Part shown: positions 1 to 45,586 of the stretch, piece by piece
Numbering within the stretch: position 1 is the stretch's first letter
How the letters are laid out: the number at the start of each line of letters is the position of its first letter
Source of the DNA: a virus
DNA length: 45,586 bases
Strand: one strand, 5' to 3'
IMG/VR virus record: IMGVR_UViG_3300020428_001737
Span: 1 to 45,586 of that record
The notes under the pieces: model-generated
Told to the model about the DNA's origin: nothing
The model's input: the letters and a program-made list of their open reading frames with translations, nothing else
The model's database searches: none
Made by a program: the position numbers and the translations under genes

Positions 1-7
1 TGAAAGC

Positions 8-208
8 ATGACCAAGTTTTTGTTAACACCATTTGTTGCATTTTTCCTTATGTTAGTTTGGGCAGCAACAATTGGTGAACAAGTATCTTACTTTACACCA
101 GGTAAAAATATGTTTGACGAGTATCTAATAATTTGTCAAATATGGTTTTTTGGATGTGTCTTTAAAAGTTTAAAGAACGGCGTAACCAAGAAAGAGAAAA
201 GTGGTTGA
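8..208 (+). CDS. small membrane protein, hypothetical
   Basis: This 66-residue protein has a hydrophobic N-terminal helix (about residues 4-24) and a second hydrophobic stretch (about 40-55), followed by a basic tail ending KKEKSG. It is probably an inner-membrane protein. I do not recognise a family. Its stop codon overlaps the -35 box of the promoter for the next gene, so it ends a transcription unit that begins to the left of the window. Confidence 0.6.
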   Translation: MTKFLLTPFVAFFLMLVWAATIGEQVSYFTPGKNMFDEYLIICQIWFFGCVFKSLKNGVTKKEKSG

Positions 209-234
209 CTTATATTACAAAAATATGTTATAAT
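205..234 (+). promoter_or_regulatory. sigma70-type (early) promoter for prs
   Basis: TTGACT at 205-210 and a perfect TATAAT at 229-234 are separated by 18 nt. The expected start is near 241, just upstream of the prs ribosome binding site. It is one of ten similar promoters in the window. Confidence 0.8.
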
Positions 235-276
235 AAGTTAAATATTGTATAACCTCAACACAGGAAGGATAGCTTT

Positions 277-1236
277 TTGAAAATGAAAATAATCGCAGGG
301 AATAGCAATCGATCCCTAGCTAAAGGAATTGCAGAACACTGTTTTGCTGGCTTAGTTCCAGCTGAAATTACAACATTTGCAGACGGAGAAACCAGCGTAG
401 AATTTAAAGAAAACGTTAGGGGTGAAGACGTTTTTATAGTGCAAAGCACTGCTACCCCGGTCAACGACAGTTTAATGGAATTACTTATTATGATAGATGC
501 CGCAAGGCGTTCAAGCACTAAACGTATAACCGCAGTGATTCCTTACTTTGGTTATGCAAGACAAGATCGTAAGAGTGCAAGTCGCACACCTATCACAGCT
601 AAACTTGTTGCAAACTTATTGGTGACAGCAGGCGCAGACAGAATACTTACAATGGATCTACACGCAGGACAGATACAAGGCTTCTTTGACATCCCAGTGG
701 ATGATTTAACAAGCCGTGTAGTATTTGCTAAAGACATTAGACGTTCAATTGGTATCATAGATGATCCAGAAGTAGAGCAACAAGGTACAGTATTTGTATC
801 TCCAGATGCAGGTGGAGCAGTACGTGCTAGAAAGTTTGCAGATATGTTTCACGGAGACATTGCTATTGTTGACAAGCGTAGACCAGAAGCAGGCAAGTCA
901 GAAGTAATGGCACTGATTGGTGATGTCAAAGGCAAACATGCTATCCTTGTAGACGACATCATTGATAGTGGTGGTACATTATGTCATGCGGCCAAAGCAA
1001 TTATGGACGCAGGTGCAGTCAGTGTTAGAGCATACATTACTCATGGTGTACTGTCAGAGGACGCATGTCAAAAGGTTGAGAAGTCAGTGCTAGATGAATT
1101 AGTAGTTACTGATTCAATTGCCAATCGTTGTCCTAAGAACTGTAAGAAAACAAGACAGGTTAGTGTTGCTACTCTGTTAGGTGAAGCCATACGTAGAGTA
1201 TCAAATGAAGAAAGTGTGAGTAGCTTATTTGGATAA
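277..1236 (+). CDS. prs: ribose-phosphate pyrophosphokinase (PRPP synthetase)
   Basis: The enzyme makes PRPP from ribose 5-phosphate and ATP, feeding nucleotide synthesis and salvage in the cytoplasm. The 319-residue length is normal for the family. Visible family signatures include the DLHAGQIQGFFDIPVDDL segment after the catalytic loop and the PRPP-binding VDDIIDSGGT loop near the C terminus. The start is TTG 277, eight nucleotides after AGGAAGG at 262-268; ATG 283 in the same frame is the alternative. A strong sigma70-type promoter precedes it, so it is probably expressed early. With guaC and nrdAB in the same window it fits a phage nucleotide-supply programme. The family assignment is secure. 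Confidence 0.95.
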   Translation: MKMKIIAGNSNRSLAKGIAEHCFAGLVPAEITTFADGETSVEFKENVRGEDVFIVQSTATPVNDSLMELLIMIDAARRSSTKRITAVIPYFGYARQDRKSASRTPITAKLVANLLVTAGADRILTMDLHAGQIQGFFDIPVDDLTSRVVFAKDIRRSIGIIDDPEVEQQGTVFVSPDAGGAVRARKFADMFHGDIAIVDKRRPEAGKSEVMALIGDVKGKHAILVDDIIDSGGTLCHAAKAIMDAGAVSVRAYITHGVLSEDACQKVEKSVLDELVVTDSIANRCPKNCKKTRQVSVATLLGEAIRRVSNEESVSSLFG

Positions 1237-1249
1237 GGAGGTCCATAAT

Positions 1250-1384
1250 ATGAAAAATAATATTACTAAAGATAAAGAAAAGTTAGTTGAAAGTCAACCA
1301 ATGCAACAACAGAAGTTACCCTCAGATGAGGAGCAACAGAAACGTAAAGAACAAGCTCAAGACCCAAGGCATAATCAAGAGTAA
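1250..1384 (+). CDS. small charged protein, hypothetical
   Basis: A 44-residue frame starts at ATG 1250, preceded by a near-perfect ribosome binding site (AAGGAGGT, 1235-1242), and ends TAATG so that its stop overlaps the start of the next gene. The protein is very hydrophilic, rich in Lys, Glu and Gln, and probably disordered. No family is recognised. The strong ribosome binding site and translational coupling are the main reasons to accept it. Confidence 0.6.
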   Translation: MKNNITKDKEKLVESQPMQQQKLPSDEEQQKRKEQAQDPRHNQE

Positions 1385-1641
1385 TGATAGAACTAGCTAA
1401 ATTAGATAACGGTGAGTTTGTGTACGGCACCTACGAAGAAGTAGAAGCTTATGCAGACAAGGGAGAGACATGTGTTGAGAGATATCTTGACCATGTCAAC
1501 CCTTCAACCGTTTACAACAAATTCAAATGGGTTGGTACAGGATTGTCCGATCCATTTGCTGTTTCTGTTCCGTATGATTACGATAAACAGAAAGCCAAAG
1601 GCACCTTTAATACTAGGGGTGTAAACTTAGACAAATTTTAG
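1384..1641 (+). CDS. hypothetical protein
   Basis: This 85-residue soluble protein begins at the ATG that overlaps the previous stop (TAATG), so it is likely translationally coupled to it and cotranscribed with prs. There are no membrane segments and I do not recognise a domain. Its stop overlaps the stop of the convergent lipase gene by a few bases. Confidence 0.65.
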   Translation: MIELAKLDNGEFVYGTYEEVEAYADKGETCVERYLDHVNPSTVYNKFKWVGTGLSDPFAVSVPYDYDKQKAKGTFNTRGVNLDKF

Positions 1642-2408
1642 GAGTGATCTAAGTTGCCAATGTGTTTAATATAATCACCTATGTTATGGTCTGAAAAATT
1701 ATCAATCTTACCCTGTTTTAATCCCATCCAAATACCACGCCAACGATCTTTAAAGCGTTGCCAACCAGTATGAGTGCGTAGTTTACCATATGCGTTCAAA
1801 TAATGTTCTGTGCCATGATGTCTAAAACCCATAAGTAATAAAGGAACCCTGCACACTATATCATTATTGTTTACCCATCTATGATGTTCTACATTAATAG
1901 TATTACAATAACCACTCCAACCAACTCTAGGTGAACCATACGTATAAAGTTCAACAGGGTTACCAAGTTCTTTTTGATACCAACATCTACTTGCCATAAC
2001 AGTTGCCATTGCGGCCCCTAAGCTATGTCCACAAAACCATAAGTTTTTATCTTGATTTACTTTTCTAGTAATGTCTTCTAACACCATTGGCCATAACGTA
2101 TCTACTTCGTCTTTGAATCCTTTATGCACACGTGATACAGTTTCGCTTATAACGGGGAGAGCATTTGCATCAGCCTTTATGTCATTGTACTCTGTTGGTT
2201 GTGTTCCTCTACAAGAAATTACAAGATCATTCTTACTCATAAATCTATAAGATTGTGCTCCAATCTTATTATAAAACTCTGTTGTTGTAAAACCTAATTC
2301 TTTTGCCGCTATTCTTGCATCTTCCTCACCTAAATATGCTATTTGAGAAAGTTTTGCAAAAAGCAACGAACGTTCTTTAAACGTTAATTTTTTAATATCT
2401 GTTGCCAT
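1638..2408 (-). CDS. class 3 lipase (alpha/beta hydrolase)
   Basis: Reverse-strand gene, 256 residues from the preferred ATG at 2408, which has GGAGGG just upstream; an upstream start at 2426 is possible. The nucleophile elbow GHSLGAA places the catalytic Ser at about 129. Asp183 in NNNDIVCRVP and His241 in SDHNIGDY complete a Lipase_3-type triad. RVHKGF and YTYGSPRVG are also typical of the family. No signal peptide is seen, so it may act on host membrane lipids from inside the cell, for example during lysis or lipid recycling; that role is inference. It is an isolated reverse-strand gene, with a late-type box (GATAAATA on its strand) at 2427-2434. Confidence 0.88.
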   Translation of the reverse strand: MATDIKKLTFKERSLLFAKLSQIAYLGEEDARIAAKELGFTTTEFYNKIGAQSYRFMSKNDLVISCRGTQPTEYNDIKADANALPVISETVSRVHKGFKDEVDTLWPMVLEDITRKVNQDKNLWFCGHSLGAAMATVMASRCWYQKELGNPVELYTYGSPRVGWSGYCNTINVEHHRWVNNNDIVCRVPLLLMGFRHHGTEHYLNAYGKLRTHTGWQRFKDRWRGIWMGLKQGKIDNFSDHNIGDYIKHIGNLDHS

Positions 2409-2426
2409 ATTGCCCTCCGTTGTCAA

Positions 2427-2434
2427 TATTTATC
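2427..2434 (-). promoter_or_regulatory. late-type promoter box for the lipase
   Basis: GATAAATA on the reverse strand ends 18 nt before the lipase ATG. It lies back to back with a forward-strand box at 2444-2451, giving a divergent late promoter pair with only 9 bp between the boxes. Confidence 0.5.
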
Positions 2435-2443
2435 AACTTAAAC

Positions 2444-2451
2444 ACTAAATA
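2444..2451 (+). promoter_or_regulatory. late-type promoter box
   Basis: ACTAAATA lies 22 nt before the next ATG (2474). It is one of about sixteen NNTAAATA boxes in intergenic or 5' positions here, resembling the T4 late promoter TATAAATA read by a gp55-type sigma factor. Confidence 0.5.
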
Positions 2452-2473
2452 CAGTAAGTACAAAGGGACGAAT

Positions 2474-2737
2474 ATGAAAAAACGCACTAGAAGTATACTT
2501 GACGAGCTTAATAATATACACAGTAGCCAAGATAACGATTATCTTATAAGCACCACTGCGAATAACATAATAGAAAGTTCAATTAATTTATTAAATCGTA
2601 TTGCTAGTGAATATGATGCAGACACAGCAGGTGAATTAGAAAGACGTTTTATTAATAGTATCAAAGCAGGTGATGCTCGTAAATTTAAACGTGGCATTGA
2701 TAAAATAATTGAGAGCAAAAAAAATGATTCTAAATGA
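2474..2737 (+). CDS. hypothetical helical protein
   Basis: The 87-residue protein starts MKKRTRSILDEL. The start is ATG 2474, after AAAGGGACGA; the longer frame from 2402 would run into the lipase promoter region and is rejected. It is predicted largely helical and charged, with no membrane segment. Its 3' end overlaps the start of the nucleotidyltransferase gene, so the two are probably coupled. I do not recognise a family. Confidence 0.65.
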   Translation: MKKRTRSILDELNNIHSSQDNDYLISTTANNIIESSINLLNRIASEYDADTAGELERRFINSIKAGDARKFKRGIDKIIESKKNDSK

Positions 2738-3599
2738 AGGCGGAGCAATGCCGGGCGTCGGCCCTATTCATATTGATGAGATTGATCCAACACTTTCAGC
2801 ATTAGAAAAGAAATTAGGCATTGACTTAAGAAGCAATGTCCTTGGTAGTGTAGGTAAAAAAGAATTTAGTGGCGACATTGATGTTGCCGTGCAAGTCAGT
2901 ACAGATCAAATACCAGAGTTGGTTAAAAAGTTAGAAGCAATGCCAGAAGTTCTTGACATTGCTAAAAGTTCTGTTATAATGACAAGTGTTAATATTGTTG
3001 GTTACGATGCTAATAAGAAAAGCCCAGACCCAAGTAAGCCTAGAACAGGTAAAGTACAAGTAGATTTTATGCCAGGAGATCCTGGTTGGATGAAAACATA
3101 CTATCACGCACCAAGTGAGAAAGAATCAAAGTATAAAGGTGTATTCCGTAACGTAATGATAGCAACAATAGCTTCGATACTAGATCGTAAAGATAGTACA
3201 GATACTATCGATGACGGTCGTCCAACTGAAAGCGAACGTTGGATGTGGTCACCAACAGATGGACTAGTGCGTATAAAACGTACACCAGTGCCAAAGAAGA
3301 ATGGCGAAGGATATACTAAAAAGAATCAAAATGTAATGATAGATGGACCATACAAAAATCCAAATGATATTGCAAAGAAATTAAAACTAGATGATGCAAA
3401 AGATTTAAACAGTTATGAAAGTCTAAAAGCCGCAATGGAAAAAAACTATCCACCTAAATTAGTACAGTCTATACTAGATAACTTTTCTGAAAGCGGAATA
3501 GTTAAAGACATTGGTGTGCCAGACGATTTAAAAACTGAAACACTTGCAGATAAGAATTACAATAGAGTAGTCGCACTAAGTAAAAGGCTTTCAGTATGA
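2724..3599 (+). CDS. nucleotidyltransferase-fold protein
   Basis: The 291-residue protein carries a pol-beta-type nucleotidyltransferase signature: GSVGKKEFSGDIDVAV near residues 45-60 (two metal-binding Asp) and a third Asp in VQVDFMPG about 65 residues later. Similar proteins are conserved in T4-like cyanophages, which supports starting at ATG 2724 (MILNEGGAM); TTG 2709 and ATG 2749 are alternatives. The substrate is unknown. It is followed with an ATGA overlap by a KxDG-motif protein, suggesting that the two act together on nucleic acid ends; this is inference. Confidence 0.75.
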   Translation: MILNEGGAMPGVGPIHIDEIDPTLSALEKKLGIDLRSNVLGSVGKKEFSGDIDVAVQVSTDQIPELVKKLEAMPEVLDIAKSSVIMTSVNIVGYDANKKSPDPSKPRTGKVQVDFMPGDPGWMKTYYHAPSEKESKYKGVFRNVMIATIASILDRKDSTDTIDDGRPTESERWMWSPTDGLVRIKRTPVPKKNGEGYTKKNQNVMIDGPYKNPNDIAKKLKLDDAKDLNSYESLKAAMEKNYPPKLVQSILDNFSESGIVKDIGVPDDLKTETLADKNYNRVVALSKRLSV

Positions 3600-4765
3600 G
3601 ATACAACGACTTTAAGACTAGTGGAAAAACTGCAATCGCACTTAACGAAGCAGAAGCACGTATTCAACATGCTGAAGATGTAGTATTTTGGGAAGGTAGT
3701 GCAGGAGCAGTTCGTGCTTTAGAGAGTTTACGTAAACTTGAAAAAGGAGGACACAATGATGTCACTATCAAATGGGACGGATCTCCCGCAATCATTTTTG
3801 GCCGCAATGAGGATGGAAAATTTATACTTACCGATAAGTCTGGATTTGGCGCAAAAGGATATGATGGTAAAAGCAAGTCCGCAAAAGATTTGGAAGCAAT
3901 GCTACTCAACAGAAAAACCAGTAAAGGATTAGAAGTACCTGATAGCTACACAGCATTTGCATCAAACATGCGACAAATATTTGATGAATACCAATCAGCG
4001 TTACCAGAAAGATTTAGAGGTTACTTTAAAGGTGACTTACTATATTTTAATAAACCTGCATTAGAAGGAGATGACTATGTGTTTACCCCGAATATTGTTA
4101 CCTACAGAGTAGATAAAGATAGTGATATAGGTAACAAGATTGGAAGATCAACTAGTGCAGTTGTTATACATAGGTATATGGGTCAAGACGGAATTGAAAA
4201 AGGTCTACAAGGTATGAACATTAACAATATTATACAAGGCGATAAAGTTTTAGTTGTTCCTCCTGTTGTTGTGCAACGTGCTCCTGAAGTAAGTGATACA
4301 GATGTTGATACATTAAAAACAGATATAAGCAAATATGCAGTTAATATTGACACATTGTTAAATACTCAAACACTAGCTAATCTTAAAATGGTAGACATGC
4401 CAAAGATTTTTTATGCTTATTTAAATAGTAAAGTTGATACTGGACTAACAGCACTTGGTGAAGACTTTATGGGTTGGTTAAACAGCAATACAAAAATTAG
4501 TGATGTGAAAAAGAAAAGAATGTCAGAACACATTACACAAAATATTAAAGGCTTTAGAGCTATGTGGCAAGTTGTTAGTAATATAATGAATATTAAAAAT
4601 AAAATTATTAATCAATTTGATTCACATGATGCAGATATTAAGGCAAACATCGGCGACACATATAAAGGCGGCGAAGGTTACGTACTACAACACCCAGGTG
4701 GTGATATTAAACTAGTAAATAGAGCAGGCTTCACAGCCGCTAACAGAAGTATAAGGAGAGACTAA
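3596..4765 (+). CDS. KxDG-motif protein (DUF6267-like, possible ligase fold)
   Basis: The 389-residue protein is conserved in T4-like marine phages (DUF6267-like, from memory). Near residue 60 it has TIKWDGSPAIIFGR, which matches motif I (KxDG) of covalent nucleotidyltransferases such as RNA and DNA ligases, where the Lys takes the nucleotide. Later motifs are less clear; FKGDLLYF and DKVLVVPPVVV are candidates. The gene overlaps the upstream nucleotidyltransferase by 4 nt (ATGA) and ends by overlapping the next ATG. The ligase-like reading is inference from one motif plus context. Confidence 0.65.
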   Translation: MRYNDFKTSGKTAIALNEAEARIQHAEDVVFWEGSAGAVRALESLRKLEKGGHNDVTIKWDGSPAIIFGRNEDGKFILTDKSGFGAKGYDGKSKSAKDLEAMLLNRKTSKGLEVPDSYTAFASNMRQIFDEYQSALPERFRGYFKGDLLYFNKPALEGDDYVFTPNIVTYRVDKDSDIGNKIGRSTSAVVIHRYMGQDGIEKGLQGMNINNIIQGDKVLVVPPVVVQRAPEVSDTDVDTLKTDISKYAVNIDTLLNTQTLANLKMVDMPKIFYAYLNSKVDTGLTALGEDFMGWLNSNTKISDVKKKRMSEHITQNIKGFRAMWQVVSNIMNIKNKIINQFDSHDADIKANIGDTYKGGEGYVLQHPGGDIKLVNRAGFTAANRSIRRD

Positions 4766-5142
4766 TGACACAAATAAAAGAGTTCAAACAATTTGAACAA
4801 GAAATGCATAAGATCACTGAAGCATATGATGACTTCGGATTAAGTAAACACGGAATAGAACTTGATAGAGATGACGATGGCGATGGTAAAGAATTCAAAG
4901 CTAAAAGAATGTTTGATCAATTAGGTAAAGTAATTGACAGCAGAAGTAATCCAAACCCTATTGGTACAGTAACAACAGACGACGGCGACGAAGTACAAGT
5001 TACTCCAACGATTGCACATATGATAAGAGGATTAGAAATCCGTACAACGCAACAAGGTGGAGCAAAAGAAAAGTTTATGCGTATGATTCAAACTACAAAT
5101 GGATTAAAGAAAGTTATTGATTTGGTGAAGAGTAAAGCGTAA
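4765..5142 (+). CDS. conserved phage hypothetical protein
   Basis: The 125-residue acidic, soluble protein has an Asp-rich segment (DRDDDGDGKEF) near residues 35-45. Its start overlaps the previous stop and its stop overlaps the next start, so it sits in a tightly coupled four-gene run from about 2.7 to 6.0 kb. No domain is recognised. Confidence 0.7.
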   Translation: MTQIKEFKQFEQEMHKITEAYDDFGLSKHGIELDRDDDGDGKEFKAKRMFDQLGKVIDSRSNPNPIGTVTTDDGDEVQVTPTIAHMIRGLEIRTTQQGGAKEKFMRMIQTTNGLKKVIDLVKSKA

Positions 5143-6014
5143 TGGATTTTATTAAAGAAATACATGAAGCTAGAATGACTCGCAACTCAAGCGATCAAAG
5201 GTCATTGACCTACACAGATTGCTGTGAAAGATTATATCTTAGTCTTTTAATTTTAGAGTTATTGCGTAAATTTCCAGGCTATGCCGCACGTTCTAAAATG
5301 TATGCAAAAGACTGTTCAAGATATGACTCATACAAGCATTTTAGGATGAACGGTACAGATTTGTACAACTTCATTTATTTCGTAACTGGCGATGATGCCG
5401 CAATGGATAAGTTAAAAGATCCAGGCGCTGCCAAAGCCTTAAGGAAACGTACAACACTTCCTTTAATGAATCTAAACAGATACTTAACCCAACTAGGTAA
5501 CGGACAAGAAGCAAGTAAACCTGCAGAAATTTTTATAAAACTAGAATCAGCTCTCCATATTGTTAATACAGATTATAGAAGTATACGTAGATACATTACT
5601 AACTTTAAGTCTATTAGTACTATTAATAAAAAAATAGCAGTAACTAAATTACTATTAGCCGCAAGAGCAAAATTACGTAACAGTGATTTAATTGACGACC
5701 TTGCAAAACTATCAACTGATAGAGACTTAGAAACTAACCTAGTAAAAGACAACGAACCAAAAGTAAGCATGCCTGACATTAGTGTAACAGGCAGAGACTT
5801 AGCATACTACAAATATATTGTAGGCACAGAAAATTTGATTATGGCAAAACGTTTTATAGATATGGCAAGAGCAAATAAAAGTATACCTAGTACAGCAGTA
5901 AGAGGTTATATGCCTGCCATTACAATGATTGACGATATAGTAAAAGCCGGTCCTGCATACATTAATTTACTAAGAAGTATACATAATCGAGCCAAAAATA
6001 GCCTAAATAAGTAG
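5142..6014 (+). CDS. conserved phage hypothetical protein
   Basis: The 290-residue protein appears mostly helical and basic, without membrane segments. It is the last gene of the overlapping run that begins with the nucleotidyltransferase and is followed by a late-type box. I do not recognise a domain. Position suggests a DNA- or virion-related function, which is a guess. Confidence 0.7.
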   Translation: MDFIKEIHEARMTRNSSDQRSLTYTDCCERLYLSLLILELLRKFPGYAARSKMYAKDCSRYDSYKHFRMNGTDLYNFIYFVTGDDAAMDKLKDPGAAKALRKRTTLPLMNLNRYLTQLGNGQEASKPAEIFIKLESALHIVNTDYRSIRRYITNFKSISTINKKIAVTKLLLAARAKLRNSDLIDDLAKLSTDRDLETNLVKDNEPKVSMPDISVTGRDLAYYKYIVGTENLIMAKRFIDMARANKSIPSTAVRGYMPAITMIDDIVKAGPAYINLLRSIHNRAKNSLNK

Positions 6015-6030
6015 GTTTTCCAATATTCAG

Positions 6031-6037
6031 CTAAATA
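6031..6037 (+). promoter_or_regulatory. late-type promoter box for the small virion-like gene
   Basis: CTAAATA occurs 58 nt before ATG 6096, leaving a leader with a good ribosome binding site. The gene behind it ends in a clear terminator, so box and terminator bracket a one-gene late unit. Confidence 0.55.
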
Positions 6038-6095
6038 AAAGTAACAAGAGTCACGGAGCGTGGCTATTGTCCATTAAGAGAAATAGGAGAAAAAA

Positions 6096-6482
6096 ATGGC
6101 AACATTAACAAAAACTAATCCAGTAGTAGCGAACGCTATTGGTGAAATCCGTAACATCGGTAAAGAAATCACAATGGTCGCAGTCGATTGGGACGTTGAT
6201 GCAGATGCATCAAGAATCGCAATGGAAGCAGTACACAACACAATCATGCAAAGAGCAACTATCTTAGCAGCAGGTGCAGTGTATGACACAGGAACAAAGC
6301 AAGACTTTATTCTTGAAGGTGACTTTCCTGGTTCAGACTATGTATCAGAAGACGGTACAGTAACAGGTACATTTGCACAGGCTTTAGTTGAAGATATCAT
6401 CAACTTAGGTACAGTTGACTCAATTAACTTTGCATCAGGTACAGTAGCGGCTACTGTTAAAACAACTTTAAAATTTGCTTAA
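6096..6482 (+). CDS. small abundant late protein, probably virion structural
   Basis: The 128-residue protein is rich in Ala, Val and Thr. A late-type box, a strong ribosome binding site (AATAGGAG) and a terminator immediately after the stop give it the layout of a highly expressed single late unit. No domain is recognised. A structural role is inferred from the expression signals and position, not from homology. Confidence 0.7.
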   Translation: MATLTKTNPVVANAIGEIRNIGKEITMVAVDWDVDADASRIAMEAVHNTIMQRATILAAGAVYDTGTKQDFILEGDFPGSDYVSEDGTVTGTFAQALVEDIINLGTVDSINFASGTVAATVKTTLKFA

Positions 6483-6505
6483 TAGCTAATTTACAAGTAA
6501 TACTA

Positions 6506-6539
6506 AAAAGGCTCACTTTTATTAGTGGGCCTTTTTTTA
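6506..6539 (+). terminator. intrinsic terminator
   Basis: AGGCTCACT and AGTGGGCCT form a 9-bp stem with one G-T pair, followed by a run of seven T. It closes the late unit at 6096-6482. Confidence 0.85.
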
Positions 6540-6542
6540 TGA

Positions 6543-6550
6543 CTTAAATA
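6543..6550 (+). promoter_or_regulatory. late-type promoter box giving a probable leaderless mRNA
   Basis: CTTAAATA ends 5 nt before ATG 6556. In T4 late promoters +1 follows the box by about 6 nt, so transcription would begin at the start codon. No Shine-Dalgarno sequence is present. Confidence 0.55.
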
Positions 6551-6555
6551 TACAC

Positions 6556-7008
6556 ATGGATGTAACTGTACTCACACTAATTGATATTACACAAACAAAT
6601 GCCCGTAGAGGTTTTGGCGATAAATTAGAACAAAACCAACAACAGAATTTTAACACATTTCAACAAGTATCAAGTCTGCGTTTAAATCCATACAACTTCA
6701 CATCTAGTTTTGAGGCTATTTCTATAGATAATTTAGGGTTTGGTGATAAATATAAAGGTAAGCAAAAAGTATGGAAGTTTACATTTAATCATGATGTCGC
6801 ATATGGTTTAGATGAACAGATGCTACAAGAAGATTTTGAACTTATACCAATTATATCAGATTTAAATGAGACAATTGACATAAATAAGAGTGTAATAAGA
6901 ACAACTGATCCATACGAGAAGAACATTTTATTTACAATAGGCGACCAAATAGATATACACAAGGCAACCGAGCAGGCAATACCCAAACAAGATAATAAGG
7001 CTAACTGA
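6556..7008 (+). CDS. conserved T4-like phage protein, hypothetical
   Basis: The 150-residue soluble protein (MDVTVLTLIDITQTNARRG) resembles a conserved T4-like cyanophage hypothetical located among virion genes. There is no membrane segment or recognisable enzyme motif. It starts directly after a late box with no ribosome binding site, so translation is probably leaderless. Confidence 0.7.
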   Translation: MDVTVLTLIDITQTNARRGFGDKLEQNQQQNFNTFQQVSSLRLNPYNFTSSFEAISIDNLGFGDKYKGKQKVWKFTFNHDVAYGLDEQMLQEDFELIPIISDLNETIDINKSVIRTTDPYEKNILFTIGDQIDIHKATEQAIPKQDNKAN

Positions 7009-7015
7009 GAGTTTA

Positions 7016-7023
7016 CTTAAATA
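7016..7023 (+). promoter_or_regulatory. late-type promoter box
   Basis: CTTAAATA lies 32 nt before ATG 7056, leaving a short leader with a GGAG ribosome binding site. Confidence 0.5.
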
Positions 7024-7055
7024 ATTTCCTTGAGCAGGAAAGTTTGGAGAATACA

Positions 7056-7292
7056 ATGGCAAAAGCCACTGACCTTGAAAAAGAAAACCTAGAAGCACAC
7101 GTCGATTTGTGCCAACAGCGTTATGAAAACCTTGAGTCGCGTCTAACAGCAGTTGAGAAAAAGCTAGAGCATGTGCATCAAGATGTCCAAAACGGCAACA
7201 AGAGCATGATCAAAGTCATTATAGGTGCAACCGGTACAATAGTTGCAGGACTTTTAAGCACAATAGTAGTGCTACTCATTTCATTAAACTAA
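7056..7292 (+). CDS. coiled-coil plus C-terminal membrane anchor protein (XhlA-like layout)
   Basis: The 78-residue protein has an N-terminal coiled coil (residues about 5-50) followed by one C-terminal membrane helix (about 55-77). This layout is shared with XhlA-type haemolysin or holin-accessory proteins and with many T4-like phage membrane proteins. The start is ATG 7056 with GGAG upstream; TTG 7044 is less likely. A role in lysis or at the membrane is possible but not shown. Confidence 0.65.
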   Translation: MAKATDLEKENLEAHVDLCQQRYENLESRLTAVEKKLEHVHQDVQNGNKSMIKVIIGATGTIVAGLLSTIVVLLISLN

Positions 7293-7304
7293 CCCCCCAA
7301 TTTA

Positions 7305-7312
7305 TATAAATA
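7305..7312 (+). promoter_or_regulatory. consensus late promoter TATAAATA, leaderless start
   Basis: This is a perfect T4-type late box ending 5 nt before ATG 7318, with no Shine-Dalgarno sequence between them. The predicted +1 coincides with the start codon. Confidence 0.7.
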
Positions 7313-7317
7313 CTTGC

Positions 7318-7710
7318 ATGTTACTAAGAGAGTTTACACATCGTACGACTGAAGCTGAGCAAGAAATGTGTCCTAAAGCATGTTGTGGCTTGCCAGTGAC
7401 GGAATGTTCATGTGGTCCGGACTGTCCACACTGTGATTGTTACGAAAAAAATAAAGATGTTAATGAAAAAATGACATGGGCAAGAACAGGTAAGAAGATA
7501 GTACGTAAGTTTAGATGCGTTGGCGGACGCAGGCATGGAAGAATTGTTGCAAAAGTTGCACAATGTTATGCAGCCCCAGATCCAAAGAAACGTGCAAGAC
7601 TAAAAATTATGAAAGCAAGGTTAGGTGCAAGACTAGCTAAAAAAACTAAGCGAACAAAGAGAACTAATCCAGCTTCAATAAGATTAAAGCAGTTAAACAA
7701 AAGGCGTTAG
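7318..7710 (+). CDS. basic Cys-rich protein, paralogue of the next gene
   Basis: The 130-residue protein has a Cys cluster at about residues 18-41 (CPKACCG, CSCGPDCPHCDC), a candidate metal site, followed by a strongly basic half containing RKFRCVGGRRHGR and RTNPASIRLKQLNK. The basic half is shared with the next protein, so the two are tandem paralogues, this one with an added Cys-rich head. Similar basic proteins are conserved in T4-like cyanophages. Nucleic-acid binding is likely from charge; the exact function is unknown. Confidence 0.75.
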   Translation: MLLREFTHRTTEAEQEMCPKACCGLPVTECSCGPDCPHCDCYEKNKDVNEKMTWARTGKKIVRKFRCVGGRRHGRIVAKVAQCYAAPDPKKRARLKIMKARLGARLAKKTKRTKRTNPASIRLKQLNKRR

Positions 7711-7711
7711 T

Positions 7712-8020
7712 ATGTTAGTTACTGAAGTAATATCATTAGACGAAGCTACAAACGTTTGGAGTAGAGCAGGCGGTAAACAAACACGAAAGTTTAGATGCAC
7801 TAGTGGTCCCCGCAAAGGCAGAGTAATGTCAACACCAGCGTCTTGTAATAAGCCAATGGACATATCTAAAAGTGCAAAGCTAAAGCAAACAAAACTTAAG
7901 AAGCCTGGCCAAATTAAATTTAAGACCGGACGAACAAGACGTACTAATCCAGCAAGTGTTAGGTTAACGTCATTAAACAAACCAAAAACTCCTAAGACAC
8001 GAGGAAGGAGAATAAGATGA
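7712..8020 (+). CDS. basic protein, paralogue of the previous gene
   Basis: The 102-residue basic protein contains RKFRCTSGPRKGR and RTNPASVRLTSLNK, aligned with the same segments of the upstream protein, but lacks its Cys-rich N terminus. The gene starts 1 nt after the upstream stop and overlaps the next start. Conserved in T4-like cyanophages as a hypothetical; nucleic-acid binding is inferred from its charge. Confidence 0.75.
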   Translation: MLVTEVISLDEATNVWSRAGGKQTRKFRCTSGPRKGRVMSTPASCNKPMDISKSAKLKQTKLKKPGQIKFKTGRTRRTNPASVRLTSLNKPKTPKTRGRRIR

Positions 8021-8235
8021 AAATAAATGAAATTATGAGCCCAAAGATCAGTAAGGTTATGGGTAACAATGTTGAGATAGATCAAGGGGACGGTACTAAA
8101 CTAACAGTGGACATAAAAAAGAAGCCGTTAGTAAAGGATCCAAAGACAGGCAAAGTTAAGATGCCTACTAAAACAGTACCAGGGCAAAAGCCCGAAGGTG
8201 GCATTAAAGCCGGTGACGAAGTAGAAATGAGCTAA
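8017..8235 (+). CDS. conserved small phage protein
   Basis: The 72-residue protein is rich in Lys, Pro and Gly with the segment VEIDQGDGTKLTVDIKK, resembling a small hypothetical conserved in T4-like cyanophages. It overlaps the previous gene by 4 nt and is 1 nt from the next. Function unknown. Confidence 0.65.
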   Translation: MKINEIMSPKISKVMGNNVEIDQGDGTKLTVDIKKKPLVKDPKTGKVKMPTKTVPGQKPEGGIKAGDEVEMS

Positions 8236-8236
8236 C

Positions 8237-8440
8237 ATGAAAGTAAGTGAGCTATTAGAAAAATTTATAGTTTTCACCTCAAATGAGGAACAAGCTCTCT
8301 ACGAAAAATTACCCGCACACGCAACCCCATATAATAGTTACAGTGAACGAGAACAAGTCGTATTAGAAAATCTAATAAGGAAGAGTTTGGTAAGTAAAAT
8401 TAGTACTAAAAATATGGTAATGGTTGCGAAAAATGAATGA
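8237..8440 (+). CDS. small hypothetical protein
   Basis: This 67-residue soluble protein starts 1 nt after the previous stop. Its C-terminal half (EREQVVLENLIRKSLVSKI) could form a small helix-turn-helix-like unit, but I would not call it one. Its 3' end overlaps the next start (ATGAATGA). Confidence 0.6.
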   Translation: MKVSELLEKFIVFTSNEEQALYEKLPAHATPYNSYSEREQVVLENLIRKSLVSKISTKNMVMVAKNE

Positions 8441-8855
8441 ACTAGCAAATAAACTAGAACAAATAATTGATGAAAATTTAGATAAAATACACATTCCTTA
8501 TAAAAAAGGAAATAGTATTCGTATCAAAAACTATGTGATACGCAAGAAGAATGAGAATCAATACAAAATCTTTAATTGTAAAACAGGAAAACCTGTACAT
8601 GAAACATTTTGTCAACCAAGTGCTATTGCATGGGTAAACGCTACATTAGACGGCTCTGGTGTACATGATGTAGTTCGTTTAGATAAACTTATACAAAAAC
8701 ACTACATAGATTGTATTTTTTATCGAAATACACTAAGAACAGCTACTGATGCTACTAGAAAAATGAGTGCTGAAATAAGATTTGATATAAGTAGAAGTAA
8801 AGCTCTACAAGCAAGACATAGTCTGAACGACTATATCTTTTATAAAAAAAGCTAA
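8433..8855 (+). CDS. hypothetical basic protein
   Basis: The 140-residue basic protein contains a segment (NSIRIKNYVIRKKNENQYKI) that suggests a small beta-sheet domain. ATG 8433 overlapping the previous stop is the preferred start; TTG 8424 is the alternative. It ends just before a late box. No family is recognised. Confidence 0.65.
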   Translation: MNELANKLEQIIDENLDKIHIPYKKGNSIRIKNYVIRKKNENQYKIFNCKTGKPVHETFCQPSAIAWVNATLDGSGVHDVVRLDKLIQKHYIDCIFYRNTLRTATDATRKMSAEIRFDISRSKALQARHSLNDYIFYKKS

Positions 8856-8858
8856 ATA
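8852..8858 (+). promoter_or_regulatory. late-type promoter box
   Basis: CTAAATA lies 30 nt before ATG 8889, upstream of the probable head-assembly gene; the leader has a GAAGGAA ribosome binding site. Confidence 0.5.
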
Positions 8859-8888
8859 AACATATAACGTTTTGAAGGAATAGTTACA

Positions 8889-9668
8889 ATGAACATAAGT
8901 GAAATCAGAGCACCAATAACTTCAAAGGCAATCAACGAGAGCCTTGCTAAAAAGTTTGGCGTAAAAATTAATGTAGATAAATTTACAGTAGAGCAATTAG
9001 AAGATGCTCGAAATAAAATAAGAACAAAGATGTCTCAGTTTGAGACCAACGAAAGTTTTGATCAAGTTCATAGCAACGACGAGTACCAAAAAAATAAACT
9101 ATTCCTTGATGTACTTAACCAAGCTATTTCAGAACGTGATGTCGTAAATGACGAAGACCAAGTTGATGAAACTCCTAATCCTAAAAAGAAAATTAAAGAA
9201 GGTGAAGAAGACAAGGCCGAAATTATTATGGCCGCAAAAGACATGGTAGATAAAATTACAGGCTGGATGGAAGACACAGCAGAAATGCAGGCAGAATCAA
9301 TGCTAGAATTAGGCGATGCAGTAAGAGATGAATTAGGCAATGCTGAGTCAGAACAATATATTTCAAGTGTAAAACCAACTCTAGAAGCTCTATATGATCA
9401 ACTAGAGATAACCAGAGGCGTACTATCCAATGGTGTAGCCATGTTGACAGGCGAACAGCAATCTACAATGGGTACCGGCGAAGAAGAAGCTCCAATGGAG
9501 CCAATGGATGCAGAAGCCGACCTAGAACCAACAGTAGATCAAGAAGATGACTTTGCAGCAGCTGAACCAGCCGCAGGCGGAGAAGAAGAAGCAGGCCGCG
9601 AAAAACGCGAATCAGTAAACCGTAGCAGAAAATTAGGACTTTTGTTAAGCGGAAAAAAAAAGACTTAA
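8889..9668 (+). CDS. acidic virion-assembly-like protein, zero-frame product
   Basis: The 259-residue acidic protein contains a helical segment conserved in T4-like cyanophages (AAKDMVDKITGWMEDTAEMQAE, split here: AAKDMVDKITGW then MEDTAEMQAE) and a Glu-rich region near residues 205-240. Prohead-core or scaffold function is a guess based on composition and position. The frame ends two codons after a nine-A run read as GGA AAA AAA AAG ACT TAA. The -1 frame continues open for 155 more codons, so this is probably the short form of a frameshifted gene whose long form is about 413 residues. Confidence 0.75.
   Translation: MNISEIRAPITSKAINESLAKKFGVKINVDKFTVEQLEDARNKIRTKMSQFETNESFDQVHSNDEYQKNKLFLDVLNQAISERDVVNDEDQVDETPNPKKKIKEGEEDKAEIIMAAKDMVDKITGWMEDTAEMQAESMLELGDAVRDELGNAESEQYISSVKPTLEALYDQLEITRGVLSNGVAMLTGEQQSTMGTGEEEAPMEPMDAEADLEPTVDQEDDFAAAEPAAGGEEEAGREKRESVNRSRKLGLLLSGKKKT
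9656..9662 (+). promoter_or_regulatory. A_AAA_AAG slippery site, candidate -1 frameshift
   Basis: In the zero frame this is A AAA AAG, the same heptamer used in E. coli dnaX. The zero-frame stop follows at 9666-9668. A short GCTG...CAGC hairpin just downstream and AGGA at 9635-9638 upstream are weak possible stimulators. An assembly missing one A from the run would give the same picture. Confidence 0.55.
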
Positions 9669-10129
9669 CTGAAGCTGAAGCTACAGCACCAAAACTAGCA
9701 CAAGTTTTAAGAACAGTAATAGGCAGTGCCGATCAACAAAGTCGCACTGTCTTTTTACATTTTAACAAGCCAAACAAACAAGACATTGTTGCCGGCGCTC
9801 TCAATTTAGACTTAAACAAAATGATGCAAAACGTAGGCGGAGAAGCATTTGACTACGGTACATTCAAAGCCGCATACGATACTGATGAAAGAGTTAAGTC
9901 AATGGTACAAAACTTTAGTAACAAAGGTATTGAACCTAAAACAAAACAAAATATCAAAGACAAAGAAGTATCAAAACCAGCAGGATCAGATACAGTTGGT
10001 GCTATGGCCAAACGTGCAACAGACCTAGGCGATGATATTGGTGAAGGATTGAAAAGTCCACACAAAAAAGGTTCAAGAAAATATAAGAAACAGTTAGCGG
10101 CTAAACATGCGGCAATGGCCGCTAGGTAG
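9662..10129 (+). CDS. -1 frame extension of the 8889 gene
   Basis: After a -1 slip, translation continues as DLTEAEATAPKLAQVLR and runs 155 residues to 10129. The frame has no start codon until ATG 9812/9815/9821, about 150 nt in, and no ribosome binding site suggests an independent start. The coding character before that ATG is good (helical, charged), so it is best seen as a C-terminal domain made by frameshifting. It ends in a basic Lys-rich tail (KKGSRKYKKQL). A separate gene from ATG 9821 (102 residues) is the conventional alternative. Confidence 0.6.
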   Translation, partial: DLTEAEATAPKLAQVLRTVIGSADQQSRTVFLHFNKPNKQDIVAGALNLDLNKMMQNVGGEAFDYGTFKAAYDTDERVKSMVQNFSNKGIEPKTKQNIKDKEVSKPAGSDTVGAMAKRATDLGDDIGEGLKSPHKKGSRKYKKQLAAKHAAMAAR

Positions 10130-10137
10130 GATCTAAA

Positions 10138-10401
10138 ATGAAAGAGTATATTGATATAATTAGAGAAGCTGAAGAAGACGAGCAAATGAAAGATGATATG
10201 CTTGAATTTATAATGCGTAAGCTAGATGTATTAGAACGAGAAATAAGACAAGCACCTAGCAATTCAGCTGAAGATCAAAAAGATAAAAAGTTTTTGGTTG
10301 ATATGTTTAGATTCTTTAGACAAAAAATGAAACAACAACGAGAGAAAAATCCACCTAAGGATAAATTAGATACTGATATTCCATCGGATATTCCATCCTA
10401 A
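10138..10401 (+). CDS. small charged helical protein
   Basis: This 87-residue protein is highly charged with a long predicted helix or coiled coil (residues about 15-75) and a short DIPSDIPS repeat at the end. It starts 8 nt after the frameshift product and probably belongs to the same late unit. No family recognised. Confidence 0.65.
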   Translation: MKEYIDIIREAEEDEQMKDDMLEFIMRKLDVLEREIRQAPSNSAEDQKDKKFLVDMFRFFRQKMKQQREKNPPKDKLDTDIPSDIPS

Positions 10402-10408
10402 TCAGAAC

Positions 10409-10437
10409 TTGACATCCTTACATTTATAGTGTATAAT
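10409..10437 (+). promoter_or_regulatory. consensus sigma70 promoter
   Basis: A perfect TTGACA (10409-10414) and a perfect TATAAT (10432-10437) are spaced by 17 nt. The expected start lies at about 10444, at or next to the ATG at 10445, so the transcript of the Fe-S scaffold gene would be essentially leaderless. This is the strongest promoter match in the window. Confidence 0.85.
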
Positions 10438-10444
10438 TAAAAGT

Positions 10445-10828
10445 ATGAACGATTACAAGCAAAAACAAGCTGAAATTACTGACCTTAATTGGGACGGCAA
10501 CATTGAAGATAATCCTGACTTAGAAGTCATAACAAAAGTTAAAGAAATACTTAAACAATCTGTACAACCGCAAGTTGCTATGCACGGCGGCCATATAGAA
10601 TTTATTGAATATAAAAATGGTATACTAAAACTTATGTTACAAGGTGCATGTTCAGGTTGTGCTGGTAGTACTATTACACTTAAAATGGGAGTAGAAAACT
10701 TGATAAAACATTATGTACCCGAGGTCAAAGAAATTATTGCTATTGATGATCCTAACAGCACTGTAGATCCTTTCTATAATCAATCTACAGACTTTGGCGT
10801 TTGGGGACAAGATGACCCTAATACTTAA
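10445..10828 (+). CDS. NfuA/NifU C-terminal-type Fe-S scaffold protein
   Basis: The 127-residue protein contains a NifU C-terminal domain at about residues 28-100. Cys69 and Cys72 form the CSGC motif that holds an Fe-S cluster, in the context MLQGACSGCAGSTITLK, and HGGHIEF precedes it as in NfuA. It would deliver clusters to Fe-S enzymes in the cytoplasm. It has its own consensus promoter and overlaps the nuclease gene that follows. PD-(D/E)XK nucleases of the Cas4/AddB type often carry an Fe-S cluster, so a functional link is possible but unproven. Confidence 0.88.
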   Translation: MNDYKQKQAEITDLNWDGNIEDNPDLEVITKVKEILKQSVQPQVAMHGGHIEFIEYKNGILKLMLQGACSGCAGSTITLKMGVENLIKHYVPEVKEIIAIDDPNSTVDPFYNQSTDFGVWGQDDPNT

Positions 10829-11516
10829 TAAGTACGACTATCAGCCATTAAACAGAAAACAAATAGACGGTAAAAGAAAGTACATGACGCCTGATGGAGG
10901 CGCTGTTGCTAGTGTTACTACTATACTTGATGCTACTAGCGATAAGTCAGGACTTATTGCATGGCGTAAGCGAGTAGGCGAACATCGGGCTAACGAAATC
11001 ACTACAGAAGCGGCTGGTGTTGGTACACGTATGCACAAGTACTTAGAAGACTATGTAGAGTTTGGTGAATGGCCTACTCCAGGTAGCAATCCATTTGCTA
11101 AGAAAGCTCATGCAATGGCTACACAAGTACGTGATCATGCAATGGTTGATGTAGACGAAATATGGGGCAGTGAAGTTGCACTATATGTTCCACAGATGTA
11201 TGCTGGTACTACTGACTTAGTTGGCAAGTACAAAGGCAATCCGTGCATTATGGACTTTAAACAAACTAATAAGCCTAAGAAGCTAGAATATGTACAAAAC
11301 TACTTCTTACAGCTAGTAGCATACGCAGAAGCACACAACGAAATCTACGGCACTAACATACGTGAAGGACATATCTTTATGTGTAGCCGCGGAGATGACG
11401 GTATGGAGCTCGGAGGCGAAACTTATCAACAGTTTGATGTATGGCCGCATGAGTATGACGAGTGGCGTAACGAATGGTACAACAGAGTCTACACATATTA
11501 CGAGAAGTTCGCATAA
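10812..11516 (+). CDS. PD-(D/E)XK nuclease (RecB/Cas4-like fold)
   Basis: The 234-residue protein has the nuclease core: GTRMHKYLEDYV (helix with His), GTTDLVG...CIMDFKQTNK (D-Xn-DxK metal and catalytic residues) and QLVAYAEA (the Q motif after the core). It probably cuts or trims DNA in replication or recombination. The preferred start is ATG 10812, overlapping the NfuA-like gene by 17 nt. I do not see the four-Cys Fe-S cluster typical of Cas4. Confidence 0.8.
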   Translation: MTLILNKYDYQPLNRKQIDGKRKYMTPDGGAVASVTTILDATSDKSGLIAWRKRVGEHRANEITTEAAGVGTRMHKYLEDYVEFGEWPTPGSNPFAKKAHAMATQVRDHAMVDVDEIWGSEVALYVPQMYAGTTDLVGKYKGNPCIMDFKQTNKPKKLEYVQNYFLQLVAYAEAHNEIYGTNIREGHIFMCSRGDDGMELGGETYQQFDVWPHEYDEWRNEWYNRVYTYYEKFA

Positions 11517-11519
11517 ATA
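11512..11519 (+). promoter_or_regulatory. late-type promoter box for the tailspike
   Basis: CATAAATA overlaps the end of the nuclease gene and lies 26 nt before GTG 11546, with GGAGA as ribosome binding site. Confidence 0.55.
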
Positions 11520-11545
11520 CAATAATAAATGCGTAGGAGAATATA

Positions 11546-13231
11546 GTGGCTGTAGTACAAATATCAAGAATACAAGTAAGACGTGGACAAAAGAACGCCG
11601 GCTCAGGATTACCGCAATTATCTAGCGGTGAATTAGGCTGGGCGATTGATACGCGAGAACTTTACATTGGTAACGGAGCAGTAAGCGAAGGATCGCCAGC
11701 AGTAGGTAATTCAAAAGTGTTAACAGAACATGACGACCTTTTTACTCTTGCAGGCCAGTATAGCTATAGAAAAAACGATGCATACATTGTAACAGGTGTA
11801 ACATCAGGATCTCCTACAACAAGAACACTACAAGATAGATTAGATGACGTAGTAAGTGCAAGAAGTTTTGGACTTACAGGACAAAGTAGCCAAGACGCTA
11901 CTGTAAAACTACAACAAGCAATTGATCAACTTTACTTAAATGATGCAACTAAAGGCGGCGTAGGTTCAGATGTTACTGTACATAGTAATGCTCCTATCTT
12001 AAACTTAGAGCCAGGGGAATACACTATTACAGATACAATTTATATACCCCCATTTGCACATATTAAAGGTGCAGGTAAAGGTAGAACAATAATAAACAGT
12101 ACAGCTTCTAATAAGCCTTTATTTCAAACTGTAAATAGTTCTAGCACACCAATATTAAAAGCATCAGATAGTACTAGTACATTTAATAATCAAGCAAGAA
12201 ACATTTCTATTGAAGGATTAACACTTAGCACAGTAAACAATAATAAAGCATTGGTATTACAAAGTTGTCGTGATAGTGATTTTAGAGACATAGAAATTAA
12301 AGGACCTTGGACTATAGGTAATAGCATTGATGCTGACAGTGTTTCGTCGTCAGCTAGTAATGATGTAGCAGTACTTTTAAATAGCCTTAGTGGTGCAGTT
12401 GAAAGTTCAAAAAATAATTTTTATAATTTAACTATACAAGGCTTTGCTTATGGTATACTTTCAAACTATGATATTAACGATAACATAATTGATGCGTGTA
12501 CATTTGATACATGCGGATATGGAGTTGCATTTGGTTTAGATATGACTCTTGGAGCACCTGCACTAGGACAGTCAACAGGACCACATAACTGTATTATTTC
12601 TAATAATAAATTTACAAATATTGAAAGACAAGGTATTATTGTAGAAAATGGTACGTTCAACAAGAGCGAAAACAATAGATTTAGTTTAGTAGGTAACCAA
12701 GGCGGTTCAGAAGGACAGCCAGTATACAGTATTATAAAATACGAAAAGAGCGGGAATGAGTCAGTAGGCGACCATTTCACAAGAACAGCTGCTCTTTCTT
12801 ATAACCAAGCCTATATTAATTCAGTTCCTTACATTCCAGAAGTCCAAGGACCATCTGTGTTTGATTGGGGATTTGAACAAAAAATTAGTATTACGTCAGG
12901 GTCTGCTTTAACTATATTTAGACTTCCTGGTGTTATTAATCAGAGCTTTGAGATAGACTACTTAATGGTCAGTAATAGCTACGAACTTACTAGATCAGGT
13001 AAAGCGATTGTCAATGTTGACTCACGTGGATTGAAAGTTGAGTTTTCGGACGAATTTTCTTTTACAGGAGACGATTTATATCTTGACAAAATTATATTAG
13101 ATGCTACAATAAGTGATGCTAATGGAGATGCAACTAATGATACAATCGTGATACGAAGTACAAGTACAATGCCAGGTGATGATAACACTGAAATGAAGTT
13201 TAAAGTTAGAGTAAAACAAACTGACATTTAA
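11546..13231 (+). CDS. tail fibre or tailspike with beta-helix
   Basis: The 561-residue protein starts at GTG 11546. Its N terminus (ISRIQVRRGQK...LSSGELGWAIDTRELYIGNG) is the phage tail-fibre N-terminal module found in structural proteins of many marine phages. The middle (about residues 130-420) is a right-handed parallel beta-helix of pectate-lyase type, with NISIEGLTL, SNNKFTNI and ENNRFSL coils. It is probably a receptor-binding or polysaccharide-degrading spike on the virion. No catalytic residues can be assigned. Confidence 0.85.
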   Translation: MAVVQISRIQVRRGQKNAGSGLPQLSSGELGWAIDTRELYIGNGAVSEGSPAVGNSKVLTEHDDLFTLAGQYSYRKNDAYIVTGVTSGSPTTRTLQDRLDDVVSARSFGLTGQSSQDATVKLQQAIDQLYLNDATKGGVGSDVTVHSNAPILNLEPGEYTITDTIYIPPFAHIKGAGKGRTIINSTASNKPLFQTVNSSSTPILKASDSTSTFNNQARNISIEGLTLSTVNNNKALVLQSCRDSDFRDIEIKGPWTIGNSIDADSVSSSASNDVAVLLNSLSGAVESSKNNFYNLTIQGFAYGILSNYDINDNIIDACTFDTCGYGVAFGLDMTLGAPALGQSTGPHNCIISNNKFTNIERQGIIVENGTFNKSENNRFSLVGNQGGSEGQPVYSIIKYEKSGNESVGDHFTRTAALSYNQAYINSVPYIPEVQGPSVFDWGFEQKISITSGSALTIFRLPGVINQSFEIDYLMVSNSYELTRSGKAIVNVDSRGLKVEFSDEFSFTGDDLYLDKIILDATISDANGDATNDTIVIRSTSTMPGDDNTEMKFKVRVKQTDI

Positions 13232-13653
13232 TGCAAGGTAAAGATTACGAGTCACGATTAGCCGAATGGAGTTCTTTTAGAGATACTCTTGAAAGCTCAA
13301 CAAATCCGTTTCAGGATTTAATTCATTTTTATATGCACGTTCCGTTAGTAAGCATACATACGGATCCTTGGAATCAAAAGATTTGGCCGGATCCGTGGGA
13401 ATTAATTTTGGAGAATCAATACTGTTCGTTTTGTAAAATACTAGGATACTATTACACATTGGCATTAACTGAAAGGTTTTTAGATAGTCAATTTGAGATA
13501 CATATTTCTATAGACCACGAACAATCGGAGACTTATTATATGTTAAAAGTAGATGACACAGTACTAGGATATAAGAACACTCCGTTACTATACGACAATT
13601 GGCCTTCATCGCTTGTTTCACAGAAGAGTTACACGATGACGGGTCTCCAATAA
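13231..13653 (+). CDS. hypothetical protein after the tailspike
   Basis: The 140-residue protein starts at the ATG overlapping the tailspike stop. It is rich in Trp, Tyr and Phe (DPWNQKIWPDPWELILE) with no membrane segment. Translational coupling to the spike suggests a fibre-assembly or adhesion partner, but the sequence is not recognised. Confidence 0.65.
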   Translation: MQGKDYESRLAEWSSFRDTLESSTNPFQDLIHFYMHVPLVSIHTDPWNQKIWPDPWELILENQYCSFCKILGYYYTLALTERFLDSQFEIHISIDHEQSETYYMLKVDDTVLGYKNTPLLYDNWPSSLVSQKSYTMTGLQ

Positions 13654-13656
13654 ATA
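13649..13656 (+). promoter_or_regulatory. possible late-type box before nrdA
   Basis: AATAAATA spans the stop codon of the previous gene. Ribonucleotide reductase is usually early or middle in T4-like phages, so the box may be fortuitous; no sigma70-type promoter is seen directly upstream. Confidence 0.3.
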
Positions 13657-13685
13657 CACACAAATAATAGGAAAAGGAAATGTAT

Positions 13686-15995
13686 ATGTCAAACGGGATT
13701 AATATTAGTATCGTCAAACGTGACGGTGCAAAAGAGCCACTCAACATTGATAAAATACACAAGGTAGTTGAGTTTGCTTGTGAAGATTTAACTGGTGTAA
13801 GTTCATCACAAATTGAAATGAATGCTAACATTCAGTTTTATGATGAAATGAGCACAAAGGAGATTCAAGAAATATTAATCAAAAGTGCAAATGATTTAAT
13901 TGGATTAGATGCACCAAATTATCAATATGCCGCGGCACGTTTGTTGTTGTACGGAGTATATAAAGAAGTGTTTGGACAATATGATTCTGTACCTTTAGAA
14001 GATATTATTAATCAAAATATAGAACGTGGAGTGTACGATCCTGAGATTTTAAAAAAGTATACTTCAGAAGAATTAAAAAAATTAGATTCAATTATTAAAC
14101 ACGATAGAGATGAGAATTTTACATATGCAGGCCTACGTCAAGTAGTAGACAAGTATTTGTGTCAAGATAGAAGTAGTGGAGAACTGTTTGAGTCTCCACA
14201 GTACATGTACATGATGATCGCAGCAACACTATTCGCTAACTATCCCGCAGAAACACGTATGCAGTACGTAAGGAGATATTATGATGCGACCTCACTTTTT
14301 AAAATCAACATACCAACCCCAGTCATGGCAGGAGTCAGGACCCCTGTTAAACAGTTTGCAAGTTGCGTTCTCGTTGACAGCGATGATACTTTGGATAGCA
14401 TTTTTGCTTCTGATATGTCTATTGGGCGTTATACTGCTCAACGTGCTGGTATTGGTATCAACGCTGGGAGAATTCGTGGAGTCAATGCGAAGATACGTGG
14501 CGGAGAAGTGGCGCACACTGGTATTGTTCCTTTCTTAAAAAAGTTTGAAGCAACCGTAAGGTGTTGCACACAAAATGGGGTACGTGGTGGTAGTGCTACA
14601 ACCCATTTCCCTATATGGCATCAAGAGATTGAAGACATCCTTGTGCTAAAAAATAACAAAGGTACCGAAGATAATCGTGTACGTAAGTTAGATTATTCAA
14701 TTCAGCTTAATAAAACTATGTATGAAAGACTTTTGTCCGGCGGCGATATAACTCTTTTCTCACCACATGATGTTCCGGGATTATACGAAGCATACTTTGG
14801 TGATTCAACAGAGTTTCAAGAGCTTTATGAAAAGTATGAAAGAGCATATTCAATTAAAAAGAAAACTATTCCCGCTATGGAGTTGTTTTCGGCATTAATT
14901 AAAGAACGTGCTGAAACAGGACGTATCTATATTATGAATGTTGATCATTGTAATACACACAGTTCGTTCAAAGACAAAGTATATATGAGTAACTTGTGTC
15001 AAGAGATTACATTACCAACTAAGCCACTTACTCATATCGATGATGAAGAAGGTGAAATTGCATTATGTATTCTAAGTGCAATTAACGTAGGTATTTTAAA
15101 AAATTTAGATGACTTAGAGCCGTTATGTGAACTAGCAGTAAGAGCATTAGAAGAAATTATTGATTATCAATCCTATCCTATTAAAGCGGCAGAGATTAGT
15201 ACAAAAGCAAGACGCAGTTTAGGTATAGGATATATAGGCTTAGCACACTATCTAGCAAAGCATAAGGTCACGTATAACGAACAATCTGCGTTCAAGCTAG
15301 TACATGAGCTTACTGAAGCGTTTCAATACTACCTATTAAAAGCCAGCAACATTTTAGCACAAGAGAGAGGTCCTTGTGAATACTTTGAAAGAACTAAATA
15401 TGCGGACAGTATATTACCTATTGACACTTATAAAAGTGACGTAGATGATATTGTAAAACCGGAGTATAAACTTGATTGGTCTAGTTTACGTAAGAGCATT
15501 GGAACACATGGGCTTCGACACTCGACGTTGTCCGCACAGATGCCATCAGAGAGCAGTTCTGTTGTGTCAAACGCAACAAATGGTATCGAAGCACCTAGAG
15601 GATACTTGTCCATTAAGAAGTCAAAGAAAGGGCCTCTTAAGCAGATTGTTCCGCAGTATACTACGCTGAAGAATCATTATAGTTTACTTTGGGAGTTACC
15701 AAGTAACGAAGGTTACATAAAAATTGTTGCAGTAATGCAAAAGTTTTTTGATCAAGCAATTAGTGGCAATTGGTCATACAACCCAACACAATATGAGGAC
15801 AATGAAGTTCCTATGAGTGTTATGATACAGGATATGCTAAACACATATAAGTATGGTTGGAAAACAAGTTATTATCAAAACACTTATGATTATAAGAGTG
15901 ACGATGATATTGAAGATGAAACAGAAACAGTACAATTAGAGTTGCCGCAGGAAGAACTTGACGATGACGAAATGTGCGATGCATGTGCAATATAA
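13686..15995 (+). CDS. nrdA: ribonucleoside-diphosphate reductase class Ia, alpha subunit
   Basis: The 769-residue protein reduces NDPs to dNDPs with NrdB. An N-terminal ATP-cone (ISIVKRDGAKEPLNIDKIHK) provides allosteric control. The redox Cys in FASCVLVDSDDTLDSI, the Asn-Cys-Glu catalytic set in SNLCQEITLPTKPL, the second redox Cys in IALCILSAINVG and the Tyr pair in KTSYYQNTYD match E. coli NrdA. The C terminus ends CDACAI, the shuttle cysteines that glutaredoxin reduces. ATG 13686 with AAGGAA 7 nt upstream is preferred over ATG 13680. The order nrdA-nrdB-glutaredoxin follows directly. Confidence 0.97.
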   Translation: MSNGINISIVKRDGAKEPLNIDKIHKVVEFACEDLTGVSSSQIEMNANIQFYDEMSTKEIQEILIKSANDLIGLDAPNYQYAAARLLLYGVYKEVFGQYDSVPLEDIINQNIERGVYDPEILKKYTSEELKKLDSIIKHDRDENFTYAGLRQVVDKYLCQDRSSGELFESPQYMYMMIAATLFANYPAETRMQYVRRYYDATSLFKINIPTPVMAGVRTPVKQFASCVLVDSDDTLDSIFASDMSIGRYTAQRAGIGINAGRIRGVNAKIRGGEVAHTGIVPFLKKFEATVRCCTQNGVRGGSATTHFPIWHQEIEDILVLKNNKGTEDNRVRKLDYSIQLNKTMYERLLSGGDITLFSPHDVPGLYEAYFGDSTEFQELYEKYERAYSIKKKTIPAMELFSALIKERAETGRIYIMNVDHCNTHSSFKDKVYMSNLCQEITLPTKPLTHIDDEEGEIALCILSAINVGILKNLDDLEPLCELAVRALEEIIDYQSYPIKAAEISTKARRSLGIGYIGLAHYLAKHKVTYNEQSAFKLVHELTEAFQYYLLKASNILAQERGPCEYFERTKYADSILPIDTYKSDVDDIVKPEYKLDWSSLRKSIGTHGLRHSTLSAQMPSESSSVVSNATNGIEAPRGYLSIKKSKKGPLKQIVPQYTTLKNHYSLLWELPSNEGYIKIVAVMQKFFDQAISGNWSYNPTQYEDNEVPMSVMIQDMLNTYKYGWKTSYYQNTYDYKSDDDIEDETETVQLELPQEELDDDEMCDACAI

Positions 15996-16007
15996 GGATT
16001 TAAAGAA

Positions 16008-17111
16008 ATGGCAAAAACAGTATTCAATCGTGAAAATGTAGATTTCACAAAACAGAACATGTTCTTCGGAGAAGATCAAAATACACAAAGATATGACGTA
16101 TTTAAATTTCCTGTATTCGACAAACTTAATGCAACAATGTTGGGTTATTTTTGGAGACCAGAAGAAGTTAGTTTACAAAAAGATAGAGCAGACTTTGCAC
16201 AGTTTCGTCCAGAACAGAAACATATTTTTACAAGTAACCTAAAATATCAAACACTATTAGATAGTGTGCAAGGACGTGGTCCTTGTTTAGCGTTCTTACC
16301 ACATGTATCAATTCCAGAGCTAGAAGGCTGTATTGTTACTTGGGACTTCTTTGAAACAATTCATTCACGTTCATATACACACATTATGAAAAATGTATAT
16401 CCTGATCCAAGTGAAGTTTTTGATACTATATTAGATGACAAAGAGATTCTAAAACGTGCAGTATCAGTTACTAAAAACTATGATAATTTTACAAATGCCG
16501 CAGATGAATTTACATATCTAAAAAAAGGCACAATGCGAGATGTTAAGAAGAAACTATTCTTAGCAATGATGAACGTTAATATATTAGAAGGTTTACGTTT
16601 TTACGTTTCATTTGCATGTACGTTTGCATTTGGAGAATTAAAGTTAATGGAAGGTAGTGCAAAAATTATTTCACTTATTGCTAGAGACGAAAGTCAACAT
16701 TTAGCATTAAGTACACACGTTCTAAAACATTGGATGCAAGGTAAAGATGATCCAGAGATGGTGAGTATTGCTAAAGAGTGTGAACAAGAAGTTTATGATA
16801 TGTGGGACCAATGTGTTGCAGAAGAAAAGGCTTGGGCAAAGCATTTGTTCAAAGATGGATCTATTATTGGATTGAACGAAGCATTACTTTACAAATATGT
16901 TGAGTACATTGCTAACCGTAGATTAAAAGCATTAGGTTATAAAATGCCATATGATCAAAGTACTGCAAACAATCCGTTACCGTGGACATCACACTGGCTT
17001 AATAGCAGTGGCCTACAAGTAGCCCCGCAAGAAACAGAAGTTGAAAGTTATATTGTTGGCGGAATTAAACAAGATGTCAAAACTGACAGCCTGTCAGGAT
17101 TTAAATTATAA
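16008..17111 (+). CDS. nrdB: ribonucleoside-diphosphate reductase class Ia, beta subunit
   Basis: The 367-residue small subunit holds the di-iron centre and tyrosyl radical. ETIHSRSYTHIM carries the Glu, His and radical Tyr of the E. coli-type motif, and ARDESQHLALS carries later iron ligands. Length and motifs are complete. It lies 12 nt after nrdA and 8 nt before the glutaredoxin gene, so the three form one operon for dNTP supply. Confidence 0.97.
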   Translation: MAKTVFNRENVDFTKQNMFFGEDQNTQRYDVFKFPVFDKLNATMLGYFWRPEEVSLQKDRADFAQFRPEQKHIFTSNLKYQTLLDSVQGRGPCLAFLPHVSIPELEGCIVTWDFFETIHSRSYTHIMKNVYPDPSEVFDTILDDKEILKRAVSVTKNYDNFTNAADEFTYLKKGTMRDVKKKLFLAMMNVNILEGLRFYVSFACTFAFGELKLMEGSAKIISLIARDESQHLALSTHVLKHWMQGKDDPEMVSIAKECEQEVYDMWDQCVAEEKAWAKHLFKDGSIIGLNEALLYKYVEYIANRRLKALGYKMPYDQSTANNPLPWTSHWLNSSGLQVAPQETEVESYIVGGIKQDVKTDSLSGFKL

Positions 17112-17119
17112 GTATTGTT

Positions 17120-17371
17120 ATGATTCAGATATATGGAAAACCACAGTGCCCAAGTTGTGTAAAAGCAAAACAGTTCTGTGAAACTAGACAACTAAAATAC
17201 GAATACAAAGAACTAGGCAAAGACTTTGATAGAGAACAAGTCTTTGAGATATTTCCAACTGCTAGAACTTTCCCACAAATTATCGTAGGAGAAAACAAAG
17301 TAGGCGGATATGAACAGTTTGTTGAATACGTAGACAACACCGGATATAACGGTACAGGACATACATTATAA
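17120..17371 (+). CDS. glutaredoxin
   Basis: The 83-residue protein has the redox motif CPSC at residues 11-14, the cis-Pro segment TFPQIIV and the glutathione-binding GGYEQF. It would reduce the C-terminal cysteines of the phage NrdA, as T4 NrdC does for its reductase. Position directly after nrdB and an overlapping stop with the next gene support one operon. Confidence 0.93.
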   Translation: MIQIYGKPQCPSCVKAKQFCETRQLKYEYKELGKDFDREQVFEIFPTARTFPQIIVGENKVGGYEQFVEYVDNTGYNGTGHTL

Positions 17372-17661
17372 TGTTAATTGAAACCCCATACAAAGACGGA
17401 GACACTGTCTCTTTTAAACTTAGTTCTGGAGAAGAAATCGTAGCTAGACTTGATAAAGAAGAAGCAGACTATTATACATTAAAAAAGCCAATGGTTCTTA
17501 TTGCACAAGAAAAAGGGTTAGGATTAGCACCGTTTATGTTTAGTGTTAATCCAGATGGTAAATTCTTACTTAGAGCGAATTCAGTAAGTTGCGTATCTAA
17601 AACACAAGACGAGATTAGCAAACAATATATTGCAACAACTTCAGGTATAGTAACAACATGA
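17371..17661 (+). CDS. LSm-like small beta-barrel protein, copy 1
   Basis: The 96-residue protein reads like an Sm/LSm or SH3-type barrel (DTVSFKLSSGEEIVARLDKEEADYYTLKKPMVL). The next gene encodes a clear paralogue, with the shared pattern of a Gly-Glu-type strand, KPM and LMFSV/FMFSV. Similar proteins are conserved in T4-like cyanophages. RNA binding is possible by analogy with Hfq, but the family is not confirmed. Confidence 0.65.
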   Translation: MLIETPYKDGDTVSFKLSSGEEIVARLDKEEADYYTLKKPMVLIAQEKGLGLAPFMFSVNPDGKFLLRANSVSCVSKTQDEISKQYIATTSGIVTT

Positions 17662-17930
17662 AAAAAGACGATGTAGTTTCTTGTATGCTGAATAGCGGCA
17701 TAGAAGTAATTGGAACACTTGACACACAAACTGATACTAGCATTAAACTTATCAAACCTATGAGAGTAGTCCTTCAACAAAATAATCAACTAGGTTTAAC
17801 TACTTTAATGTTTAGCGTAAGTGCATTAGATCCTATCAGCATTAGTAAATCTAACATATTAGTTGGTCCTGCTCAAAGTAGAGAAGAACTAGTTTTAGAG
17901 TATCAACGAGTAGAAGTACCACAAAAATAA
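17658..17930 (+). CDS. LSm-like small beta-barrel protein, copy 2
   Basis: The 90-residue paralogue of the previous protein (DDVVSCMLNSGIEVIGTLDTQTDTSIKLIKPM, split: DDVVSCMLNSG and IEVIGTLDTQ) shares KPMRVVLQQNNQLGLTTLMFSV with KPMVLIAQEKGLGLAPFMFSV of copy 1. It overlaps the previous gene by 4 nt. The two may form a hetero-oligomeric ring; that is inference. Confidence 0.65.
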   Translation: MKKDDVVSCMLNSGIEVIGTLDTQTDTSIKLIKPMRVVLQQNNQLGLTTLMFSVSALDPISISKSNILVGPAQSREELVLEYQRVEVPQK

Positions 17931-17937
17931 ATAAATA
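17931..17937 (+). promoter_or_regulatory. late-type promoter box for the PAAR gene
   Basis: ATAAATA directly follows the previous stop, 19 nt before ATG 17957, with GAGGAGA as ribosome binding site. A virion spike-tip gene is expected to be late. Confidence 0.5.
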
Positions 17938-17956
17938 TTATTGTGAGGAGAACCTG

Positions 17957-18256
17957 ATGCCTGGTGTAGTTAGAGTAAATGCAGACAAACATGTTGGACA
18001 TGCAAGTCCAACGCCAAACCCTTTCCACCAAACGGCTTATAGTCAAGGTTCAAGCAACGTTTATACTAACAACGAAAAAACAGTAAGAATAGGCGACACG
18101 ACAAGTTGTGGAGATCCAGCAAGTGCAGGGTCACCTAATGTGTTTGCCAACAACATTGCAGTACATCGTAAGAACGATGCAACCACAGGTCATGGTAGTT
18201 GGGTGGCAAATTCAGCAGCCACAGGAAGTACTGACGTTTTTGCAAACGGATCATAA
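17957..18256 (+). CDS. PAAR-like baseplate spike-tip protein
   Basis: The 99-residue protein has the repeated short-strand, Gly/His/Cys-rich pattern of PAAR proteins (VRIGDTTSCGDPASAGSPNVFANN, split: RIGDTTSCGD and AGSPNVFANN; then GHGSWVANSAATGSTDVFAN). In T4, gp5.4 of this family caps the central spike and binds a metal. It would sharpen the tip for membrane puncture. It stands alone behind a late-type box. Confidence 0.85.
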   Translation: MPGVVRVNADKHVGHASPTPNPFHQTAYSQGSSNVYTNNEKTVRIGDTTSCGDPASAGSPNVFANNIAVHRKNDATTGHGSWVANSAATGSTDVFANGS

Positions 18257-18272
18257 ACCACATTTAACCTGC

Positions 18273-18280
18273 CTTAAATA
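18273..18280 (+). promoter_or_regulatory. late-type promoter box
   Basis: CTTAAATA lies 43 nt before ATG 18324; the leader ends with AAGGAGAAG as ribosome binding site. Confidence 0.5.
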
Positions 18281-18323
18281 CACATTCATTAAATAATATA
18301 GAACAACTTACAAGGAGAAGAAG

Positions 18324-18509
18324 ATGAGTGAATTATCACAACATGATCAAATCGTTCAAGCGTTTAACAACTATCTAGTAGAAGCACAAACTTTTGACGA
18401 AAAAGGTGTTAAAGCTGCTGCCGCAAGAGCACGTAAGGCATTAGGTGACTTAGGAAAATTAACTAAATCACGTAGAGCTGAAATCCAAGATAAAAAGAAC
18501 GCTATGTAA
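18324..18509 (+). CDS. histone H1-like (Hc1-type) small basic protein
   Basis: The 61-residue helical protein has the segment KGVKAAAARARKALGDLGKL followed by TKSRRAEIQDKKN, which resembles bacterial Hc1/H1-like nucleoid proteins. It may bind phage or host DNA. The strong ribosome binding site suggests good expression. The stop overlaps the next start (TAATG). Confidence 0.7.
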   Translation: MSELSQHDQIVQAFNNYLVEAQTFDEKGVKAAAARARKALGDLGKLTKSRRAEIQDKKNAM

Positions 18510-18718
18510 TGAGCGGTCAACGGCGATGGCTCAAAATGTGGGCTAGAACTGTTGGTATGCCCATAGGCGTAACTGACGACGATAAGCCAGAATTCCTTCC
18601 AATACCACAAGATGATGTTAGGAAGGCGCTGGCTTTTCGTACCTTTTGGATAGTGTTACATATTGTTACCTGTTTAATGATTATAGCTGGTAACGGCAAA
18701 GTATTAGAACTTTATTAA
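18509..18718 (+). CDS. small single-pass membrane protein
   Basis: The 69-residue protein has a polar head (residues 1-40, with VGMPIGVTDDDKPEFLPIP) and one membrane helix (about 44-62). Similar proteins occur in T4-like cyanophages at this place. It is coupled to the H1-like gene by TAATG. Function unknown. Confidence 0.65.
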   Translation: MSGQRRWLKMWARTVGMPIGVTDDDKPEFLPIPQDDVRKALAFRTFWIVLHIVTCLMIIAGNGKVLELY

Positions 18719-18732
18719 AGGAGACATTTTTT

Positions 18733-18969
18733 ATGTTATGGGTTGATTATAATATCGAACAATTTGGCGACAACTGGACAGTTAAGGGTGATTGGCCAGG
18801 TGAAATAATGGGACTAAGAGAAGATGGTACTTACAAAGGCAATCACTTATACAAGCCAGGTGATGTATTTGTTGTACAACCAAACGGTGTACTTCAAAAG
18901 ACAGATGACCTTTACGCTCTCATAATGAAATACGAACAAAGCAAACTTGAGAATAAAAATACATTATAA
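18733..18969 (+). CDS. small hypothetical protein
   Basis: This 78-residue soluble protein (LWVDYNIEQFGDNWTVKGDW) has a predicted beta-rich first half and a helical end. A good ribosome binding site (AAAGGAGA) precedes ATG 18733. No family recognised; it is cotranscribed with the H1-like and membrane genes. Confidence 0.65.
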   Translation: MLWVDYNIEQFGDNWTVKGDWPGEIMGLREDGTYKGNHLYKPGDVFVVQPNGVLQKTDDLYALIMKYEQSKLENKNTL

Positions 18970-18973
18970 TTTA

Positions 18974-18981
18974 TATAAATA
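18974..18981 (+). promoter_or_regulatory. consensus late promoter TATAAATA, leaderless start
   Basis: A perfect late box ends 6 nt before ATG 18988 and no Shine-Dalgarno sequence is present. The predicted +1 is within a base of the start codon. Confidence 0.7.
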
Positions 18982-18987
18982 CTGTTC

Positions 18988-19425
18988 ATGTATGAATATA
19001 AATGTAAAATATTAAGAATAGTTGACGGTGACACTGTTGATATAGACATTGATCTAGGCTTTGGTATGTGGATGCACAAAGAAAGAGTTAGAATGATGGG
19101 TATTGACACACCTGAATCACGAACAAGAGACAAAGTTGAAAAATTATTCGGACTTGCATCAAAAGCAAGACTCAAAGAACTATTACCAACCGGATCAATC
19201 CAAATCCTCAAAACAGAAATTGATAAGAGCGGAGAAGACAAAAAGGGTAAGTTCGGACGAATTCTTGGAGACTTCATCCTTGAAGATAAGCGAGCCACTG
19301 ATATACTTATTGAAGAGGGATATGCTGTAGCATATTTTGGTGGGTCAAAGGATGAAATCGAAATGAAACATTTAGCCAACAGAGAAAAGCTCTTACGTGA
19401 AGGTGTAGTTACTTTGCCAAAATAG
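18988..19425 (+). CDS. thermonuclease-like (Staphylococcal nuclease family) nuclease
   Basis: The 145-residue SNase-fold protein contains VDGDTVDIDIDLGFG (metal-binding Asp), ERVRMMGIDTPESR (catalytic Arg and Glu) and KFGRILGDF (second catalytic Arg). No signal peptide is seen, so it probably acts inside the cell, for example on host DNA or RNA. It starts directly behind a consensus late box, probably on a leaderless mRNA. Confidence 0.9.
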   Translation: MYEYKCKILRIVDGDTVDIDIDLGFGMWMHKERVRMMGIDTPESRTRDKVEKLFGLASKARLKELLPTGSIQILKTEIDKSGEDKKGKFGRILGDFILEDKRATDILIEEGYAVAYFGGSKDEIEMKHLANREKLLREGVVTLPK

Positions 19426-19426
19426 G

Positions 19427-19455
19427 TTGACTTTAGGTTGTTATGACGTTATAGT
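19427..19455 (+). promoter_or_regulatory. sigma70-type promoter for the winged-helix gene
   Basis: TTGACT (19427-19432) and TATAGT (19450-19455) are spaced by 17 nt, directly after the nuclease stop. The expected start is near 19462, leaving a leader of about 35 nt with AAAGGAG. Confidence 0.75.
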
Positions 19456-19495
19456 ATGTACTGTAATGTTTAATATTAATAACCAAAGGAGATTT

Positions 19496-19744
19496 ATGAT
19501 GGCATTTACTAAAATAAAAACTAACCAAAAGGCATTTTTGGAAACCTACCTTAGAGGTACCGGTAAGACATTAACTGCCGCTGATGCAAACGCAAGATTC
19601 GGCATCACTCAATTACCAGCTAGACTTTCAGAAATGAGAGATGCTGGACTAGTTGTTAAAACATCTAAAGCAACAACAGGTAAAACAAAATACTCTGTAG
19701 TATCTAGAGATGTAAACGGATCTAGAGCTAAAGTATTTGCTTAA
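19496..19744 (+). CDS. winged helix-turn-helix regulator
   Basis: The 82-residue protein (ATG 19496, or ATG 19499 directly after it) contains KTLTAADANARFGITQLPAR followed by LSEMRDAGLVVKT and a Lys/Thr-rich wing, the classic winged HTH order. It probably binds DNA. Its own sigma70-type promoter implies early expression. A perfect 14-bp inverted repeat lies 22 nt after its stop, making autoregulation or control of the next gene plausible. Confidence 0.8.
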   Translation: MMAFTKIKTNQKAFLETYLRGTGKTLTAADANARFGITQLPARLSEMRDAGLVVKTSKATTGKTKYSVVSRDVNGSRAKVFA

Positions 19745-19753
19745 TCAAAATAC

Positions 19754-19782
19754 TTGACTTTTAATTAAACTCCTGCTATAGT
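19754..19782 (+). promoter_or_regulatory. sigma70-type promoter nested in a hairpin
   Basis: TTGACT (19754-19759) and TATAGT (19777-19782) are spaced by 17 nt. The -10 box starts inside the left arm of the terminator stem, and the expected start (about 19789) falls in its loop. Transcripts from here would lack the left arm. Confidence 0.7.
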
Positions 19783-19817
19783 ATACAACATATACTAATT
19801 ATAGCAGGAGTTTTTTT
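19767..19817 (+). terminator. intrinsic terminator with embedded ribosome binding site
   Basis: A perfect 14-bp inverted repeat (19767-19780 with 19800-19813) is followed by a T run that ends exactly at ATG 19818. The right arm contains the AGGAG ribosome binding site of the next gene. It should stop transcription from the upstream promoter and hide the binding site in read-through RNA. Confidence 0.8.
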
Positions 19818-20279
19818 ATGACAATGCATTTAGCCCGAGGGCTTTCAACACTCAATACAAAGAAGCGTAAAAAAAAGCCGCTTAATCAAAAAGACATTGA
19901 GCGATATACTGTTCAATGGCGTCAACATAACAAACGTATGCGTCAACAACATATGCACAGTATGCAGTATGACACTGTAGAAGATTACATTGCATATTGT
20001 CGCGGCGAGTACAAGCCTAAGAATACACCTAAACCGCAACCGTACAAGCCTGATACATCTTGGAGAAATGATCAACCAAAAATTACTTCAGTAATGGAAG
20101 AAGCTATTAAAAATGGCACATGGGCTAAGATGAACGGTAGTGGTGCAGGAACCAAAAAAGAAACAATCAAATATACAGGTACTTTAATTAAAGGTATTGC
20201 AACCATGCATAAATCTAACGCAGTTCCAATTATAAATAAAGAACAGGCACAAGACATTGCAAGAATGAGGAGAGGATAA
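19818..20279 (+). CDS. conserved T4-like phage protein, hypothetical
   Basis: The 153-residue basic protein resembles a hypothetical conserved in T4-like cyanophages: it shares the MTMHL start and the C-terminal signature YTGTLIKGIATMHKSNAVPI followed by an Arg-rich end. AGGAG 7 nt upstream supports ATG 19818. The stop overlaps the next start. Function unknown, but the conservation and dedicated regulated promoter suggest that it matters early. Confidence 0.75.
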   Translation: MTMHLARGLSTLNTKKRKKKPLNQKDIERYTVQWRQHNKRMRQQHMHSMQYDTVEDYIAYCRGEYKPKNTPKPQPYKPDTSWRNDQPKITSVMEEAIKNGTWAKMNGSGAGTKKETIKYTGTLIKGIATMHKSNAVPIINKEQAQDIARMRRG

Positions 20280-20857
20280 TGCGACATTTATTTGTAGCAT
20301 TCGTAATACTAATTACAACTATTAGTACATCAAATGCAATTAGTGCATCGACATTAAGCACACAAAAGCCAGTTGAAGGAGAACTATTTTCTGAAACAGT
20401 TTATCCTGAACTTTACTGTATGGCTCTTAACATTTATCACGAGGCAAGAGCAGACCATATTGCAGGTCAATATGCAGTTGCTGATGTTGTTTTAAATCGA
20501 GTGGAAGATACTAGATATCCAAATTCTATTTGCGAAGTTATTAAACAAGCAAAATATAAAGAAAGTTGGAAAACCAAACAAGATCCAAACTTAGAAGACA
20601 ACAAACGAAAATATATTCCTATCCGTAACAAATGCCAATTTAGTTGGTGGTGTGATGGTAAAAGCGATCAAGCTCATGACGGTGACGCTTGGCGTAAAGC
20701 ACAAGAAATTGCTTATCGAATTGTTCAACAAAGAAAATATAGAGGTATCTCAGAAGGCTCTACTCATTATCATGCAACATATGTTTCACCTAGATGGGCT
20801 TCCGACTTTGACCTTGTTGGAAGAATAGGCGATCACATCTTTTATAGATGGCCTTAA
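20279..20857 (+). CDS. SleB-type cell wall hydrolase (endolysin)
   Basis: The 192-residue protein has an N-terminal signal or signal-arrest helix (residues about 1-20) and a Hydrolase_2/SleB domain: MALNIYHEARAD (catalytic Glu), GQYAVADVVLNRV, CQFSWWCDG and THYHATYVSPRWA. It would cleave peptidoglycan after export, so it is the likely endolysin. It overlaps the previous gene by 1 nt. A sec-type export route means that a separate holin need not release it. Confidence 0.88.
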   Translation: MRHLFVAFVILITTISTSNAISASTLSTQKPVEGELFSETVYPELYCMALNIYHEARADHIAGQYAVADVVLNRVEDTRYPNSICEVIKQAKYKESWKTKQDPNLEDNKRKYIPIRNKCQFSWWCDGKSDQAHDGDAWRKAQEIAYRIVQQRKYRGISEGSTHYHATYVSPRWASDFDLVGRIGDHIFYRWP

Positions 20858-20878
20858 ACTTTTTGGTAAACAAACTCA

Positions 20879-20907
20879 TTGACTTTTTTTACAACTTCTA
20901 GTATAGT
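20879..20907 (+). promoter_or_regulatory. sigma70-type promoter for the lipoprotein cluster
   Basis: TTGACT (20879-20884) and TATAGT (20902-20907) are spaced by 17 nt, just after the endolysin gene. The start near 20914 leaves a leader with GGAGG before ATG 20946. Confidence 0.75.
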
Positions 20908-20945
20908 ATTACTATATTAACAAACTAGGCTAAATGGAGGCTTAA

Positions 20946-21437
20946 ATGAAAGGCGTATTTAAAACACTAGCAACTATCGGAATTCTAGCATCACTTGGTG
21001 CTTGTAGTTCAATGACAACAATCGCAGAACGTGATGAGTATGCACAACCTAAATGGTATGCGAAATGTGCTCAAGAAGGATCTGAAGGATGGTTTTGGTG
21101 GAAAGAAGACTATGCATATGCTTGTGGTGCAGGTGAAAGTAAATTTTACCAAGGTGCTGAAGAACAGATGTATGCTATTGCAATGAATCATTTTGCAAAA
21201 AGAATCAACGGAGAAGTTAATTCTGAAACAGTGATTGACATCAAAGATAATTCAAAAACTACAAGGACGATTATTAGTTACAAAGTAGACAATACTAAAA
21301 TTACAGAACACCTTGCTGAAAACAGAGGTACGTTCAAGTATGCTGGTCAGTATTATACTTTTGTGCAACTAAAAATGAAGAAAGAAACTTTTGATAGGTT
21401 ACTTAATCAATCTAAAGTTGTTGCTTCGGTAAACTAA
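20946..21437 (+). CDS. LPP20-like lipoprotein
   Basis: The 163-residue protein has a signal peptide with lipobox LGAC (Cys20) followed by SS. The mature part resembles LPP20-family lipoproteins (AYACGAGESKFYQGAEEQM, then a conserved helix-sheet domain). It is probably anchored to a host membrane. The early-type promoter suggests that it modifies the envelope soon after infection, for instance for superinfection exclusion; that role is inference. Confidence 0.75.
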   Translation: MKGVFKTLATIGILASLGACSSMTTIAERDEYAQPKWYAKCAQEGSEGWFWWKEDYAYACGAGESKFYQGAEEQMYAIAMNHFAKRINGEVNSETVIDIKDNSKTTRTIISYKVDNTKITEHLAENRGTFKYAGQYYTFVQLKMKKETFDRLLNQSKVVASVN

Positions 21438-21438
21438 T

Positions 21439-21759
21439 ATGAAGGCCCTACTTATATTAGGGGTAGTGATGCTAAGTGCATGTAGTACTACCCCCAGACA
21501 TTTCGAACCTGATCAAGATAGATACTGTAACACATCAAGTGAATATCGATTACAGAATGGAGATGTAAGTAGTAGTGAGGTGTTAGTACAATGTACTGAC
21601 AAACCTAAAGTTAATCATTATATGAAAGATGCAGGAGTTTATAAAAACTGTAGGTGGAGTGAAACACGAGTCTATGGTAAACTATCTAAATCTTTCTTAT
21701 GTCAAAAGGACAATAGCGATGAATGGTATGTACTTCCGTCTAGCATTGGTAGTTACTAG
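21439..21759 (+). CDS. small lipoprotein
   Basis: The 106-residue protein has a short signal peptide with lipobox LSAC (Cys15), and four further Cys in the mature part that could form disulfides in the periplasm. It starts 1 nt after the LPP20-like gene. No family recognised. Confidence 0.7.
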   Translation: MKALLILGVVMLSACSTTPRHFEPDQDRYCNTSSEYRLQNGDVSSSEVLVQCTDKPKVNHYMKDAGVYKNCRWSETRVYGKLSKSFLCQKDNSDEWYVLPSSIGSY

Positions 21760-22117
21760 TTTATTTGTATTAGGTGCATGTAGTTCTACAAACAGTAGAT
21801 ATAGCACTTATGATAGTTATAACAATCCTTCTTCAATGACAGATTTAGCTATTAACTTTACTAAAGCTAGTTATTATAGTGTTCCTAAACAATATAGAAG
21901 AGACTATCAAGCATGTGTATCAGATGGCTTACATCATTTACCTGCAGGTGCATCATGTAGATTTGGAGATAACATAGCAGATGGTAGTGTTATTGTTGCA
22001 GTCGTTTATCCTAACGGTTGCCAGACTCTTGCAAGTAGATTAACTTATAAAGGCAAACAAAAACATTGGAAAGAAACGCACTGTTATCGTGCAGGGGAGT
22101 GGAGATTAATTGATTAA
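21719..22117 (+). CDS. lipoprotein, possible surface-antigen domain
   Basis: The 132-residue protein begins at ATG 21719 or 21728 inside the end of the previous gene and has signal peptide and lipobox LGAC. The C-terminal segment (CQTLASRLTYKGKQKHWKET, then CYRAGEWRLID) resembles the end of rickettsial 17-kDa/RT0821-type surface antigens, at low confidence. It is the third lipoprotein in a row. The longer frame from 21629 is rejected because it would bury the signal peptide. Confidence 0.65.
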   Translation: MNGMYFRLALVVTSLFVLGACSSTNSRYSTYDSYNNPSSMTDLAINFTKASYYSVPKQYRRDYQACVSDGLHHLPAGASCRFGDNIADGSVIVAVVYPNGCQTLASRLTYKGKQKHWKETHCYRAGEWRLID

Positions 22118-23849
22118 TTACGATAAATATAGTATGTTCCTAGCAGTATTGACATTAATAACTGCACTAGCGATTAGTGGTGTAGCAATATATTATAGTG
22201 TAGCAGGCTTAGCCGCAATTTTCGCGGCGGCTGTAATACCTATTATTATAATGGGTAGCACATTAGAAATTGCTAAACTAGTAACCGCAGTATGGTTACA
22301 TCGTTATTGGAGTCGAGCCACTTGGTGGTTAAAGACTTATCTCACGACAGCAGTCATTATCCTTATGTTTATTACAAGTATGGGTATCTTTGGTTATTTG
22401 TCTAAAGCACATATTGAACAAACAAGTGCTGGTGAGGAAAGTGTAGCACAAGTACAAAGGCTTGAAACAGAAATTGATAGGCAAATTAGTATTGTTGGTC
22501 GATCTGAAAATAAAATACGTGAATTAGAAAATAGTGGCACAGGGTCAGATGCTAATATACAAAAACAAATTGATAAAGAACAAGAACGCATTGATACTGC
22601 CTATGATAGAATTAAACCTGCTATACAAGAACAAAATGTAATTATTGCTAACGTTACACAACTATTCCAAAACGAGTTAGATAAAATAGATGCAGACCTT
22701 ACTACTCTACAAGGCTATGTAGATAACGGTGACATTGCAAAAGCACAACAAATGATTGGTGCAAGTGCAGATGGTATTTTTGGTAAGAAGACAGCAGAAA
22801 AGATTGGCGACTGGAAAGAATTAAAACAAGTCGAACGTGCAGAATGGTTACAGAAGATACAAAATAGTGCTAACTCACCTACAGTACAAGCGGCACGTCA
22901 AGAAATAGCACGATTACGTAATAATGCTGACAAACAGATTGAAGAATCAAATAAACTTATTAATAGATTACGTGAAAAACTTGGTACTGGAACTGAGAAT
23001 GTAGATGATCTAATTGACGAACAATACGTTAAGATTACTGCCGCAAATAAACTTGTTGACGAACTTACAGAACAAAAATATGACCTAGAAGGCGAATATA
23101 GAAAACTTGAAGCTGAAGTAGGACCTATTAAATATATTGCTGAGTTTGTATACGGTGAACAAGCAGACCAAAATTTACTTGAAGAAGCAGTTCGTTGGGT
23201 CATACTAATTATTATCTTTGTATTTGATCCACTAGCAGTATTACTTCTTATTGCATCACAATACACATTTGAATTTGCTAGAAAAAATAAGAAAAGTAAA
23301 GAGTGGAGCGACTATGAAACTGCTCGTGGCAATAAGATTGCAAGGAATGAAAGCCCAAAGGACGAAACGCCTGAACCAGAAGATAAACCTGAACCAGAAG
23401 ATAAGATACAAAAACATATAGATAGTCTACCTGAACACAGAGAAGACAAACCAGGCAATACAATAGCAGAAGAAGATAAAACATTTGAGAATGAAGTAGA
23501 CCAGACGAAAGAATGGCAAGAAGTTTATGAAGAAATAGAACCAGTTAAAGAACAAGGTGTACATACTCCTGTCGAAAAAAAAGATTTAGAATCATCGGAA
23601 GAATCGCAAAGACTAACTGAAGAAGAATTAGACGAACTTGATCAAGACGAAGATTGGAATGAAGCTAAAAGGCAATGGAAAGACGACAACCCAGACGATA
23701 CAATCAAAGCATTTAAAGAACTTTATTTACAAGGAAAAATCGACGACCTACCTTGGGAAGATTATTTACAAGATCCAGAATCAAAAAAAAAGAAAAAGTA
23801 TATAATGAAACAAGGACCAACACAAATTCGCAAGTCAATTCAAGAATAA
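22110..23849 (+). CDS. polytopic membrane protein with coiled coil and peptidoglycan-binding-like motif
   Basis: The 579-residue protein has three N-terminal membrane helices (to about residue 100), a long coiled coil (about 105-340), a fourth hydrophobic pair (about 360-385, FVFDPLAVLLLIASQ) and an acidic cytoplasmic tail. Around residues 205-230 it has QQMIGASADGIFGKKTAEKIG, close to the peptidoglycan-binding type 1 motif. Similar membrane proteins are conserved in T4-like cyanophages. ATG 22134, 4 nt after a late box, is the likely start; TTG 22110 is the longer option. The end carries an A_AAA_AAG site, so a longer C-terminal form is possible. Confidence 0.75.
   Translation: MINYDKYSMFLAVLTLITALAISGVAIYYSVAGLAAIFAAAVIPIIIMGSTLEIAKLVTAVWLHRYWSRATWWLKTYLTTAVIILMFITSMGIFGYLSKAHIEQTSAGEESVAQVQRLETEIDRQISIVGRSENKIRELENSGTGSDANIQKQIDKEQERIDTAYDRIKPAIQEQNVIIANVTQLFQNELDKIDADLTTLQGYVDNGDIAKAQQMIGASADGIFGKKTAEKIGDWKELKQVERAEWLQKIQNSANSPTVQAARQEIARLRNNADKQIEESNKLINRLREKLGTGTENVDDLIDEQYVKITAANKLVDELTEQKYDLEGEYRKLEAEVGPIKYIAEFVYGEQADQNLLEEAVRWVILIIIFVFDPLAVLLLIASQYTFEFARKNKKSKEWSDYETARGNKIARNESPKDETPEPEDKPEPEDKIQKHIDSLPEHREDKPGNTIAEEDKTFENEVDQTKEWQEVYEEIEPVKEQGVHTPVEKKDLESSEESQRLTEEELDELDQDEDWNEAKRQWKDDNPDDTIKAFKELYLQGKIDDLPWEDYLQDPESKKKKKYIMKQGPTQIRKSIQE
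22122..22129 (+). promoter_or_regulatory. late-type promoter box, leaderless start at 22134
   Basis: GATAAATA lies 4 nt before ATG 22134. The surrounding bases (tacgataaatatagtatg) match those before the CHASE2 cyclase start with one difference, which argues that this is a real promoter although it falls inside the longer reading frame. Confidence 0.5.
23786..23792 (+). promoter_or_regulatory. second A_AAA_AAG slippery site
   Basis: The zero frame reads TCA AAA AAA AAG AAA AAG, so A AAA AAG is in the right register for a -1 slip. The -1 frame then runs to 23947, whereas the zero frame stops at 23849. A missing A in the assembly is the alternative. Confidence 0.5.
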
Positions 23850-23947
23850 AACCAGACTTGACCGAAGTCATTGAAAGCAATCAATATATACAAAATGAAG
23901 AACAAGGCGAAAATTCAATATGGAAACGTATAAAAGATAATGAGTGA
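23792..23947 (+). CDS. -1 frame C-terminal extension of the membrane protein
   Basis: After a -1 slip the protein would end with 51 other residues (EKVYNETRTNTNSQV..., last part SIWKRIKDNE) instead of the 19-residue zero-frame tail. The extension's stop overlaps the next gene's ATG at 23940 in the usual phage manner, whereas the zero frame leaves a 90-nt gap. This supports the -1 frame as the intended end. Confidence 0.5.
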   Translation, partial: EKVYNETRTNTNSQVNSRIKPDLTEVIESNQYIQNEEQGENSIWKRIKDNE

Positions 23948-24395
23948 TATTACATTAATAACTGCTCCTGATCTAATACACAATAAGAACTATTCGTTTT
24001 TACTAATTCAACCTAGTAATAAATTAAAAGAAGATATTAATAATTTATTTGGAAAGGCTGAAACTCAACCTTTTAATGTATACTTGTTTGAAAGACAGTA
24101 TACTGAAGTTCCCCCACTTGAATCAAGTAATGTAAAAGAGCCACAGTATATGGAACAGCCACTTGATACAAATTGGCTACTTGATGCATTTGCTATTGCA
24201 GATTGTGTAATTTTAGATATAGATAATTTGGATAGTGAGATTGGCGAATTAGTATCTTACTTTATAAGCTATTCGAAAACTTTCTGGTTGACAAACGGGG
24301 GTAAGATGTATTATAATAAGCTAAGTGCAAATAGAATTTACGATTTGCAGAAAATTAAAGAAAAACTAGGAGGCCAATTTGAGGCAACAAAATAA
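23940..24395 (+). CDS. hypothetical soluble protein
   Basis: The 151-residue protein has a Rossmann-like feel (FLLIQPSNKLKEDINNL, then IADCVILDIDNLDSEIGELVSYF), reminiscent of the nucleoside deoxyribosyltransferase-like fold in which an Asp and Glu near ADCVI act on nucleosides. I am not confident of this. It overlaps both neighbours. Its end contains the promoter for bS21. Confidence 0.6.
   Translation: MSDITLITAPDLIHNKNYSFLLIQPSNKLKEDINNLFGKAETQPFNVYLFERQYTEVPPLESSNVKEPQYMEQPLDTNWLLDAFAIADCVILDIDNLDSEIGELVSYFISYSKTFWLTNGGKMYYNKLSANRIYDLQKIKEKLGGQFEATK
24288..24317 (+). promoter_or_regulatory. sigma70-type promoter for bS21, inside the upstream gene
   Basis: TTGACA (24288-24293) and TATAAT (24312-24317) are spaced by 18 nt. 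The expected start near 24324 leaves about 55 nt before the TTG start of the bS21 gene. Confidence 0.75.
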
Positions 24396-24669
24396 CAGAA
24401 GTAATTTTAGAAATAATTTTAATTCTAAAAGAAAACCATTTAAGAAAGAAAATGACTTTCAAGGTCTAACTGTTGAAGTTAGGAATGGTGACGTAAACAA
24501 AGCTCTGCGTATTTTTAAAAAGAAAGTACAAGAAGCTGGTATTATTCAAGAAGTACGTGAACGTGAATTTTATACTAAACCAAGTGAAAGACGTAGAAAA
24601 CAAAAAGCCGCTGGAAGACAGAGATGGCTTAAGACTTTAGAAAAAAAGAAAGATCAGTTTGGTTGGTAA
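24379..24669 (+). CDS. rpsU: ribosomal protein bS21
   Basis: The 96-residue protein has a basic, Asn-rich N-terminal extension (residues 1-26) and then a bS21 core: VEVRNGDVNKALRIFKKKVQ, EAGIIQEVREREFYTKPSERRRKQK. Host bS21 sits on the 30S platform next to the anti-Shine-Dalgarno sequence and acts in initiation. Phage bS21 genes are known in marine phages, including pelagiphages. The start is TTG 24379, five bases after AGGAGG. It has its own internal sigma70-type promoter, so it is probably made early and swapped into host ribosomes. Confidence 0.93.
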   Translation: MRQQNNRSNFRNNFNSKRKPFKKENDFQGLTVEVRNGDVNKALRIFKKKVQEAGIIQEVREREFYTKPSERRRKQKAAGRQRWLKTLEKKKDQFGW

Positions 24670-24672
24670 ATC

Positions 24673-25254
24673 ATGCTACACAATGAAATGTGGTTTCCAA
24701 GTGTCATATGGTCGGGGATTATTCCACCAGCACCAGATGATGACTTAATTAAATTCATATACGAAACAAAATCAAAAGACCCCGGAGTGCAGGTAAGCAA
24801 CTATGGCGGCTGGCAAAGTAATTCTATTGCACATGGCGTAAATGATTCAATAGATAACTTAGCTAAAATATTTACTAAAGAAGCAAACGAATGTGCATTG
24901 CAAACAGGAATGCCTACTTTATCATTATACAATCTGTGGATAAATGTCAATCCACCAGGAGCATACAATCATTTGCATAATCATGCAGGTGCAGTATTAA
25001 GTGGTGTGTATTATGTACAAGCAGAACCAAACCAAGGTGGTATTCAGTTTGAAAGATCAGATGGTGCTGAATATTTTCTTCCAGAGAAAAATAATAAAAT
25101 GACATACTTTAATTGTACAAGAGCATCGTATAATGCAAAAAGTAATGCATTGTTTATTTTTCCAGGATGGCTCAAACACAGTGTAGAAGGTAATAGATCA
25201 TCAAATGATAGAATTAGTATTTCGTTCAATTTTGGTGTATCATCAGATGAGTGA
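24673..25254 (+). CDS. 2-oxoglutarate/Fe(II)-dependent oxygenase
   Basis: The 193-residue protein resembles the phage family of 2OG-Fe(II) oxygenases (TIGR02466-like). Iron and substrate motifs are NPPGAYNHLHNHAGAVLSGVYY (split: AYNHLHNHAGAVLSG; His100-His104) and the distal FIFPGWLKHSVEGN with His169, then DRISISFNF with the Arg (180) that binds 2-oxoglutarate. The substrate is unknown. It starts 3 nt after bS21, which makes a ribosomal or tRNA target conceivable, though only by context. Confidence 0.85.
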   Translation: MLHNEMWFPSVIWSGIIPPAPDDDLIKFIYETKSKDPGVQVSNYGGWQSNSIAHGVNDSIDNLAKIFTKEANECALQTGMPTLSLYNLWINVNPPGAYNHLHNHAGAVLSGVYYVQAEPNQGGIQFERSDGAEYFLPEKNNKMTYFNCTRASYNAKSNALFIFPGWLKHSVEGNRSSNDRISISFNFGVSSDE

Positions 25255-25465
25255 CATAGCCGCAATATCACCTATTAACGTTATAAGTGCATATACTAGA
25301 GTAACACCTTCAGGACCGCATGAAACAGTAACACACGTTAAACATGTACAACAAGAAGGCGGAGCAGTTAAAGTACAATCAGTAAGTTATACAACGTATA
25401 ATGTTAGAGGCGAAATACACGAACCACAAAAGCCAGTAGGCTCAAATTTAGATATAATGATATAA
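25247..25465 (+). CDS. small hypothetical protein
   Basis: The 72-residue beta-rich protein starts at ATG 25247, overlapping the oxygenase stop. It is polar with Val/Thr strands ([20 protein letters not shown]). No family recognised. It lies 10 nt before guaC. Confidence 0.6.
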
Positions 25466-25475
25466 AGGTAAACAA

Positions 25476-26660
25476 ATGCGTATTGAAGAAGATATGAAAC
25501 TTGACTACAAGGATGTTCTTATTCGTCCAAAGCGTTCAACACTAGGCAGTCGTAAAGAAGTTAATTTAGAACGTGGTTATAAATTTAGAAACTACAAAAC
25601 AGAAACACCATTTCTTCCAGTCGATGAAGACTATCATTATCGTGGCGTTCCTATTATGGCAAGTAACATGGATGGTGTCGGCACATTTAAAATGGCTGAT
25701 AATTTAGCACTACAAGGTATAATGACTTGTCTAGTTAAAACTTATAGTGTTAACGAACTTGTAGGTTACTTTGATCAAGATGATAAGTCACATGATCCTG
25801 CAAGGACAGAATATGTTGCTATGAGCATTGGCATCACTGATAAAGACCATCAAAAATTTAGAGATGTATACGAACAAGTTGGCAATCAACTAAAGTTTGT
25901 TTGTATTGATGTAGCGAATGGTTACTCAGAAAGATTTGCTAACTTTGTAAAAGAATTTAGAACACATTATCCAGATATAGTCATCATAGCGGGTAATGTG
26001 GTAACAGGAGAGATGACAGAGGAGTTATTATTAAGTGGAGCAGATATTATTAAAGTGGGCATCGGTCCTGGGAGCGTTTGCACAACTCGTATTCAAACTG
26101 GCGTTGGTTATCCTCAGCTTAGTGCTGTTATTGAGTGTGCTGATGCTGCTCACGGCCTTGGTGGACATATCATTGCTGATGGAGGATGTACTTGCCCAGG
26201 TGATGTGGCTAAGGCATTCGCTGGAGGCGCAGATTTTGTAATGCTTGGCGGTATGCTTGCCGGACACAATGAAGGCGGCGGTGAAATAATTACCAAATAT
26301 TATAAGACTGGTGAGTGGGTTCGTAATGAACAATCTCTTGATGGTCAAACTCAATCAATAACTTGGGAAGATGGCATTGAAAGAAAGAAGTTTGTACAAT
26401 TTTACGGTATGAGTAGTAAAAGTGCAAATGACAAACACTTTAATGGACTTAAAGATTACCGTTCGTCAGAAGGGCGTGAAGTGCTGGTTCCTTATCGTGG
26501 ATCTGTAAAAGACACTGTACAAGACCTCTTAGGCGGTCTTAGAAGCACTTGTACGTATGCAGGTGCAATAGGACTAAAACAACTTAGTAAGTGTACTACA
26601 TTCGTAAGATGTACACAAACTCATAATCAAATTTATGAATCAACCACCATAGGTAAGTAA
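25476..26660 (+). CDS. guaC: GMP reductase
   Basis: The enzyme converts GMP to IMP and ammonia with NADPH, linking guanine to adenine nucleotide pools. The start [21 protein letters not shown] is nearly that of E. coli GuaC (split: [20 protein letters not shown]). [10 protein letters not shown] holds the catalytic Cys202, followed by [20 protein letters not shown] and [12 protein letters not shown]. At 394 residues it is longer than E. coli GuaC (about 347), with extra residues near 42-55 and near 283-310, the latter in the flap before FYGMSS. Unusual in a phage; the close likeness to bacterial GuaC suggests acquisition from a bacterium. Confidence 0.95.
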
Positions 26661-26666
26661 GTTTAT

Positions 26667-27707
26667 ATGGAATATTTGAATTTATTAATTAGCGGTCAAG
26701 TTTATCTTTTCCTAGTAATATTTGTAATGATGATTGCAGGTATGGTAAAAGAACACGGATTATTCAAAGACATCTTTTGTTTCTTTGAGCAAAACTTAAA
26801 AAGTAAAAAAGCAGTAGTAGCACTTGTGAGTGCTATCACAGGATTATTGCCTATCAAAGGCCGAGTCACTGTTAGTGCAGGTATGTTAGAATCACTTGCT
26901 CCTGACAAAGGCTGTTGCGGCAGAGAAAAATTTGGTCCTATTGATTATGTATCTACGCATCATTACTATTTTTGGTCACCACTAGAAAAAACAGTGATTC
27001 TACCAATGGCGGCATTTGGGTTAACGTATGCACAATTCATGGGCATTATTTGGCCTTTGCTTGTTGTATCAATTGCATTCATACTCGCATATTTAATTTG
27101 GGGAGTAAAAGAATCAGATGTACAGTTGAATAACTGTGAAACACCTATCAAAGTAAGTCGTATCACACGTTATGTTTTGCCCTATGCTTTTGGTGTAGGT
27201 GCAATAATTGCTGGAGTAGACTTTCTTTGGGCATTTGGTGCTCTTACAGTTTACTACATGATCTGTACAACTACGTTTGATGTTAAAAAGCTACTTGGTT
27301 ATGTTGATTGGAAATTAGTAGCCTGGGTAGCAGTTATTATCACACTAGCAAATATCGTGCGAGAAAACACAGATACTATTAAAACAGGATTAGAAACAGT
27401 AGGATTAGACATCAACACTTGGGCAGGATTTTTAGGTATTAGTGCGTTAAGTTTTGGTGGTGCGTTTGCACTAGGAAGTAGTTCCCGCTTTGGTGCTATT
27501 ACTGTTTTGTTAGCAAGTATATACGGTATTGAATACTTGCCATGGTTTTTTGCTGTAGACTTTGTAGGGTATTTAATTAGCCCTATGCATAAGTGTGTAG
27601 CAATAGGTATGTTATATTTTGGTACCAAATTAAGGTACTATGTAACAATATTAGGTATGTGGGGCGGATTAGTAATTGCCGCGGGTGCAGCAACCTTAAT
27701 TTTATAG
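26667..27707 (+). CDS. DUF401-like polytopic membrane permease
   Basis: The 346-residue protein has about nine to ten membrane helices. The signature LLPIKGRVTVSAGMLESLAP and a second-half helix LSFGGAFALGSSSRFGAITV resemble the DUF401 membrane family, which belongs to the ion-transporter-like folds. Substrate unknown. It follows guaC by 6 nt, so a link to nucleotide or ammonium metabolism is possible. A complete permease of this type is unusual in a phage. Confidence 0.7.
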   Translation: MEYLNLLISGQVYLFLVIFVMMIAGMVKEHGLFKDIFCFFEQNLKSKKAVVALVSAITGLLPIKGRVTVSAGMLESLAPDKGCCGREKFGPIDYVSTHHYYFWSPLEKTVILPMAAFGLTYAQFMGIIWPLLVVSIAFILAYLIWGVKESDVQLNNCETPIKVSRITRYVLPYAFGVGAIIAGVDFLWAFGALTVYYMICTTTFDVKKLLGYVDWKLVAWVAVIITLANIVRENTDTIKTGLETVGLDINTWAGFLGISALSFGGAFALGSSSRFGAITVLLASIYGIEYLPWFFAVDFVGYLISPMHKCVAIGMLYFGTKLRYYVTILGMWGGLVIAAGAATLIL

Positions 27708-27724
27708 AAATTACAAGAACTAGT

Positions 27725-27757
27725 ATTGGTAGCGTAGGTTCGCTACCAATTATTTTG
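27725..27757 (+). terminator. probable intrinsic terminator
   Basis: ATTGGTAGCG and CGCTACCAAT form a perfect 10-bp stem with a 6-nt loop, followed by a short T-rich stretch (TATTTTGATT). The weak T run makes it a moderate match. Confidence 0.65.
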
Positions 27758-27779
27758 ATTAAATTAAAAGGAGTAATAA

Positions 27780-28364
27780 ATGAAATTTTTAATCGCAACA
27801 TTGTTATCGTTGTTTATAATAACGCCAGCAATGGCAGAGGACTTTGACTATACAGAAGTCAATGCATTTGTGTCCGCAGGTAACTGGACAATAGGTGCAA
27901 GAGAATATCAAAATAAAGATTATTCTCAACGTATTTTAAGATATGATTTTAAAGACACACCATATCGTTTAGAATATAGAAGTATTGACAGATACGGTCT
28001 TTCAGAAGATTGGTTCCGTTTCCAAGTTAAACATTATAAGAGCGGAATGTTCTTTTATAATTCAAGATTTGAACACAGAATTAGAGAATCTAAAGAAAAT
28101 GTCTTTAGATATCGTCCACAATTTGGTTTAAAAGCACAAGGACAACCTAACTTATTGTTTGGTTCACCGTTCTTAATCTTTGAACCACAAGTACAGTATG
28201 AATATGATAGTACTAAAATGGAATATAGCCATTTACAGACTTTTATAGGTACTAAGTATAGCTTTGGACAATTCAATGTTTCACCTTTTGTTGAAATTGA
28301 CTTAAATGACGATTTTCGAAAAGAGGTAGCATTCTTTGGGATTGACTTTAAGCTCAATTTATAA
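27780..28364 (+). CDS. outer-membrane beta-barrel-like protein
   Basis: The 194-residue protein has a signal peptide (cleavage likely after AMA, about residue 19) and then alternating aromatic strands (YSQRILRYDF, YRLEYRSIDRYG, WFRFQVKHYKSG, MFFYNSRFEHRI), ending in GIDFKLNL as small outer-membrane barrels do. It probably sits in the host outer membrane. Possible roles are uptake or receptor masking. A strong ribosome binding site (AAAAGGAG) precedes it. Confidence 0.75.
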   Translation: MKFLIATLLSLFIITPAMAEDFDYTEVNAFVSAGNWTIGAREYQNKDYSQRILRYDFKDTPYRLEYRSIDRYGLSEDWFRFQVKHYKSGMFFYNSRFEHRIRESKENVFRYRPQFGLKAQGQPNLLFGSPFLIFEPQVQYEYDSTKMEYSHLQTFIGTKYSFGQFNVSPFVEIDLNDDFRKEVAFFGIDFKLNL

Positions 28365-28382
28365 TATAATTGTATTATAAAT

Positions 28383-28390
28383 GATAAATA
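28383..28390 (+). promoter_or_regulatory. late-type promoter box for hsp20
   Basis: GATAAATA lies 90 nt upstream of the hsp20 ATG, giving an unusually long leader that contains hairpins. Confidence 0.45.
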
Positions 28391-28448
28391 AATGTGTAGG
28401 GAGAAGAGGTTCTTTCTACACATTAATACAGAACGCCGAAAGGGTTCT
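28391..28448 (+). promoter_or_regulatory. two hairpins in the hsp20 leader
   Basis: Hairpin 1: AATGTGTAG (28391-28399) pairs perfectly with CTACACATT (28416-28424), with an inner stem GAAGA/TCTTT. Hairpin 2: AGAAC-CC and GG-GTTCT (28430-28448) are closed by a GAAA tetraloop. Neither covers the AAGGAG ribosome binding site, so a simple thermometer is not obvious. Confidence 0.5.
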
Positions 28449-28480
28449 AAATTTAATCTTGCTTAATAAAGGAGAAAACT

Positions 28481-28948
28481 ATGACAAGAATAACACACCT
28501 AGACTTACCCTCAATACAACGACACTTTGTAGGCTTTGACAGCATGTTCAATGAAATGGACAGGATGTTTGAAAACTCAGCAAACAAAGGATCAGGATAT
28601 CCACCATACAACATTGCACAAATTAGCGAAGACGAGTTTATGATCTCAGTTGCAGTTGCTGGTTTTAGTATGGATAATTTAGAAATTACTAAAGATAAAA
28701 ATATCCTTAAAATTGAAGGGACTGCTCCTAAAGGAGACGACACAGTTAATTACCTACACAGAGGTATTGGCGGTCGTAACTTCCGTAGAGAGTTTACTCT
28801 TGCTGAACACGTAGAAGTTCATAATGCTGAACTTGCAAATGGTATGCTTAATATTCATTTGAAACGTGAAGTTCCAGAAGAGCTACAGCCTAAAAAGATT
28901 GAAATCAATTCAGGCAGTACAATTGAAGGAACTGTATCTGAAAAGTAA
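28481..28948 (+). CDS. hsp20: small heat shock protein (IbpA-like Hsp20)
   Basis: The 155-residue chaperone holds unfolding proteins. The N-terminal part (RHFVGFDSMFNEMDRMF) matches IbpA-type proteins; the alpha-crystallin domain spans about residues 40-130 with ISVAVAGFSMDNLEI, GRNFRREFTLAEHVEV and ANGMLNIHLKREVPE, and KKIEI is a C-terminal I-x-I-like anchor. sHSPs are common in T4-like marine phages. It is followed by a strong terminator. Confidence 0.93.
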   Translation: MTRITHLDLPSIQRHFVGFDSMFNEMDRMFENSANKGSGYPPYNIAQISEDEFMISVAVAGFSMDNLEITKDKNILKIEGTAPKGDDTVNYLHRGIGGRNFRREFTLAEHVEVHNAELANGMLNIHLKREVPEELQPKKIEINSGSTIEGTVSEK

Positions 28949-28953
28949 ACAGT

Positions 28954-28985
28954 CTGGGGGAGCAATTTGCTCCCCCATTTATTAG
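28954..28985 (+). terminator. intrinsic terminator after hsp20
   Basis: GGGGGAGCAA and TTGCTCCCCC form a 10-bp GC-rich stem followed by ATTTATT. It separates hsp20 from clpS. Confidence 0.8.
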
Positions 28986-28993
28986 GAGAAAAA

Positions 28994-29299
28994 ATGAGTG
29001 ATTTAGCAGACGTTCAAATTGACGAAAAAATTAAAGTTGATAATTTATATCCTGAAAGATATAAAGTAGTATTCTTAAATGATAACGTTACTCCAATAGA
29101 CTTTGTAACAGAACTATTAACTTCTATATTCAAACATACCCAAGAAACAGCAAAAGCAATTACATATACCATTCATAACGAAGGCTCAGCCGTGGTTGGG
29201 ATATATACACATGAAATAGCTGAACAAAAAGGTATAGAAGCAACAAATACAAGTAGAGCAAATGGCTTTCCGTTAAAAGTTGCAGTAGAGAAGGAATAA
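28994..29299 (+). CDS. clpS: ClpS adaptor protein
   Basis: The 101-residue protein matches ClpS: YKVVFLNDNVTPIDFVTELL, HNEGSAVVGIYTHEIAEQK, and a final strand FPLKVAVEKE. ClpS docks on ClpA and delivers proteins with destabilising N-terminal residues to ClpAP. The start is ATG 28994 with TTAGGAG upstream. The phage also carries ClpP at 43.7 kb, so it may redirect host proteolysis. It abuts the heme oxygenase gene. Confidence 0.93.
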   Translation: MSDLADVQIDEKIKVDNLYPERYKVVFLNDNVTPIDFVTELLTSIFKHTQETAKAITYTIHNEGSAVVGIYTHEIAEQKGIEATNTSRANGFPLKVAVEKE

Positions 29300-29866
29300 A
29301 TGAGTTTAAAAGATCTAACATGGGAACATCACAAAGAAGCTGAAAGACAACAATTTGTAAAAGTACTAATGAGCGGAAACATAAATCCTGAATTGTACGC
29401 AACATACTTATGGAATCAGCATAAGCGTTACGACTTACTAGAAGCAATAGCTACACCATTAGGACTAATTGATCAAGATCTATTTGCAATTAGACGTAAA
29501 GATAGAATTGAAAAAGACTTCTTAGAACTTTGGAAAAAAGATCAACCACCTAAAATAGTAAAAGCCACTGAAGAATATATTATGCATATGAAAACAATTA
29601 TGGCAGATCCTGAAAAGGTAATGGCACATCTTTATGTTTTACATATGGGAGATTTAAGTGGTGGACAAATGATCAAACGTAAAGTTCCAGGCGAAGGTCG
29701 CATGTATCAGTTTGATAAAGATAAAAACGAATTGAAAGAATCTATTAGAGCAAAGATTCATGACGGAATGGCAGAAGAGGCAAAATTTGTTTTTTCTAAT
29801 AGTACAGATTTATTTAAAAATATTATGGAGTTAGACATTGAGCATTATATGGAACCGGTTAGTTGA
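29300..29866 (+). CDS. hemO: heme oxygenase
   Basis: The 188-residue protein opens heme to biliverdin, iron and CO. LTWEHHKEAERQQFV places the likely proximal His at residue 11, and YVLHMGDLSGGQMIKR matches the conserved distal-helix motif of heme oxygenases. It directly precedes a bilin reductase, with 29 nt of overlap, so biliverdin is probably passed on. Electrons would come from host ferredoxin, as no ferredoxin gene is in the window. Confidence 0.93.
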   Translation: MSLKDLTWEHHKEAERQQFVKVLMSGNINPELYATYLWNQHKRYDLLEAIATPLGLIDQDLFAIRRKDRIEKDFLELWKKDQPPKIVKATEEYIMHMKTIMADPEKVMAHLYVLHMGDLSGGQMIKRKVPGEGRMYQFDKDKNELKESIRAKIHDGMAEEAKFVFSNSTDLFKNIMELDIEHYMEPVS

Positions 29867-30542
29867 GTGTCAAGATGAAATCATTGATATCTTCAATGAA
29901 AATGCACTTGAAATTAATGAACCTGGATTAGATTATTTTAATCGACCTGATGGAGGTTGGATTAATCGTGTGTGGGCGAATGATCATATTAGAAGAGCCC
30001 ATATTGATGTAGTTGATACTAGAGATAGTAAGAAACTATGGATGATGCATGTATGTGTTTTTCCAGTACTAAACAATACTGGACCTATATATGGCTTTGA
30101 TGTTATAGCAGGTCCACGTAAAATGACAGGAGCATTTCATGACTTTAGTGCTAGTTCTGATCCTGACCATCCAATGATAGAAGGATACAAAGATGCTGTA
30201 AAAGACTTTGTACCTACAAAACAAAGAGAGCTACCTGAATGGGCTCAAAACATATTCACAGACAGCATGATTGCCGCTGGCAATGTAACTACAGAAGACG
30301 AAGCAGTTGCAATTATAGATCTTGCTATTAATAATTTACGTGCATACTTTTTAGAAATACCAGAATATACCGGCGAAGGAGATACCGCTCTAGTTGCGGC
30401 TTCACAAGATTATTACTGTCATAATCAGCAACAAAATCCACATACACCAAGAGTAATGAAAAGTCTTGGACTAGATGAAGCTGATGTTGACAAGTTCTGC
30501 ACAGACATGTTGTTTCCTAAATTAGATAAATATTCTATATAA
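29838..30542 (+). CDS. pcyX: ferredoxin-dependent bilin reductase, PcyA/PcyX type
   Basis: The 234-residue protein reduces biliverdin. It follows PcyA throughout: AHIDVV, MMHVCVFPV, IYGFDVIAGPRKM, QRELPEWAQNIFTDS, NVTTEDE and YCHNQQQNPHTPRV. His71 and Asp88 correspond to catalytic His88 and Asp105 of PcyA with the same spacing, while Asp57 stands where PcyA has Glu76, needed for D-ring vinyl reduction. This fits PcyX, a phage-derived enzyme reported from uncultured ocean phages to make phycoerythrobilin. TTG 29838 (GGAG 7 nt upstream, inside hemO) is the only good start. Confidence 0.88.
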   Translation: MSIIWNRLVECQDEIIDIFNENALEINEPGLDYFNRPDGGWINRVWANDHIRRAHIDVVDTRDSKKLWMMHVCVFPVLNNTGPIYGFDVIAGPRKMTGAFHDFSASSDPDHPMIEGYKDAVKDFVPTKQRELPEWAQNIFTDSMIAAGNVTTEDEAVAIIDLAINNLRAYFLEIPEYTGEGDTALVAASQDYYCHNQQQNPHTPRVMKSLGLDEADVDKFCTDMLFPKLDKYSI

Positions 30543-30555
30543 GGAAAAACTATAC

Positions 30556-31572
30556 ATGCGTTTCAACGAGTTTAAAGCAATCAATCCAAACAAAGTATTG
30601 TTAGAATATGATCCTAACGTATCTGATGACCAGTTAAAAGATCTAATTGTAAAAAGACTTCAAACTGAAGAAGATAGAGATATGTTAGATAAGATATATC
30701 AAGCTCTTGAAAAATCAACATTAGATGAAAGAATTGCAGGTGCCTTAGAAAAAGATGAAGACGCAAAGTCTAAGTTAAAAGTTTTTGCAGGACTTGTAAT
30801 GAATACCGAAGGTACATTTGCTGACAAACAAGCATTTGTACAAAATTATCCAAACGGATATATTGATGTTGAAAAATTAAAAACACCTAACCAAGTACAC
30901 GGTTTTAGTGAATGGCTAATGGGTGATGAATTTGTAAAACGTGTATTTGATAACTTATATACATATGCTCCACAAGGCATAGGACCAGGCGAATATGCTC
31001 TAGCAGTGTTAAGTCCTGAAATCAAAGCAAGTGGACGTAGTGCAGACAGTGCCGGCGATCTTGTTATTCTTGGAGAAATGTGTGAAGTAAAAGCAAAACA
31101 GTCTTCAGGTGGTAGATTTGTTGATGTAAGAAAAGCAAAAATGAATCAACGTGCTATTGAAGCCGCATTTAAAAACTTAGGAATAGATCCTGGCAGAGCA
31201 GTAAGTGCTAAAAAATGGACAGACTCTGTACGTAGTGAAGCACAACAAGCAGACACGGCAGGATTTAAAGACTTAGTTACAACTATATTAGAAGGAGCAT
31301 TTGCATTCTTAGACAAAAATCAAACACAGAAGTTAAGAGCTGCTATTGAAACTGGTGAAAATAATCAAATAAAACACGAATGGGGACTTGCAAGTTTTCA
31401 AAATTATAAAACTATGAGTAAGTTTGAAACAATGTTATTGTTAGACGGCCCTAAACGACACAGTTTATATTTTACAGATGCTGAAGCAGTAAGTGGAGTT
31501 CTTAAAGCCCAGCAACCGCTACTATATGGTCCAGACCAAGAAGTACACCCTCAAATGGAATTTAGAATCTAG
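30556..31572 (+). CDS. conserved phage protein, possible PD-(D/E)XK-like fold
   Basis: The 338-residue protein resembles a conserved T4-like cyanophage hypothetical. Residues about 140-190 read PQGIGPGEYALAVL, then AGDLVILGEMCEVKAKQSSGGRF (split: AGDLVILGEM, CEVKAKQSSGG): an E...D...ExK set of the kind used by restriction-endonuclease-fold nucleases. The motif, not a search, is the evidence. It lies 13 nt after pcyX with AAGGAAAAAC as ribosome binding site. Confidence 0.6.
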   Translation: MRFNEFKAINPNKVLLEYDPNVSDDQLKDLIVKRLQTEEDRDMLDKIYQALEKSTLDERIAGALEKDEDAKSKLKVFAGLVMNTEGTFADKQAFVQNYPNGYIDVEKLKTPNQVHGFSEWLMGDEFVKRVFDNLYTYAPQGIGPGEYALAVLSPEIKASGRSADSAGDLVILGEMCEVKAKQSSGGRFVDVRKAKMNQRAIEAAFKNLGIDPGRAVSAKKWTDSVRSEAQQADTAGFKDLVTTILEGAFAFLDKNQTQKLRAAIETGENNQIKHEWGLASFQNYKTMSKFETMLLLDGPKRHSLYFTDAEAVSGVLKAQQPLLYGPDQEVHPQMEFRI

Positions 31573-31655
31573 TTCCGTCAATTTTCCAACAATTCTACGG
31601 TACAAATTAATGTGACCGTCAAAATTTTGTAACCAGTTTATTATCAGACTGTTGC

Positions 31656-31663
31656 GATAAATA
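31656..31663 (+). promoter_or_regulatory. late-type promoter box for the curli cassette
   Basis: GATAAATA in the context GCGATAAATAC lies 50 nt before csgF. The same 10-base core (CGATAAATAC) precedes the CHASE2 cyclase, so both units may be switched on together late in infection. The 83 bases before the box hold no gene. Confidence 0.6.
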
Positions 31664-31713
31664 CAACTGAAAGCAAAATGGACGTAAATTTACGTTTATA
31701 TTCGGAGAGAAAT

Positions 31714-32205
31714 ATGAAGATGAAAGTCCTTGCATTCGTATCCATAGCAATGTTATATTCAGGTGCGGCTGCAACAGAAATTGTATGGGGTTTTAAGAAC
31801 CCTGCGTTCCATTATGGTAACGGGTACTCTACTCATGTGTTGAGTGTTGAGCAGTTACAGCATAATAGGAAAAAAGAATTAGAAGATTTTCGTAGAGCTG
31901 AAGCTCAAAGAGTTCAAAGAGAACTAGAAAATACAACTTTAAATAAATTTATTAAAAACTTAGAATCTAGGATTTATGCACAAATTTCCAAACAGATGGT
32001 AGATAGCATGTTTACAACTTGTCCAGCCGCAGATCAAGCTGCAGGTATATGTTCACAACCAACAACTGGAGTTGCAACTATAGAAGGTTCTACTATAACA
32101 TGGCTTAGAGATGCAGTAACAGGAAGTATCACTCTTACTATTATAGATGAGAACGGCTCAGTAACTGAAATTACTATCCCAGGAGCGGGAGAATTTGGAT
32201 TCTAA
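31714..32205 (+). CDS. csgF: curli assembly protein CsgF
   Basis: The 163-residue protein has a signal peptide (cleavage near AAA, residue about 21), then TEIVWGFKNPAFHYGNGYST, which matches the CsgF N terminus (FRNPNFGG type) that inserts into the CsgG pore, then a helix and a C-terminal sheet domain. The start is ATG 31714 with GGAGA upstream; the longer frame from 31678 is rejected. CsgF couples secretion through CsgG to nucleation at the surface. csgG follows 3 nt later. Confidence 0.88.
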   Translation: MKMKVLAFVSIAMLYSGAAATEIVWGFKNPAFHYGNGYSTHVLSVEQLQHNRKKELEDFRRAEAQRVQRELENTTLNKFIKNLESRIYAQISKQMVDSMFTTCPAADQAAGICSQPTTGVATIEGSTITWLRDAVTGSITLTIIDENGSVTEITIPGAGEFGF

Positions 32206-32208
32206 ATC

Positions 32209-33153
32209 ATGAAGCGTATTCTAGCATCATTAGTTTTTAGTTTACTAGCAACAGGGTGTGCTATTAGTCCCAATATGGTTGATTATGCTAAAGAAAGTAG
32301 TTGGGATCCTACTGTTCAAACAGCACCACTAAAAGATGCACTAATTTCAGTGCCAGAATTAGATGGCCCAGTTATTACAGTAGCAGTATATAGTTTTTCA
32401 GATAAAACAGGACAACGTAAACCTGCAAGTAATATTGCTAACCTAAGCTCAGCAGTTTCGCAAGGAAGTGAAGTATGGGTTATAAAAGCATTACAAGATG
32501 TAGGAAACGGAACATGGTTCCAAGTAGTGGAACGTGTAGGATTAGATAATTTGGTGAAGGAGCGACAGTTAATACGTTCCACAAGGGAGCAGTATGAAAA
32601 AACTTTACCAAAAGGCCCATTGCCTCTTAAACCTATGCTATTTGCAGGGTTATTGTTAGAGGGTGGCATTGTTGGTTATGATAGCAATGTTGCCACAGGA
32701 GGTGCTGGTGCAAGATATTTGGGTATAGCGGCTCAAACCGAATATCGAATTGATACTGTCACGGTGGTGATGAGATTAGTTTCTGTAAGTAGTGGAAAAG
32801 TACTAATGAGTATTGCTACTGAGAAGGTTATCGCATCGTCCCGTTCTGGAGCAGATGTATTCAAATTTTTAGATATGGGTACAAAGGCAGTTGAAGCAGA
32901 AACGGGTTATTCCGTTAACGAACCGGTCAATTACGCAGTAAGGGCAGCCATTGAGGCAGGCGTGATTGAGATTATAAACCAAGGAGAGAGAGATGGTCTT
33001 TGGAAATTTAAAAACAAACAATATATTGATAAAGAAGTGATCAAAAAGGATGCAGAAATTTACTGTGATTCTGATGATGAATGTGATCAACTATTGCTTG
33101 ATTTAGAAGATGACGAAGAGCTCTCCGATAAGAAGAGGGATAAAAATGAATAG
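32209..33153 (+). CDS. csgG: curli secretion channel lipoprotein CsgG
   Basis: The 314-residue protein forms a nonameric outer-membrane pore. Signal peptide with lipobox ATGC (Cys17); VAVYSFSDKTGQRKPASN, the family hallmark GYDSNVATGGAGARYLGI and GLWKFKN at the end all match E. coli CsgG. It has an additional acidic C-terminal tail of about 40 residues (DSDDECDQLLLDLEDDEE) not present in E. coli. It lies in an operon with csgF and the curlin genes. Related CsgG genes are known in a few marine phages such as pelagiphage HTVC008M (from memory). Confidence 0.95.
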   Translation: MKRILASLVFSLLATGCAISPNMVDYAKESSWDPTVQTAPLKDALISVPELDGPVITVAVYSFSDKTGQRKPASNIANLSSAVSQGSEVWVIKALQDVGNGTWFQVVERVGLDNLVKERQLIRSTREQYEKTLPKGPLPLKPMLFAGLLLEGGIVGYDSNVATGGAGARYLGIAAQTEYRIDTVTVVMRLVSVSSGKVLMSIATEKVIASSRSGADVFKFLDMGTKAVEAETGYSVNEPVNYAVRAAIEAGVIEIINQGERDGLWKFKNKQYIDKEVIKKDAEIYCDSDDECDQLLLDLEDDEELSDKKRDKNE

Positions 33154-33856
33154 AATGTACAAAGGACTTTTAACCTTAGTATTATTCAGCTTTGTTACTA
33201 TAGCGTCAGCAAATGATATCTACATCACACAGGTAGGTGATACTTTAGATTTAGATATTACTCAAGACGGTGTAGGCAACGTGATAGGTACAAGTGTAAC
33301 AGCAGTTGATTTAGATGGAGCCAGTATGACTTTTAATATTAGTCAAGTAGGTAATAATAACATTGTCTCTGCATTAATTAAAGGTACAAGTTATACAGGT
33401 ACTTGGTCTGCTACAGGAAACAGCAACGACATAGATTTCAAATGTTCTAGTACTTCAGCAGGAAACTGTGAAAGTGTAACAGCAACAATTGATATCGACG
33501 GCGATAGCACAAACTTAGATTTGTATATTGGTGAAAATGCTGATGCTGACAATACTAATGTTAATCTAGATATTGATGGTAATGGTAACATACTTGCTAT
33601 GAACTTAGATGGTACAGACTTAGCATTAACTTACACAATTGATAATAGTGTAGGAAGTGGTGCAAGTTTAAATACAGCTAACACTATTACAGTTGATGTT
33701 GATGATTCAGGTTTAACAGGTCAAAATCAAACAATGGCTTTAGTTGGTGGTGGAAACACTATTAACATTAACCAAAGTGGTACAGCACAAGACCAGACTA
33801 TTGATTTGAACATGCAAACCAGTGGTAGTACTATAGATATTACGCAAAGCGATTAA
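33146..33856 (+). CDS. curlin-repeat secreted protein, copy 1
   Basis: The 236-residue protein has a signal peptide (cleavage after ASA, about residue 23) followed by curlin-type repeats of about 20-22 residues: DIYITQVGDTLDLDITQDGVGN, MTFNISQVGNNN, INQSGTAQDQTIDLN, IDITQSD (the first split: DIYITQVGD, DLDITQDGVGN). Gln and Asn spacing fits CsgA/CsgB. It overlaps csgG by 8 nt and starts at ATG 33146 with AGAGGG. It is probably a CsgG substrate forming amyloid-like fibres or a nucleator. It has two Cys, in a CSSTSAGNC loop. Confidence 0.8.
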   Translation: MNRMYKGLLTLVLFSFVTIASANDIYITQVGDTLDLDITQDGVGNVIGTSVTAVDLDGASMTFNISQVGNNNIVSALIKGTSYTGTWSATGNSNDIDFKCSSTSAGNCESVTATIDIDGDSTNLDLYIGENADADNTNVNLDIDGNGNILAMNLDGTDLALTYTIDNSVGSGASLNTANTITVDVDDSGLTGQNQTMALVGGGNTININQSGTAQDQTIDLNMQTSGSTIDITQSD

Positions 33857-33858
33857 TT

Positions 33859-34980
33859 GTGAGGATATTGTTTTGTTTATTGATCGCGGCATTCTGGACT
33901 AATTTAGCGTTTGCAAATATAGGTCAGATAGCGGATCAAAAAGGAAATGGAGTTATAGAACGTGGCCAAGATGTAATTGGCTCTGGTGTTGGCACTCAAG
34001 TAGAGAGCTTAGACTCAGCAGTTACAACTAATGGAACCATGCGAATAGACTTCATAGATGAAACCCGTGTGGATATTACTGAACATAGTAAACTTATTAT
34101 TGATGAGTTTGTCTATGATCCAGCTAATGACATTGGTTCCTTATCTATAAAAGCGTCATTAGGAACAGTAAGGTACGCATCTGGACAAATTGCTAAAAAA
34201 TATAAGCAAAATGTCCAGATAAGAACACCTAGTGCTACTATTGGTGTACGTGGTACAGACTTTGTGATGGTAGTAGATGAAATTGGTGGAAGTTTAATTA
34301 CCTTGTTACCTAGTTGCGATACAAGTGGTCGTTGCTATGTTGGCGAAATTACAGTTGATACTGATGTAGGACAAGTTATACTTAATCAAGCATTCCAGGC
34401 AACATCAACAACTCATGGAGCACAACCTCCAAGTAAGCCACGAATTATAGATGTAGACGAAAATATGATTGATACACTTTTAATCCTACGTAAGAAATTA
34501 CCATGGGTTGAAGATGAAGAAGAATGGAAAAAGGCACAAAGACAAGCAGCAGATATATTAGGCATTGACTTTTTAGAATTTGATGGATTAGATATAGATG
34601 TGTGGCAAACTGATGAAGAAATTTGGCACACTGAACTTGATGAAACTGATTTTATGTTAGGTGATCTGTTAATAGATATTTTAGAACAGTTAAATATACA
34701 GTTAGCCGCACTATTTAAAGACGAGTTTGAAAAACAAAAAACTGACTTTGCAGGAGTAAGGTTAGGATTTGATTCAGCAACAGGTGTGCGAATAACAGAT
34801 GAAGATCCTCATTATGTATTTGAAAGATACGATAATGTAGGCACAAATAACGTAAAATTAAAGTTACATAAATCATCAGGCGGATATACTATTAATTTAC
34901 AACAAGGAGATTTTGAATTAATTGACTATAGAATTGGAAATGGTCCTAATAATATAGACATTTATCAAAGTAATAACTAA
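33859..34980 (+). CDS. FecR-domain protein with curlin-like tail
   Basis: The 373-residue protein starts at GTG 33859 and has a signal peptide (after AFA). Residues about 22-190 are a FecR domain: GSGVGTQVESLDSAVTTNGT, IDFIDETRVDITEHSKLII, SLGTVRYASGQIA, TPSATIGVRGTDFVM. The C-terminal end (YTINLQQGDFELIDYRIGNG, PNNIDIYQSNN) returns to a curlin-like pattern. FecR-domain proteins sense or anchor in the periplasm and often occur near CHASE2-cyclase genes in bacteria. It lies between two curlin genes with 2-nt and 1-nt junctions. Confidence 0.82.
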   Translation: MRILFCLLIAAFWTNLAFANIGQIADQKGNGVIERGQDVIGSGVGTQVESLDSAVTTNGTMRIDFIDETRVDITEHSKLIIDEFVYDPANDIGSLSIKASLGTVRYASGQIAKKYKQNVQIRTPSATIGVRGTDFVMVVDEIGGSLITLLPSCDTSGRCYVGEITVDTDVGQVILNQAFQATSTTHGAQPPSKPRIIDVDENMIDTLLILRKKLPWVEDEEEWKKAQRQAADILGIDFLEFDGLDIDVWQTDEEIWHTELDETDFMLGDLLIDILEQLNIQLAALFKDEFEKQKTDFAGVRLGFDSATGVRITDEDPHYVFERYDNVGTNNVKLKLHKSSGGYTINLQQGDFELIDYRIGNGPNNIDIYQSNN

Positions 34981-36014
34981 TGAAAATAACAGGAACACAT
35001 TTAGGAATCTTAGTAATGGTATTATACTTTAGTGCCCAAGCCTGTTACGCGAACGAAATTTACGTAAATCAAGTTGGCGATAATGTTGATATAGATATTG
35101 TGCAAGACGGTCAAAACAATAGTATCCGCAGTCTTAACACAACTAGTGGCGATGCAAGTATAAACGGAAGCAACAAAACATTTACAGTAACACAACAAGG
35201 TAACAATAATAGAGCAGGTTTCTGGACAAATGGTACTAACCAAGTGATGTCACTTATACAAGATGGTAATTCAAATGTTAGTGCAATGGACAACCACGGT
35301 AACAATAACGACATGTCAGTTGCTATTGATGGAGATAGTAATGTTACTCATACTGAAATAGGTAATGGTAGCGATATCAATAATCAAATTAGCGTAACTA
35401 TTAATGACGGCGATAGCAACACACTTTACACTGAAGTACAAAACGGCAGTACAAATAGTATAGACGTACAAGTACATAAACAAAGCAACAACGTCAATAG
35501 AGTTACAGTAAATGGTAGCAACAACAATGTAAAAGCATGGCAAGGCAAGCACGAAGATGGCTCAATAGATAATGATGAAACTGGCAACAATGATGTGTAT
35601 TGGATTGTTAGCGGTAGTAACAATAATCTTGCAAGTTATCAAACAGACGATAACGGCAATGGCGGACAGCATATTGCAAATTATGTTACAGGTGATAACA
35701 ACGATGTAAAACATACACAGCGTGGTGCAGGTGATCATAATGGTTTTGTAGAAATTACTGGTGACAATAATAATGTTGAAGTATTACAAAGAGGTAACAG
35801 TAACACGCAATTTGCAGATATAGTTTTAGATGACGGACACACAGTTGATGTATATCAAAGATATGGATCACACACTGCAAATATTGATTTAACAAACTCA
35901 GGCGGTGGCTACACATTAGATTTAGATCAAACTGCTAACACTAACCAAACATATAACATCACAGGTACATGTGCAACCGCTTACGGTTGCGGACTAATCA
36001 TCACCCAAAATTAA
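34980..36014 (+). CDS. curlin-repeat secreted protein, copy 2 (long)
   Basis: The 344-residue protein has a signal peptide (after CYA, about residue 24) and about ten 20-24-residue curlin-like repeats rich in Asn, Gly, Asp and Gln, for example EIYVNQVGDNVDIDIVQDG, TFTVTQQGNNNRAG, MSLIQDGNSNV, VEITGDNNNVEVLQRGNSN. CsgA of E. coli has five repeats, so this is about twice as long. The first repeat matches that of copy 1 (EIYVNQVGD and DIYITQVGD). It is probably secreted by the phage CsgG. The last gene of the cassette. Confidence 0.82.
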   Translation: MKITGTHLGILVMVLYFSAQACYANEIYVNQVGDNVDIDIVQDGQNNSIRSLNTTSGDASINGSNKTFTVTQQGNNNRAGFWTNGTNQVMSLIQDGNSNVSAMDNHGNNNDMSVAIDGDSNVTHTEIGNGSDINNQISVTINDGDSNTLYTEVQNGSTNSIDVQVHKQSNNVNRVTVNGSNNNVKAWQGKHEDGSIDNDETGNNDVYWIVSGSNNNLASYQTDDNGNGGQHIANYVTGDNNDVKHTQRGAGDHNGFVEITGDNNNVEVLQRGNSNTQFADIVLDDGHTVDVYQRYGSHTANIDLTNSGGGYTLDLDQTANTNQTYNITGTCATAYGCGLIITQN

Positions 36015-36022
36015 TTTCAAAA

Positions 36023-36030
36023 ACTAAATA
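36023..36030 (+). promoter_or_regulatory. late-type promoter box
   Basis: ACTAAATA lies 40 nt before TTG 36071. The leader can form a small CAGG...CCTG hairpin. Confidence 0.45.
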
Positions 36031-36070
36031 CGTGTAAGCAGGTATGGGCTCCTGTAGAAAGTAGGGCGTA

Positions 36071-36553
36071 TTGATCGATCCATTCACAGCCGTAGCCGCG
36101 GCAACAACAGCATTCAACACAGTTAAAAAGTTTGTACATGCTGGTCAAGAATTTGAAAACTGTATGGGACAAATGGGCAAGTGGTATGGCGCTGTTAGTG
36201 ACTTCCGCAAAGGCCAGCAGATGCAGAAGAAACCACCTATATTTAAAAAACTACTAGCAGCAGGGTCAGTAGAAGAAGAAGCACTTAATCTATTAATACA
36301 TGAAAAGAAAATCATGGAGATGGAGAAAGAGTTACAGACAATGTTAAACTATCGCTTTGGTTTTGGTACATGGGATGAACTAAAAGAAATGCAACGTAAA
36401 ATTAGAGCTCAACGTGAGCGTGATGTTTATGCAGCCGCAGAGGCTAAACAAGCAATAGTAAACGGAGTTGCTATTGTAATATTACTAGTAATTGGTGCTA
36501 CTATGTTAATTGGTATGGTGTATTTTATAGCAAAGGCTAGAGGAATGATCTAA
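36071..36553 (+). CDS. conserved phage protein with C-terminal membrane helix
   Basis: The 160-residue protein (MIDPFTAVAAATTAFNTVKK) resembles a conserved T4-like cyanophage protein: helical, charged middle part and a C-terminal membrane helix (about 135-155). It starts at TTG 36071; GTAGGG upstream is a weak ribosome binding site. Function unknown. Confidence 0.7.
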   Translation: MIDPFTAVAAATTAFNTVKKFVHAGQEFENCMGQMGKWYGAVSDFRKGQQMQKKPPIFKKLLAAGSVEEEALNLLIHEKKIMEMEKELQTMLNYRFGFGTWDELKEMQRKIRAQRERDVYAAAEAKQAIVNGVAIVILLVIGATMLIGMVYFIAKARGMI

Positions 36554-36862
36554 TTGTGGTATGTTTATAGTAACCTAGAATATTACAACCAAAATAACAA
36601 AGGAATTCTATACAAAGACGGTAAGATATTGTTTATGGGAAATAGTTGGAGTGGTATAATGCAGTTTTTAAGAGAAACTAATAACGCACCAGAAGTTAGA
36701 GAAATGTTCAAAGCCCAACTTGAACAACGTGAAAAAGTAAAATACAGACTTGAACAAAAAGAAAAAGTTACACAAGATCCACAAAAAGTAAAAGAAAATT
36801 GGTCAAATGAAAAACCTAAGAAATCAAGATCAAAAAACCAATGGGATAGACTTACAAAATGA
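36554..36862 (+). CDS. small charged hypothetical protein
   Basis: The 102-residue protein starts at TTG 36554 immediately after the previous stop. The first half is a small globular part (NKGILYKDGKILFMGNSWSG), the second is highly charged (KVKYRLEQKEKVTQDPQKVK). Its stop overlaps the next start (ATGA). Not recognised. Confidence 0.65.
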   Translation: MWYVYSNLEYYNQNNKGILYKDGKILFMGNSWSGIMQFLRETNNAPEVREMFKAQLEQREKVKYRLEQKEKVTQDPQKVKENWSNEKPKKSRSKNQWDRLTK

Positions 36863-37077
36863 TACATGCGTTTATGTTAGTAGTATTAATAGGTGGTGAC
36901 TTACAACCTTCACCTATGTATTTTAGAAGTATAGATGTATGTCAATATTATGCTAAACGTATACCTAGACAATACGGAAACTATTCACACAGCTACTTAG
37001 TACCTAAAGAACACAGAGTAACTGCATACTGTAAACCAGTTAAAGTGCAAGATGGGCCAAAAATATATGATCATTGA
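36859..37077 (+). CDS. small exported or membrane protein
   Basis: The 72-residue protein begins with a short hydrophobic stretch (MIHAFMLVVLIGG) that may be a signal peptide and contains two Cys. It overlaps both neighbours. Not recognised. Confidence 0.55.
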   Translation: MIHAFMLVVLIGGDLQPSPMYFRSIDVCQYYAKRIPRQYGNYSHSYLVPKEHRVTAYCKPVKVQDGPKIYDH

Positions 37078-37312
37078 ATTAGCAATGGCAGGAATGATGT
37101 CCTGCTCTATAGTACACAAAGAAATAGTAAAAGAAGATATTATGTGCTTCTATACATGCAAAGATAGTAGTAGAGAATTTGCTAGTACGCTAAAACAATA
37201 TCAATGTCCTAAAACTTTATATGTTGAACGACCAGCGATGCCATTTAAAGATCGTGACTTTCGAGGCAATAAATGGACAAAAGAAGCTATAGGAAAAATT
37301 ACAAACAAATAG
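37052..37312 (+). CDS. small Cys-containing hypothetical protein, possibly exported
   Basis: The 86-residue frame starts at ATG 37052; ATG 37067 (MIIELAMAGMMSCSIV) is an alternative that makes a short signal-like N terminus. It has several Cys (CFYTCKDSS, QYQCPK). It ends 3 nt before the late box of the cyclase gene. Confidence 0.55.
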   Translation: MGQKYMIIELAMAGMMSCSIVHKEIVKEDIMCFYTCKDSSREFASTLKQYQCPKTLYVERPAMPFKDRDFRGNKWTKEAIGKITNK

Positions 37313-37315
37313 TAC

Positions 37316-37323
37316 GATAAATA
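37316..37323 (+). promoter_or_regulatory. late-type promoter box, leaderless start of the cyclase
   Basis: GATAAATA in the context ACGATAAATACAGTATG lies 4 nt before ATG 37328 with no Shine-Dalgarno sequence. The core is shared with the box before csgF and, with one change, with the box at 22122. Confidence 0.65.
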
Positions 37324-37327
37324 CAGT

Positions 37328-39379
37328 ATGACGAAGTATATCACACATTGGGCTGTTGCCTTTGTAACAGCTTTTATAATGATAAGTTTGCATTACAACG
37401 ATGGCTCTGTTGTGCAGACTGCTCGGCTGAAGCAATTTGACTTACTTCAAAACACTGATCAGTCAACCATATCCCAAGATATAGGTATCGTAACCATTGA
37501 CGAACCTGCCATTGAAAAGTACGGACAATGGCCTTGGAAGCGTGATGTTATTGCAGATATAATCTGGAATCTTCGCGAGGCAGGTGCTGGCATCATAGTG
37601 GTGCCTATACTCTTTTCAGAGCCTGATAGATTAGGCGGGGATATAGAGTTAGCCGAAGCACTTGCAGGTAACGGAGTAGTTATTGCTCAAACAGGAACTA
37701 CATCTGTTAATAAAAATCCTGTTCCTAGAGGCGTAGCCAAAATAGGAGATCCTTTGCCATATATGTTTGAATGGCCAGGGATGTTAGGACCAATCCCATT
37801 GCTAGGAGAAAATGCTGACGGTGTAGGTGTTTTAAACACTGCACCTGAAATAGACGGTGTTGTTCGACGTGTACCTCTCCTTATGCGTATTGGGGAGAAT
37901 ACGTATCCTACTTTAGCAATTGAAGTAATTAGAACAGCAACAGGTAACCCTAGTTATCAAGTAAAAGCAGGTCCCGGAGGCATTGAAGCAGTACGTGTTC
38001 CGGGTTACCCAATAATAAAAACAGATCCAAATGCACAGTTATGGTTAAGGTGGAATAAAGACTTTGATACTATAAGTGCGGCTGATAAAGATCAGTTCTG
38101 GATGTTTGAGGGTAAAACTGTAATTTTAGGAATTACAGCAGAAGGCATAGGCGGATTAATCGCTAGTCCAACAGGACCACAATATAATTATATACCAGCG
38201 GCAGTAACACTACAGACAGTTATGGATGGAGATCAAATTGAACGTCCTTACTGGGCATTCTTGGTGGAGTTGATCACAACAGCAGTCTTGGGCATAGCCC
38301 TTGTGCTTCTTGGACGATTTGCACCTTACTGGTTAGCTGGAGGAAGTATAGTTGTATTTGTGGGAGGACTCGCCTATGCTGTTTATTATGCTTGGACAAC
38401 ACATTTATATTTGTTAGACGCAACAATGCCAATAGTAACAGTTTTACTTGTTGGATTACATGCGGTGTTTAATAGATTTGTATTAGAATTTTTTGAAAAA
38501 CAAAAAATTAAGAAACAGTTTGCAGGATATGCATCACCAACAGTAGTACGTTTACTTCAAGAAAATCCTGCACTAATTAAAGAAGGTATGAAAAAAGAAG
38601 TTTCAATCTGCTTCTCAGATCTAAGAGGCTTTACACCACTAGGTGAATCATTTGGCGACGATGTAAAAGGCCTTACTAAAATAATGAATGGCTATATGGA
38701 TGCTATTACGCAACCTATACTTGACAGCGACGGAATGGTTATTAAATATATAGGTGATGCTAGTATGCACATACACAATGCACCTATAGATGATTCACAT
38801 CATCCTCGTACAGCCGTTGAAACAGGTTTAAATATGTTAAAAGCAGTGGAGAAGTTCAATGAAAAAATTACAAGTGAAGGCAGACCACCCGTTGGTATGG
38901 GTGCCGGTATTAATACTGGTCTTGGCTATCTTGGTGAAATGGGGTCAACGGCCAGACACAGTTATGATGTTCTCGGGGATGCTGTAAGCACAGCCGCTCG
39001 TATCGAAAGCAAGTGTAAAGAGTATGGTTGTGTTTTATTAATAGGCGATGCAACATATCAAGCAACTAAAGACGATTTCTTTTATTTAAAAATAGATGAC
39101 TTAGCAGTTAAAGGAAAAACTGTAGGTATTGGTATTTGGACAGTGTTAGATGGAATTAAACCTGCGTGGCGTACAGCAAAACGTAAGCACGAAGAAATGC
39201 ACAAGTTCTACAAAGAACAAAAGTTTGATGATGCGATTGCTAGTTGTGAATTATTGCACAATCATTTTGATGAAAAGATGGCGGCATACTACGATATGTG
39301 GATAGAGCGTTGTGAGTATATGAAAACGCAGAAGTTATCCAAAGACTGGAATGGCGTTTTTATTGCTACTACAAAATAA
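37328..39379 (+). CDS. CHASE2-domain transmembrane class III nucleotide cyclase
   Basis: The 683-residue protein has an N-terminal membrane helix, a periplasmic CHASE2 sensor domain (about 40-310: IGIVTIDEPAIEKYGQWPWKRD, VRRVPLLMRIG), three further helices (about 315-395), and a cytoplasmic class III cyclase domain (about 420-620). Metal-binding Asp431 (FSDLRGF) and Asp477 (KYIGDA) and Arg558 are kept. At the usual transition-state Asn (GDAVNxAAR) there is Ser554 (GDAVSTAARIES), so activity may be altered. Asp547 suggests ATP preference. It probably makes cAMP on a periplasmic cue, possibly from the FecR protein upstream. Confidence 0.9.
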   Translation: MTKYITHWAVAFVTAFIMISLHYNDGSVVQTARLKQFDLLQNTDQSTISQDIGIVTIDEPAIEKYGQWPWKRDVIADIIWNLREAGAGIIVVPILFSEPDRLGGDIELAEALAGNGVVIAQTGTTSVNKNPVPRGVAKIGDPLPYMFEWPGMLGPIPLLGENADGVGVLNTAPEIDGVVRRVPLLMRIGENTYPTLAIEVIRTATGNPSYQVKAGPGGIEAVRVPGYPIIKTDPNAQLWLRWNKDFDTISAADKDQFWMFEGKTVILGITAEGIGGLIASPTGPQYNYIPAAVTLQTVMDGDQIERPYWAFLVELITTAVLGIALVLLGRFAPYWLAGGSIVVFVGGLAYAVYYAWTTHLYLLDATMPIVTVLLVGLHAVFNRFVLEFFEKQKIKKQFAGYASPTVVRLLQENPALIKEGMKKEVSICFSDLRGFTPLGESFGDDVKGLTKIMNGYMDAITQPILDSDGMVIKYIGDASMHIHNAPIDDSHHPRTAVETGLNMLKAVEKFNEKITSEGRPPVGMGAGINTGLGYLGEMGSTARHSYDVLGDAVSTAARIESKCKEYGCVLLIGDATYQATKDDFFYLKIDDLAVKGKTVGIGIWTVLDGIKPAWRTAKRKHEEMHKFYKEQKFDDAIASCELLHNHFDEKMAAYYDMWIERCEYMKTQKLSKDWNGVFIATTK

Positions 39380-39530
39380 ACAAAGTAATAGTTAAACCCA
39401 TTAAGTTACCAATTAGTAACCCTATACCAAAGGACATTATTAAATCACAATCAGTCCAAAGGCTTTGTCGGCTTAACCATGCTTGAGTAGTAGCATTTTG
39501 TATTTCGTAGAACTTATTTTTTAGAAACAC
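39369..39530 (-). CDS. small membrane protein (53 residues)
   Basis: A reverse-strand frame from GTG 39530 with GAGGA upstream encodes MFLKNKFYEIQNATTQAWLS and ends in a membrane helix (FGIGLLIGNLMGLTITLFIL). It overlaps the end of the next reverse gene by 17 nt and the 3' end of the cyclase by 11 nt. Similar small proteins follow the same pair of membrane genes in T4-like cyanophages. Function unknown. Confidence 0.55.
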   Translation of the reverse strand: MFLKNKFYEIQNATTQAWLSRQSLWTDCDLIMSFGIGLLIGNLMGLTITLFIL

Positions 39531-39849
39531 TTTTTTTTCCTCTTTTAGTTTTAGCTATAGCATCTTCAATTTCGTCTAGATCAAGATCAAAACTTTTGCC
39601 TGTTAGCTTTTCATACTGTTCTTTAAATTCCAGTATCATATTAATTTTTTGATTCAGTCGTATCATATCATTATCTAACATACGAATACGATCTATTAAT
39701 GCTACAAGTGTAGAACTTGCTTGACCTAGCACTGGTTTAATTTCAGTAGTTACCCATTTCCATACATAGTATACAAAATAAGCTAACCCCATTGCCGCTA
39801 TGATTGGGAAACCGTATTGATTAATTGCATTAACTAATTCAGTGCTCAT
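39514..39849 (-). CDS. membrane protein with coiled coil, paralogue of 40036-40314
   Basis: The 111-residue protein has an N-terminal membrane helix containing YGFPIIAAMGLAYFVYYVWK, a heptad-like helix (LVALIDRIRMLDNDMIRLNQKIN) and a Lys-rich tail. The pattern GFPI..A.A...F...R/K...L and the following coiled coil match the third gene of this cassette. It overlaps the neighbour by 4 nt. Confidence 0.7.
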   Translation of the reverse strand: MSTELVNAINQYGFPIIAAMGLAYFVYYVWKWVTTEIKPVLGQASSTLVALIDRIRMLDNDMIRLNQKINMILEFKEQYEKLTGKSFDLDLDEIEDAIAKTKRGKKSVSKK

Positions 39850-40043
39850 TTACTTCCAATATATCCTGCAATTATACCAATCAATCCTGTAAGTGCCATT
39901 TTCATTAATGTAATAACACTTTCGTCTACTGGTCTATTTTCTTGTAGTGCAACATAATAGTCGCCTATAATAATAACCCCTAGTAGTCCTAAAACTCCTG
40001 CTACTAGAATACAAATAATTAAGTCTTTTAAATTTTTAATCAC
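39846..40043 (-). CDS. two-helix membrane protein
   Basis: The 65-residue protein has two membrane helices (about 7-27 and 45-63) linked by GDYYVALQENRPVDESVITL. Nearly the same linker occurs in T4-like cyanophage proteins (from memory), so this is a conserved phage cassette. Holin-like topology is possible. It overlaps both neighbours by 4-8 nt. Confidence 0.7.
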   Translation of the reverse strand: MIKNLKDLIICILVAGVLGLLGVIIIGDYYVALQENRPVDESVITLMKMALTGLIGIIAGYIGSK

Positions 40044-40314
40044 GCCTTGCGTCCTCCTTGCCTTCGTTAGCCGCTAGTCTATCTACATTGGGTTTGACAT
40101 TAAGAGCATAGCTCATAAGAGCATCAATTTTAACTAGATCGTTATTCATAGTTTGAACGCGATTGTTTAATGCAGATATCATACCTTTTAGACTATTTAC
40201 TGACCCGGTAACACTTTCAAGAATAAATCGTAAGGTAGTAAAAACAAAGAGGCCAGCAGCCATTGCTCCTGCGATTGGGAAACCTACTTCGCCTACTATA
40301 TTTAAAAATTCCAT
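40036..40314 (-). CDS. membrane protein with coiled coil, first gene of the reverse cassette
   Basis: The 92-residue protein starts MEFLNIVGEVGFPIAGAMAA, has one membrane helix, then a coiled coil (LKGMISALNNRVQTMNNDLV) and ends DARRD. Very similar proteins are conserved in T4-like cyanophages. The reverse-strand late box lies 30 nt upstream. Function unknown. Confidence 0.72.
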   Translation of the reverse strand: MEFLNIVGEVGFPIAGAMAAGLFVFTTLRFILESVTGSVNSLKGMISALNNRVQTMNNDLVKIDALMSYALNVKPNVDRLAANEGKEDARRD

Positions 40315-40343
40315 AATATTATTCCACGCCCGGTTATTATATG

Positions 40344-40351
40344 TATTTATT
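40344..40351 (-). promoter_or_regulatory. late-type promoter box for the reverse membrane cassette
   Basis: AATAAATA on the reverse strand lies 29 nt before ATG 40314. It faces away from the sigma70-type promoter of the peroxiredoxin gene, giving a divergent late/early pair. Confidence 0.5.
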
Positions 40352-40372
40352 CAACTTTATTCTTTTTTTTGG

Positions 40373-40401
40373 TTGACAACGATAATTATAAATGTTACAA
40401 T
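40373..40401 (+). promoter_or_regulatory. sigma70-type promoter for the peroxiredoxin gene
   Basis: TTGACA (40373-40378) and TACAAT (40396-40401) are spaced by 17 nt. The start near 40408 leaves a short leader with AGAGAGG before ATG 40427. Confidence 0.75.
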
Positions 40402-40426
40402 AAATATTACAAAGAGAGGTCTATTG

Positions 40427-40990
40427 ATGAAAGAAGGCGTAACAGTTCCTAATGTTGATTTTAAGTATCGATTTAGGACAGATGGGAAACCAATTACATA
40501 TGTAGATAATAGTAACGGAGATAAAAATCCTTTTGAATGGAAATCTGTCAATTCAGATGAAATATTCAAAAACAAGAGGGTAGTGGTATTTTCACTACCA
40601 GGAGCATTTACTCCAACATGTAGTACATACCAAGTTCCAGGATTTGAAGAAATGTACGATAAAATACGCAACTGTGATATTGACGAAATATATGTTATCA
40701 GTGTTAATGATACGTTTGTTATGCGTAAATGGATGATTGATCAAAAAATTAAAAATATCAAATTTATACCCGATGGTGCGGGCGAATTCACTCAGATGAT
40801 GGGTATGCTAGTTTGTAAGCCTATGCAGGGGTTTGGTAATAGATCATGGAGATATGCAATGGTTGTCAATGACGGTGTAGTAGAAAGATTTTGGGAAGAA
40901 CCAGGACGCAATAATCATTCAGACGATGATGATCCTTATACTGAAACAAAACCAGAAAATGTACTTAAATTTTTAGAGCAAGTTATTTGA
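40427..40990 (+). CDS. peroxiredoxin (Prx5-like)
   Basis: The 187-residue protein reduces peroxides. VVVFSLPGAFTPTCSTYQVP contains the TxxC motif with peroxidatic Cys65; a conserved Arg and SVNDTFVMRKW follow as in the Prx5/AhpC-TSA family. A second Cys (MLVCKPM) may or may not be resolving. The start is ATG 40427; the longer frame from 40163 would cross the promoter and the reverse gene and is rejected. An antioxidant role in the infected cell fits a heme-degrading, iron-releasing phage programme. Confidence 0.9.
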   Translation: MKEGVTVPNVDFKYRFRTDGKPITYVDNSNGDKNPFEWKSVNSDEIFKNKRVVVFSLPGAFTPTCSTYQVPGFEEMYDKIRNCDIDEIYVISVNDTFVMRKWMIDQKIKNIKFIPDGAGEFTQMMGMLVCKPMQGFGNRSWRYAMVVNDGVVERFWEEPGRNNHSDDDDPYTETKPENVLKFLEQVI

Positions 40991-41523
40991 TAGACTTTGA
41001 GATTTATGATTGGACTTCTCTTATTAATGATAGAGCACGGTCCTTTATGTGTAGCGATATAGACAACACTATTGCGTCAGGTAAATTTTGGCATAATAGT
41101 CCTCCTTATCAAACAAATATAAATATTTTTGGTATTCCGCACGAAAATTGGATCAATTTAAAAATGAGTTTTATTTGGAGTGCTTTTGCTTTTATGAATC
41201 AAGAGAAACAAATAAAAACTATAAAAAGTTGGGGTTACAAGACTAACCTTGACACACAAGAAGACAGGAATGACTATTGGCATCAGCATATACGTGATAA
41301 CAATTTAGTTGTAAGTGGTGTGTACTATCTTAAAATGCCAGAAGATTGTAATTTAGAAACAAGCGGTACAGAATTAGCACACACTTCACCAGAAGGGGCT
41401 ACAGAATATGTTCCAGCTAAAGAAGGACATTGGTTAATTTTTCCAGGAAAAACTTGGCACCGGCCTGGGATACTAGAAAGTAACAATTGGCGATATATAG
41501 TTGCCGCAGATATGGAGATATAA
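40987..41523 (+). CDS. 2OG-Fe(II) oxygenase-like protein
   Basis: The 178-residue protein starts at TTG 40987 overlapping the previous stop. The second half has a jelly-roll oxygenase pattern: DYWHQHIRDNNLVVSGVYYL (iron His and strand), VPAKEGHWLIFPGKTWHRPG (distal His) and NNWRYIVAADMEI (Arg). It differs from the oxygenase at 24.7 kb but has the same core order. Substrate unknown. Confidence 0.75.
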   Translation: MIDFEIYDWTSLINDRARSFMCSDIDNTIASGKFWHNSPPYQTNINIFGIPHENWINLKMSFIWSAFAFMNQEKQIKTIKSWGYKTNLDTQEDRNDYWHQHIRDNNLVVSGVYYLKMPEDCNLETSGTELAHTSPEGATEYVPAKEGHWLIFPGKTWHRPGILESNNWRYIVAADMEI

Positions 41524-41720
41524 TGACAGACGATTTTAAAAACAAAGAGTATAAAGTAGAAGATATCTTTCAAGACATTGAAGGAGATGATAAGAATACA
41601 CTTATGACTATCCCGCCTGAAATACTTGAAGCACAAGGATGGGGTGAAGGCACCAAAATCAAAGTAGAGGTTGGTGATAAAGGTACTATTATCATTTCAG
41701 AAGTAAAAAGTGAAGGATAA
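41523..41720 (+). CDS. SpoVT/AbrB-like protein
   Basis: The 65-residue protein ends in a swapped-hairpin-like unit, TLMTIPPEILEAQGWGEGTK followed by IKVEVGDKGTIIISEV, as in AbrB/MazE proteins. It could bind DNA. ATG 41523 overlaps the oxygenase stop. It overlaps infA by 11 nt, so it may be coupled to IF-1 production. No partner toxin is seen. Confidence 0.7.
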   Translation: MTDDFKNKEYKVEDIFQDIEGDDKNTLMTIPPEILEAQGWGEGTKIKVEVGDKGTIIISEVKSEG

Positions 41721-41931
41721 GGGACTTTTAGAGTTTGAAGGAGAGGTAATAGATGTATTACCTGCTCAAATGTTCAAAGTATTATTAGAAAATGGACATA
41801 CTATAACTGCCTATACAGGTGGTAAATTGAAAAAGAATAAAATACGAATGATACGTGGTGATAGGGTAAGTGTAGAGATATCACCATATGACCTCACAAA
41901 AGGCCGCATTGTATACCGTTTAAAACGGTGA
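41710..41931 (+). CDS. infA: translation initiation factor IF-1
   Basis: The 73-residue protein is an OB-fold IF-1: FEGEVIDVLPAQMFKVLLEN, GHTITAYTGGKLKKNKIRMI, RGDRVSVEISPYDLTKGRIVY. It aligns over its length with E. coli IF-1 (LPNTMFRVELENGH, PYDLSKGRIVFR). IF-1 occupies the A site of the 30S subunit during initiation. GTG 41710 overlaps the previous gene. With bS21 at 24.4 kb the phage can replace two components of initiation complexes. IF-1 is rarely reported from phages. Confidence 0.95.
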   Translation: MKDKGLLEFEGEVIDVLPAQMFKVLLENGHTITAYTGGKLKKNKIRMIRGDRVSVEISPYDLTKGRIVYRLKR

Positions 41932-41940
41932 AATCAATAC

Positions 41941-41969
41941 TTGACTAAATCTAGTAAATATACTATAAT
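41941..41969 (+). promoter_or_regulatory. sigma70-type promoter for the metallopeptidase
   Basis: TTGACT (41941-41946) and TATAAT (41964-41969) are spaced by 17 nt, right after infA. The leader has CAGGAGA before ATG 41999. Confidence 0.8.
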
Positions 41970-41998
41970 AAGTTATCTTTTAACAGGAGAACTATTGT

Positions 41999-42490
41999 AT
42001 GATTATCTCGGTTCGCGGTGGCAGCAAAAGACAAAAAGAGCTAGTAAAATCTATGGTCTATTATTGTCAAAAAGAATTAATGCCAAAATTATGGCGTATT
42101 GAAGTAAACATCCACATAAAAGACTTTGGAAAAGATAATACTTTAGGGTATGCTTTACCAGATCAAGATGCTGACCTGCATCGTCCTCGAGCATTTGATA
42201 TCGAACTAAACAAAAAAATGCGCCTAAGACGGTTATTAGAAACCGTTGCTCACGAAATGGTACATGTAAAACAATTTGCTAGAGGCGAACTGTATGAAAG
42301 TACTACACAAAACAAACATAGATGGCAAGGACAATGGCTTTCTAATCACAGAAAATGTGTAAAAGATTACTGGCAACAACCATGGGAAATAGAAGCACAT
42401 GGTAGAGAGTTAGGTTTGTTTATTGGTTGGTGCAGTGAAAATGCTTGTTCAGAAAAACATTGGGTTCAAGATCCTTTAGGCATAAAATAG
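41999..42490 (+). CDS. SprT-like zinc metallopeptidase
   Basis: The 163-residue protein has the zinc motif HEMVHV (His85, Glu86, His89) and a third-ligand helix WEIEAHGRELG near residue 132, the order of SprT/gluzincin-like phage peptidases. Such proteins are common in T4-like marine phages. It may process phage or host proteins. An early-type promoter precedes it. Confidence 0.8.
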   Translation: MIISVRGGSKRQKELVKSMVYYCQKELMPKLWRIEVNIHIKDFGKDNTLGYALPDQDADLHRPRAFDIELNKKMRLRRLLETVAHEMVHVKQFARGELYESTTQNKHRWQGQWLSNHRKCVKDYWQQPWEIEAHGRELGLFIGWCSENACSEKHWVQDPLGIK

Positions 42491-42519
42491 TTGACAAACA
42501 TTCTTTTTGAATGTATAAT
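42491..42519 (+). promoter_or_regulatory. consensus sigma70 promoter
   Basis: Perfect TTGACA (42491-42496) and TATAAT (42514-42519) boxes with 17-nt spacing; the -35 box begins at the last base region of the peptidase stop. Start expected near 42526, with AAGAAAGG before ATG 42554. Confidence 0.85.
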
Positions 42520-42553
42520 TATATTATAATTAGGCAAATAAGAAAGGCATATA

Positions 42554-43279
42554 ATGTACGCATCAACCAAGAACAAACTGTTCGACACAAAATCTTTAAA
42601 AACAGTTTCAACACAAGAAGCACTTGCTATAGCTGTAGCCGCACAACGTATTAACAAAGGCTATGTAAAAGACACACGTAGATTTTCAGAAGACAATCCT
42701 ACGATTTTTTCTAACAAAGAAATAGTTAAGTTTGTATTCAATCCTAATTATCGTCCAAATGATTTTGTTTTGCCTACTCCGACAGCAGGTGACTATGCTG
42801 AAGTGGCAGAACTACACAAGTGGATGAAGCGTTATGTGATGCTTGGACTTGCTGAATTAGATGACTTCAAACGAGACATGATTAATTCAGTATCGCAAGA
42901 TACTGTAACAGTTAACAACTTAGGGCGTATTGCGTTTATTCCTGAATTTGTAAAACGTGATCAACATGAAACAGGACTCACTAAAGAGATTCGTACAGAA
43001 TATAGAAATTCCCAATATTTGGGTAAGGAAAAAGATGCAGTTGAAGGAGCGATTAAAATTCTTGACAAGAGATATAGTACTCAATGGGATTCATATAATT
43101 ATGTGGCTGTCATTGATGGTAATCTTATATCTTTTATGAATAAGTTTGAATACAACGTAGGCAGTATGCTACGTATCAAAGCCAAAGTAAAAGCACAAAC
43201 TAAGAACAAACTGTTTGGTGCAAATGAAACAAGGTTAAATTATGTCAAATTATATAAAATACCACTTGACAAACAATAA
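42554..43279 (+). CDS. hypothetical protein, early
   Basis: The 241-residue soluble protein has an N-terminal helical part and a C-terminal half that may be beta-rich (YVAVIDGNLISFMNKFEYNV, SMLRIKAKVKAQTKN, YVKLYKI), suggesting an OB-like or beta-barrel fold. It stands alone between two strong sigma70-type promoters, so it is probably an early takeover protein. No family recognised. Confidence 0.7.
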   Translation: MYASTKNKLFDTKSLKTVSTQEALAIAVAAQRINKGYVKDTRRFSEDNPTIFSNKEIVKFVFNPNYRPNDFVLPTPTAGDYAEVAELHKWMKRYVMLGLAELDDFKRDMINSVSQDTVTVNNLGRIAFIPEFVKRDQHETGLTKEIRTEYRNSQYLGKEKDAVEGAIKILDKRYSTQWDSYNYVAVIDGNLISFMNKFEYNVGSMLRIKAKVKAQTKNKLFGANETRLNYVKLYKIPLDKQ

Positions 43280-43294
43280 CTAATTGTATATAAT
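43266..43294 (+). promoter_or_regulatory. consensus sigma70 promoter for the clpP group
   Basis: TTGACA (43266-43271, inside the end of the previous gene) and TATAAT (43289-43294) are spaced by 17 nt. It probably drives the run of overlapping genes from 43316 through clpP to the tRNA-Arg. Confidence 0.85.
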
Positions 43295-43315
43295 AAAAAC
43301 AACAAAGGATACAAC

Positions 43316-43549
43316 ATGACAAATGCATATTATGACAATCGAGTGCAACTAACTTGTACAGACAACGACAAAGTAGTTGAGGCTGAAATAGATAATTTTA
43401 AGGCCGAAGATGGATTAAATGCATATGTTGCAGGAAACAAAATTTACTGCAAATACAACGGCAGAGTTTATGTAGGCAATAAAATGGGAATGGAGTTTAC
43501 TACACCAGGACCTAAACAAATAGCAAAACGTTATAACGGGAGAATTTAA
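43316..43549 (+). CDS. small hypothetical protein
   Basis: The 77-residue protein is predicted mostly beta (VQLTCTDNDKVVEAEIDNFK, YVAGNKIYCKYNGRVYVGN). AAAGGA precedes ATG 43316. It overlaps the next gene by 1 nt. Not recognised. Confidence 0.65.
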   Translation: MTNAYYDNRVQLTCTDNDKVVEAEIDNFKAEDGLNAYVAGNKIYCKYNGRVYVGNKMGMEFTTPGPKQIAKRYNGRI

Positions 43550-43752
43550 TGGAAATCAAAGAAGGTCCATACTTGGACGCATTATCCAAACCAACAAGCG
43601 GAGTAATTAAGCAAGAACTTATTACTTACCGTATCAAAGATGGAATGCTTAGGCAGGAAATTACAACAAGACAATTTTTAAAGGATGGAGACTATAATGA
43701 TGTTTCTACAGTTACTCCTTTAGTTAAAACAGAGATGACATCCAATGCCTAA
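43549..43752 (+). CDS. small hypothetical protein
   Basis: The 67-residue protein is polar, without membrane segments. Its start overlaps the previous stop and it overlaps clpP by 8 nt, so it is coupled to ClpP synthesis. Not recognised. Confidence 0.65.
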
Positions 43753-44329
43753 CTTAGTACCTGTAGTAATTGAAAAAGAAAGCCGTGGTGAAAGAAGCTA
43801 CGACATTTATAGCAGATTATTAAAAGATCGTATTATAATGTTAGACACAGATGTGAATAGTGCATCTGCTAGTTTAATTGTATCGCAAATGCTTTTCTTA
43901 GAAAGCCAAAACCCGGAGAAGACTATCAACTTTTATATTAATAGTCCGGGCGGATCTGTTACTGCTGGTATGAGTATCTACGATACTATGCAATTTATTA
44001 AAAGTCCAGTTAGTACTATTGTAATGGGACAAGCCGCTAGTATGGGCAGTTTCTTAGCCAGTGCAGGTGCAAAAGGTAAAAGAGTTGTCCTTCCTCACAG
44101 TAGGCATATGATTCATCAACCCCTTGGTGGAACACAAGGTCAAGCAAGTGACGTTGAAATTCAATATAAAGAACTACAGTATTGGAAAGAAACATTAACT
44201 AAACTGTACGAAAAGCATACAGGACAAAGTTATGCTACACTTGAAGCAGATATGGATAGAGATAACTTTATGAGTGCCAGCGAAGCAGTTAATTATGGCC
44301 TTGCAGATAAAATTATGGAGAGTAGATAA
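43745..44329 (+). CDS. clpP: ATP-dependent Clp protease proteolytic subunit
   Basis: The 194-residue serine peptidase has a complete triad: Ser99 ([15 protein letters not shown]), His124 ([11 protein letters not shown]) and Asp173 ([13 protein letters not shown]), with the same spacing as E. coli ClpP. It starts [20 protein letters not shown], like bacterial ClpP with a very short propeptide. It can form a ring with host ClpA/ClpX or mix with host ClpP. The phage's ClpS at 29 kb suggests control of N-degron proteolysis. It overlaps both neighbours. Confidence 0.96.
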
Positions 44330-44541
44330 TGCCAATTCCAGAAAAAATAATTATTCCAGCCGCAAAAGATCCTAGTCTATTTCATTTTTACGTTAGCCTT
44401 GTTAAAAGTGCAGTACGTATTGCCGCAGGTGGAGCATTTCTTGTAGCCGGCTGGTACCTTGAAGAATGGGGTGTTTGGGTTATGGTTGCAGGTGCATTAC
44501 TAATTATTGCAGAAGTATTAGGTATTGTAGAAGAACTATGA
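44329..44541 (+). CDS. small two-helix membrane protein
   Basis: The 70-residue protein has two membrane helices (about 26-43 and 46-66). Its start overlaps the clpP stop and its end overlaps the next start (ATGA). Holin-like size and topology, but nothing else supports that role. Confidence 0.65.
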   Translation: MPIPEKIIIPAAKDPSLFHFYVSLVKSAVRIAAGGAFLVAGWYLEEWGVWVMVAGALLIIAEVLGIVEEL

Positions 44542-44726
44542 GCCAATGGCAAGGAGGAAAAGGTAGTGGTAGAAGAAAAGGACAAGATGATGCAAAGTAC
44601 AGAGACAACTGGGGAGAAATCTTTGGTGGAAGAAGCAATAGCAACCATGAAAGGGATTCCAACAGAAAAAGAACTGATCCAACTGTTAAGAGAAACAACA
44701 CAGGAAGTAACGTTTCTAAAACTTGA
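44538..44726 (+). CDS. small phage protein (WQGGKGS-type)
   Basis: The 62-residue protein starts MSQWQGGKGSGRRKGQDDAK, then DNWGEIFGG; the WQGGKGS..R start is typical of a small hypothetical found in many phages. The remainder (SNSNHERDSNRKRTD) overlaps the next gene in another frame, so the true end may be less conserved. It overlaps the membrane gene by 4 nt. Confidence 0.6.
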   Translation: MSQWQGGKGSGRRKGQDDAKYRDNWGEIFGGRSNSNHERDSNRKRTDPTVKRNNTGSNVSKT

Positions 44727-44982
44727 CGGTGACAAACGTGTAATGACTTGCACAAAAAGTTTTGACATAATTCCAAAAGAAAATCAACCAAAATCAGATA
44801 AGGAACCAAAACAAGGTACAATTACCGTGTGGGACCTTAATGCAAAAGGATGGAGATCATTTAAATACGATCGAGTCCAAACAGTACTGCCTGTAGCTCA
44901 GCTGGATAGAGCGTCTGGCTACGAACCAGAAGGTCAGGAGTTCGAATCTTCTCAGGCAGGCCAAATTCTAGAGAAAGGATAA
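44566..44982 (+). CDS. SH3-like phage protein, open through a tRNA gene
   Basis: The 138-codon frame starts at GTG 44566 behind AAGGAGG, within the previous gene. Residues about 35-108 (EVTFLKLDGDKRVMTCTKSF, VWDLNAKGWRSFKYDRV) match a small SH3/WYL-like protein conserved in T4-like cyanophages. The frame has no stop before tRNA-Arg at 44887, so residues from about 108 on are translated from the tRNA, and the first stop is at 44980-44982. Homologues would be expected to end soon after SFKYDRV. tRNA processing would leave the mRNA without a stop codon. Confidence 0.65.
   Translation: MVEEKDKMMQSTETTGEKSLVEEAIATMKGIPTEKELIQLLRETTQEVTFLKLDGDKRVMTCTKSFDIIPKENQPKSDKEPKQGTITVWDLNAKGWRSFKYDRVQTVLPVAQLDRASGYEPEGQEFESSQAGQILEKG
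44887..44963 (+). tRNA. tRNA-Arg (anticodon ACG)
   Basis: The cloverleaf is complete: acceptor CTGCCTG with CAGGCAG, D arm GCTC...GAGC, anticodon stem TCTGG/CCAGA with loop CTACGAA (ACG at 44921-44923), T arm AGGAG TTCGAAT CTTCT, and CCA encoded at 44961-44963. It would read CGT and, if A34 is deaminated, CGC and CGA. It lies wholly inside an open reading frame. Confidence 0.93.
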
Positions 44983-44986
44983 AGTC

Positions 44987-45406
44987 TTGAATAAAAAATT
45001 AATTATAGCAGGAATGTTTGCATTGTTTGCAACCTCTGCAAATGCCTACAGTACTACAGGTACAATTACAGATCATTATAAAATTGTAATTAGTCAAACA
45101 CCGTATAGTGTAGAAGTGTGCCGTGACGTAAACGTTAACGGAGACAAAACTGGTGATGCATTAAAAGGTGCAATCATTGGCGGCATCATTGGTAACAATG
45201 TTGGCAATATTGAAAACGGTGGCGCCGCAGGTGCAATCATTGGTGGCATTTTAGGACATAATAATTCTAACGCAACAGGTGGAACTAGAACACAATGCAC
45301 TGTTGAAACTAGATATAATGAAATGTCTTCAGAAGTATACAGTCATAGCACTATTACTTTTTATGATGATGACGGTAGATCACACACCTTACGATACATC
45401 AAATAA
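44987..45406 (+). CDS. exported glycine-zipper protein
   Basis: The 139-residue protein starts at TTG 44987 and has a signal peptide (cleavage after ANA, residue about 20). Residues about 60-90 form a glycine-zipper pair (GAIIGGIIGNNVGN, GAAGAIIGGILGHNN) of the type found in 17-kDa surface antigens, followed by a Cys and a beta-rich end. It probably associates with the outer membrane. It lies between two tRNA genes. Confidence 0.75.
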   Translation: MNKKLIIAGMFALFATSANAYSTTGTITDHYKIVISQTPYSVEVCRDVNVNGDKTGDALKGAIIGGIIGNNVGNIENGGAAGAIIGGILGHNNSNATGGTRTQCTVETRYNEMSSEVYSHSTITFYDDDGRSHTLRYIK

Positions 45407-45412
45407 GATTTC

Positions 45413-45502
45413 GGAGAGTTGGCTGAGTGGTCGAAAGCGGCACCCTGCTAAGGTGTTATACGGGCAACTGTATCGAGGGTTCGAATCCCTCACTCTCCGC
45501 CA
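45413..45502 (+). tRNA. tRNA-Ser (anticodon GCT)
   Basis: A class II tRNA of 90 nt: acceptor GGAGAGT with ACTCTCC, anticodon loop CTGCTAA (GCT at 45447-45449), a long variable arm (TTATACGGGCAACTGTATC), T loop TTCGAAT and encoded CCA. It reads AGC and AGT; AGT is very frequent in this phage's genes. Confidence 0.94.
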
Positions 45503-45510
45503 TAATGGAA

Positions 45511-45518
45511 TATAAATA
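45511..45518 (+). promoter_or_regulatory. TATAAATA between tRNA genes
   Basis: A perfect late box lies 6 nt before the predicted 5' end of tRNA-Thr. It could give a tRNA transcript starting at or near the mature end. As it is in AT-rich spacer DNA it may be chance. Confidence 0.4.
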
Positions 45519-45524
45519 AATGAC

Positions 45525-45586
45525 GCTGGCATAGCTCAGTTGGTAGAGCAACTGATTTGTAATCAGTAGGTCCCGAGTTCGAATCT
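45525..45586 (+). tRNA. tRNA-Thr (anticodon TGT), cut by the window end
   Basis: Acceptor GCTGGCA, D arm GCTC...GAGC, anticodon stem ACTGA/TCAGT with loop TTTGTAA (TGT at 45558-45560) and the T arm CCGAG TTCGAATCT are visible; the 3' end is beyond the window. It reads ACA, a common Thr codon here. Confidence 0.9.

Follow-up and report, generated by a model that had tools for sequence, protein, structure and literature searches.

A putative heme-to-bilin gene cassette with ClpS and Hsp20 in marine jumbo phages, and a second clade of PcyX-type reductases

Heme oxygenases (HO) and bilin reductases of the PcyX family make up a route that leads from heme through biliverdin to phycoerythrobilin (PEB). 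Two papers account for phage PEB genes through the photosynthesis of cyanobacteria and name the supply of iron secondarily (Sci Rep 2026; Nat Commun 2024, PMC11480375). The HO-PcyX pair is already published for phages of heterotrophs (SAR11), through Nat Commun 2024 (PMC11480375) and through the pelagiphage Mosig, whose genome announcement gives Pelagibacter ubique HTCC1062 as the host of isolation (MRA 2021). Additionally, phage PcyX is described as grouping with alphaproteobacterial PcyA in a further study (PNAS 2023).

Several described systems are close to the locus presented here, and each departs from it in its own way. The PEB synthase PcyX_EBK42635 (PDB 5owg), from a marine phage metagenome, shares with our enzyme its predicted fold (TM 0.94 on the target), the Asp/His/Asp set and a phage origin; however, it falls within the Mosig-type clade, whereas the present enzyme is in a sister clade. 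In Mosig EXVC030M (MT647606) the HO gene likewise lies directly 5' of PcyX and overlaps it, in a phage of a non-photosynthetic host. Mosig differs in being a 141-kb pelagimyophage with a ferredoxin, its enzyme is 52% identical to ours, and the Mosig-type PcyX stands beside the neck gene gp13 (36/40 loci against 0/52 of the type described here, in samples drawn from the best 80 of 194 and of 224 loci, respectively) and has no ClpS/Hsp20 cassette. The published hemO-pcyX-valaS phage cassette (Nat Commun 2024, PMC11480375) also unites HO and PcyX, and an ALA synthase is present on both large relatives of our phage; but the published marine contigs are termed Mosig-like, and no ALA synthase is found on the 95.9-kb contig described here. 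The main text of that paper mentions neither ClpS nor Hsp20, nor does it use the word chaperone. Cyanophage PcyA and PebS are bilin reductases of the same superfamily. The former clusters on its own, has Glu at the Glu76 site and is accompanied in P-SSM7 by psbA, cpeT and ferredoxin, while PebS was compared with our enzyme by fold alone. A tblastn search over 50,697 phage records returned a related reductase in 19, the sole near one being that of Pelagibacter phage Mosig (52%), and the others those of cyanophages at 22-28%. Among the titles and abstracts of the open-access literature, we found no paper on a jumbo phage with bilin or HO genes, nor on ClpS with phage and heme oxygenase, in this setting; titles and abstracts on ClpS and tetrapyrrole proteolysis gave nothing decisive.

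The heme oxygenase and bilin reductase genes

The window analysed here is the whole stretch of 45,586 nucleotides from the IMG/VR virus record IMGVR_UViG_3300020428_001737. The genes of the cassette and those upstream of it are the following.

25476-26660, + strand: GMP reductase, upstream of the cassette (Pfam PF00478; NCBIfam NF003470 above its cut-off)
26667-27707: DUF401 membrane protein, preceding the cassette (present in 6/52 relatives, from the best 80 of 224)
28481-28948, + strand: Hsp20/IbpA-like small heat-shock protein, which opens the cassette (Pfam PF00011, 56.1 bits)
28955-28977, + strand: terminator-like hairpin of 10 pairs (7 G-C) between hsp20 and clpS (consensus scan)
28994-29299, + strand: ClpS-type N-degron adaptor (Pfam PF02617, 92.1 bits)
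29300-29866, + strand: HO, 188 aa, ATG start (Pfam PF01126 Heme_oxygenase, 72.3 bits against a cut-off of 23)
29838-30542, + strand: PcyX-type ferredoxin-dependent bilin reductase, 234 aa, TTG start (Pfam PF05996 Fe_bilin_red, 49.6 bits against a cut-off of 31)

A preliminary description of this DNA, made from its letters, had named an overlapping hemO and PcyA-like reductase at 29300-30542, and this reading stands. Both ORFs are there on the + strand with an overlap of 29 bases, and both Pfam scores are far above chance. The closest solved chains to the HO are HO-2 and further heme oxygenases, at E 2e-11 or weaker, and the NCBIfam HO models gave no match to it. His11, which we take to be the proximal histidine, is kept in 47/48 relatives, and Asp118, presumably the aspartate of the distal helix in the GDLSGG motif, in 48/48. 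The family score, the proximal His and the distal-helix Asp by which the HO-1 superfamily is recognised were thus all found in 29300-29866.

The top solved relative of the reductase is the phage enzyme PcyX_EBK42635 (E 1.3e-84), followed by cyanobacterial PcyA (9e-14). When the reductase is aligned to solved PcyA, its Asp57, His71 and Asp88 fall on Glu76, His88 and Asp105, respectively, in agreement with the residues given earlier. These three residues are invariant in 26/26 rows of clade W and 15/15 rows of clade M, that is, in 41/41 phage PcyX rows of the tree, whereas the PcyA rows, cyanobacterial or from cyanophages, carry Glu at the Glu76 site in 6/6. The NCBIfam PcyA model NF002760 scores 73.8 bits with the reductase, under its cut-off of 206; together with Asp57, this places it outside the cyanobacterial type of PcyA. 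An AlphaFold model (pLDDT 92.7, from an alignment of 23 sequences) was used for a fold search, in which 5owg was the best match. The 46 matches to this predicted fold at E <= 0.001 consist of bilin reductases and red chlorophyll catabolite reductases, two of them belonging to a Chlamydomonas complex that contains PcyA.

The tree comprises 52 sequences, with one in two of the 52 W representatives and one in three of those of clade M. The window reductase falls in clade W (support 83/90), which adjoins clade M (100/99), the home of pelagiphage Mosig and of the EBK42635 enzyme. As had been expected of a PcyX, it is set apart from PcyA: the six PcyA of this tree, all from cyanobacteria or cyanophages, separate at 100/100, with long branches flagged at the PcyA and Shewanella rows. 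Residues, clade and modelled fold together argue that the reductase at 29838-30542 belongs to the PcyX group. Clade W, the second PcyX clade and sister to that of the pelagiphage and EBK42635, is on the evidence of this tree new.

Gene neighbourhood in the two PcyX clades

Loci were taken from the best 80 of 224 for clade W and the best 80 of 194 for clade M and reduced at 97% identity to 52 and 40, respectively, Mosig included in the latter; three short sequences were dropped. The ORF families standing beside PcyX in 85 loci are HO (79), Hsp20 (77), ClpS (74) and a GMP-reductase type (73). Among the W relatives so deduplicated from the best 80 of 224, the GMP reductase neighbour recurs in 47/52, ClpS is found 5' of PcyX in 48/50 with enough flank, Hsp20 within 2.5 kb 5' of PcyX in 46/50, and the full set of HO, ClpS and Hsp20 in the 3.5 kb that precede PcyX in 47/50 of the 97%-identity representatives with at least 2.5 kb of flank. 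Both large contigs keep the order of the cassette, with about 1 kb extra between HO and PcyX in the 335-kb contig. The representatives of clade M (from the best 80 of 194) have HO upstream in 21/21 and ClpS or Hsp20 in 0/21. The loci also differ in G+C, at 35-41% for W and 29-35% for M. From gene content, we conclude that the HO-PcyX pair is maintained in two phage groups with dissimilar backbones and neighbours, and that a conserved Hsp20-ClpS-HO-PcyX cassette in marine jumbo phages is a new setting for this known pair.

Within the window, the ORF listed for ClpS runs from 28967 to 29299 with an in-frame ATG at 28994, and its end abuts the start of HO. The hairpin at 28955-28977 may split hsp20 from clpS-HO-pcyX; the consensus scan gave four terminator-like hairpins in the region against a shuffle mean of 1.8. 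The T4 late-promoter motif was found five times against 7.9 expected, which is no enrichment. Median dN/dS is 0.124 for PcyX (180 pairs), 0.156 for Hsp20 (533), 0.256 for HO (122) and 0.279 for ClpS (135), so that PcyX is the cassette gene under the strongest purifying selection, the pairs being not independent of one another. Such contrasts among the cassette genes can stem from fold constraints.

Some relatives show other arrangements. Two W contigs, L040 and L053, carry PcyX without HO nearby; around 8001-8693 in these, PcyX lies 3' of DNA-polymerase-type and other replication genes. In L007 (3201-5115 and 6560-7357), GroES/GroEL genes stand 5' of the cassette, as in some relatives, and a 265-aa gene, nitrilase-like by eye, lies between HO and PcyX.

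Phage lineage and host

At 99.987% identity, the window matches a section of a partial IMG/VR contig of 95,923 bases, referred to here as its own contig. Core-gene profiles were built from four T4-like phages; on the own contig and on three further W contigs (107-118 kb), they picked up no terminase, capsid or portal. Two large relatives fill the picture, with ten of ten tested core genes found on the contig of 357,559 bases (L072) and six of six on that of 335,231 bases (L099); both are apparently near-complete, judged from size and core genes. The own contig's 157 ORFs of at least 100 aa have 89 in common with the former and 91 with the latter, against 29 matching Melnitz, 24 HTVC008M, 16 Mosig and 11 P-SSM7. 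An ordinary T4-like phage or pelagimyophage was considered, as 41/136 ORFs match HTVC008M, Melnitz or Mosig, yet the ORFs in common with either jumbo contig are about three times those in common with the best of these phages. The HTVC008M/Mosig group of pelagimyophages was likewise rejected, its backbone not being nearest and gp13 standing beside PcyX in none of the 52 W loci.

The nearest relatives of the core genes are jumbo phages of Pseudomonas, Agrobacterium, Sinorhizobium, Vibrio and Pectobacterium. The clamp loader of the own contig is closest to PA5oct-type Pseudomonas phages (53.6%); on the 357-kb contig, the terminase is closest to PA5oct-type Pseudomonas jumbo phages (55%) and the capsid is most like those of Sinorhizobium phage Phosso and Vibrio phage 2.275.O (69%). 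PA5oct, Atu_ph07, Phosso and Vibrio 2.275.O are the nearest isolates for clamp loader, terminase and capsid; all four are missing from the 19 phage records in which a PcyX-like reductase was matched. We therefore read the window as a piece of a jumbo myophage of the T4 supergroup. The curli, ClpS and Hsp20 genes named in the preliminary description are present by Pfam, but its label of a T4-like phage was too loose. Phage kinship, on which the host call is based, hints at a non-cyanobacterial and most likely proteobacterial host, and the earlier preference for a non-cyanobacterial one remains the better reading since the core genes are closest to jumbo phages of Pseudomonadota. Against it count the DNA of nrdA and the polymerase of another W contig (L053, 43%), both closest to cyanophages, while the NrdB protein is about equally close to cyanophages and pelagiphages. 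Membership in metagenome-assembled genomes was of no use for the host, as PcyX contigs were binned in five discordant places (Pirellulales, Halobacteroidaceae, Neomarinimicrobiota, a flavobacterium and a Shewanella).

Gene families were searched in 30 IMG/VR contigs hand-picked among the 80, mainly by length, and in 31 records when Mosig is added. The statement that photosystem genes are missing holds in this sample: psbA was found in 0/30 contigs, the own 95.9-kb contig included, nor was it found by tblastn in the second large relative, and phycobilisome genes and CpeT were each found in 0/31 records. The records come without stated completeness, so these absences carry weight mainly through the two large contigs. 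A tblastn search of six jumbo-type contigs returned no psbA, cpeT, CP12, talC, hli or phage ferredoxin. An estimate of 1e-7 for absence by chance was set aside, as it presumes genomes of 180 kb. Cyanophage identity was rejected because psbA and photosynthesis genes were not found in the contigs searched.

The own contig carries five tRNAs. On the 357-kb jumbo contig (G012), 24 tRNA genes lie within 10 kb (L238, 2490-12363), and a tmRNA in L240.

Possible roles of the pathway

By family membership, the HO would open the heme ring and so yield biliverdin IXalpha along with CO and Fe(II), and the PcyX-type reductase would take four electrons from a host ferredoxin to convert biliverdin to PEB. 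Since the sole assayed PcyX sits in clade M, the PEB product is here an extrapolation across about 52% identity. The reading that we prefer, with a probability of roughly 0.5, is that PEB is the selected product and is made in a non-photosynthetic host for a use other than photosynthesis. The reduced bilin might serve as a free pigment or antioxidant, or as a ligand or chromophore of a host protein, and iron would be a by-product. The bilin is favoured as the selected product because PcyX is the most constrained gene, sometimes occurs without a nearby HO, and is accompanied by an ALA synthase that feeds heme synthesis. This synthase, above its cut-off in 7/31 records and present on the two large relatives of 357,559 and 335,231 bases, would lift the heme supply while HO degrades heme, leaving the product of the pathway, not iron, as the net gain. 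The second phage group with HO-PcyX, on another backbone, has a cultured SAR11 member, which also speaks for the preferred reading.

Other observations count against it. Bilin acceptors of known type were absent, both GAF domains and phycobilisome genes being found in 0/31 records; the idea that the pigment feeds a bacteriophytochrome-like receptor is thus without support from the phage side. The ferredoxin that the preliminary description had thought worth looking for did not turn up: a 2Fe-2S ferredoxin (Fer2) is present in 1/31 records, that of Mosig, and in 0/30 IMG/VR contigs. No ALA synthase was found in the 95.9 kb of the own contig. Additionally, several Fe-S assembly genes occur in the same genomes, in line with a use of iron.

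Release of iron, already proposed in the preliminary description, remains a serious rival, tentative as it is and behind the bilin in our estimate. HO would here free the iron of host heme for Fe-S assembly by the phage and for iron enzymes (NrdB, 2OG oxygenases), and PcyX would only drain biliverdin and keep HO turning over. An iron role for such phages is mentioned in Nat Commun 2024 (PMC11480375), and the gene content is suggestive. Besides IscS (above its NCBIfam cut-off), IscU and an IscA-type protein, the own contig codes for DnaJ, a ClpA-type unfoldase and an Nfu-type domain. IscU is found in 8/31 records, the own contig among these; IscU and IscA together in G001, G005, G012 and the 335-kb contig; and Nfu in 4/6 contigs. 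DnaJ is also carried by G005, G012 and the 335-kb contig. The Nfu-type gene of the window is a possible user of the freed iron:

10445-10828, + strand: NifU/NfuA C-terminal-type Fe-S carrier (Pfam PF01106, 85.5 bits)

Against this, PcyX is more constrained than HO, is kept without a nearby HO in L040 and L053 and retains the product-type Asp in all 41 phage tree rows, and the ALA synthase of related genomes implies more heme, at a cost in iron.

An unlikely alternative takes the whole cassette as one unit for the recycling of hemoproteins, in which Hsp20, ClpS and the phage ClpA would deliver host hemoproteins to ClpP and HO-PcyX would remove the heme released. The presence of all three genes 5' of PcyX in 47/50 W representatives (from the best 80 of 224) is consistent with this, as are the ClpA-type unfoldase on G001, G005, G012 and the 335-kb contig and GroEL in 12/52 W relatives (from the best 80 of 224). 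But the Mosig-type clade keeps HO-PcyX with ClpS or Hsp20 in 0/21, which leaves the recycling unit a mere hypothesis. Hsp20 is also found elsewhere in marine T4-like phages, a hairpin stands between hsp20 and clpS, and gene neighbourhood by itself is no proof of joint action. In its widest form, marine jumbo phages of heterotrophs would run a tetrapyrrole module, with their own ALA synthase driving heme synthesis, ClpA, ClpS and Hsp20 stripping hemoproteins, HO and the second PcyX clade making PEB, and Isc proteins reusing the iron; we regard this complete scheme as doubtful. If it were true, a cyanobacterial antenna pigment would serve infected cells without photosynthesis.

It is improbable that the enzyme is a PcyA-like reductase making phycocyanobilin, for instance for a phytochrome. 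The PcyA/X of freshwater phage CB_2 does yield phycocyanobilin, and the window enzyme has only about 52% identity to that of Mosig; CB_2 is, however, without the PcyX Asp that is invariant in all 41 phage rows here, and GAF domains were found in 0/31 records. The least probable reading is that the pair aids the photosynthesis of a cyanobacterial host, the role proposed for cyanophage PebS and PcyA. In its favour, PEB is among the pigments of phycobilisomes, engineered Synechococcus 7942 has more PEB when given PcyX (Sci Rep 2026), and the nrdA DNA is closest to cyanophages. Against it, psbA, CpeT, phycobilisome genes, CP12, talC and hli were not found in the contigs searched, the tree sets the reductase apart from cyanophage PcyA, and the core genes are closest to jumbo phages of Pseudomonadota.

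On the preferred reading, with PEB as the selected product, the same PEB reaction would occur in two phage groups with differing backbones and settings, with photosynthesis genes not found where they were searched for. The benefit of a bilin in an infected heterotroph thereby becomes a testable question, with cultures of Mosig and HTCC1062 and with the enzymes themselves.

The 'putative ferrochelatase' of Mosig was considered as a partner in heme synthesis and rejected, as PF00762 matches 0/31 records and the protein is without a Pfam match. It lies at 4357-5127 in L081, with relatives in P-SSM7, HTVC008M and G012. The Mosig record (L108-L110) has a computed G+C of 33.0%, against the 30.01% printed in its announcement (MRA 2021). 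In Shewanella surugensis DSM 17177 (L101, 9453-10270; L197, 1405-2175), an HO gene adjoins a PcyX-like gene that is broken, and the strain also has, apart from these, an intact bilin reductase with Asn at the Glu76 site; PF05996 matched 1/398 Pseudomonadota genomes and 1/117 Shewanella genomes, both being this strain.

Downstream of the cassette, the window holds curli genes that are outside the bilin pathway:

31678-33153, + strand: CsgF and CsgG curli secretion genes (Pfam), common to HTVC008M and Melnitz

They begin a single run at 31678-39379, which also holds a CHASE2-adenylate cyclase, a FecR-domain protein and two proteins whose curlin-repeat scores are weak and under the cut-off. The annotations of HTVC008M and Melnitz contain homologous runs, and the cyclase is 67% identical to that of Melnitz.

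Follow-up and report, generated by a model that had tools for sequence, protein, structure and literature searches.

Bacterial curli operons, which encode type VIII secretion systems, place the genes for CsgF, CsgG and the curlin subunits side by side. A curli cluster is also known from phages, for which Zaragoza-Solas 2020 proposed a function in sibling capture (PMC7029224). The whole module, including FecR and cyclase genes and both curlin genes, is described for Pelagibacter podo- and myophages by Wittmers 2022, with metatranscriptome evidence that the pelagiphage module is expressed; the same study assigned the FecR protein as an iron-linked regulator (PMC9599517). For Melnitz, a phage of Methylophilales, Buchholz 2022 proposed that the CsgG pore has a role in lysis, gave csgA and csgB as lacking, and saw no clumping in cultures (PMC9004378). 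CsgE was reported to be absent from alphaproteobacterial curli modules (PMC9599517). In Campylobacterota, a CHASE2 cyclase is clustered with a FecR-domain outer-membrane protein (PMC9239204).

The locus studied here lies in 45,586 nt of viral DNA (IMG/VR record IMGVR_UViG_3300020428_001737; this whole stretch is called the window). The original prediction took csgG to have been noted in a few marine phages. That view understates the literature, since the full cassette is already published in pelagiphages of two families, together with proposals of sibling capture and superinfection defense (PMC7029224, PMC9599517). The pelagiphage module, including that of HTVC008M, has the same order as the window: CsgF, CsgG, curlin, FecR, curlin and adenylate cyclase. 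Podophage modules are described with a preceding histidine kinase, whereas the gene before csgF in the window (30556) has no convincing family match in PHROGs or NCBIfam; in addition, the second curlin of HTVC008M has a PA14 domain and that of the window has none. Melnitz (PMC9004378) has the same six genes in the same order, with a second curlin 68% identical to the window's, but differs in that no glutamine riboswitch or tmRNA was found in the window. Compared with bacterial curli operons, the phage cassette has no CsgE, carries Leu at the CsgG position of F56, and adds FecR and CHASE2-cyclase genes. In the FecR/CHASE2-cyclase pairs of Campylobacterota (PMC9239204) and alphaproteobacteria, a FecR-domain protein likewise adjoins a CHASE2 cyclase. 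The alphaproteobacterial FecR domains, in contrast, sit in other, often very large proteins, and in the alphaproteobacterial sample the tail of the FecR protein was matched by none but phage contigs.

A six-gene curli cassette in the window

CsgF, CsgG, curlin 1, FecR and curlin 2 are encoded in one tight operon at 31.7 to 36.0 kb, on the plus strand. csgF (31714..32205) specifies 163 aa from an ATG at 31714, in an ORF opening at 31678, with a Sec-type signal peptide (Pfam CsgF, E = 9.5e-12; phrog_35372, 2e-48). The product of csgG (32209..33153) is an outer-membrane lipoprotein pore of 314 aa with the lipobox LLATGC and an acidic C-terminal extension (Pfam CsgG, 3.1e-49), and a profile of the phage CsgG family recovered the solved E. 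coli CsgG at 1e-71. Curlin-repeat substrate 1 (curlin 1; 33146..33856; 236 aa, with a signal peptide) was assigned through its orthologues, its own match to Pfam Curlin_rpt lying below the cut-off (E = 0.022). It is followed by a 373-aa FecR-domain protein with a GTG start, predicted to be secreted and to carry a curlin-like C-terminal tail (33859..34980; Pfam FecR, 8e-8). Curlin-repeat substrate 2 (curlin 2; 34980..36014; 344 aa) opens with the leader MKITGTHLGI and has about ten repeats. Its Pfam match is weak and below the cut-off (E = 0.014), while the orthologue at the same cassette position in L004 matches Pfam curlin with five repeats at 7.6e-23. Both curlin-repeat proteins thus assigned bear export signals.

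Adjoining genes are separated by +3 nt (csgF-csgG), −8 nt (csgG-curlin 1), +2 nt (curlin 1-FecR) and −1 nt (FecR-curlin 2). The five genes and the junctions of −8 to +3 nt in the original prediction agree with the ORF positions. The profile search of the five proteins bore out CsgF, CsgG and FecR clearly but left the window's two curlins under the Pfam cut-off, with clear support coming from the L004 orthologue. The cassette does not end with these five genes, however. A sixth, conserved member that had been overlooked lies downstream on the same strand and encodes a CHASE2 sensor/class III nucleotide cyclase (37328..39379; Pfam CHASE2, 2.6e-38; cyclase, 5.1e-16).

Elsewhere, the window encodes its own cell-wall hydrolase (20279-20857), and a phrog_94 match at 43745 was reassigned to ClpP by Pfam. 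A search for the T4-type capsid protein (Gp23) found none in the window or its 95.9-kb relative, both of which are possibly fragments.

A late-promoter-like site, GATAAATAC, was read in the sequence upstream of csgF (31656..31664, plus strand). Of the 38 phage clusters, 16 have an ATAAATA-type site close to where csgF starts, compared with 4.9% of random stretches, a contrast whose probability is not exact, the clusters being related. The core ATAAATA is no commoner across the window than in shuffles. The predicted late expression of the cassette is thus supported by the site at csgF and its counterparts in related phages, but not by any enrichment of the motif itself in the window.

The cassette is conserved across phage loci

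Searching IMG/VR with CsgG yielded 72 loci, and Melnitz and HTVC008M bring the number of phage loci to 74. Many contigs are fragments, and the presence of a gene was scored only where the contig extends far enough (testable loci). A profile scan of genome contigs with CsgG returned mainly Bacteroidetes and gammaproteobacteria; five loci from that scan (L076-L080) and two further contigs of one such MAG (L236, L237) have neighbors in common with phage loci and were regarded as phage.

CsgF was present in 71 of 71 testable phage CsgG loci, curlin 1 in 70 of 70, FecR in 64 of 64, curlin 2 in 60 of 62 and the CHASE2-cyclase in 41 of 42. Curlin 2 was not found in L039 and L040; in L039 its slot is occupied by a 669-aa protein with no Pfam match. 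The original prediction had called for a survey of the five-gene order in related phages and would have been refuted by phages carrying csgG without the curlin genes. The order is the same in Melnitz and HTVC008M, the members are kept in nearly all testable loci of the 74, and no testable locus lacks curlin 1 or FecR, so that the search for missing curlin genes does not refute the prediction. The association of both curlins with csgG strongly supports the view that the phage encodes a channel together with dedicated substrates. The GenBank record of Melnitz also annotates two curlin-repeat genes, and therefore the published absence of csgA and csgB from this phage does not hold.

All six genes are under purifying selection. 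Among related phages, dN/dS (Nei-Gojobori) was mostly 0.05 to 0.25 for all six, ratios that are rough because many synonymous distances are saturated. Curlin 2 is the fastest-evolving member, with values up to 0.43.

Curlin 2 is the variable subunit

A structural model of curlin 2 is all-beta with short repeats (pLDDT 79, pTM 0.76), and the sequence has residue periodicities of 11-13 and 22-24. The beta-solenoid expected for the repeats is borne out to the extent of an all-beta repeat model, but when the PDB was searched with Foldseek, no solved fold matched it significantly (best E = 0.11). Most of the leading entries were beta-helix proteins, which is suggestive only.

Curlin 2 differs between phages in what precedes the repeats. 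A PA14 domain is found at its N-terminus in HTVC008M (L003; E = 2.7e-6) and in L073 (4e-10). In L007, L009, L048 and L059, other N-terminal regions that match nothing in Pfam stand before the same kind of repeats, and the window's curlin 2 has neither PA14 nor another such N-terminal domain. Curlin 2 carries exchangeable N-terminal domains; of the two subunits, curlin 1 is conserved, whereas curlin 2 varies and often bears an additional domain. PA14 is not mentioned in Wittmers 2022 (PMC9599517), and nothing relevant linking phage, curlin and PA14 was found in the open-access literature. As far as we found, the fast evolution of curlin 2 and the exchange of its N-terminal domains are new.

Most phage CsgG proteins have an altered constriction, and no CsgE was found

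By motif counts, the residue at the position of E. coli F56, part of the aromatic constriction or clamp of the pore, is Leu for 30 of the 38 phage clusters, the window among them, and Phe for the other 8. Of 79 bacterial sequences, 78 have an aromatic residue here, either Phe or Tyr. Since this position is nearly invariantly aromatic, the phage pore may not handle its substrate as in E. coli. No earlier account of Leu at this position in phage CsgG was found in the literature. The acidic tail that had been put forward as a phage feature of CsgG is real in the window, but its length varies and many relatives have none, so it is not general. CsgE gave no match in the window, as originally noted, nor in 10 phage records, which include the complete genomes of two relatives, and the E. 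coli control was positive.

The FecR protein appears to be exported

A FecR domain is present in all 32 aligned phage members, no other Pfam family is common to them, and the protein in the window, as modeled, resembles solved FecR/PupR-type domains in fold (E = 2.5e-4). In a hydropathy scan, members have a hydrophobic segment at most at the N-terminus and no later membrane segment. Such a segment is consistent with a signal peptide, and the scan found neither the cytoplasmic N-terminal anti-sigma part nor the membrane anchor of FecR-type regulators. There was likewise no match to Sigma70_r2, and hence no partner ECF sigma factor, in the window or its 95.9-kb relative.

The curlin-like tail that had been described for this protein is real but weak. 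Its last 75 residues align with curlin C-termini in a profile-profile comparison (E = 1.1e-5, probability 82%), 70% of FecR tails score over the 99th percentile of shuffles with the curlin profile, and the model has beta strands at 303-370; no Pfam curlin match was obtained in the 32 members. These data suggest that the phage "FecR" is a secreted, curlin-tailed protein and not a FecR-type regulator, a reading for which the literature that we found holds no precedent.

FecR and CHASE2 also pair in bacteria. In a sample of 385 alphaproteobacterial genomes (the class of G001, Rhodobacteraceae), they lie within 10 kb of each other on at least 29 contigs among the matches listed, with pairs matched by hand, against a rough expectation of about 1. 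FecR-profile matches outside phage contigs in these genomes cover mainly profile positions 20-200, and the tail was matched by phage contigs and by no others in the sample. Neither FecR nor the CHASE2-cyclase was found near CsgG in the scanned non-phage loci having CsgG plus CsgF or curlin, a comparison made with phage-built HMMs that may miss distant genes. Since the pairs occur apart from curli and were found in none of these bacterial curli loci, we infer that the phage module joins a curli exporter to a separate signaling pair; this, too, is new as far as we found. Among 25 phage cyclases whose motif could be read by pattern, 19, including that of the window, have Ser at a position that may correspond to the active site's transition-state Asn; the HTVC008M cyclase has Asn there, as do those bacterial homologues encoded near FecR in which the motif is present. 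Activity of the phage cyclase is therefore unsure.

Discussion

With the identity, order, export signals, conservation and purifying selection of its genes established, we propose, at a probability of roughly 0.6, that the cassette is a phage-borne type VIII (curli) secretion module. At a stage of infection that is probably late, host Sec would carry both curlin-repeat proteins and the FecR-curlin protein out of the cytoplasm. A ring of the outer-membrane lipoprotein CsgG, its mouth occupied by CsgF, would deliver the curlin-like chains to the outside of the cell, and at the surface these could stack into beta-solenoid, amyloid-like fibers. Secretion of the curlins through this CsgG is very probable. 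Since curlin 2 is variable and often domain-bearing, the fiber would most likely make the surface adhesive or act as a scaffold for display, holding neighboring cells near the burst, for instance; for an adhesive or aggregating role as such, the chances are a little short of even. The FecR protein would be an exported, fiber-related part, and it is proposed as an export reporter to the CHASE2 cyclase since the two resemble a bacterial pair that is independent of curli, an analogy that makes this role conceivable but somewhat unlikely. More speculative still is the idea that FecR was given a curlin tail so that the cyclase might sense fiber export or contact with other cells and adjust infection, for example the timing of lysis. 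Several observations count against the proposed module: the lack of CsgE in two complete relatives, Leu in the CsgG constriction, the weak likeness of the FecR tail to curlin, the best E of 0.11 for the curlin 2 model, the absence of clumping in Melnitz (PMC9004378), and Ser for Asn in the cyclase.

A curlin coat might instead mainly shield the infected cell and block superinfection by other phages, with no gathering of hosts. Superinfection defense is a proposal of Wittmers 2022 (PMC9599517). The rapid evolution of curlin 2 and the exchange of its domains would be in keeping with a surface under conflict, but late expression, if true, would be a late point at which to exclude other phages. 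PA14 domains more commonly serve binding than shielding. We consider this reading unlikely, though deserving of weight. That the infected cell takes up larger nutrients or cofactors through the pore, as proposed in PMC7029224 and PMC9599517, is improbable: it would accord with the missing CsgE gate, but it accounts neither for CsgF nor for curlin-repeat proteins that are exported and conserved, nor for the exchange of domains in curlin 2.

It is quite improbable that CsgG/CsgF have been repurposed as a pinholin- or secretin-like pore timing lysis, with the other genes incidental (Buchholz 2022). Such a pore is favored by the narrowing modeled for CsgG of Melnitz, by the location of CsgG close to other genes (PMC9004378) and by the altered constriction of phage CsgG. 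Against it, and contrary to the stated lack of csgA and csgB (PMC9004378), the pore gene is followed at all testable loci by curlin-repeat genes, on which purifying selection acts. CsgG also retains the kind of lipobox seen in outer-membrane lipoproteins, and the window has its own cell-wall hydrolase. The published view of FecR as an iron-linked regulator (PMC9599517), acting on the cassette as FecR does in E. coli, draws on a domain with a FecR/PupR-like fold. We regard it as very improbable in view of the solely N-terminal hydrophobic segment with no cytoplasmic anti-sigma part in the scanned members, FecR as the only shared Pfam family, the missing sigma-70 region 2 match in the window and the curlin-like C-terminal tail.

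The exported curlin-tailed FecR, the exchangeable domains of curlin 2 and the separate FecR/CHASE2 pair of the proposed secretion module lead to specific, testable predictions as an alternative to the published regulator reading. If the module is functional, planktonic hosts that according to published accounts have no curli at all would show an amyloid-type surface while infected, and this would bear on how cells aggregate, become co-infected and recombine in the open ocean.

A shared leader in CsgF and curlin proteins

The second curlin-repeat substrate of the cassette, curlin 2, opens with the leader MKITGTHLGI (window 34980-35055), which is also present in contigs L244-L286. Across 44 viral contigs, this leader is conserved at the protein level while silent positions vary. 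The genes that it opens in these 44 contigs encode curlin-type proteins, CsgF, or stand-alone ORFs of 23-30 aa; no unrelated protein starting with MKITGTHLGI was found among them. In two of the inspected contigs, the mini-ORF lies downstream of a gene that appears, as judged by eye, to be capsid-like.

A second leader, KDTPLLVLG, occurs besides MKITGTHLG at seven phage CsgG loci (L061-L064, L067, L074, and L075). The two swap reciprocally at these loci, such that when one is found on CsgF, the other is found on curlin 2. At L039, a phage CsgG locus where curlin 2 was not found, its slot is occupied by a 669-aa protein (12959-14968) with a likely signal peptide and zero matches in a Pfam search.

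Genomic surroundings of the cassette

A heme oxygenase gene and an adjoining bilin reductase gene of the PcyA/PcyX kind (window 29300-30542) lie shortly before the cassette, and the pair is also close to it in several relatives. The same phage carries genes for ClpS adaptor (28967-29299), ClpP protease (43745-44329; Pfam, 1.2e-81), and Hsp20 (at 28481), together with large and small ribonucleotide reductase subunits (13680-17111) and an IMP dehydrogenase/GMP reductase-like gene (25476-26660; Pfam, 2.8e-71).

The whole or partial phage cassette, with phage neighbors, was also found on contigs of bacterial MAGs (L076-L080, L236, and L237) titled Pirellulales, Rhodobacteraceae, Saprospirales, and Synechococcus. 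These contigs are probably phage DNA that was placed into bacterial bins.
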